Of a DNA stretch of 35,713 nucleotides, positions 1 to 35,713 are shown in pieces. Within the stretch, counting starts at the first letter, position 1. Each line of letters begins with the position of its first letter. The DNA is from an uncultured Clostridia bacterium (GTDB lineage: Bacteria > Bacillota > Clostridia > Oscillospirales > Acutalibacteraceae). The notes beneath the pieces were generated by a model. That model was not told where the DNA came from. It worked only from the letters and a program-made list of their open reading frames with translations, and ran no database searches. The stretch lies in contig CAMZEG010000004.1 in the NCBI GenBank assembly GCA_947305635.1, positions 1 to 35,713 on the forward strand. The letters are read 5' to 3'. The translations under genes and the position numbers were made by a program.

Positions 1-1
1 A

Positions 2-1030
2 ATGACATATTTGACAAGAATGGTTGCGTTTTTGATCACGGTGTTTCTGGGCCTGTTCAGCGTTGTGGGCACACCGACATGGAAGCGGGAAGCGCCGCTT
101 CGGGTGGCAGCCTATATCGTTGTCAGCGACGTGGAAGCGGCAAAAGCTTTAGACGATTCTCATCTTGATGATTTGACGGATATTATTCTGATCGGCAACA
201 CCGGCTGGTTCGGAACGGACGGAAAGCTGCATATGGCAGAAGCATTCGGCGATGTTGCCGCCTGGTTTCGTGCCCGCACGGCAAAGAACCACACCCGATT
301 GCTGGTGACGATCGGCGGTCCCGGCGCTTCGGAAGGCACGGACGTTACAGAACGGTTTGAATCGCAGGCGGCAAACCATAAGCTGGCATTTGACAGCGGT
401 GTGCTGGAAACTGAGATCCGGCAGATGCTGGAGACCTATGCGCTCGACGGCGTCAACTTCGATTATGAATTTCCGGGCACGCCGCAGCGCGAAAAGGAGT
501 TCAGCGCGTTTCTCGTTTCGCTGGATAAGGTGCTCAAAGACGATTATCTGATCACGGCCGCGCTGTCCTCGGGCTGGTGCAAAAACACGACGCCGGAAGC
601 GATTGCGGCGCTGGATACCGTGCAGTTGATGGATTATGATCTTTGGGACAGAACCGGCGCGCACGCCACGCTGGGTATCGGGAAGGGCTGCGTAGAGGAA
701 ATGCTGGAAACCGGGTTTTCCAAGGAGCAAATCGACCTCGGACTTGCCTTTTATGCGCGGCCGACAACGCAGGAAGCGTATTGGTATGATTACAAGGAGT
801 ACTATAAAACCATGGACCGCTACGGCTTTGCGCCGGACGAAGCGCACGGCTTGACGGCGAGCTTTAACACCCCGCGCGAAACCTATTTGAAAACGCTTTG
901 GGCCAAGCGCAACGGGCTGGGCGGCGTGTTTGTCTGGCACTATGCCTGCGACGTGCCGGCGGACAACTGTGCGTCGCTGTTCAATCAGGTGATGCGGGCG
1001 AAAAACGGCTTGCTGCGTGCAGGCAGATAG
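2..1030 (+). CDS. Exported glycoside hydrolase family 18 (chitinase-like) protein
   Basis: 342 aa ORF with an N-terminal hydrophobic segment and the motif LDGVNFDYEFP, matching GH18 DGxxxDxE; also GGVFVWHYACD near the C-terminus. The start is at the window edge, so the N-terminus is not certain. Confidence 0.85.
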   Translation: MTYLTRMVAFLITVFLGLFSVVGTPTWKREAPLRVAAYIVVSDVEAAKALDDSHLDDLTDIILIGNTGWFGTDGKLHMAEAFGDVAAWFRARTAKNHTRLLVTIGGPGASEGTDVTERFESQAANHKLAFDSGVLETEIRQMLETYALDGVNFDYEFPGTPQREKEFSAFLVSLDKVLKDDYLITAALSSGWCKNTTPEAIAALDTVQLMDYDLWDRTGAHATLGIGKGCVEEMLETGFSKEQIDLGLAFYARPTTQEAYWYDYKEYYKTMDRYGFAPDEAHGLTASFNTPRETYLKTLWAKRNGLGGVFVWHYACDVPADNCASLFNQVMRAKNGLLRAGR

Positions 1031-1133
1031 GACTGCTCAAGCCCTGCCCTGCGGCGGCGCAACTGATGAATCAACAAAAAATCCTGCTTCGGAGCATCGA
1101 CCCTGTCCGTTGTTTCTTTGCGCTTTTACGCGA

Positions 1134-2582
1134 TCATTTGTATGCTTTCGACAGCCGCTCCTTGGCTTCCTCCTCGGTGATCTTGCCCGTGTTGCAGTCG
1201 ATCATCACCTGCACGTCCTTGTCCCTGAGATCGTAGAACAGCCAGACAAGATAGGCCAGCAGGCCGCCGATCGCGGGGATCAGCATGTAGATCAGCCAGA
1301 GCATGTTCAGCGCGTGCGTTGTCTGCGTCACGCCGCTTTGCTCCAGCTCCTGGAACGAGCCGACCTCCACCATCTGCCAGCCGACGGACTTGAGCCCCAG
1401 CAGGAACAGCCCGAGCGCGCTCGCGATCGAGCCGGTCAGCTTTGCCATGAACGTCTGGACCGCGAAGGTGATACCCTTCGCCTCGGTGCCGCTCTTGTAG
1501 CGGCCGTACTCGGCGCAGTCCGGCGTGAACATGAACATTTCGAGGCCGACGACCGAAAGCGGGATCGAGCGCAGGGTGAACAGCGCGATATAGACGATCA
1601 CGTTCCCGTAGCCGACGAGCCATGTCACGACGCTGAAGATCACATACAGCAGCATGCACACGCGGTAGACCTTCATCTTGTCGAACCGGCGGATCAGATT
1701 CGGCAGCACGAGCGCGATGACCAGCTGCGGGATCGTGCCCACGGCGCCGACCACGAGCGAAAACAGCGCGCTGTGGAACAGATAGTAGGAGACATAGAGG
1801 CCGAACGCGTTGCCGACGTTCAGCGCGGAATAGAAGAACAGGCCGAAGTAATACAGCAGCAGATACTTGTTGTGCACGAGATAGGAGAGCATCCGCCGGA
1901 TCGTAAACTGCTCCTCGCTTTCCGCGTGGAAGCGCTCCTGCAGCTTGAACGACGCGGGCAGCATCAGCGCAAAAGCGATCACACAGATGATCAGCGTGAT
2001 GACGCCGTAGTTCATGCCGACCTTTTCGCTGACCAGCACCGTTGTCAGCGTGGACGTGATGCCGACGCCGATGTAGGTGGAAATGCTCTTGTAGGACTGG
2101 ACGGTATTGCGCTCGTCCACGCTCTGGCTCATCGACGTCAGGATGCCGAAGATCGGCACGTCGCACAGCGTATAGGCGGTGTCCCAGAGCATATAGGCCA
2201 CGGCGAACCAGCCCAGCTTCACCGCCTGCGAGCTGCCGGCGGGAATGGTGAAGGTCAGAATCGTCGTGATCGGGATCAGCACGGTCGACACGCGGATCCA
2301 GGGCAGATACTTTTTCCCGCTTTTGAATTTGACCGCGTCAAAGATCACGCCGAACAGCGTGTCGTTCACGGCGTCCCAGATCTTGACCGCCAGCATCACC
2401 GCGGCGGATTTGATCGGGTCCACGCCGAGAAACAGCAGATAGGTCGTGAGACACACATTGAACAGCGTGTAGATCATGTTCTGCCCGGCAAAGTAGGAAT
2501 AATAGCTCAACCGCTCGCCCGGTTCGGTGGACCAGCCTTCGCGCGTGGCGAAGATCTCTCGCACTTTGGCTGCGATTTGCAT
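1134..2582 (-). CDS. MFS transporter, GPH (glycoside-pentoside-hexuronide, MelB-like) family
   Basis: Polytopic protein with KIWDAVNDTLFGVIFD, the GPH family signature. Start chosen at MQIAAKVREIF, not the upstream ORF start. Confidence 0.85.
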   Translation of the reverse strand: MQIAAKVREIFATREGWSTEPGERLSYYSYFAGQNMIYTLFNVCLTTYLLFLGVDPIKSAAVMLAVKIWDAVNDTLFGVIFDAVKFKSGKKYLPWIRVSTVLIPITTILTFTIPAGSSQAVKLGWFAVAYMLWDTAYTLCDVPIFGILTSMSQSVDERNTVQSYKSISTYIGVGITSTLTTVLVSEKVGMNYGVITLIICVIAFALMLPASFKLQERFHAESEEQFTIRRMLSYLVHNKYLLLYYFGLFFYSALNVGNAFGLYVSYYLFHSALFSLVVGAVGTIPQLVIALVLPNLIRRFDKMKVYRVCMLLYVIFSVVTWLVGYGNVIVYIALFTLRSIPLSVVGLEMFMFTPDCAEYGRYKSGTEAKGITFAVQTFMAKLTGSIASALGLFLLGLKSVGWQMVEVGSFQELEQSGVTQTTHALNMLWLIYMLIPAIGGLLAYLVWLFYDLRDKDVQVMIDCNTGKITEEEAKERLSKAYK

Positions 2583-2622
2583 AGGCGTCCCTCGTTTCGT
2601 TTCAGATTGGGGGTCTGTGCGG

Positions 2623-3537
2623 TTACGGCAGGCGGAAGCCCGCGGCAAGATACAAAGCGTACCAGTCCTCGCGCGTCAGTTCGACGTCGGCGCCGGCGGC
2701 GATCTCGCGGATCCTTTGCGGCGTCACGGAGCCGGAAATCAGCTGCATGTTCGCCGGGTGGCGCAAAATCCACGCGGCGGCGACGGCGGTCGGCGAAACG
2801 CCGTACTGTTCGCCCAGCCGCTGCAGCGCCTCGTTCAGCGCGGGGTATTTCTCGTTGTCGCCGATGAACGGGCCTTCGAAGAAGCCGCCCTGAAACGGCG
2901 ACCACGTCTGGATGGTGATCCCTTTGATCCGCAGGTATTCCAGCGCGCTGCCGTCGTGCATCACGGATTCCGCGTTCTTCATATTGACGTTCAGCCCGGA
3001 TGTCACAAGCCCGGATTCCGGCAAAGAGAACTGCAGCTGATCCGCCACGATCGGCTGTCTGACCGCGGTTTTCAGCAGCTCGATCTGCATCGGGTTATGG
3101 TTGGAGACGCCGAAACGGAGCACCTTGCCGGCGCGTTCCAGCTCGTCGAACGCCGCGGCGACCTCCTCGGGCTCCATCAGCGTGTCGGGACGGTGCAGCA
3201 AAAGCACGTCGACATGGTCGGTGCGCAGGCGGCGCAGCGAGCCTTCCACAGCGGAAAGGATATGCGCTTTGGAAAAGTCGTAGCAGCCCTTGCGGATGCC
3301 GCATTTCGTCTGGATCGTGATCTTGTCCCGCATGGACGGGTGCGACGAAAGCCAGTCGCCGAAGACTTCTTCACACCGGCCGCCGCCGTAGATATCCGCG
3401 TGATCGAAAAAGTCGATTCCGCAGTCCAGCGCCGTACCGATGACCCGGTCCGGCGTTTCTTTTGCATCCGTCAACCGCATGCAGCCCATGGCGACGGCAG
3501 AAACCGGCAGTTGCCCGCCGAGCAGTCGTTGTTTCAT
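2623..3537 (-). CDS. Aldo/keto reductase
   Basis: MGCMRLTDAKETPDRVIGTALDCGIDFFDHADIYGGG... and VDVLLLHRPDTLMEPEEVAAAFDELERAGKVLRFGVSNHNP are typical AKR signatures. Confidence 0.93.
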   Translation of the reverse strand: MKQRLLGGQLPVSAVAMGCMRLTDAKETPDRVIGTALDCGIDFFDHADIYGGGRCEEVFGDWLSSHPSMRDKITIQTKCGIRKGCYDFSKAHILSAVEGSLRRLRTDHVDVLLLHRPDTLMEPEEVAAAFDELERAGKVLRFGVSNHNPMQIELLKTAVRQPIVADQLQFSLPESGLVTSGLNVNMKNAESVMHDGSALEYLRIKGITIQTWSPFQGGFFEGPFIGDNEKYPALNEALQRLGEQYGVSPTAVAAAWILRHPANMQLISGSVTPQRIREIAAGADVELTREDWYALYLAAGFRLP

Positions 3538-3552
3538 TGTTGTGTCCTCCTA

Positions 3553-4224
3553 TTATGTCGCTGCGTCTTCCGGCAGCACGGATAAAATGTAGTCCGCGAT
3601 CTTCGTGCTGCGCATGATATAGCCCGTGTGACCCGCCTTCGCAAAGATCTTCAGCTTTGCGCAGGGGATCGTCTCGGCGATATGCGCGGTGTGATCGGGT
3701 TTGATCACGTCTTTTTCTCCCGCGGTCACGAAGGTCGGCACCTGAATGCGGCGCAGCATCTCGTCCGTGATGTCCGGTTCGCGCAGCATGATGCGCATCT
3801 TGTCGCTGCGGTCGACATGGCTCCAGAGTCGGAAGAACCGCAGCGGGAGATCTTTGGTGCTGTCCGGCCGCAGGCTCGCGCCGCTGACGATGAGGGCGGA
3901 GAGCAGGTCGGGACAGCGGGACGCGAGCAGCAGCCCGATGATTCCGCCGTCGGAAAAGCCGTAGAAGACCGGCTTTTCGAGACCGAGCACTTGGATAAAC
4001 TGCAGCATATCCTCCGCCATGTCCTCGTAATGCAGCGTTTTCACCTTCTGGCTTTTGCCGTGGTCGCGGGAATCCGGGAGATAGACCGTGTAGCGCTGCG
4101 CGAGCGTCTTTGCCGCGCGGCGGAAGATTCTGTGGTCCATGCTGTTGCAGTGGACCATGACGAGCGGTTTCCCGCTGCCGATTGTTTCATAATACAGCCT
4201 GACGCCGTTGACAGTGATATCCAT
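3553..4224 (-). CDS. Alpha/beta hydrolase
   Basis: Alpha/beta hydrolase fold pattern: PLVMVHCNSMDHRIF, PDSRDHGKS, nucleophile elbow GFSDGG, C-terminal AGHTGYI. Confidence 0.9.
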   Translation of the reverse strand: MDITVNGVRLYYETIGSGKPLVMVHCNSMDHRIFRRAAKTLAQRYTVYLPDSRDHGKSQKVKTLHYEDMAEDMLQFIQVLGLEKPVFYGFSDGGIIGLLLASRCPDLLSALIVSGASLRPDSTKDLPLRFFRLWSHVDRSDKMRIMLREPDITDEMLRRIQVPTFVTAGEKDVIKPDHTAHIAETIPCAKLKIFAKAGHTGYIMRSTKIADYILSVLPEDAAT

Positions 4225-4227
4225 CCG

Positions 4228-5049
4228 TTATCCTTCCAGCAGATAGGTTGCGATATAGTCGGTGTCCGGATCGGCCGCAAGACCGGGGTCTTCAATTGCG
4301 AACGCGGCGGGAATGCCACATTCCTGCGCGGCCAGCGCGAAATGGCAGAGCGCGATGCCGAGATCCACCTTCTGGATATCCCAGGCGTCCGGCGCGACGG
4401 CTTTGCTGTGCTTTACATAAAAGTGGACCCGGTCGCCGCAGACAACGGCGCGCCACGGCTGTTTGTTGACGGCGGACGGGGCAAGGCGCACCGCTTCGAG
4501 CACGTCCTGCAGTTTGCCCGCATTTTCAGGCGAGAGGGGACGGTCGAACGCACCTTCAAAGAACAGCGTTTCGAACGGCAGACGGCTGTCCGCCCTGACG
4601 CCCTTGCGCATCACGGTTTCGCGCAGCGACATCTTTTTTGCCGGATAGCCGAGCGGCGTGACGCACGGCATCACTTCGCCGTCCGCGAGGCTGACCGCCC
4701 GCTCAAATGCGTCGCGGTCCATCGTCCCGGCGATCCAGGTGGTGCCGACGCCGATCGACGCGGCATAGAGCACGATCTGCTCCATCGAATAGCCGAACGC
4801 GGCCTCGGCGTTCGGAACGCGCCGCATTTTGCCGGCAAGGAAGGCGTCTTCGCCGACGATCACGGGGCTGGAAAGGCCGGTCTCCTTCCCATCCAGCAGC
4901 TGCCAGGCGATCGGGAGCTGAAACGGATTTTCGGCGGCCGCGGCATACGCCATGATGCTTTGAATATCCCGCTCGCGCAGCGGCTTGCCGTCAAAGGTGC
5001 GCACGCTTCTTCTGGTGTGGATAACGTCGATGACAGACATGGTCAGCAC
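4228..5049 (-). CDS. Nitroreductase family protein (TM1586-like)
   Basis: MSVIDVIHTRRSVRTFDGKPL start and RLAPSAVNKQPWRAVV, matching nitroreductase FMN-binding motifs. Confidence 0.82.
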   Translation of the reverse strand: MLTMSVIDVIHTRRSVRTFDGKPLRERDIQSIMAYAAAAENPFQLPIAWQLLDGKETGLSSPVIVGEDAFLAGKMRRVPNAEAAFGYSMEQIVLYAASIGVGTTWIAGTMDRDAFERAVSLADGEVMPCVTPLGYPAKKMSLRETVMRKGVRADSRLPFETLFFEGAFDRPLSPENAGKLQDVLEAVRLAPSAVNKQPWRAVVCGDRVHFYVKHSKAVAPDAWDIQKVDLGIALCHFALAAQECGIPAAFAIEDPGLAADPDTDYIATYLLEG

Positions 5050-5058
5050 TCCTTTCGT

Positions 5059-5901
5059 TTACCGTACAAATACGCGGCGGATCACGGACAGCAGATGGAA
5101 GAAGCGTCCGTACAGATTCACGAAGATCGTGAAGATCCCGGTGCCGCGCGCGTCGGCGCCCGGCGTTTGAATCACGGGTTCGGTTTCGCTGCCGATGCCG
5201 TTGTCAAACAGCGTCTGCAGCACGACCCGCGCAATCTTTTCGTTGCCCTGCGCGCTTGGGTGGATGCGGTCCTTGGCGAAGTCTTTTTCCGAATCGGTCA
5301 GTGCCTGCGCCACATCCGCGACAAGGATCTCTCCCGGATTTGCTTCGGCAAAGGCCCAAAGCTTCGCGTTGAGCCGGTCCGCGCCGCGTTGATAGACGTC
5401 GCCGACATAGCCGGTCTGCGGATTGTAAAGCGTCTGCAGCACAATCGCCGTATCCGCGTTCAGCGCGCGGATCTCGTTGATGATCGTGCCCAGATCCTCG
5501 TAAAAGCCAGCGGCGATCTCGTCAAAGCGGGCGTAATTCTGCGTGACGATCCCGTCGTACAAAAGCCCGTTGATATTGCCGAGCAAGAAGTTGTTGCCGC
5601 CGATGGAAATGCTGATGATATCGGCGCTTTGAATCGCCGCGCGGACAGCTTCGGTTTCCATCCTGCGCAGCAGGTTGGCGGTGGTGTGTCCCGGCACGGC
5701 ATAGTTTTCATAGGCGTAGCCGTTGGTGTCGGCGACGATTTTGCCGTAGACGGCCTCTTTCGGGTTGGAAAGCCCGGAGCCGTACGCGATGGAATCGCCG
5801 AGCACGACATAGCGGGTCGGTTCCACTGCGCCCGCTGTCAGACTCAGCAGGCTCAGCAGCAAGGCGATGCAAAGGAATACAGAGAGAACGCGTTGTTTCA
5901 T
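5059..5901 (-). CDS. Exported SGNH/GDSL-family hydrolase
   Basis: Signal peptide MKQRVLSVFLCIALLLSLLSLTAGAVE; VVLGDSIAYGSGL (block I), ISIGGNNF (block III), DRIHPSAQGNEKIA (block V). Start chosen at MKQRVLS. Confidence 0.92.
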   Translation of the reverse strand: MKQRVLSVFLCIALLLSLLSLTAGAVEPTRYVVLGDSIAYGSGLSNPKEAVYGKIVADTNGYAYENYAVPGHTTANLLRRMETEAVRAAIQSADIISISIGGNNFLLGNINGLLYDGIVTQNYARFDEIAAGFYEDLGTIINEIRALNADTAIVLQTLYNPQTGYVGDVYQRGADRLNAKLWAFAEANPGEILVADVAQALTDSEKDFAKDRIHPSAQGNEKIARVVLQTLFDNGIGSETEPVIQTPGADARGTGIFTIFVNLYGRFFHLLSVIRRVFVR

Positions 5902-5933
5902 TATGGGTGCCTCCTTCATGCTTTTGTTTTGTT

Positions 5934-6671
5934 TCAGCGCGCCGCGGCGTCGCCGTAAGCGCAAATATCAGCGGGGTTAAAGCGCAGCGCGGCGCCGCCT
6001 CCCTTTTCGCCGAACACGTCATAGTCGCCCCAGACGTCGTTGCGGACGTAGGATTCATTGTGGGCGCCGTCCGGGTTCAGGAAGTAGTGGCCGTTTTCGC
6101 GGTGCGCCGTACGGATCTGGCGGATGAGGGCGCAAAGAGACGTGCTGCGGATATACGGGATCATGTCCAGAATGTCCGTCAGCCGGTGCAGAGAGCCTTC
6201 GCCCTCGCCTTCAACTTCTTCAAGTGGAGAGCCGCCGCACAGCACGTTGAGGATCTCATACGTTTCCTGCAGCTGTTTGTCGCAGCGCAGATGCTGCGCC
6301 GTCATGCCGCCGAGACTGTGGCCGGCGAAGACCAGCGCCGCGCCCGCGGGGACGGTCTGCAGCAAGACGTCTTTGACAAACGCGGCATAGACGCCGGTGC
6401 CGCCGCCGTTCTGGCTGTTGACCTGGCCGCCGACCGTTTTCATGCCCAGCAGCGCGACGAGATAGACGTTGCGGCTTTCGCCGTCCTTTGTCAGAACGGC
6501 CGGCACGATGCGCAGCGGCGTCGTGTACGCTTTGCTGACGATGACAAAATCCAGCAGGTCGGCCGCCGTCGAAAAATCGGCCGGCGGCGTTCCGGCAAAC
6601 GCGACGAACGCGAAGATAAAACAAAGGATCAGACAAAGAAGCGCGGAAAGCGTCTTTTTCATTTCGGTCAC
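5934..6671 (-). CDS. Exported lipase-like alpha/beta hydrolase
   Basis: Signal peptide MKKTLSALLCLILCFIFAFVAFA and nucleophile elbow FAGHSLGGMTAQ, as in class 3 lipases. The start may be the second Met at 6662. Confidence 0.75.
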   Translation of the reverse strand: MTEMKKTLSALLCLILCFIFAFVAFAGTPPADFSTAADLLDFVIVSKAYTTPLRIVPAVLTKDGESRNVYLVALLGMKTVGGQVNSQNGGGTGVYAAFVKDVLLQTVPAGAALVFAGHSLGGMTAQHLRCDKQLQETYEILNVLCGGSPLEEVEGEGEGSLHRLTDILDMIPYIRSTSLCALIRQIRTAHRENGHYFLNPDGAHNESYVRNDVWGDYDVFGEKGGGAALRFNPADICAYGDAAAR

Positions 6672-6674
6672 CTC

Positions 6675-9263
6675 TTAAAGAATATAGCGGAACAGGTAGA
6701 TTATAACATTGGCAATGTTGTTCAGAACATAGCGCAGCAGAGAGAACAGATAGGGGAACGAGAAGTTCCATTCGCGCGGGGTGTCCAGCGCGTCGAGGAG
6801 CGAATCGTCGTACTGCCGCTCCGGATGCAAAAACGCTTTGGTGTGCATCTTGCCCTTGCAAAGGTGGCGGACCGCTTCGCGCAGCGCCGTGCCGAAGCCG
6901 ACCGGATCGCGCCGGTACGCCTCTTTCATGGCGATCACATGCGACGGCTTTTGCAGCGACCAGACGCCGGTCAGCATCGTGTCGTTGCCGTTGTAGACGG
7001 CGATGACGGGACTCATGTAGCCTTTGCCGGTGAAGTTGATGGAGTAATCCGAGATTACATAGCCGTCAAAGCCCCACTCCTTGCGCAGCAGATCCTGCAG
7101 CAGGGCGCTGCTCGCGCCGCACCAGTCAGGGCCGATCCGGTTAAAGGCGCTCATCACGCCGACGGTGCCGCCTTCCTTGACGGGCCGCTCGAACGCACGC
7201 AGATACAGCTCGCGGATCGTCTGCTCATTTGCCCAGGTGAACAGTTCGCCGCGGTTGGAATCCTGATCGTTCATCACGAAATGCTTGACGGTCGTCACAA
7301 GCTCATAGCGGTTGGCGCCGCGGATGATCGCCGTGCCGCAGACGCCGGACAGCAGCGGATCTTCCGAAAAATATTCGAAGTTCCGGCCGCCCATCGGGTT
7401 GCGGTGCAGATTCACGGCGGGGGCGTACCAGACATCCTCGCCCATCGACGCCGCTTCCTTGCCGGCTCCTTCGCCGAGCCGTTCGGCCAGCGCGGCGTTC
7501 CAGGTGCAGGCGATCGCCGTTTCACAGGGATAGGCCGTGCCGCTGTCGACATAGACAAGGCCGTGTCTGCCCTTGACGGAGGATGGGCCGTCGTTGTCTT
7601 CCGTTGCCGGAATTCCGAGCCGCGCGACGCCCTGCGTTTCATAGCCGGAATGGATCACGAGGTCGATCATTTCGTCGAGCGTCAGCTGGTCAAGGAAGGC
7701 TTCCCACTTGCTTTCGTCGGCGGCAACATCCCGCAGCGTAATCGGCGTGTCGTATTTGACGCCGATTCTCGGCGCTTCTCCGCCGGTTGCGGGGGCGGGG
7801 AGGACGTCTTTGTTCTTGACACTGTCGTCCGCGGTCAGCTGCCGCAGCGCGGGCACGGCGCCGTCTTTGCGCGAAAGCACGGACAAGCCGTTATCGGCGG
7901 ACGAGAACAGGTTGCGGATCGGCGCGCCGGTTTTGTCGTCGGTCTTGTAGACGGTCTCCTCCAACCGGAAGGTCGTTTCGGCGCAGGGCGCGCGGACGCT
8001 GTCGCCGAAAAAGAGCCGGTACTCGCCCGCGTCGAGGACATACGCCTGCTTGTCTGCCTGATCGTAGGACGCCATCTCGCGCAGCGGCAGAGAAAGCGTT
8101 ACGCGCTCGCTTTCGCCGGGCATGAGCAGCTTCGTTTTCGCAAACGCGCCGAGGACCACGGCGCTTTTTTCAATCCCGCCGGGCGTGTAAGGCGCGCTGT
8201 AATAGAGCTGTACGACCTCCTTGCCGGGACAGTCGCCCGTGTTGCGGACCGTGACCTGCGCCTGAAGGGCGTCGCCGGTACGGACGAAGGAGGCGTCCGT
8301 TTTTGCAAAGGCGGTGTACGAGAGTCCGTAGCCGAACGGGAACTGCACCTTTTTCGGCGCGAAAGTTTCAAAATAGCGGTAGCCGACGTAGATGCCCTCG
8401 CTGTATTCGACATAGTGCTCGCCGTTGTCGTAGGCGTGGGTGCCGAAGCAGACCGAGGACGGGTGATCTTCGATTTGGTACGCGACGGTGTCCGCGAGCC
8501 TGCCCGAGGGGGAGACTTCGCCCGAGAGCACCTTCGCCGCGCCCTCAAAGCCGAATTCGCCGGGGATCCAGACCAGCAGCGCGGCCTTGATACTGTCGTA
8601 TTGCTCCAGCCAGCCCATCTCCATCACGTTGCCGGTGTTGAACAGCACGATCACCTCGGAGAAAGCGGACGTCACTGTTTCCACCAGGCGCGTTTCTTCT
8701 TTGGAAAGCCGCAGCGTGTCGGCGGAAAGGTCGCTGCCCTCCGCGCTGGTGCGGCTGATCACGAGCAGCGCCGTCTCGCTGAACGCGGTCGCCTGCCGCA
8801 TGACGGCGTCGGTCAGATACTTCACCGGCATTTCGTCGAGCGCGCTTTTCGCGAGCGCGAGCTGCAGGAGATTGTTGATCACCGTGTTGTCCGTTTTCGG
8901 CGAAAAGGCGCGCACATGCTTTTCGTAAAGCTGTTTCAGCGCGGGGTTGTACGCGATGCCCGCGCTTTCCAGCGCTTCATACAGACTGACGGGATCGTCG
9001 GTCGTCACGGCGCCCGAGCCGGCCCCGCCGTAAAACGGCTGAACGGAGCCCGCGCCGAAGACGTTGACGCGTTTATGACGCAGCGGCAGCGCGCCGTCCT
9101 CGTTTTTCAGCAGCACGACGCCTTCGCTTTCGATTTCGACGGCGAGCGCTCTGGTCTCGGCGGCGACGGATGCGTCCAGCGATCCGCTTTTTCCCGCGGC
9201 AAACAGCGCCCAGACGGGCAGCATCAACAGGCAAAGCAGCCCGGCGGCGATTCTTTTTTTCAT
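6675..9263 (-). CDS. Exported glycoside hydrolase family 3 protein with permuted domain order
   Basis: GH3_C-like segment (EGVVLLKNEDGALPL) and FnIII-like segment (EVVQLYYSAP...GAFAKTKLLMPGES) precede the GH3 N/TIM-barrel domain (VKHFVMNDQDSNR, GFDGYVISDYS). Start placed at 9263 because the upstream ATG at 9299 overlaps the -10 box. Confidence 0.9.
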   Translation of the reverse strand: MKKRIAAGLLCLLMLPVWALFAAGKSGSLDASVAAETRALAVEIESEGVVLLKNEDGALPLRHKRVNVFGAGSVQPFYGGAGSGAVTTDDPVSLYEALESAGIAYNPALKQLYEKHVRAFSPKTDNTVINNLLQLALAKSALDEMPVKYLTDAVMRQATAFSETALLVISRTSAEGSDLSADTLRLSKEETRLVETVTSAFSEVIVLFNTGNVMEMGWLEQYDSIKAALLVWIPGEFGFEGAAKVLSGEVSPSGRLADTVAYQIEDHPSSVCFGTHAYDNGEHYVEYSEGIYVGYRYFETFAPKKVQFPFGYGLSYTAFAKTDASFVRTGDALQAQVTVRNTGDCPGKEVVQLYYSAPYTPGGIEKSAVVLGAFAKTKLLMPGESERVTLSLPLREMASYDQADKQAYVLDAGEYRLFFGDSVRAPCAETTFRLEETVYKTDDKTGAPIRNLFSSADNGLSVLSRKDGAVPALRQLTADDSVKNKDVLPAPATGGEAPRIGVKYDTPITLRDVAADESKWEAFLDQLTLDEMIDLVIHSGYETQGVARLGIPATEDNDGPSSVKGRHGLVYVDSGTAYPCETAIACTWNAALAERLGEGAGKEAASMGEDVWYAPAVNLHRNPMGGRNFEYFSEDPLLSGVCGTAIIRGANRYELVTTVKHFVMNDQDSNRGELFTWANEQTIRELYLRAFERPVKEGGTVGVMSAFNRIGPDWCGASSALLQDLLRKEWGFDGYVISDYSINFTGKGYMSPVIAVYNGNDTMLTGVWSLQKPSHVIAMKEAYRRDPVGFGTALREAVRHLCKGKMHTKAFLHPERQYDDSLLDALDTPREWNFSFPYLFSLLRYVLNNIANVIIYLFRYIL

Positions 9264-9297
9264 GTGCGACCTCTTCCTTTTTTCATCGGTTTTTTTC

Positions 9298-9327
9298 ATT
9301 ATATCGGGTTTCAGACAGAACTGTCAA
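9298..9327 (-). promoter_or_regulatory. Sigma70/SigA-type promoter for the GH3-led operon
   Basis: Minus strand reads TTGACA-N18-TATAAT, 35 nt upstream of the ATG at 9263. Confidence 0.8.
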
Positions 9328-9381
9328 CGGCAGACGGGAGGTTTAAGAAATTTTTAAACCTTCCCGGCGTTCTATAATAGA

Positions 9382-9409
9382 AAACGGACTGCTTTCACAC
9401 AGTCCGTTT
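9382..9409 (-). terminator. Intrinsic terminator of the AMP-binding ligase gene
   Basis: Perfect 10-bp inverted repeat AAACGGACTG...CAGTCCGTTT just after the stop codon; followed on the minus strand by a T-rich tract. Confidence 0.8.
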
Positions 9410-9413
9410 CGTG

Positions 9414-11069
9414 TTATTTCTGGGGATAGACCGGGTCCTCCGGCTTGCGCTGGGTCAGCTGCATGAAGTCCACCTTCATCAGCGGCGTCTGCGGCAGCTC
9501 CTTGAGGAAGATGATCTCGCGCGGGACATAGAACTTGGAGAAGTTTTCGAGACACATCTTGCAGATCGTCTCCCGGAACGCCTCTTCGTCCACGCTTTGC
9601 TTGAGCGAGACGAACAGCCGCACGATGGAGCGCTCGTTCTGCCAGCCCTGCACCGCGCAGACGTCCTTGATCTGGGGCAGTTCGGACAGCTTCTTTTCGA
9701 TATCGGAGGGATAGACGTTGTAGCCGGAGATGATGATCATGCGCTTTTTGCGGCCCGAGAAGAAGAAATAGCCGTCGTCGTCGCGGTAGCCGAGGTCGCC
9801 CGAGAGGACCCATTTGACGCCGTTTTCGTCCGTGTAAAGGCCGAGGTCTTCGGGACCGTCGGGCGTGTAGTAGCCTTCCATGATCGTCGGGCCGGACACG
9901 ACGATTTCGCCGATCTCGCCGTTCGGCAGTTCCTTATGATCGTCGTCCCAGATCTGCACCGTTACGCCGCGCAGCGCCTTGCCGATGGAGCCGGGCCGGT
10001 AGTCCGTGTTGGAATTCGTGCAGCAGACCGAGCCGATCTCCGTCAGGCCGTAGCCCTGCCGCAGGCGGCCGACCGCGCCCCATTTTTCAAAGTAGCCGTT
10101 GAACGTGTCAAGGAAGACGTCACTGCAGTCGTCGCCGCCGCAGAACATCAGCCGGACGTTATTGAGCCACGGGCCCTCAAAGTGCTTTTCGCGCATCAGC
10201 TTCTGGAACATCAGCGGGATGCCGCCGTAGCCGATGACAAGGTTCTGCTTGCAAAGGCGGTTGAAGATCCGCGCGTCGAACTGCATCATCGGGATAATCC
10301 GCGCCGAGTTGCAAAGCGCCATATGGATCGCGACGCAAAGGCCGAAGCAATGGAACATCGGCAGCACGATGATCTCCGCCTCCTCGCCGGGGTCGTGGAT
10401 CTCGTCGAGGTCGGACACGCGCTGCACCAGCTCGTTGATCGCGCGGTGCGTCAGCTTGATCGTTTTGCTCTTGCCCGTCGTGCCGCCGCCGTTGAGATAG
10501 ACCGCGGTGTCGTCGGCGTTGTTTTCCACCGGCGTGAACGTGCCCTGGCTACGGATAATATCGCGGTAGGGCGTCGCGTTTTTGAATTTCGGGAAAACGG
10601 CCTTGGCGATTGTTTCGCCGGCCATGGTGCCGTATTTTTTGATCCCTTCGGCATAGTCAGACGAAGAGCAGACGACGCAGGGCAGCCCGCTTTCGTTGAT
10701 CGTTTTCACATGGTCCTTCGAAAGGATGTCGAGGATCATCACGCCTTTGGCATTGACGTCCGCAAGCGTCTCTTTCAAAAAGGCCGTGCTCATCAGCGGG
10801 TGAACGATGTTCGCGATCACGCCGATCTGCGAAAGGGCGTAGAAGGTCAGAATCCCCTGCACGGTCGTCGTCATAAAGACGGTATAGACGTCGCCGCGGC
10901 GCAGACCCAGTTCATTCTGGAAATAGGCGGAGAGCGCGTCGATGTCGCGGAACATCTCCGACTTGCGGTAGCGCACGCCGAAGTGCTGCATCATCCAGAC
11001 GTCGGGATAGATGGCAGTGCAGCGTTTGAGATAGGCAAAGCAGCTTTCGTTTTCCACAGCGGGAAGCAT
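9414..11069 (-). CDS. AMP-dependent synthetase/ligase (acyl-CoA synthetase-like)
   Basis: YLNGGGTTGKSKTIKLTHRA (AMP-binding P-loop), GYGLTEIGSVCC, WVLSGDLGYRDDDGYFFFSGRKKRMIIISGYNVYPSDIE. Start chosen at MLPAVENES. Confidence 0.93.
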   Translation of the reverse strand: MLPAVENESCFAYLKRCTAIYPDVWMMQHFGVRYRKSEMFRDIDALSAYFQNELGLRRGDVYTVFMTTTVQGILTFYALSQIGVIANIVHPLMSTAFLKETLADVNAKGVMILDILSKDHVKTINESGLPCVVCSSSDYAEGIKKYGTMAGETIAKAVFPKFKNATPYRDIIRSQGTFTPVENNADDTAVYLNGGGTTGKSKTIKLTHRAINELVQRVSDLDEIHDPGEEAEIIVLPMFHCFGLCVAIHMALCNSARIIPMMQFDARIFNRLCKQNLVIGYGGIPLMFQKLMREKHFEGPWLNNVRLMFCGGDDCSDVFLDTFNGYFEKWGAVGRLRQGYGLTEIGSVCCTNSNTDYRPGSIGKALRGVTVQIWDDDHKELPNGEIGEIVVSGPTIMEGYYTPDGPEDLGLYTDENGVKWVLSGDLGYRDDDGYFFFSGRKKRMIIISGYNVYPSDIEKKLSELPQIKDVCAVQGWQNERSIVRLFVSLKQSVDEEAFRETICKMCLENFSKFYVPREIIFLKELPQTPLMKVDFMQLTQRKPEDPVYPQK

Positions 11070-11114
11070 TGAGAGAACCCCCTTGAGAGATTTCGCCGAG
11101 TTTACAATTACACA

Positions 11115-11143
11115 TTTTAACGAAATCTGTACCAATTTGTCAA
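11115..11143 (-). promoter_or_regulatory. Promoter of the AMP-binding ligase gene
   Basis: Minus strand reads TTGACA-N17-TTAAAA. Confidence 0.6.
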
Positions 11144-11153
11144 CGAGGTTCGC

Positions 11154-11184
11154 AAATTATTAACAGGTGTTAAACAGATAATTT
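11154..11184. promoter_or_regulatory. Palindromic operator candidate in the divergent intergenic region
   Basis: Perfect inverted repeat TTAACA-GG-TGTTAA flanked by a second inverted pair AAATTAT...ATAATTT. Confidence 0.4.
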
Positions 11185-11286
11185 ACACTTTCGTCAAAGA
11201 AAGCGGACTTTTTCAAATGCAACAAATCATTGCGTGACTTTTTTGCGTTTTTGTGCTATGATAAAGGCGGAAAGGAGGAAACCCGT

Positions 11287-12756
11287 ATGACCAAAATTTC
11301 CAAAAATATCAAACGCGCGCGGTCCCGGCGTTCGCTGACGCAGGACGCGCTTGCCGAACGGATTCATGTGACGCGGCAGACGATCTCCGGCTGGGAGACC
11401 GGCCGCACGCAGCCGAGTCTGGATATGCTTTTGCTGCTGTGCGACGCGCTGGACGTTCCGGCGGAGGAGCTGCTTTACGGCGAAAAGCGCAACACGTCGC
11501 TCGAGCCGCCGGCCGGGTACCGCGGCACGGTGAAGATCGTGTTCACGGTGCTGGCCAGCCTGTTCATCGCCGCCGGCGTGCTGCTGGTGTTCCTCAACGG
11601 CTGGGAATCGCTCCCGCTCTGGGTGCGCTACAGCTGTTCGTTTTTGCCGCTGCTTCTGGGACAGGGGTACGCGCTGTACGTCCTGCTGCAAAAGCGCGAC
11701 AGCGCCGCCCACGCGGAAAGCGGCGGCGTCCTCTGGTCGCTCGGTCTGGTCGCCACAGCCGCCATGCTCTGCGCGCTGCAGCGGTCCGTTCCCGATTACC
11801 CGACGCTCGCGATCCTGGGGTCCTTGCTGGTGCTGCCCGCGTTTTTACTGCTGCGCTCGCTGGCCGGGCTGGTGATCTTCTTCGGCGGCATTACCTCGTT
11901 CGCCTGTACGGCGGTGGAGGACTGGAAGGCGCTGGAGCCGATGACGGAGCAAAACGCGAAGCTGACGGTGTTGCTGATCTTTGCCGCTTTGACGGCCGCG
12001 GGCCTTCTCGCGGCGAAGGCGGTGCTGCCGAAGCTCGACGCCCAGCGGCGGCGCGTCGGTCTTTGGTTTTGTCTCTTCGCGGGCGCCGCGTGGGCGGTCG
12101 GCTGCGCCGCGCTGCTCGATACCGGCGTGTTCCCGATGCTGCTTTCGTGCGCGATCGCGCTTTACGCGCTGGACGGCGTCGGCGGCGAACGGCCGCTGGC
12201 CACGCGCTATCTCTCGCTGCCGTTCGCGCTGGCGCTGCTGTTGATCGCCTCGGCGGGCGTGCTGTTCTCGCTGCCCTATGAATGGAAGTTTACGCCCGTG
12301 ATGCTGGCCGGTTTCGCGCTATTGGCGCTGCTGCCCATTGCGGCAGTCATCGCCAACCGCAAGGTGCTGCGGCACGACCCGCTGCGCGTTTTGCAGCTTT
12401 GCATCTTCTTTGCCGCCAAGGTATTCTATACCGCCATGTTCCTGACAGAGGACGACGCCGACACGCGGCGGACGGTGATCTTTCAAAGCATGACGCTCGT
12501 GCTCGCGGCGCTGCTGATTTTGCAGGGCGCGAAGGAAAACGCGCTGTTTAAGATCAATCTCGGCTGTCTGTCGGTCTGTACCCTCGCGGGCTTCTTGATC
12601 TGGCACGCGGAGTTTGACCTCTGGCTCAAGGGCGTGATCCTGCTTTGCTTCGGTCTGCTGCTGCTGGTAATCAATAAGGCGGCGCTCTCGCGCAAGCAAA
12701 AGGCGATGCAGGCCCTGCAGGCGAAACCCGAAGAAGGGCAGGTGACCGACGCATGA
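11287..12756 (+). CDS. XRE-family HTH domain fused to a polytopic membrane domain (DUF2157-like)
   Basis: HTH_3: NIKRARSRRSLTQDALAERIHVTRQTISGWETGRTQPSLDMLLLLCDALDV, followed by many hydrophobic segments. Upstream GGAAAGGAGG RBS. Confidence 0.85.
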   Translation: MTKISKNIKRARSRRSLTQDALAERIHVTRQTISGWETGRTQPSLDMLLLLCDALDVPAEELLYGEKRNTSLEPPAGYRGTVKIVFTVLASLFIAAGVLLVFLNGWESLPLWVRYSCSFLPLLLGQGYALYVLLQKRDSAAHAESGGVLWSLGLVATAAMLCALQRSVPDYPTLAILGSLLVLPAFLLLRSLAGLVIFFGGITSFACTAVEDWKALEPMTEQNAKLTVLLIFAALTAAGLLAAKAVLPKLDAQRRRVGLWFCLFAGAAWAVGCAALLDTGVFPMLLSCAIALYALDGVGGERPLATRYLSLPFALALLLIASAGVLFSLPYEWKFTPVMLAGFALLALLPIAAVIANRKVLRHDPLRVLQLCIFFAAKVFYTAMFLTEDDADTRRTVIFQSMTLVLAALLILQGAKENALFKINLGCLSVCTLAGFLIWHAEFDLWLKGVILLCFGLLLLVINKAALSRKQKAMQALQAKPEEGQVTDA

Positions 12757-13415
12757 AAGCGAAACGAATCATCGCGTGGCTGCTCGTCTGCGTGCTGCAG
12801 CTGAGCGTCTGTCTGCTGATTCCGCTGCGGGGACTTTCCGAAGAGCGGAAGATTGAGGAAAAGGGCGAAAGCTACCGCTTTGCCCTGCGCGCCGCCGCGG
12901 TGCACGGCAGCGGACGGCACACCGAAGTCAATCTGGTGTTCCCGCAGGTGCTGCCGCTGCCGGAGGAAGAAACGGCGTGGGAAACGACCGTCCGCGTCCT
13001 TGAGACCGGCAGTGACGGACTGACCCGCCTGCGCGAGCACGGCATCACATGGGAAGCGGCCGAAGGATACCTGGAGCCGCCGGTCTGGGACCTTTACGGA
13101 GAGGCGGCGACCAGCTATGTTTCCAACCGCGTCCGAACCGATCTGGACAGTCTGCGGCAGATCATGGAGGACCTGCTGTCCTATGTCTCGACTTCCCCGG
13201 ACGGCAGGCTGTCCGATTACTGGCGCAGCCGGCTGACAGAACAGGCGCAGGCGCTCGAGGAACCCGCTCTGCGCGACCTCGCGCTGCGGCAGATCGACGC
13301 GGAAAACGGCGAAGAGCTGTTCGACAGCTACGTTTCGGGCGTCCTCTATGAAGACACCGTCTACTGGCAGGAGGTCTGGATCGCCGGCATCCACATTGCG
13401 ACATTGCACAACTGA
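12753..13415 (+). CDS. Membrane-anchored protein, possible GDYXXLXY-type partner of the upstream HTH/membrane protein
   Basis: ATGA overlap with the upstream gene; single N-terminal TM segment (IIAWLLVCVLQLSVCLLIPL) followed by an extracytoplasmic domain. Family assignment is tentative. Confidence 0.65.
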   Translation: MKAKRIIAWLLVCVLQLSVCLLIPLRGLSEERKIEEKGESYRFALRAAAVHGSGRHTEVNLVFPQVLPLPEEETAWETTVRVLETGSDGLTRLREHGITWEAAEGYLEPPVWDLYGEAATSYVSNRVRTDLDSLRQIMEDLLSYVSTSPDGRLSDYWRSRLTEQAQALEEPALRDLALRQIDAENGEELFDSYVSGVLYEDTVYWQEVWIAGIHIATLHN

Positions 13416-13426
13416 GACACAATAGC

Positions 13427-13456
13427 AAACCCGCCCGAACACCGGGCGGGTTTTTT
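13427..13456. terminator. Intrinsic terminator between convergent genes
   Basis: CCCGCCC-gaacacc-GGGCGGG followed by TTTTTT, with a preceding A-run. Confidence 0.88.
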
Positions 13457-13469
13457 GATAGGCTGTTTC

Positions 13470-14960
13470 TTAGATGTGATAGAGATTGTCGTTCTCGTAG
13501 TCCGGCTCGCAGGTGAGGTTGATCCCCAGCTTGCGGAAGACGCCGGCGTCGGCCGTGGAGAGGATCACCGAGCAGTGGGCGTCCGTGCCGTGCAGCTGCG
13601 GCAGACACCGCAGCGCCAGCGCGGCGGCCTCGTCGCGCGAGGCGTTGACCGAAAGCGCCACGAGCGCCTCGTCGATATGCAGGCGCGGGTTCTTGCTGCC
13701 GAGATAGTCGACCTTCAGCGCCTGTACCGGCTCGATAAACGAGGAGGGGATCAGGTCATGCGCGTCGTCGATCCCGGCGAGGTACTTCAGCGCATTGAGG
13801 ATCAGCGCGGTCGTCGCGCCGAACAGCTTTTTGGTCTTGCCGGTGAGGATCGTCCCGTCGCGCAGCTCGATCGCGGCGGCGGGGGCGTCCGTTTCGGCGG
13901 CGACGGCCTTGGCGCGCGTCACGACCGCGCGGTCGGCGACGGTAACGCCGGCCTTGTTCATGACCAGCTCGAGCCGCTCGATCTCCTTCGCGCTGTCGTA
14001 GCCCTTGCGCAGATCGCACAGCGCCTTGTAGTAGCGGCGGATGATCTCCTGGCGCGAGGCTTCGCAGACAGCCTTGTCGCTGATGATGCAGTTGCCGACC
14101 ATGTTGACGCCCATATCCGTCGGGGATTTATAGGGCGATTCGCCGTAGATCTTTTCGAAAATCGCGTTGAGGACGGGGAAGACCTCGATATCGCGGTTGT
14201 AGTTGACGGTCGCAACGCCGTAGGCCTCGAGATGGAACGAGTCGATCATGTTGACGTCGTTGAGGTCGGCGGTCGCGGCCTCATAGGCGAGGTTGACCGG
14301 GTGGTTCAGCGGGAGGTTCCAGATCGGGAAGGTTTCGAATTTCGCGTAGCCGGCGTTGATGCCGCGCAGGTGCTCATGGTACAGCTGCGACAGGCAGGTC
14401 GCCATCTTGCCGCTGCCCGGGCCCGGGGCGGTGACGACGATCAGGCGGCGCGAGGTCTCGATATATTCGTTTTTGCCGTAGCCCTCGGGAGAGACGATCT
14501 TTTTCACGTTGGAGGGGTAGCCCTCAATCTTGTAATGGGTGAACACGGAAAGGCCGAGCGCGGTCAGCTTCGCCTTGAACGCGTCGGAGGACGTCTGGCC
14601 GTTGTACTGGGTGATGACGACCGAGCCGACGTACAGTCCCACCGAGCGGAAGAGATCGACGAGCCGCAGCACTTCCAGCTCATAGCTGATGCCGAGGTCG
14701 GACCGCAGCTTTTTGCTTTCGATCGCGCCTGCGGAAACGGCGATGACGATTTCCGCCTCGTCCTTCAGCTGCAGCAGCATCCGCAGCTTGCTGTCCGGCT
14801 GAAAGCCCGGCAGAACGCGTGACGCGTGGTTGTCGTCGAACAGCTTGCCGCCGAACTCCATGTACAGCTTGCCGCCGAACTGGCTCATCCGTTCGCGGAT
14901 ATGCTCGGACTGCATCCGGATATACTTGTCGTTGTCAAACCCAAGTTGGAACATACTCAC
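13470..14960 (-). CDS. DUF1846 domain-containing protein
   Basis: N-terminus MSMFQLGFDNDKYIRMQSEHIRERMSQFGGKLYMEFGGKLFDDNHASRVLPGFQPD is characteristic of DUF1846 proteins. Confidence 0.92.
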   Translation of the reverse strand: MSMFQLGFDNDKYIRMQSEHIRERMSQFGGKLYMEFGGKLFDDNHASRVLPGFQPDSKLRMLLQLKDEAEIVIAVSAGAIESKKLRSDLGISYELEVLRLVDLFRSVGLYVGSVVITQYNGQTSSDAFKAKLTALGLSVFTHYKIEGYPSNVKKIVSPEGYGKNEYIETSRRLIVVTAPGPGSGKMATCLSQLYHEHLRGINAGYAKFETFPIWNLPLNHPVNLAYEAATADLNDVNMIDSFHLEAYGVATVNYNRDIEVFPVLNAIFEKIYGESPYKSPTDMGVNMVGNCIISDKAVCEASRQEIIRRYYKALCDLRKGYDSAKEIERLELVMNKAGVTVADRAVVTRAKAVAAETDAPAAAIELRDGTILTGKTKKLFGATTALILNALKYLAGIDDAHDLIPSSFIEPVQALKVDYLGSKNPRLHIDEALVALSVNASRDEAAALALRCLPQLHGTDAHCSVILSTADAGVFRKLGINLTCEPDYENDNLYHI

Positions 14961-14987
14961 ACTTCCCCGTCTTTTTCCATTCGGTTC

Positions 14988-15016
14988 AGTATAGCATATT
15001 CAGCGCCCGTTTGCAA
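14988..15016 (-). promoter_or_regulatory. Promoter of the DUF1846 gene
   Basis: Minus strand reads TTGCAA-N17-TATACT. Confidence 0.65.
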
Positions 15017-15046
15017 GGCTTCGAAACAACTTTCGCGGCGGCTTAT

Positions 15047-15280
15047 TCAATTTTCTTCGTTTTCCGCCGCGGCCGTCCGCCGCAAAACTTCCAGCGCCGC
15101 CCAGGCGACGACCTCCTCCGGCGTCGGCGCTTCTCCCGCGCAGGGGATCGTGTCCCAGATCTCGCTGCCGCAAAGGGCGCAGTTGAGCCGCCCGCAGAGG
15201 ATCGCAAGCTCCATCTGCCTGCGGATTTCGGGGGAGAAGGTCTTCATAAACAGCGGGGACTGGTTCGGTTGGTTCGACAT
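15047..15280 (-). CDS. Small Cys-containing hypothetical protein
   Basis: 77 aa ORF (MSNQPNQSPLFMKTFSPEIRRQMELAILCGRLNCALCGSEIWDTIPCAG...) with an upstream RBS-like AAGGAGCG. No family recognised. Confidence 0.55.
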   Translation of the reverse strand: MSNQPNQSPLFMKTFSPEIRRQMELAILCGRLNCALCGSEIWDTIPCAGEAPTPEEVVAWAALEVLRRTAAAENEEN

Positions 15281-15407
15281 GACAATCGCTCCTTACAACA
15301 AGATTTTGTGTTTGCGCTGCCAGTATACCACAGCGCGGCGTCGAAGCCTGTCGAAGCATGGCGCGCCCGCGAAAAAAACCGAAAGCGCCGTCTTTTGCCG
15401 CCGGGAC

Positions 15408-15437
15408 TTGACGGGAAACGGCGGAATATGGTACATT
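15408..15437 (+). promoter_or_regulatory. Promoter of the Cys-cluster protein gene
   Basis: TTGACG-N18-TACATT upstream of the ATG at 15455. Confidence 0.5.
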
Positions 15438-15454
15438 GGTACGGGTGATGACGC

Positions 15455-15940
15455 ATGACGCGAAAACAGGAAAGAATCTATCGAACCGCCCGGCGGCTGC
15501 TGCAAAACAGCACGCCGCTGCGCGAAGACTGCGGCCTGCTTTGCGACAAAGCCTGCTGCAAAGGCGACGACTGCACAGGGATGCTGCTCTTCCCCGGGGA
15601 ACCGACGCCGTTTCGCGTGATCGAACAAAACTGCCGCCGGCTTGCCGTCTGCGGCGGCGTCTGCAAACGGGAGGAGCGCCCGCTTTCGTGTATGGTGTTC
15701 CCGTTTCTGCCGCTGCCGGCGGATGACGGACGCATCCGCGTCAGGGTCGACGCACGCGGCCGCGGGATCTGTCCGCTCGCGCGCCACGCGGGGGAGGCCG
15801 CGATCCGTCACCGCTTCTTGCACCGCGTCCGCCGGGTCGGGGCGCTGCTGCTGCGCGACGAAGAGACCCGCGCGTTCCTTTTTGCGCTGCGTCGGGAAGC
15901 CGAAGAGACCGAAGCGCTGCTGAAACGCTTTGAAAAATAA
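15455..15940 (+). CDS. Cys-cluster protein, YkgJ-like (putative metal-binding)
   Basis: CGLLCDKACCKGDDCTG ... RPLSCMVFPFLPL resembles the Cys-cluster plus RPxxCxxFPF arrangement of YkgJ-type proteins. Confidence 0.65.
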   Translation: MTRKQERIYRTARRLLQNSTPLREDCGLLCDKACCKGDDCTGMLLFPGEPTPFRVIEQNCRRLAVCGGVCKREERPLSCMVFPFLPLPADDGRIRVRVDARGRGICPLARHAGEAAIRHRFLHRVRRVGALLLRDEETRAFLFALRREAEETEALLKRFEK

Positions 15941-15954
15941 TTTTGAAATACATA

Positions 15955-15983
15955 TTGTCTCCGGCGAAATTTTGTGCTACAAT
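15955..15983 (+). promoter_or_regulatory. Promoter of nrdR
   Basis: TTGTCT-N17-TACAAT upstream of nrdR. Confidence 0.65.
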
Positions 15984-16021
15984 ATATAGGATAACTTCTG
16001 TTGAAGGGAAGGAACCAGCCT

Positions 16022-16477
16022 ATGAAATGTCCGTTTTGCGCCTGCAGCGAAAGCAAAGTGATCGATTCGCGTCCGACCGATGAGGGCGAACGCATTCGCA
16101 GAAGACGGGAGTGCATTGCCTGCGGCAAGCGCTTTACAACCTACGAAATCATTGAGACGGTGCCGATCATCGTTGTCAAAAAAGACAAGTCGCGCGAAGC
16201 GTTCGACCGCGTCAAGCTGTTCAACGGTATGCTGCGCGCGTGTGAAAAGCGGCCGGTGTCGATCGCGCAGATCGAAACCGTCGTCTCCGAAATCGAGCAG
16301 GAGCTGCAAAACTCGCTCGACCGCGAGGTGACGAGCGTGCGGATCGGCGAAATGGCGATGGAAAAGCTCAAGGGACTCGACGAGGTGGCGTATGTCCGCT
16401 TCGCGTCGGTCTACCGTCAGTTCAAGGATATCAACACTTTTATGGAGGAGCTGGCCAAGCTGCTCGGCGAAAAGTAA
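16022..16477 (+). CDS. nrdR: Transcriptional repressor NrdR
   Basis: [42 protein letters not shown] zinc ribbon plus ATP-cone domain; length and motifs canonical. Confidence 0.97.
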
Positions 16478-16495
16478 GGTTCTGTTTTGCAATAG

Positions 16496-16520
16496 AAAGC
16501 CGTCCCCGCGACGGCTTTTT
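16496..16520 (+). terminator. Intrinsic terminator after nrdR
   Basis: GCCGTC-cccgc-GACGGC followed by TTTTT. Confidence 0.75.
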
Positions 16521-16562
16521 GCGATACCCTGCATTGATTCTGTATCAGGAAACGGGGGAAAT

Positions 16563-18068
16563 ATGATGAAAGAGACCAAAAAGGAAGTCCGCTATGTCGG
16601 CGTTCGGGAGAATTTGCTGTTCGGTCTCGCGAACGGGGGACAGTGCTTCAGCTACGGGATGTTCTCCGGTTCCTATCTGTCGCTGTTCTTCGTCAAGGTC
16701 TTCGGCATTCCGACCGGCGCCGTGGCGACGATGCTGCTGATTCTCGGTATCTGGGACACGGTCAACGACCCGATCATGGGCGGCATTGTGGACAAGACCC
16801 GCACGCGCTACGGAAAGCTGCGGCCCTGGCTGCTGTTCGTCCCGATCCCGCTGGCGATCAGCACGATCCTGTTCTGGGGCGGTCCGCTGCTGCTGCAGAA
16901 CACGCGGGAGCTGACGGTCAAGATCGTCTACATGTACATCTCCTACCTGATGTGGGAGTTCTTCTACACGCTCGGCGACGTGCCCTACTGGAGCCTTTCC
17001 GCCGCGCTGAGTCCCTCTCCCTCCGACCGCACCCGCGCGATTGCGACGGCACGCTTTCTCAGCGGTCTGATCGGCGGTATCGCGACGGTGGTGATGCTGC
17101 CGGTGATGATCGACCTTTCCAATAACGGCAAGATCGCATGGTCGCTCAAGGAGGTCTTCGCGGCCTGCGGCGTGGTTTCGGCGGTGTTCATCGTGGGGCT
17201 GTTCAGCCTCGCCGGCCTCTTCGTCAAGGAGCGCGTGGTCCAGCAGGTGGAGGAGACGAGCTTTTTCGACGCGTTCCGCTTTCTCGGCAAGAATAAGCCC
17301 TTGCTGCTGATTATTCTCAGCAACGTTCTCGGAACGGTCTCTGCCGTGGCGGGCGTCTTCGGCGCGTTCTATTACACCGAGGTGCTCAACCTGATGAGCT
17401 GGAGCTCGGTCATCTCCGTCGTCGGCGGGCTCGGCGGTCTGGTCGGCATGGCGACGATCGCGCTGGTAAAAAAGCGCTTCGACAACCGCCAGCTGATGAT
17501 CATCAACAAAGTGATCCCCGCGATTCTCGGGACACTCGCGTTCTTTGCCGGCAGCCGGCACTACGACGTGTGGTACATCGTGATCCCGATCATCGCGGCG
17601 AAGAACATCCTGTCCGGCGTGTTCGACGCCTACAACTCCGTCGTCTCGACGGAAATCATCGGCGATACGGTGGACTACATGGAATGGAAGACCGGCATCC
17701 GCAACGAGGGCATGGCGTTTTCCGTTCTGACCTTTGTGGGCAAGCTGCAGGGACGGCTGTCGACGTCGCTCGGTACGGCGCTGCTGCCCGTGATCGGCTA
17801 TTTCGTGACCGAGCAGGTTTTGCCGGACGGGACGACCGAGACGATCTCCCGCTGCACCGAGGCGTTCGGCCAGCCGACGCAGTTCTGGCTGTGGGCGTTC
17901 TTTACGGTGTTCCCGGCAATCACGAGCCTGCTTGCCATTATCCCGTTCCATTTCTACTCCCTGCGCGGCGACAAGCTGCGGGAGATCCGCGCCGAAATGA
18001 AGCTGCGAAGAGAGCGGCTGGCGGAAGCGGAAGAGACGACCGGAGGTGCAATCGATGAAAGAGGATAA
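16563..18068 (+). CDS. MFS transporter, GPH family
   Basis: LGIWDTVNDPIMGGIVDKTRTRYGKLRPWLLF signature, polytopic. Start chosen at MMKETKKEV. Confidence 0.88.
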   Translation: MMKETKKEVRYVGVRENLLFGLANGGQCFSYGMFSGSYLSLFFVKVFGIPTGAVATMLLILGIWDTVNDPIMGGIVDKTRTRYGKLRPWLLFVPIPLAISTILFWGGPLLLQNTRELTVKIVYMYISYLMWEFFYTLGDVPYWSLSAALSPSPSDRTRAIATARFLSGLIGGIATVVMLPVMIDLSNNGKIAWSLKEVFAACGVVSAVFIVGLFSLAGLFVKERVVQQVEETSFFDAFRFLGKNKPLLLIILSNVLGTVSAVAGVFGAFYYTEVLNLMSWSSVISVVGGLGGLVGMATIALVKKRFDNRQLMIINKVIPAILGTLAFFAGSRHYDVWYIVIPIIAAKNILSGVFDAYNSVVSTEIIGDTVDYMEWKTGIRNEGMAFSVLTFVGKLQGRLSTSLGTALLPVIGYFVTEQVLPDGTTETISRCTEAFGQPTQFWLWAFFTVFPAITSLLAIIPFHFYSLRGDKLREIRAEMKLRRERLAEAEETTGGAIDERG

Positions 18069-18324
18069 ATTCTGTCCGCACTGCGGTGGCAAACTGAAGC
18101 TGTTTTATCTCAAGCAGACCTGCCCGCACTGCGGGGTCAATCTGCTGACCTACAATATGGAAGCGCGGCTGGAACAGGACGCGCAAAAGGCCGCCGCGGA
18201 GGTCGACGCGCTCTGGAACAGGCTGCGCCGCCTCGACAAGGCGCGCCTCATTGAAAAGCATTACACGAAAAAGGGCAAGCCCCTGCCGTGGGAAAGCGCC
18301 GAAGAACAAACGCCGGAAGCGTAA
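18055..18324 (+). CDS. Small zinc-ribbon protein
   Basis: MKEDKFCPHCGGKLKLFYLKQTCPHCGVNLL, two CPHCG knuckles; overlaps the end of the transporter gene. Confidence 0.75.
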   Translation: MKEDKFCPHCGGKLKLFYLKQTCPHCGVNLLTYNMEARLEQDAQKAAAEVDALWNRLRRLDKARLIEKHYTKKGKPLPWESAEEQTPEA

Positions 18325-18333
18325 CAAAAAAAC

Positions 18334-18359
18334 GCCGTGGAACACGCCACGGCATTTTT
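18334..18359. terminator. Intrinsic terminator between convergent genes
   Basis: GCCGTGG-aacacg-CCACGGC followed by ATTTTT, with an A-run on the other side. Confidence 0.82.
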
Positions 18360-18360
18360 G

Positions 18361-19791
18361 TTATTCTGTTTCGGTTTCCGCTTCGAGTCTTCCCTCCGGC
18401 GTGTCGCGGTAGAACTGCGTCTTCGGGTTCGGGTGCGGATTGCTGTTCCAGAGTTCTTCGGCAACGGGCGCCCATGCGGCGGCGAACTTGTCGCACTTCG
18501 CGCACAGCGCGTCGGCGGTCTCCTCGCCCTCAAGGTTGGTCGACTTCGCCCCGGTCTGTTCGATGATGCTGCGCAGACACTGCGGGTTTTCGAGCATCGG
18601 GCAGGGCCGCAGATGGTTGTCGTTGAACGGCTGGCTGTGGTAGTACGCCATGAACAGCGGGCTTTGCAGCCCCTCAAGCAGCGTCTTTTCGCGGATGTTG
18701 GAATCGGAGAAGTGGATGAACACGCAGGGCTCCATGTCGCCCGCGGCGTTGATGTGGAAGTAGCGCCGTCCGCCGGCGATACAGCCACCGACATATTCGC
18801 CGTCGTCCTGGAAGTCCATGACGAACAGCGGCTTGCCCGTTTCGCCGTTGCGCGTCTGACGCAGCCAACGGTACATATACGCGCGCTGCTCCGGCGTCGG
18901 GATCAGCTCCGGCAAAGCGTTGGAGCCGACCGGCATATAGTTGAAGTAGAAGCCGAACTTGACGCCGAGCGAGACCATCTTGTCGAGGAACGCTTCGCTC
19001 GTGACCATGTCGACGTTTTCGCGGGTGTAGCAGACGGACATGCCGAAGAGGATGCCCTTTTCCTTGAGCAGCGCCATCGCGCGCACCGCCGCGTCGTACA
19101 TCCCTTCGCCGCGCCGCGCGTCGGTCGTTTTTTGGCTGCCCTCAATCGACAGCGCGAGCGTCATGTTGCCCACGCGCAGCAGTTCGTCGCAGAACGCTTC
19201 GTCAATCAGCGTGGCGTTGGTATAGGCGAGGAAGGCGCAGTCCGGATTCTCTTCGCAAAGCGTGATGAGGTCCTTTTTGCGCAGCAGCGGCTCGCCGCCC
19301 GTGAGCATATAGATATGGGTGCCGAGCGCCTTGCCCTGCGAGACGACGGAGCGCATCTCATCGAGCGAAAGGTGGTTCTTGTGGCCGTATTCCGCGGCCC
19401 AGCAGCCCTTGCAGTGGCAGTTGCACGCGCTGGTCGGGTCCATCAGGATGAGGAACGGGATGTTGCAATGGTAGACGTCGCGGTTCGCGCGGACCTTCTT
19501 GGTGCCCTGAATGCCCGCGCCGACACCGGCGGCGAGCAGGAACTTCTTGAGATAGTCGTGATCCGTGTCGCGCAGCAGATTTATGGCAAAATCATAGTAA
19601 ACGCCCTTGCCCGCACGGATAACTTCCTTCATGCCGTCGAGATTCTTCTTGGGAAAGATCCCGCCGAGCAGAAATTCCGTACGGTTCAACAGCCGCAGAA
19701 TGTTCTTCTGCGGATCCTTGTTGATATAACGCAGCAGCCGGTCCAGCGTGAAGCCGGCCGCCCTGCGTTCGAGCGAATCTTTGAGTTTCAT
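18361..19791 (-). CDS. Radical SAM protein with C-terminal Cys-rich (SPASM-like) region
   Basis: MDPTSACNCHCKGCW contains CxxxCxxC, MLTGGEPLL; C-terminal cysteines CIAGGRRYFHINAAGDMEPCVFIH...CPMLENPQC...CAKC. Confidence 0.92.
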   Translation of the reverse strand: MKLKDSLERRAAGFTLDRLLRYINKDPQKNILRLLNRTEFLLGGIFPKKNLDGMKEVIRAGKGVYYDFAINLLRDTDHDYLKKFLLAAGVGAGIQGTKKVRANRDVYHCNIPFLILMDPTSACNCHCKGCWAAEYGHKNHLSLDEMRSVVSQGKALGTHIYMLTGGEPLLRKKDLITLCEENPDCAFLAYTNATLIDEAFCDELLRVGNMTLALSIEGSQKTTDARRGEGMYDAAVRAMALLKEKGILFGMSVCYTRENVDMVTSEAFLDKMVSLGVKFGFYFNYMPVGSNALPELIPTPEQRAYMYRWLRQTRNGETGKPLFVMDFQDDGEYVGGCIAGGRRYFHINAAGDMEPCVFIHFSDSNIREKTLLEGLQSPLFMAYYHSQPFNDNHLRPCPMLENPQCLRSIIEQTGAKSTNLEGEETADALCAKCDKFAAAWAPVAEELWNSNPHPNPKTQFYRDTPEGRLEAETETE

Positions 19792-19854
19792 AAAACACCT
19801 TTCCGGGACGTTCGTAAAAGCGAAACATCCTTTCGTCCGTTCTCAGTTCATTCT

Positions 19855-19882
19855 ATTATACCACGAAAAATCAAAAAGTCCA
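19855..19882 (-). promoter_or_regulatory. Promoter of the radical SAM gene
   Basis: Minus strand reads TGGACT-N16-TATAAT. Confidence 0.5.
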
Positions 19883-19988
19883 CTCTTTTTTTGCGCGGAA
19901 GCGGAAATGTCAAAGAAATTGAAGATCTTTTCTTCCATTTAGGGTTCGTTTATGTTATACTGGATAAGATAATACAGGAGGTATGCGC

Positions 19989-20561
19989 ATGAAAAAGAAG
20001 ATCTGGCTGCTGCCTTTGGCGCTGGGCGGCGCGTTTGCCGCGCTGGAAGCGCGCGCGAGCCGCGGCAGCTGCGACACGGCGCCGGACGCCTTATTGATTC
20101 TCGGCTGCCGGGTCCGCGGGACCGAGGCGGAGGAGATGCTGCGTATGCGCGCCGAAACAGCGGCCGCGTATCTGCGCGAGCACCCGGCCGTGATTGCCGT
20201 GCCCTGCGGCGGCGTCGTCCATGACGACCAGGAAAAAAGCGAAGCGCAGGCGATCAGGGAGATCCTCTTGGAAAACGGGATCGACGACGGGCGGATTCTG
20301 TTGGAGGACCGGTCGACGACGACCTACGAAAACTTTGTCAACGCGGCGGCGCTGCTGGCGGACAAAGGGATCCCGACGGATCGGATCGCGTTTTTGTCAA
20401 GCGAATTTCACCTGCTGCGCGCCGGTCTGATCGGCCGGCTGGCGGGTGTGCGGGCGCAGTCCGTGGCGGCCCCTTCGCCGCAGAACGAGAAGCTCAAAAA
20501 CTATTTGCGGGAGGCGGCGGTATTCCCGCTTCTGCCGTTCGAATACCTGAAAAAGAAATAA
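19989..20561 (+). CDS. YdcF-like (DUF218) membrane-anchored protein
   Basis: ALLILGCRVRGTEAEEMLRMRAETAAAYL...VPCGGVVHDDQEKSEAQAIREILLENGIDDGRILLEDRSTTTYENF is typical of DUF218. AGGAGG lies 7 nt upstream of this ATG. Confidence 0.9.
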   Translation: MKKKIWLLPLALGGAFAALEARASRGSCDTAPDALLILGCRVRGTEAEEMLRMRAETAAAYLREHPAVIAVPCGGVVHDDQEKSEAQAIREILLENGIDDGRILLEDRSTTTYENFVNAAALLADKGIPTDRIAFLSSEFHLLRAGLIGRLAGVRAQSVAAPSPQNEKLKNYLREAAVFPLLPFEYLKKK

Positions 20562-20573
20562 CGGAGGCGCAAG

Positions 20574-20990
20574 ATGGCAAACGTACAGATGAAGGCCTAC
20601 AAGGTTCGGGAGCTGGTCTTTCAGAACAAGATTCAGGGCAAGGTGCAGCTCAAGCTTTCCAACAAGGTGTCGCACAACGTGCGCTACATGCAGCCCGACC
20701 TTTGCGAAGGGACGATGACCGTCGAGGTCTTCGACAAGGAAAAGCCCGACGTGCTGAACGTCAAGGCGACCGTGACGGGGCTGTTCCAGATCAAAAAACA
20801 GGTGGAAAAGGAATTCATCCATGTCGATACGTTCCGCGAGCTGTTCCCGTTCGCGAAAACGCTGATCACAACGGTCTCCGCCAACGCGGGGATCCAGCCG
20901 ATCATGGTGCAGGACGTGGATATCGAATCGCAGGAGATCTACCGCTTCGATCTGCCGAAGCGCCGCCCGAAAGAGGAGGATAACGCATGA
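20574..20990 (+). CDS. SecB-like protein-export chaperone domain protein
   Basis: FRELFPFAKTLITTVSANAGIQPIMVQDVDIE resembles the SecB LFPYAR...(F)P.L.L.PVNF region; about 138 aa. No search run. Confidence 0.6.
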   Translation: MANVQMKAYKVRELVFQNKIQGKVQLKLSNKVSHNVRYMQPDLCEGTMTVEVFDKEKPDVLNVKATVTGLFQIKKQVEKEFIHVDTFRELFPFAKTLITTVSANAGIQPIMVQDVDIESQEIYRFDLPKRRPKEEDNA

Positions 20991-21274
20991 GCAGCCTTTT
21001 GGATCAGCTGAACGACGAAGCAGAAAGCGCCGTCGTGACGATTACGGACACCGACGGACAGACGGGAGAATATGAATTCCTTGACCTCGTGTTCCTCGGC
21101 GAACGGCAGTTCGCGGTCGTGTCGCCGACGGATTCCGACGGGGACGTGGTGATCTTCCGCGTGATGCAGTACGACGACAGCGAAGCCTATATCCGGGTGC
21201 GCGACGACGTGACGCTGCTGCGCGTGTTCGACGTCTTCCGGCTCAAAAACGAGGACGAGTTTGATTTTGATTAA
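20987..21274 (+). CDS. DUF1292 domain-containing protein
   Basis: ATGA overlap with the upstream gene; TITDTDGQTGEYEFLDLVFLGERQFAVVSPTD matches DUF1292 style. Confidence 0.85.
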   Translation: MSSLLDQLNDEAESAVVTITDTDGQTGEYEFLDLVFLGERQFAVVSPTDSDGDVVIFRVMQYDDSEAYIRVRDDVTLLRVFDVFRLKNEDEFDFD

Positions 21275-21300
21275 ATTTCAGTGAATTTCTCGGCTTTCTG

Positions 21301-21329
21301 TTGAATTTTAACGCTGTTTAGAGTATAAT
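21301..21329 (+). promoter_or_regulatory. Promoter of the DivIVA-like gene
   Basis: TTGAAT-N17-TATAAT. Confidence 0.75.
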
Positions 21330-21362
21330 ATTTTTTGATATATCCACCGGGAGGAAACAAGG

Positions 21363-21791
21363 ATGGCAAATCAGCTTTTTTCCACTCAGCCGGAAGGCTA
21401 CAATATTGAAGAAGTGGACCGCTACATCGAAATGCTGCAGGAGGAGTACCGCAACGCGATCGCCTGGGGCGAGGAGATGGAAGCGAAGTACCAGGAGATT
21501 GAAACCGCGCTTAAGGAAAACGGCATGTATTTCACGGTTCAGCCGGACAACAAGGACGAAGTGGTCGCGAGTGTGTTCATGCAGCTGACCGAAACGGTCA
21601 ACCAGACCAAGGCTGCCGCGCAGGAAAAGGCCGAAGAAATTGTTGCCCACGCGAACGAAAAGAGCCGCGGCATCGTACGGCAGGCGATGGAAAACTCCGT
21701 CCAGATCCGTACGGAAAACAATATGATTATGGATAATCTGAAGAGCATTCGGGATATGATTGAGGTCGTTTTGGAAAAAGGGATCCAGTGA
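21363..21791 (+). CDS. DivIVA-domain protein
   Basis: FSTQPEGYNIEEVDRYIEMLQEEYRNA matches the DivIVA N-terminal lipid-binding motif (GYxxxEVDxF), followed by coiled coil. Confidence 0.8.
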   Translation: MANQLFSTQPEGYNIEEVDRYIEMLQEEYRNAIAWGEEMEAKYQEIETALKENGMYFTVQPDNKDEVVASVFMQLTETVNQTKAAAQEKAEEIVAHANEKSRGIVRQAMENSVQIRTENNMIMDNLKSIRDMIEVVLEKGIQ

Positions 21792-21831
21792 TCCGCCGAA
21801 ACGCAAAGCCAGAAAAAGGATGTGATGAGGT

Positions 21832-24156
21832 TTGGCACCTTACAGACCGAAAAGCCTGGACGAGCTGAATCAGGCCTACGATAAGACCAAGGCGCAGCAG
21901 CCGGCGAGCCGACCCGCGCCGCAGGCGCAGCAGCAGCCGGCCCGTTCAATCGCCGACACGGTGCGTGCGCGCGAAAATAAGGAAGCGCTGTCCGGCGCGG
22001 TAGACGACTTTATCAAGCAGTTTTCCGCAAAGGAGCCAGCGCCGAGCGCCTATACCCAGGCGCAGCAGATGGCGTCGACGCCCGCCGAAACGGCCGCCGA
22101 AGAGCTCGCGAAGGAGACGAACCGCGCGTTTGACGACGTGCTGTCGTTCCCGGAGATCAAGATGACGCCGCCGGAACCGCCGGCCTACCACCGCTATACC
22201 CACGAGGAAGCCCCGATCAAGGAGGGCGACCTCTCCGGTCTGATGGACGAGTATATCGCCGTGATGACCGACCAGAACGGGGAAGAGGAAAACCGCCGGT
22301 CCTTCCTGCGCCGCCGCAAGGAGAGAAAGAAGAACCGCCAGCCGCAGCATTTGGACAGCGAGGCGTCCGGCGATCTGTTCGATCTGCCCGCGGCCGAAGC
22401 GCCCGCGCCGGCAGCGCCCCCGGTGGAAACACCGCCCGCGCCCGCGGCGACGCCGTATGTCGCGCCCGTGACGCCGGTTGCGGTTCCGTTTGAAGAACCC
22501 GTCGCGCCGGTGGAGATTCCGGTGGAAGAGCCTGTTGCGCCGGTCGAAATTCCGTTTGAAGAGCCTGTCGCGCCGGCTGAGATCCCGTTTGAGGAGCCTG
22601 TCGCGCCGGTAGAGATTCCGTTTGAGGAACCCGTCGCGTCGGTGGAGATCCCGTTTGAGGAACCCGTTGCGCCGGTCGAGATTCCGTTTGAAGAGCCTGT
22701 CACGCCGGTGGAGATTCCGTTTGAGGAACCCGTCGCGCCGGTCGAGATTCCGGTGGAAGAGACTGTTGCGCCGGTCGAGATCCCGTTTGAGGAGCCTGTC
22801 GTACCGGAAGAGATTCCGGTCGAAGAACCCGTCGCGCCGGTGGAGATTCCGGTCGAAGAGCCTGTCATTCCGGAAGAGATTCCGTTCGAAGAGCCTGTGA
22901 CACCGGTGGAGATTCCGTTCGAAGAGCCTGTGACGCCGGAAGAGATGCCGGTTGAGGAGCCTGTCATTCCGGAAGAGCCGCCGGTGGAAGCGCCCGCGCC
23001 CGAGCCGATCGTGCCGCAGGTGCCGGAATATACGCCGTATCGTTCGCCGCTGGAAGACCAGCCGATCGTCCCCGCGGCACCGAAGCCGAAGAAGCCGATC
23101 AATATGGAACCCGAGCCGGTCTTTGACCCGCACCGCCTGTTCAGCGACCTCGACGACGAGGAAGCGGAACCCGACGTGCTGGTGGAGCCGATCGGAGACT
23201 TTGCGCCGGAAGCGCCCGCGATCGAGGAAGAGATCCTGCCCGCGGCGGAAGCCTTCCCCGCGCCGGAGGAAGTCCCGGCCGAACCGCCTGTGCAGGAGTT
23301 CGAAGACGTTGTCAGCTACAGCGACGAGACGCAGGACGACCGCTTCACCCCGCAGGCCGAAGCCGAAGCGCCCGCAGAGGAGCCGGAAGCGCCCGCGCAG
23401 GAACAGCCGCAGGACGACGAGGAGCTTGACCTTGCTGCGCTGGATCTGCAGCAGGAGGTTGTGATCCGTCCGTCCAAGGTGAAGGTGTTCTTCAAGGTGC
23501 TCGTGACGCTGCTGATTTTGCTCAGCCTGCTCGCGACCGCGGCTGTCGGCCTGACGAAGCTGCTGAACATCAACACCGGCAAATCGGCGGTCGGCGACTA
23601 TTACTTCTTCGCCGTTTCGAACGATTACGCCAATGTGGACATCCACGGCGGCGACCTGATCCTTGCCAAGCGCAAGCTGCCGCTGGACGTCGGCGACCGC
23701 GCGGTCTATGTCGACCCCGACACCCGCTCGTTCTCCTTCGGCAAAAACGAGGCGAGCAGCGCTGACCCGGATCTGTACAACGCGCTGCTTTATAACCTGT
23801 CCGGCATTGTCGTCCGCGAAGAGAACGTCCTCGGCGTTGTCCAGACGACAGTTCCGCAGGGCGGCACCGTTGTCCGCGCCGTGCTGGCCAACTACAATAC
23901 ATACCTGCTCGTCTGCCTCGGCGTGTTCGTCTTTTTGCTGCTGATCCGCGTGATCTTCCTGCGCAAGAAGAGACGATACCTCACGATTGAGGAACTCGCG
24001 CAGCAGCAGGAGGCCGCCGCGCAGAAAAAGAGCAAAAAAGAAAAGCCCCAGAAGGCGAAGAAAGCGAAAAAAGAGTCCGCGCCGGCCGTAAAGCCCGCCG
24101 CGCCGGCCGCGCCGCCGGCAGGGGAAGAGACCGACCTGTTCAGCGACATTGACTGA
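21832..24156 (+). CDS. Long Pro/Glu-repeat protein with C-terminal two-TM SipW/S26-like (apparently inactive) signal peptidase domain
   Basis: 774 aa, TTG start. Disordered N-terminus, 16 x 11-aa repeats (VAPVEIPFEEP), then TM - GDYYFFAVSNDYANVDIHGGDLILAKRKLPLDVGDRAVYVD - TM - Lys-rich tail. Confidence 0.8.
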   Translation: MAPYRPKSLDELNQAYDKTKAQQPASRPAPQAQQQPARSIADTVRARENKEALSGAVDDFIKQFSAKEPAPSAYTQAQQMASTPAETAAEELAKETNRAFDDVLSFPEIKMTPPEPPAYHRYTHEEAPIKEGDLSGLMDEYIAVMTDQNGEEENRRSFLRRRKERKKNRQPQHLDSEASGDLFDLPAAEAPAPAAPPVETPPAPAATPYVAPVTPVAVPFEEPVAPVEIPVEEPVAPVEIPFEEPVAPAEIPFEEPVAPVEIPFEEPVASVEIPFEEPVAPVEIPFEEPVTPVEIPFEEPVAPVEIPVEETVAPVEIPFEEPVVPEEIPVEEPVAPVEIPVEEPVIPEEIPFEEPVTPVEIPFEEPVTPEEMPVEEPVIPEEPPVEAPAPEPIVPQVPEYTPYRSPLEDQPIVPAAPKPKKPINMEPEPVFDPHRLFSDLDDEEAEPDVLVEPIGDFAPEAPAIEEEILPAAEAFPAPEEVPAEPPVQEFEDVVSYSDETQDDRFTPQAEAEAPAEEPEAPAQEQPQDDEELDLAALDLQQEVVIRPSKVKVFFKVLVTLLILLSLLATAAVGLTKLLNINTGKSAVGDYYFFAVSNDYANVDIHGGDLILAKRKLPLDVGDRAVYVDPDTRSFSFGKNEASSADPDLYNALLYNLSGIVVREENVLGVVQTTVPQGGTVVRAVLANYNTYLLVCLGVFVFLLLIRVIFLRKKRRYLTIEELAQQQEAAAQKKSKKEKPQKAKKAKKESAPAVKPAAPAAPPAGEETDLFSDID
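22468..22995 (+). repeat. 33-bp in-frame tandem repeat, 16 units
   Basis: Units encode V(A/T/I)P(V/E)EIP(F/V)EEP; the register holds exactly for 528 bp. Confidence 0.95.
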
Positions 24157-24164
24157 GAAAAGAG

Positions 24165-24199
24165 AATACACCGTTCAACAATCGAACGGTGTATTTTTT
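24165..24199. terminator. Bidirectional intrinsic terminator
   Basis: AATACACCGTTC-aacaatc-GAACGGTGTATT followed by TTTT, between convergent genes. Confidence 0.88.
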
Positions 24200-24214
24200 A
24201 TGCTTTCGAAAAGC

Positions 24215-25474
24215 TTATTTCTGCGTCAGTTCGTAGGTGTCCTCCGCGATCATCAGCTCTTCGTCGGTCGGGATGACCAGCAGCTTCAGCGCGGAATCCG
24301 GCGTGGAGATCTCCACTTCCTTGCCCCGCAGCGCGTTCGGCGTTTCGTCGATCTGCGTGCCGAGGAAGGTGAGCTTGTCCGCCACGCGGGTGCGGTACTG
24401 CGGGTTGTTTTCGCCGATGCCGCCCGTGAAGACGACGGCGTCCGCGCCGCCCATTGCGGCGACAAAGCCGCCGATCAGCTTCGTCAGCTGGTGGCAGAAC
24501 ATGGCTTCGACCAACATCGCGCGCGGGTCGCCCTGCTTGGCGCGGCTCTCGATCGTGCGGTTGTCGCTCGTCGCTTCGTTGTTCGGGTCCTCCGTCGTCA
24601 GACCGAGCATGCCGCTTTGCTTGTTGAGCAGGGCGTCGACCTGATCCGGGGTGAGGCCTTCTTTTTTCATAATGAACGGGATGATCGCCGGGTCGATGGA
24701 GCCGGAGCGGGTGCCCATCATGATGCCCTCAAGCGGGGTCAGGCCCATCGTGGTGTCAACGCATTTGCCGCCCTTGATCGCCGCGAGGGACGAACCGTTG
24801 CCGAGGTGGCAGGTAACGATGCGCAGCGTGTCGGGGTCGTACTTGCCCGGATATTTTTCGCAAAGGAACGCGGCGGTGCGCTTTGCGATATAGCGGTGGG
24901 ACGTACCGTGGAAACCGTAGCGGCGGATGCCGTATTCCTTATAGTAACGGTACGGCAGCGCGTACATATAGGCTTCTTCCGGAATCGTCTGGTGGAACGC
25001 CGTGTCGAAGACCGCGACCTGCGGAATGCCCGTCATGATCTTTTCGCAGACCTCGATGCCCATCAGATTCGCCGGGTTGTGCAGCGGGCCGAGGGGGATG
25101 CATTCGCGGATCGCTTCCTCCACCTGCTTGTTGACGAGCACGGAACCGCTGAACTTTTCGCCGCCGTGCAGGACGCGGTGGCCGACCGCCGCGATCTCCG
25201 CCATGGAGTCGAGCACGCCGAACTCCTTGCCGGTCAGGGTGTCGATCAGCGTGGTGATGGCCGCGCTGTGGTCCGCGCCGGGGGTCAGCGCCATTTTGTC
25301 GATCACTTTCACCAGCTTGCCGCTTTCGTTCGGCAGCTTATGGGTGAAGGTCGGCAGCGGCGTACCGAGCTGTTCAAAGATACCGTTGCAGAGCACCTGG
25401 GCGTCCGGCATTTTGAACACGGTATATTTCAGCGAGGAGCTGCCCGCGTTGACGATCAATTCTTTTACACTCAT
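24215..25474 (-). CDS. ackA: Acetate kinase
   Basis: ELIVNAGSSSLKYTVF, YGFHGTSHRYIAKR, CHLGNGSSLAAIKGGKCVDTTMGLTPLEGIMMGTRSGSIDP; canonical acetate kinase. The much longer ORF call extends upstream spuriously. Confidence 0.98.
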   Translation of the reverse strand: MSVKELIVNAGSSSLKYTVFKMPDAQVLCNGIFEQLGTPLPTFTHKLPNESGKLVKVIDKMALTPGADHSAAITTLIDTLTGKEFGVLDSMAEIAAVGHRVLHGGEKFSGSVLVNKQVEEAIRECIPLGPLHNPANLMGIEVCEKIMTGIPQVAVFDTAFHQTIPEEAYMYALPYRYYKEYGIRRYGFHGTSHRYIAKRTAAFLCEKYPGKYDPDTLRIVTCHLGNGSSLAAIKGGKCVDTTMGLTPLEGIMMGTRSGSIDPAIIPFIMKKEGLTPDQVDALLNKQSGMLGLTTEDPNNEATSDNRTIESRAKQGDPRAMLVEAMFCHQLTKLIGGFVAAMGGADAVVFTGGIGENNPQYRTRVADKLTFLGTQIDETPNALRGKEVEISTPDSALKLLVIPTDEELMIAEDTYELTQK

Positions 25475-25508
25475 GATAGAAATCTCCTTTGTTTTCAGAT
25501 GACAATCT

Positions 25509-25538
25509 ATCATACCATAAAGAATCTGCCGATTGCAA
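25509..25538 (-). promoter_or_regulatory. Promoter of ackA
   Basis: Minus strand reads TTGCAA-N18-TATGAT. Confidence 0.6.
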
Positions 25539-25684
25539 GCCCTGCGGCGCATTTGGCGCAAAAACTTTTCGCAAACGGAAAAAACAGGCGGCTTTTTCGG
25601 TTGCCTGTTTGCCGCGCGCTTACGGCAACTTGCACAAAGGGAACGGCGCATCTTTGTTGAAACGGAGAAAAACGGGCCGACAGA

Positions 25685-25713
25685 TTGACTTTCCACGGGA
25701 AAAAGGGTAGGAT
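25685..25713 (+). promoter_or_regulatory. Promoter of the EEP-family gene
   Basis: TTGACT-N17-TAGGAT. Confidence 0.55.
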
Positions 25714-25735
25714 TAAACCAGACCAAGGAAAGGCG

Positions 25736-26827
25736 ATGATTCTTTTGAAGACAACGAAAAAACTGTTTGCGGTTTTGCTTTGCGCGCTTTTGGCGCTGCT
25801 GCCGTGCGCCCTCGGCGCCGCGGCCGCGGACGAAACGAAAACGGCGAACCTCCTTTGCTACAACGTGGCAGGTCTGCCGAATATCGACGATCTGCTCGGC
25901 CGGCCGGACGCGCCCAACGTGGCGCGGGATCAGCTGCAGCTCGGCAGACAGCTCAATGCGAGCGCCTACGACGTGATCGCCGTGCAGGAGGACTTCAACT
26001 ACCACAATTATATGGCGGACGAGCTGACAAGCTATCCGAACAAGACCAACCATACGGGCGGCGTCCCGGGCGGCGACGGACTCAACGTCTTTGCGCGCGT
26101 GCCGGTCTATAACGAGATGCGCACCAAATGGGACAGCCTGTACGGCGTTATTGACGACGGCGCGGACGAGATGACCCCGAAGGGCATTCTCTATACCGTT
26201 CTCGATTTCGGCGACGGCGTGCTGGTCGACCTCTACGACATCCACGCGGACGCCTACGGCGACGAGGGTTCCTGTGCGGCGCGGCGCGACAACTTCCGCC
26301 AGCTGGCCGAAGCGATTCAGAGCCGCGGCACCGACCGCCCCGTGATCGTGACCGGCGACTTCAATGCCTCGATCCACCAATGGAACGACGACGGGCTGTA
26401 TGAACTGCTCTATGAAGGCTGCGGCCTCAAGGACGCGTGGGTCGAGCTGCATAACGGCGGCGACTACGAGAACTTCGATTACTGGGAAGAGACCGTCGGC
26501 GGCGGCTGGCCGGACTACTGGGGCGTCTGGGACTCGCTTGAAAAGTTCCTGTACCGCGACGGCGGCGGCGTCAGCGTTGCCGTGACTTCGTTTGCGTATA
26601 CCGAGTTTCTGAACGAAGGCGGCGTGAGCATCTCCGACCACAAGGCGGCCGAAGCGACCTTCACCTTTACGAAGACGGACGACTTTTCCGAAAGTGACGA
26701 GCCCCTTTCCGTCACGCCCGCGCCGAAAACGCACGAGTTTATCCTCAAAAAGCTGTTCGCGATTCTGCTCGATCTGCTCAAGGGCCTTGCCCATCTGGAC
26801 GAAGCGAAGGCCTATTTCGGCCTGTAA
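25736..26827 (+). CDS. Exported endonuclease/exonuclease/phosphatase (EEP) family protein, possibly sphingomyelinase-like
   Basis: Signal peptide; ANLLCYNVAGLP, VIAVQEDF, DLYDIHADAY, VIVTGDFNAS, ISDHKAAEATF match EEP active-site blocks. Start at MILLKTTKK. Confidence 0.85.
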   Translation: MILLKTTKKLFAVLLCALLALLPCALGAAAADETKTANLLCYNVAGLPNIDDLLGRPDAPNVARDQLQLGRQLNASAYDVIAVQEDFNYHNYMADELTSYPNKTNHTGGVPGGDGLNVFARVPVYNEMRTKWDSLYGVIDDGADEMTPKGILYTVLDFGDGVLVDLYDIHADAYGDEGSCAARRDNFRQLAEAIQSRGTDRPVIVTGDFNASIHQWNDDGLYELLYEGCGLKDAWVELHNGGDYENFDYWEETVGGGWPDYWGVWDSLEKFLYRDGGGVSVAVTSFAYTEFLNEGGVSISDHKAAEATFTFTKTDDFSESDEPLSVTPAPKTHEFILKKLFAILLDLLKGLAHLDEAKAYFGL

Positions 26828-26851
26828 GCGGTCCGGCAGGGGGATGCTGAG

Positions 26852-28126
26852 ATGAAACATTTCGATTATCTGACGGCGGTCATGCGCCGTCTGCAGGCGC
26901 TGGTGCTGGCGACCGCCTTTCTGACCGGCCTGTTCCGCGCTCCGGCGACGGGCGCGCAGCTGGACCACAGCACCGACAAAACGAACTACCCCTATGTCTT
27001 CGTCCACGGCTTTTTCGGCTGGGGCCAGTATGACAAGGGGAGCGACAAGCTGGCCTACTGGGGCATGTTCACCGGCGATCTTGTCAAGAAGGTCGATTCT
27101 TCCGGCTTCACCGCCGTCGCCGCGTCGGTCGACACCGTCGGTTCCGCGTGGGACCGCGCGTGCGAGCTGTACGCCCAGCTGACCGGTAAGCGCGTCGATT
27201 ACGGCAAGGCGCACAGCGAACAGTTCGGCCACGACCGCTACGGCGAGGACTTTACCGGCCGCGCGCTGCTCGAGCAGTGGGACAGCGAGCACAAGATCAA
27301 CCTGATCGCCCATTCCTTCGGCGGCCCGACGAGCACGCTCTTCGCGTCGATCCTCGCCTACGGCGCTGAGGAAGAGATCAAAGCGACGACCGACGGCAGC
27401 CTGTCCGACTTCTTCATAGGCGGCAAACCCGACTGGATCTATTCAATCACCGGCCTTGCCGCGGCGTTCAACGGGACGACGCTGCCGATGAGCCACCAGG
27501 CGCTCGACGATATCAGCGTCTATCTCAACGCGCAGCGCGACGAACAGTACGCCGCGGTGCCGGACGCCCTGCGGCAGATTCCGGGCTTTTTGACGACGAA
27601 GCTCTTCGACGCGCTGGAACCGATCGCCTCGGGCGAGGTCGCCGACCCTGACACCGGCCTTTGGGATATGGATCCCGACCAGTCCGTGCTGCTCAACCGG
27701 TCGATTAAGACCGTGCCGGGGATCTACTACTTCTCGGTGCCGCACGACGCGACGAAGCAAAGCGACGACGGCAGCCACCGCGTGCCGGACAAGGAAATCT
27801 GCGATACGTTTTTCGTGCCGTTCGTCTATGTCCTCGGCCATACCGACACGGTGACGAAGGGCGGTATGGTGCTCGATAAACGCTGGCAGAACAACGACGG
27901 CCTTGTCAATACGATTTCGGAGACCGCGCCGTTCGACAAAGAAAGCGATACGGTGGACGAAGCGCCGTCCGTCGCCCTCGCCGCGAACGGGTTCTCCAAA
28001 GGCGTCTACCATGTCTTCCCGACCTACAGGGGCGCCCACATGGCGCTGCTCGGCAACGTGCTCAGTAAGAGCGACGAAGGTATGCCGTATCTCTATGATC
28101 TGATGCTGATGATCAACGCACTTTGA
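26852..28126 (+). CDS. Exported triacylglycerol lipase-like protein
   Basis: YPYVFVHGFFGWGQYDK and NLIAHSFGGPTSTLFAS (nucleophile elbow AHSFGG), similar in layout to Gram-positive family I.5 lipases. Confidence 0.82.
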   Translation: MKHFDYLTAVMRRLQALVLATAFLTGLFRAPATGAQLDHSTDKTNYPYVFVHGFFGWGQYDKGSDKLAYWGMFTGDLVKKVDSSGFTAVAASVDTVGSAWDRACELYAQLTGKRVDYGKAHSEQFGHDRYGEDFTGRALLEQWDSEHKINLIAHSFGGPTSTLFASILAYGAEEEIKATTDGSLSDFFIGGKPDWIYSITGLAAAFNGTTLPMSHQALDDISVYLNAQRDEQYAAVPDALRQIPGFLTTKLFDALEPIASGEVADPDTGLWDMDPDQSVLLNRSIKTVPGIYYFSVPHDATKQSDDGSHRVPDKEICDTFFVPFVYVLGHTDTVTKGGMVLDKRWQNNDGLVNTISETAPFDKESDTVDEAPSVALAANGFSKGVYHVFPTYRGAHMALLGNVLSKSDEGMPYLYDLMLMINAL

Positions 28127-28268
28127 TCGCGGCTGCGCCGCGAGCAGAAGTGCACAGTGCACAGTGGACAGTGCACAGAAAAAGCCACCCCGCGGGGTGG
28201 CTTTTTGCTGTTGACTAACGACTGACGACTAATGACTGTCGACTGTTGACTGTGCGGCTTCGCCGCAC
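28127..28268. repeat. Symmetric intergenic element: two GC hairpins, two heptad-repeat arms, central terminator
   Basis: TCGCGGC-tgc-GCCGCGA; 4 x TGCACAG-type heptads; AAAGCCACCCC..GGGGTGGCTTTTT; 6 x NYGACTR heptads; GTGCGGC-ttc-GCCGCAC. Confidence 0.85.
28179..28206. terminator. Bidirectional intrinsic terminator inside the element
   Basis: AAAAAGCCACCCC-gc-GGGGTGGCTTTTT. Confidence 0.92.
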
Positions 28269-28856
28269 TCACATCGCAAAATCCGTAACGTCGATGAACG
28301 TATACGCGATGCCCTCTTCGTCATAGGTGCTGATCGTGCCGACCATCGAGATCGGAGTGTAGGCGTCGATCTTGTCCGGCACCGGATCGCCGTAGAACTC
28401 GATGCCCCACGCTGCGCAGCAGCCGGTCTCGTCGTAACCGAGGACGTAGTTGTAGTATTGATCCGTCGGCTCATAGTAGGTCTGGTCGTAGACGCCCGTG
28501 ACGCGGATCGTCTTGCCGAGATAGGACGACGGGTCCTGTGTGATCGCCGTCATCTGGGCGGTGATCATGTTTTTGTTGAGGCCCTCGAGGTCGATATCCA
28601 CCTTGTAGTCCGCAAGCTTTGCCGCGAGGGCGGCCTCCTGCTCCACGTTTTCGCTCACCGCGAGGGACGAGGTGGTGATATCGGCGCCGGTTTCCGGCAC
28701 GGAGATTGTTGTGCCGGGGTCGGTCGTGTTGATCACGTCAACGTTGCCGCTCGGCGGCGCGGTCGTGTCGGCCGGTTCGGGCTGATTTTGTCCGCCGCAG
28801 GCGCACAGGGCGAAGACAAGGATGCCCGCCATCAATAGTGCAATCAGTTTTTTCAT
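28269..28856 (-). CDS. Lipoprotein encoded with a Zn-type ABC transporter
   Basis: Lipobox-like MKKLIALLMAGILVFALCACGG; SSYLGKTIRVTGVYDQ suggests an OB-fold-like domain. Overlaps the permease gene. Confidence 0.8.
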   Translation of the reverse strand: MKKLIALLMAGILVFALCACGGQNQPEPADTTAPPSGNVDVINTTDPGTTISVPETGADITTSSLAVSENVEQEAALAAKLADYKVDIDLEGLNKNMITAQMTAITQDPSSYLGKTIRVTGVYDQTYYEPTDQYYNYVLGYDETGCCAAWGIEFYGDPVPDKIDAYTPISMVGTISTYDEEGIAYTFIDVTDFAM

Positions 28857-29701
28857 GCTTTTCTGCCTCCTTTGCAAAGGTCGATGACGACACAGACGAG
28901 GAAAACCGCGAGGTCGGCGGCGACGATGGTCGAGCCGACCGGTGTGCCGTAAAGAATAGAAATCAGGATGCCCGCCAGCGCGCAGCAGACGGAGATAATC
29001 GCCGCGCTGATAATCACGCCGCGGAAGCTCTTGAACAGCCGCATGCCGCACAGCGCCGGGAACACGATCAGCGCCGAAATCAGCAGCGCGCCCACGAGGT
29101 TCATCGACAGCACGATGACGACGGCGGTGATGACGGCGAGCAGGGTGTTGTACATCGAAGCCTTGGTGCCGGTGGCGCGGGCGAAGCTTTCGTCAAACGT
29201 CACGGCGAAGATTTTGTTATAGAAGAAGATATAGACGAAGATCACGACAAACGCGAGCGCGGCGCACAAAATCACGTCGCTGCGTTTGAGCGTCAGGATC
29301 GACGTGGAACCGAAGAGGATGGCGCAGACGTCGCCGCTCAGGTTCGCACTCTTCGATTTGAAGATGTTCAGCAGCAGATAGCCCATCGCGAGCGAGGAGA
29401 CCGACAGCATCGCCACGGCCGCGTCGCCCTTGAGCTTGCCGCCGCCGCGCAGCAGCAGCACCGCGGACAGCACCGTGACCGGCAAGGTCAGATAGATCGG
29501 CGCGATCGAAAACAGCATCGCGACCGTCATGGCGCCGAACGCCATGTGCGACAGGCCGTCGCCGATCATCGAATAGCGCTTGAGGACGAGCGTCACGCCC
29601 AGCAGCGCCGCGCACAGCGCGACGAGCACGCCGACGACCAGCGCGAATTTGACAAAGTCATAGGCAAAGTAGAGTTGCAGCTTTTCAAGCATGGCCTTCA
29701 C
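28853..29701 (-). CDS. znuB: Metal (zinc/manganese) ABC transporter permease, ABC-3 family
   Basis: KRYSMIGDGLSHMAFGAM and NLVGALLISALIVFPALCGMRL are ABC-3 permease signatures. Metal specificity inferred. Confidence 0.88.
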   Translation of the reverse strand: MKAMLEKLQLYFAYDFVKFALVVGVLVALCAALLGVTLVLKRYSMIGDGLSHMAFGAMTVAMLFSIAPIYLTLPVTVLSAVLLLRGGGKLKGDAAVAMLSVSSLAMGYLLLNIFKSKSANLSGDVCAILFGSTSILTLKRSDVILCAALAFVVIFVYIFFYNKIFAVTFDESFARATGTKASMYNTLLAVITAVVIVLSMNLVGALLISALIVFPALCGMRLFKSFRGVIISAAIISVCCALAGILISILYGTPVGSTIVAADLAVFLVCVVIDLCKGGRKA

Positions 29702-30401
29702 CCGCCTTTCCCAAGAACAGACTGCCGAGTGCCGATGCGCGGTATTCCTCGACCGTGCCGAAGAAGTTTTCGCCGCCGCTGACTTGCAGAATGTGGGTCG
29801 CGTACTGCAGCGCCGCGCCGATGTCGTGCGAGACCATGACGATCGTGATCCCGTTTTCGCGGTTGATCTTCTGGATCAGCGCGTAGAGATCCGCCGTCAC
29901 GATCGGGTCGAGTCCGGCGACGGGTTCGTCGAGCACGAGCAGCTTCGTTGTGGCGCAAAGCGCCCGCGCCAGCAGCACGCGCTGCTGCTGCCCGCCCGAA
30001 AGCGCGCGGTAGGAGCGCTTTTTGAGCGCGGCCATATCCAGTTTTTCCAGCCACTGCTGCGCCGTCTCTTTTTGCGCCTTCGTGTAAAACGGGCGCAGAC
30101 CGGAGCGGTTGAGACAGCCGGAGAGCACCACTTCCCACACCGTGGCGGGGAAGTCACGCTGCACCTGCGTCTGCTGCGGGAGATAGCCGATCTCGTTGCG
30201 GGCGATCGCATCGGAAAAGACGATCGACCCGGCGAGCGGGGCGCGCAGGCCGAGCAGCGTTTTCATCAGCGTGCTTTTGCCCGCGCCGTTTTCGCCGACG
30301 ATGCAAAGGTAGTCGCCCTCCGAGAGCGTCAGCGACAGGCCGGTCGCGACCGGCTTGCCCTCATAGCCGACGCTGACGTCGGTGAGCTTGAGCAGTTCCA
30401 T
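29685..30401 (-). CDS. znuC: Metal (zinc) ABC transporter ATP-binding protein
   Basis: GENGAGKSTLMKTLLG (Walker A), LSGGQQQRVLLARAL, LLVLDEPVAGLDP. Confidence 0.92.
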   Translation of the reverse strand: MELLKLTDVSVGYEGKPVATGLSLTLSEGDYLCIVGENGAGKSTLMKTLLGLRAPLAGSIVFSDAIARNEIGYLPQQTQVQRDFPATVWEVVLSGCLNRSGLRPFYTKAQKETAQQWLEKLDMAALKKRSYRALSGGQQQRVLLARALCATTKLLVLDEPVAGLDPIVTADLYALIQKINRENGITIVMVSHDIGAALQYATHILQVSGGENFFGTVEEYRASALGSLFLGKAGEGHA

Positions 30402-31375
30402 CAGTTGAGCACCTCGCTAAGTACGTCAAGATTGTTGGTCATAATGGAAAGATAGGTCGTGCCCGTCGCGATATCGTCGGGCGAGACCGACTGGCAGGAG
30501 TTGAGCACACGGATCTCGGCGCCGCTCTGGCGGCTGACCGATTCCGCGACGGCGCCGTCGCTGCCGTCGATCATCAGGATGTAGGGCAGTTCGTTCTCTT
30601 TCACGACGTCGACGAGCATCGTCATCGTCTCAAAACTCGCTTCGGTTTCCGCAGAGCAGCCGGAGAACGCGGCGTAGCAGGTCAGGCCGTAGTCGTCCGC
30701 GAGATAGCGGAACGGGAAGCGGTCGGCGAAGAGCAGCGTCTTGCGCGACGCCTTGCCGATCGTGTCGGCGTAGCGGCTTTCCAGCGCTTGCAGCGCTTCG
30801 AGATAGGTTTCGCTGTTGGCGCGGTAGAAGTCGGCGTTCGTTTTGTCGAGTTCACAGAGCGTGTCGGTCAGCGCGGGGACGATCATGATCACGTTCTTGA
30901 GCGACGTCCAGACGTGTTCGTCATATTCCGGGCCTTCCTCTTCCTCGTGTTCCTCTTCCTCCTCCTGCATGCCGGGGAGGGCTTCCTCCTCGACGGCGTT
31001 GACAAGGTCGATCAGCGAAACAACCTTGAGGTTCTCGTTCGCGGCGGACGCGATCACGTCCTCGGCCCAGTCGTCCGATTCGCCGCCGATGTTGACAAAC
31101 AGGTCGGCTTTGGAGATCTTCATGATATCGTCGGCGGTCGGGGTATAGCTGTGCAGATCGGTCTTGGAATCGAGCAGCAGCGTCAGGTCGATTTTGTCGC
31201 CCGCAATCGTTCGCACGAAGTCATAGGGCGGGAAGATCGAGCACACGACGTTCAGCTTTGTCGTGTCGGTTGCGGGTTCGGTGGGGTCGGGCTGCTGAAC
31301 GGGCGTTTTGCCGCAGGCGGCAAAGCACGAGAGAATGAGCAGGGCGGACAGCAGCATTGCAATTGTTTTTTTCAT
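30401..31375 (-). CDS. znuA: Metal (zinc) ABC transporter substrate-binding lipoprotein
   Basis: Lipobox MKKTIAMLLSALLILSCFAACGK; PPYDFVRTIAGDKIDLTLLLDSKTDLHSYTPTADDIMKISKADLFVNIGG; acidic loop EEEEEHEEEEGPEYDEHVW. Confidence 0.92.
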   Translation of the reverse strand: MKKTIAMLLSALLILSCFAACGKTPVQQPDPTEPATDTTKLNVVCSIFPPYDFVRTIAGDKIDLTLLLDSKTDLHSYTPTADDIMKISKADLFVNIGGESDDWAEDVIASAANENLKVVSLIDLVNAVEEEALPGMQEEEEEHEEEEGPEYDEHVWTSLKNVIMIVPALTDTLCELDKTNADFYRANSETYLEALQALESRYADTIGKASRKTLLFADRFPFRYLADDYGLTCYAAFSGCSAETEASFETMTMLVDVVKENELPYILMIDGSDGAVAESVSRQSGAEIRVLNSCQSVSPDDIATGTTYLSIMTNNLDVLSEVLN

Positions 31376-31416
31376 GGGTAAACACAGCCTCCTTACTGAA
31401 AAAGGGTATAGAAATA

Positions 31417-31467
31417 GACACAACGGCAAAAAACCGTTCCGAAACGGCTTCTTTTACTCGTTGTGTC
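31417..31467 (-). promoter_or_regulatory. Nested inverted repeats / attenuator-like structure upstream of the substrate-binding gene
   Basis: Outer arms GACACAACG...CGTTGTGTC enclose, on the minus strand, CCGTTTCGGAACGGTTTTTT. Confidence 0.6.
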
Positions 31468-31468
31468 G

Positions 31469-31777
31469 TTACCAGCTGAGTTTTGTTTTGAGCGTGACGG
31501 GCGTTACGACATGGCGCGGCTTGCCCGCCGTAAACCGGGCGAAGAGCACGCCGAGACAGACAAGCCCGAGCAGCAGCACGAAGACGCAGCCGAGCGCGTC
31601 CGCAGTCTGCAGCAGGCTGCCGGCATTCGCCGCGACGGCGCAAAGAGTACAGTGCGCCGGATCGTGACCCGTATGGGTATGGCCGGGGAAGGCGGACAGC
31701 GAGAGCACGCAGACAAACGACAGCAGAATCGCCGCCACAAGCAGCAGCGCCACGCATTTTTTTGCGCTGTTCTTCAT
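31469..31777 (-). CDS. Small membrane protein with His/Cys-rich loop, first gene of the Zn transporter operon
   Basis: Two hydrophobic segments flanking SAFPGHTHTGHDPAHCTLCAVAAN. Start at MKNSAKK with GGAGGCGGG upstream. Confidence 0.75.
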   Translation of the reverse strand: MKNSAKKCVALLLVAAILLSFVCVLSLSAFPGHTHTGHDPAHCTLCAVAANAGSLLQTADALGCVFVLLLGLVCLGVLFARFTAGKPRHVVTPVTLKTKLSW

Positions 31778-31817
31778 GTTCCCGCCTCCTTTTTTGCAGC
31801 GTTCAAAACTGAATGCT

Positions 31818-31846
31818 ATTATAGCACACGGCGTCGGGTTTGTCAA
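31818..31846 (-). promoter_or_regulatory. Promoter of the Zn transporter operon
   Basis: Minus strand reads TTGACA-N17-TATAAT, full consensus. Confidence 0.85.
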
Positions 31847-31923
31847 ATCCGCTTCACGTCGGTGTGTGCCTTTAATTCTAAGCTACATGCCTAAAAAGAA
31901 CCTCAAACTTTCCCGTTTCTTCA

Positions 31924-31952
31924 TTGACAAATCCGGCCCCGCGGTGTACAAT
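31924..31952 (+). promoter_or_regulatory. Promoter of mfd
   Basis: TTGACA-N17-TACAAT. Confidence 0.8.
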
Positions 31953-32018
31953 AAAGCAAAATGACCCCTCCCCGTTTTTGAAAGCGGGGCTTTCTGCGTG
32001 TTCTGAAAGGAGAAAAAG

Positions 32019-35000
32019 ATGTCCGCGTTTACCGAACTGCTCAGGCATAGCCGGGAATGGGACGCCGTGTGCGACGCGCTGCGCGTCGGCAGGGCGCCGC
32101 TTGGCGTGCTCGGTTTGGCGAACGCGCAAAAGGCGCACTGGATCTCCGCACTTTGCGAAACGCTGAATAAACCGGCGATCGTGCTCTGCCCGGACGAAAA
32201 CGCGGCGAGCCGGCTTTGCGAGGACCTCAACGCCTTCGCGGGTGGTGCGGTCGTCTATCCCGCGCGTGATTTCCAGTTCCGCACCGCGGACAGCGCTTCG
32301 CACGAATACGAGCAGCTACGCATCGGCGCGCTGTCGAACCTTTTGAGCGGCAAGGCAAAGTTCCTTGTGACGACGGCGCAGGCCGCCTGTCAGCTGACGA
32401 TTCCGCGCCAAACGCTGCGGGAGCACACCGTTGTGCTGCGCGAAGGGGAGGACTGCCAACTTCAAACAACGGTCGCGACGCTGCTGGCCGCCGGGTACGC
32501 GCGCGTCGAGCAGGTCGATTTTATCGGCCAGTTTTCGGTGCGCGGCGGAATTCTGGACGTCTTTCCGCCCCACGCGAAAAAGCCGCTGCGGATCGAATTC
32601 TGGGGAGACACCGTCGACGCCATCGCGTCGTTCGACCTTGAGACCCAGCGGCGCGAGGAGCGCCTCACGGAAATCACCCTCACCCCGGCGACGGAGGTGC
32701 TCTTCCCTTCAGACGAAGCGCTCAAAGAAAAGCTCGCTTCGTTCTTGCCGACAATCAAAGGCAAGGGCAGCGTCAAAGCGAAGGCGACGATCATGCGCGA
32801 CCTCGAGCAGCTGGAAAGCGGCGTGCGCCTCTCCTGCGTCGACCGCTATCTGTCGCTCGCCTACGAAAAGCCGGAAAGTCTCTTCGATTACGCCGCCAAC
32901 GCGCTCTTGTTCGTTTCGGAAAGCGCCGGCGTGCGCCAGCGGATGGAGAGCGCGCAGAAGCTGCTGCTCGAAGACCTCAGGCTGATGGTCGAAGAGGGGA
33001 ACATCGTCAGGGGGCTCGACACCTTCTCGCTGACGCTTTCGCAGCTATTGGACAACTATACCGCGTTCGGCGCGGTCTTTCTCGACAACCTCGCGCGCGG
33101 CAGCTTTGACGTGCCGGTGCGCCATCTGACAACGGTGGAGACGACCGCGGGCGCCCCGTGGGACGGGACGCTGTCGTACCTTTTGGAGGATCTCGAACCG
33201 CTGCTGAAAAAGAAAGAGAGCACCGTCGTCGTTGCCGCGGGGACGGAAAAGAGCGCGAAGGAGCTCGCCTACGACCTAGAGACCGAGGGCGTCGCCGCGC
33301 TGTATTTCCCGGTCGTGCCCGCCGCCTTCCCGCAGGGCCGCGTCAGCGTGATTCCGGGTGTGTTCTCCGGCGGCTTCTCCTATCCCGCGCTGAACGTTTC
33401 GGTCTTCACCCACCGCCGGGCGGGACTTTCCGCCGCGGCGCAGAGGGCGAAGCGCCGCTTCAAGGCCGGCAAGGGGATCGCCTCGCTCGAAGAGATCGCC
33501 CGCGGCGACTATGTCGTCCACGCCGTCCACGGCATAGGCGTCTTCGACGGGATCAAGACGATGACGATCGACGGCAAGGTCAAGGACTTTATCAAGATCA
33601 GCTACCGCGGGTCGGACGTGCTGTATATGCCCGTCACGCAGCTCGATCTCGTTTCGAAATACATCTCTCCCCGCGACACCGACAAGCCCGTCAAGCTCAA
33701 CCGGCTCGGCTCGGACGATTGGAAAAAGACCAAGTCGCGGGTACGCACGGCGGTGCGCGACCTCGCGGTGCAGCTGACCGCGCTCTACGCGCAGCGTCTG
33801 CACGCGAAGGGTTTCGCGTTTTCGCCGGATATCGATATGCAAAGCGACTTTGAGCGGCGCTTCGTCTTTGACGAGACGGACGACCAGCTTGAGGCGATCA
33901 ACGAAATCAAGCGCGACATGGAGAGACCTTACCCGATGGACCGGCTGCTGTGCGGCGACGTCGGCTTCGGCAAGACCGAGGTGGCGCTGCGCGCGGCGTT
34001 CAAATGCGTCGCAGACGGCAAACAGTGCGCGATCCTCGTCCCGACGACGATTCTCGCGTTCCAGCACTACGGAACGATCAAAAAGCGGTTCGACGGCTTC
34101 CCGGTCGAGGTGGAGATGCTTTCACGCTTCCGCACGCAGACCGAGCGCACAAAGATCAAAAAAGCGCTGCGGCGCGGCGCGATCGATATCGTCGTCGGCA
34201 CGCACGCGATCATCGCGAACAATGTGGAATTCAAGGATCTCGGCCTGCTGATCGTCGACGAGGAGCAGCGCTTCGGCGTCGCCCAGAAGGAAAAGCTCAA
34301 GGAGCGTTTCCCACTCGTGGATGTGCTGACGCTGTCCGCGACGCCGATTCCCCGTACGCTGAACATGGCGATGAGCGGGATCCGCGATATGTCAATCCTC
34401 GAGATGCCGCCCGCCGACCGCCACCCGGTGCAGACCTATGTGGTGCCGCACGATATGGGTGTGCTGTGCGAAGCGATGGATCGCGAGATCCGCCGCGGCG
34501 GCCAGGTCTATTATCTTCATAACCGCGTGGAGACGATCGACCGCACGGCGGCAAAGATCAAGCAAATGCTCCCGGACGCGCGGATCGGCGTCGGCCACGG
34601 CAAAATGAGCGAGGACGAACTCAGCGAGGTGTGGCGCAAGCTGCTCGAAGGGGAGATCGACATCCTCGTCTGCACCACAATCATCGAAACGGGCGTCGAC
34701 GTCCCGAACGCGAACACGCTGATCATCGAAAACGCCGACCGGCTCGGTCTCGCGCAGCTGCACCAGATCCGCGGACGGGTCGGACGCAGCACCCGCCGCG
34801 CCTTCGCCTATTTCACCTACGCGCCGCAAAAGCAGCTGTCGAGTGAGGCGCAGCGCCGCCTGAGCGCGATCCGGGAATACACCGAGTTCGGCTCCGGCTT
34901 TCATATCGCGATGCGCGATCTGGAGATCCGCGGCGCGGGCAACGTCCTCGGCGCGCAGCAGCACGGCCACATGGAGGCGGTCGGCTACGATCTGTACCTG

Positions 35001-35552
35001 CGGCTGCTTTCGCAGGCGGTCGCCGACGAAAAGGACAGCGGCGAAGAGACCGCGGGTGAAGAGGACGGCTGTCTGATCGACGTCGCGATCGACGCGCATA
35101 TTCCGGAAACCTATGTGGATTCCGTCAAAAACCGGATCTATCTGTATAAACGCATCGCCGCCGTCCGGACGCAGGAGGATGTGACGGACGTGATCGACGA
35201 ATGCATCGACCGCTTCGGCGAACCGCCGGAAAGCGTCCGCGGCCTGTGCGAGGTGGCGCTGATCCGCGCCCGCGCGACGGCGCTCGGCGTGACCGAAATC
35301 TCGCAGCGCGGCGCCAGTCTGCTGCTCTTTGTGGACACGATCCGCCCGGCCTGTATCTCCATGCTCGGCACGCTGATGAAGGGCCGGATCATGGTCAGCG
35401 GCGGCAAACGGCCCTATCTTTCGGTCCGGATGCGCGACGAGAGCGCGACCGCCGTTTTGACCCAGGTGCTCAAAATCATGGAAGCGGCGCAAAACGAGCA
35501 AAACGAGAATGAAACGGGAGGTGGCAGCATTGACCCAGTCCAAACGCGATAA
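32019..35552 (+). CDS. mfd: Transcription-repair coupling factor
   Basis: 1177 aa; GDYVVHAVHGIGVFDGI (RNAP-interacting domain), LLCGDVGFGKTEVALRAAFK, DEEQRFGVAQKEKLK, TTIIETGVDVPNANTLII; canonical Mfd. Confidence 0.98.
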   Translation: MSAFTELLRHSREWDAVCDALRVGRAPLGVLGLANAQKAHWISALCETLNKPAIVLCPDENAASRLCEDLNAFAGGAVVYPARDFQFRTADSASHEYEQLRIGALSNLLSGKAKFLVTTAQAACQLTIPRQTLREHTVVLREGEDCQLQTTVATLLAAGYARVEQVDFIGQFSVRGGILDVFPPHAKKPLRIEFWGDTVDAIASFDLETQRREERLTEITLTPATEVLFPSDEALKEKLASFLPTIKGKGSVKAKATIMRDLEQLESGVRLSCVDRYLSLAYEKPESLFDYAANALLFVSESAGVRQRMESAQKLLLEDLRLMVEEGNIVRGLDTFSLTLSQLLDNYTAFGAVFLDNLARGSFDVPVRHLTTVETTAGAPWDGTLSYLLEDLEPLLKKKESTVVVAAGTEKSAKELAYDLETEGVAALYFPVVPAAFPQGRVSVIPGVFSGGFSYPALNVSVFTHRRAGLSAAAQRAKRRFKAGKGIASLEEIARGDYVVHAVHGIGVFDGIKTMTIDGKVKDFIKISYRGSDVLYMPVTQLDLVSKYISPRDTDKPVKLNRLGSDDWKKTKSRVRTAVRDLAVQLTALYAQRLHAKGFAFSPDIDMQSDFERRFVFDETDDQLEAINEIKRDMERPYPMDRLLCGDVGFGKTEVALRAAFKCVADGKQCAILVPTTILAFQHYGTIKKRFDGFPVEVEMLSRFRTQTERTKIKKALRRGAIDIVVGTHAIIANNVEFKDLGLLIVDEEQRFGVAQKEKLKERFPLVDVLTLSATPIPRTLNMAMSGIRDMSILEMPPADRHPVQTYVVPHDMGVLCEAMDREIRRGGQVYYLHNRVETIDRTAAKIKQMLPDARIGVGHGKMSEDELSEVWRKLLEGEIDILVCTTIIETGVDVPNANTLIIENADRLGLAQLHQIRGRVGRSTRRAFAYFTYAPQKQLSSEAQRRLSAIREYTEFGSGFHIAMRDLEIRGAGNVLGAQQHGHMEAVGYDLYLRLLSQAVADEKDSGEETAGEEDGCLIDVAIDAHIPETYVDSVKNRIYLYKRIAAVRTQEDVTDVIDECIDRFGEPPESVRGLCEVALIRARATALGVTEISQRGASLLLFVDTIRPACISMLGTLMKGRIMVSGGKRPYLSVRMRDESATAVLTQVLKIMEAAQNEQNENETGGGSIDPVQTR

Positions 35553-35713
35553 TCTGATCGGTAGTCTGCTGTTGACGCTCTGCGCCGTCGTCTGGGGCAG
35601 CTCCTTTGTGGCGCAGTCCGAAGGCGCGCAGTTTGTCGGCCCGTTCACGTTTATCTCCATCCGGTCGCTGCTCGGCAGTGCGTTCTTGCTGCCCGTGGCC
35701 CTCTGCGTGGACG
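35530..35713 (+). CDS. EamA/DMT family transporter, 5' portion (truncated by window end)
   Basis: TTG start after GGGAGGTGG; translation (M)TQSKRDNLIGSLLLTLCAVVWGSSFVAQSEGAQFVGPFTFISIRSLLGSAFLLPVALCVD. Not in the supplied ORF track. Confidence 0.75.
   Translation, partial: MTQSKRDNLIGSLLLTLCAVVWGSSFVAQSEGAQFVGPFTFISIRSLLGSAFLLPVALCVD

What the first reader, a model, noticed from the sequence alone, without database searches (positions are those of the whole stretch)
23476..23970. Apparent catalytically dead SipW-type signal peptidase domain at the end of the repeat protein
The C-terminal region (TM - GDYYFFAVSNDYANVDIHGGDLILAKRKLPLDVGDRAVYVD - ... - NVLGVVQTTVPQGGTVV - TM) follows the layout of SipW/archaeal-ER type S26 signal peptidases (TM - VLSGSMEPxxxxGSxIxVK - GDVITF - ... 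- TIPYIGY - TM). The SGSMEP catalytic-Ser block is replaced by SNDYANVD and no THRIV-like block is visible. A pseudo-peptidase tethered to a long cytosolic repeat arm is not a standard signal peptidase; a scaffold or sensor role is an inference.
Basis: partly seen in the sequence, partly recalled or inferred. Interest (0 to 1): 0.62.

Follow-up and report, generated by a model that had tools for sequence, protein, structure and literature searches.

The report
Dead signal peptidase paired with DivIVA
A rumen bacterium makes a membrane protein whose outer part has the fold of a signal-sequence-cutting enzyme with its cutting residues gone, and related bacteria keep it beside, or fused to, the cell-pole marker DivIVA, which suggests a non-cutting surface scaffold held at the pole or division site.

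Summary
Window 23476-23970 encodes TM - about 85-residue beta domain - TM. Profile comparison (soluble part alone 63.4, best of 200 shuffles 19.8) and two AlphaFold models, one made without any SipW sequence, place it in the S26B/Sec11/SipW fold; the best solved matches are human Sec11A and Sec11C. Catalytic Ser is Tyr599 and His is Gly637. Of 30 genomes of the genus 29 carry the gene; their Ser column is Tyr (21), Phe (4), Asp (2) or a gap (2), never Ser, and His is always absent. dN/dS is 0.10-0.21, so this is a kept pseudoenzyme, not decay. In other genera DivIVA is fused to the dead domain, or sits in operons with active SipW and BsaA-like matrix proteins. Best reading: a DivIVA-tethered pseudo-signal-peptidase acting as scaffold or chaperone for exported proteins, comparable to streptococcal SipA. 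Fold, catalytic loss and DivIVA linkage are shown; localisation, docking and ligand are inferred.

The parts
21301..21329 (+). sigma-70-like promoter TTGAAT-17-TATAAT in front of the DivIVA gene
   Evidence: 10 of 12 matches; consensus match only
21363..21791 (+). DivIVA-domain protein (142 aa), partner gene directly upstream
   Evidence: Pfam DivIVA 43.2 bits against cut-off 28; found upstream in 28 of 28 genus genomes with upstream DNA held
21832..24156 (+). whole gene: N-terminal motif, acidic Pro/Glu arm, TM1, pseudo-S26B domain, TM2, Lys-rich tail
21844..21870 (+). RPKSLDELN, conserved N-terminal motif, candidate DivIVA-docking peptide
   Evidence: 12 of 497 ORFs carry the pattern in the first 60 aa, all 12 armed SipW-type proteins; binding is inferred
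22472..22965 (+). 15 copies of a 33-base repeat (VAPVEIPFEEP), variable acidic spacer
   Evidence: absent in same-genus homologues L008-L011
23479..23562 (+). TM1 (aa 550-577)
   Evidence: AlphaFold helix, hydropathy
23599..23853 (+). beta domain with the S26B/S24 fold (aa 590-674), predicted outside the cell
23626..23628 (+). Tyr599 at the catalytic Ser position
23740..23742 (+). Gly637 at the catalytic His position
23893..23958 (+). TM2 (aa 688-709), followed by LRKKRR
24133..24153 (+). C-terminal DLFSDID, conserved in most of the genus
24165..24195 (+). terminator-like stem-loop closing the two-gene unit
   Evidence: -21.5 kcal/mol, z -6.8; the consensus scan listed this stem on the minus strand only, so it may serve both converging genes

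Best explanation
The gene encodes a two-TM membrane protein whose extracytoplasmic domain is a catalytically dead S26B (SipW/Sec11-type) signal peptidase (shown by homology and predicted structure). It works as a pair with the DivIVA-domain protein encoded directly upstream (linkage shown by genus-wide adjacency and by fusions; physical contact inferred). The cytosolic acidic arm carries a conserved N-terminal motif that probably docks on DivIVA, which would gather the protein at septa or poles (inferred from the known behaviour of DivIVA). There the domain, which keeps the fold around the lost active site, would hold or present exported polypeptides without cutting them, acting as a surface scaffold or chaperone like SipA of Streptococcus pyogenes (inferred by analogy). 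It probably descends from DivIVA-linked, active SipW-like peptidases of the kind still found in operons with BsaA/TasA-like matrix proteins (supported by those operons; the tree is too weak to prove it). Rough odds for the steps: fold and catalytic loss 0.95; functional partnership with DivIVA 0.85; docking through the motif 0.5; binding of an exported polypeptide 0.45.
For: Fold: sequence; AlphaFold pLDDT 91.7 and 86.2, best PDB matches Sec11A/Sec11C, then LexA-type proteins and dead SipA 4n31. Dead. Kept by selection: dN/dS 0.10-0.21, present in 29 of 30 genus genomes. DivIVA linkage: upstream in 28 of 28 genus genomes with upstream DNA, in other genera G015, G245, G327, G345 twice, G494, G467, G485, and fused in G006 and G047, where Pfam DivIVA is above cut-off. 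No DivIVA in the fetched flanks (about 1.5 kb) of the ordinary active SipW loci, scanned with the same profile. Active DivIVA-linked SipW above the TIGR02228 cut-off, next to BsaA-like proteins. Motif.
Against: No experiment. Ligand, localisation and DivIVA contact are all inferred. BsaA/TasA-like genes were not seen in the window, and no SipW-type signal peptide passes the cut-off in this genome (genome 76% complete), so the ligand in this lineage may differ. The tree joins the dead clades only weakly, with long branches. The docking pattern was drawn from the same proteins on which it was counted.
Confidence: 0.5

Rival explanations
1. A cell-division or cell-pole adaptor of the MinJ type: DivIVA and the membrane anchor are what matter, and the outer domain is only a folded knob or a contact surface for another division protein, with no exported-polypeptide ligand.
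For: DivIVA partnership; MinJ is a known membrane-integral DivIVA partner (PMC8872289); the sequence of the outer domain drifts strongly within the genus.
Against: The linked relatives are repeatedly SipW-type, and active ones sit with BsaA-like substrates, which points to export rather than division; the domain is under purifying selection.
Confidence: 0.35
2. A regulator of the cell's active signal peptidases: the dead domain competes for or binds precursors, or pairs with the S26A enzymes of the same cell.
For: The genome encodes S26A signal peptidases.
Against: Different subfamily (S26A against S26B); no link to their genes was seen; the DivIVA partnership is unexplained.
Confidence: 0.08
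3. An enzyme with migrated catalytic residues.
For: Some polar residues remain near the lost site (for example Lys638 next to Gly637 in the window).
Against: No Ser or His at the catalytic columns in any of 29 genomes, and the Asp-containing loop is missing in the window clade; Lys638 is not conserved.
Confidence: 0.04
4. A decaying remnant of a lost SipW gene without function.
For: Catalytic residues are lost; one genus member looks split (L178).
Against: dN/dS 0.10-0.21, open frames in nearly all of 29 genomes, consistent replacement by Tyr/Phe, conserved gene order.
Confidence: 0.03

Closest known systems
SipW / Sec11 (peptidase family S26B)
   Same: TM - beta domain - TM layout, fold, GDxIxxK block, conserved glycine before the last strand
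   Different: Catalytic Ser and His replaced by Tyr and Gly, Asp loop missing, long cytosolic arm, DivIVA partner
SipA of Streptococcus pyogenes (PMC4049620)
   Same: Dead S26 fold with an intact groove in a Gram-positive; Ser and Lys replaced by Asp and Gly; essential for pilus polymerisation
   Different: Encoded in a pilus cluster, no DivIVA, no long arm; only fold similarity was detected here
SpsA of Staphylococcus aureus (PMC12445088)
   Same: Inactive type I signal peptidase homologue lacking two catalytic residues
   Different: A Ser/Lys-type relative beside active SpsB; that paper has no mention of DivIVA
MinJ, membrane partner of DivIVA in Bacillus subtilis (PMC8872289)
   Same: Membrane-integral protein tied to DivIVA
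   Different: Six TMs and a PDZ domain, no S26 domain
tapA-sipW-tasA operon of Bacillus subtilis (PMC4551309)
   Same: SipW with matrix-protein substrates, as in the active DivIVA-linked operons found here
   Different: No DivIVA gene in that operon; the window protein is dead and no TasA-like gene was seen nearby

Membership tests
S26B signal peptidase (SipW/Sec11) | S26 fold between two TM helices | tested here: met
   (predicted structure)
S26B signal peptidase (SipW/Sec11) | catalytic Ser and His | tested here: not met
   Tyr599 and Gly637; never Ser or His in 29 genomes
S26B signal peptidase (SipW/Sec11) | score above the curated TIGR02228 cut-off | tested here: not met
   no hit for the window domain; no locus of this genome passes
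S26B signal peptidase (SipW/Sec11) | cleaves signal peptides | not testable with these tools
   needs biochemistry
SipA-type pseudo signal peptidase | dead S26 fold | tested here: met
   Foldseek match 4n31, E 1.2e-2, probability 1.00; catalytic columns
SipA-type pseudo signal peptidase | encoded with pilus components | tested here: not met
   near neighbours are DivIVA, DUF1292, SecB-like, DUF218 and acetate kinase; the far ends of the window were not annotated
DivIVA partner system | conserved adjacency or fusion with DivIVA | tested here: met
DivIVA partner system | physical contact and co-localisation | not testable with these tools
   needs two-hybrid tests and microscopy

The most novel reading that the evidence does not exclude
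DivIVA and S26-type proteins form a widespread two-part module in this order: a short K-S-L-x-E-L-N-x-x-F/Y tag docks signal peptidases, active or dead, on a dedicated DivIVA paralogue, so that export or assembly of surface fibres is confined to poles or septa; the window shows a lineage where the enzyme has become a pure scaffold.
Probability: 0.35. Interest if true: 0.85.

Novelty: new variant of a known kind. Interest (0 to 1): 0.68.

Why it matters
Few dead signal peptidases have been described, and how bacteria place secretion and surface assembly in space is largely open. A dead SipW-type domain kept beside, or fused to, a pole-marking protein, with active relatives beside matrix-protein genes, gives a direct and testable link between the cell-pole machinery and protein export. 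It also offers a short candidate tag that might predict other clients of this DivIVA subfamily.

Tried and rejected
Single-sequence Pfam, NCBIfam and PDB sequence searches found no S26 hit, so the link rests on profiles and fold. A weak hit to the Pfam family SRTM1 (20.9 bits, cut-off 27) was dismissed as TM composition. AlphaFold with SipW rows in the alignment could be circular, so it was repeated with the dead clade alone and gave the same fold. Decay was considered and rejected. A SipW and cognate signal peptides in the same genome were looked for and none passed the cut-offs, with the genome only 76% complete. Literature searches for DivIVA with SipW or TasA, and for dead signal peptidases, found no earlier description of this pairing; subscription journals are mostly not held, and the 2012 paper on bifunctional SipW could not be read.

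Full report
Observation. The window (contig 4 of a 2.05-Mb genome, 76% complete; its nearest named relatives are a sheep-rumen Clostridia MAG and a Ruminococcaceae MAG) holds an ORF at 21832-24156 (+) of 774 aa. It begins with LAPYRPKSLDELN (TTG start, supported by relatives that start with ATG), continues with an acidic Pro/Glu arm including 15 copies of a 33-base repeat at 22472-22965, then TM1, an outer domain, TM2, a Lys-rich tail and the C-terminus DLFSDID. The finding's coordinates 23476-23970 are aa 549-713. Basic residues flank both TM helices on the arm and tail sides, which by the positive-inside rule puts arm and tail in the cytosol and the domain outside (inference).

Fold by sequence. 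No Pfam or NCBIfam S26 model hits the single sequence. A search of 300 genomes of the family found same-genus homologues, a second group of dead relatives, and true SipW peptidases with SGSM/TDSM and TH[KR] blocks. Profiles of the window clade (A2), true SipW (A3) and the second dead group (A4) match each other: A2-A3 98.3%, A4-A3 99.0%, A2-A4 97.9%. With the TM helices cut away, A2 against A3 scores 63.4; 200 column shuffles reach at most 19.8 and the reversed profile 12.0. A2 searched in 394 genomes of the order returns SipW peptidases and also LexA-type S24 proteins, the sister family of the same fold.

Fold by structure. AlphaFold2 with 29 sequences gives pLDDT 91.7, pTM 0.75. To avoid circularity it was repeated with only the 7 dead-clade sequences: pLDDT 86.2, same strand order. 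Foldseek against the PDB puts human Sec11A and Sec11C in the first two places in both cases (E 3.6e-4 and 4.1e-4 in the second), then LexA, UmuD and phage repressors, and SipA of S. pyogenes, E 1.2e-2. TM-scores are moderate (0.47-0.56 to Sec11).

Catalytic residues. In two alignments the Ser of SGSMEP falls on Tyr599 and the His of TH[KR] on Gly637; the Asp-bearing loop is missing. dN/dS between the window and its two nearest relatives is 0.10 and 0.18, and 0.21 between those two. This is a conserved pseudoenzyme. Only one of 30 genus genomes has a SipW above the TIGR02228 cut-off.

The partner. Directly upstream lies a DivIVA-domain gene (21363-21791, 43.2 bits against a cut-off of 28). A promoter-like site precedes it (21301-21329) and a stem-loop with z -6.8 follows the second gene (24165-24195), so the two look like one transcription unit, separate from DUF1292 upstream. 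In the genus, 27 genomes have the DivIVA frame ending within -25 to +46 bases of the start of the arm's open frame on the same strand; in one more (L178) it lies 1244 bases upstream of a frame that looks split; one (L174) is cut by the contig end. In other genera DivIVA precedes dead relatives (G015, G245, G467, G485) and active ones (G327, G345 twice, G494), and in G006 and G047 a DivIVA domain above the Pfam cut-off is fused to the degenerate S26 domain. Two of these DivIVA calls are below the Pfam cut-off: G015 (27.7 against 28) and G245 (18.6). The ordinary active SipW loci, scanned with the same DivIVA profile, show none within the fetched flanks. G467, G485 and the second G345 copy were found through a DivIVA search and are weaker evidence for linkage; G015, G245, G327, the first G345 copy, G494 and the fusions came from searches with the S26 domain.

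Active relatives. In G327, G345 and G494 the DivIVA gene is followed by a SipW above the TIGR02228 cut-off and by proteins resembling BsaA-family SipW-dependent matrix proteins (E 1.5e-13 and 4.7e-12 at best, all below that model's cut-off). These suggest that the pairing is older than the loss of catalysis. The tree supports the window clade (98/93) and the active DivIVA-linked clade (99/96), joins the window clade with the fused lineage at 89/85, and needs at least four changes between dead and active; long branches limit it.

Candidate docking motif. The window protein starts with RPKSLDELNQAY. The pattern [KR][STKLR][LI]x[EDQ][LIM][ND]xx[FYM] occurs in the first 60 aa of 12 of 497 ORFs in the loci then held; all 12 are armed SipW-type proteins, two of them cut copies of the window gene. 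One (L014) has no DivIVA neighbour in its short contig, and some DivIVA-linked proteins lack a clear match (L065, L030, L131). In the genus the start PKSL is present in every locus whose intact start is held. The fused proteins L016 and L025 lack the motif, as expected if it replaces a covalent link. An S26A signal peptidase near a DivIVA and pilus-like genes in G476 begins with KSIQQLNQEF. The pattern was drawn from these same proteins, so its specificity is suggestive only.

Mechanism. Shown: homology and predicted fold, catalytic loss, selection, gene linkage. Inferred from established knowledge: DivIVA proteins gather at negatively curved membrane and recruit partners (PMC8872289), so the domain is probably held at septa or poles. 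Inferred by analogy with SipA, a dead S26 protein essential for pilus assembly (PMC4049620): the outer domain binds an exported polypeptide without cutting it. The main rival is a MinJ-like division adaptor in which the outer domain has no exported ligand.

Novelty. Dead signal peptidases are known (SipA; SpsA, PMC12445088), and membrane partners of DivIVA are known (MinJ). The searches of the held library found no paper that connects DivIVA with SipW-type proteins. This is a new variant of known kinds, with a possibly new module behind it.

Noticed in passing
window 20574-20990 (+): SecB-like protein (Pfam SecB 33 bits, cut-off 26; below NCBIfam cut-offs) beside DUF218 and DUF1292 genes, close to the pseudo-signal-peptidase; the three also sit together near the pair in L041.
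   Followed up: partly
L018 and L024 (G229, G146): Another probably dead SipW form: SNAM in place of SGSM (Ser to Ala) with the His and Asp blocks kept, and no DivIVA found nearby.
   Followed up: partly
L132:6238-6870 (G476): S26A signal peptidase with N-terminal KSIQQLNQEF near a DivIVA gene and pilus-like proteins; by eye the catalytic Lys position looks like Arg.
   Followed up: partly
L016 (G006), fused DivIVA protein: Keeps a Ser at the catalytic column and, in one of two alignments, a Lys at the His column; may not be dead.
   Followed up: no
window 24133-24153: C-terminal DLFSDID is conserved in most of the genus; several members of the second dead lineage end in DYTVEDFTI or similar. 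Possibly another docking peptide.
   Followed up: no
window 28149-28253: Two short tandem repeats (7-base and 14-base units) close together; unexplained.
   Followed up: no
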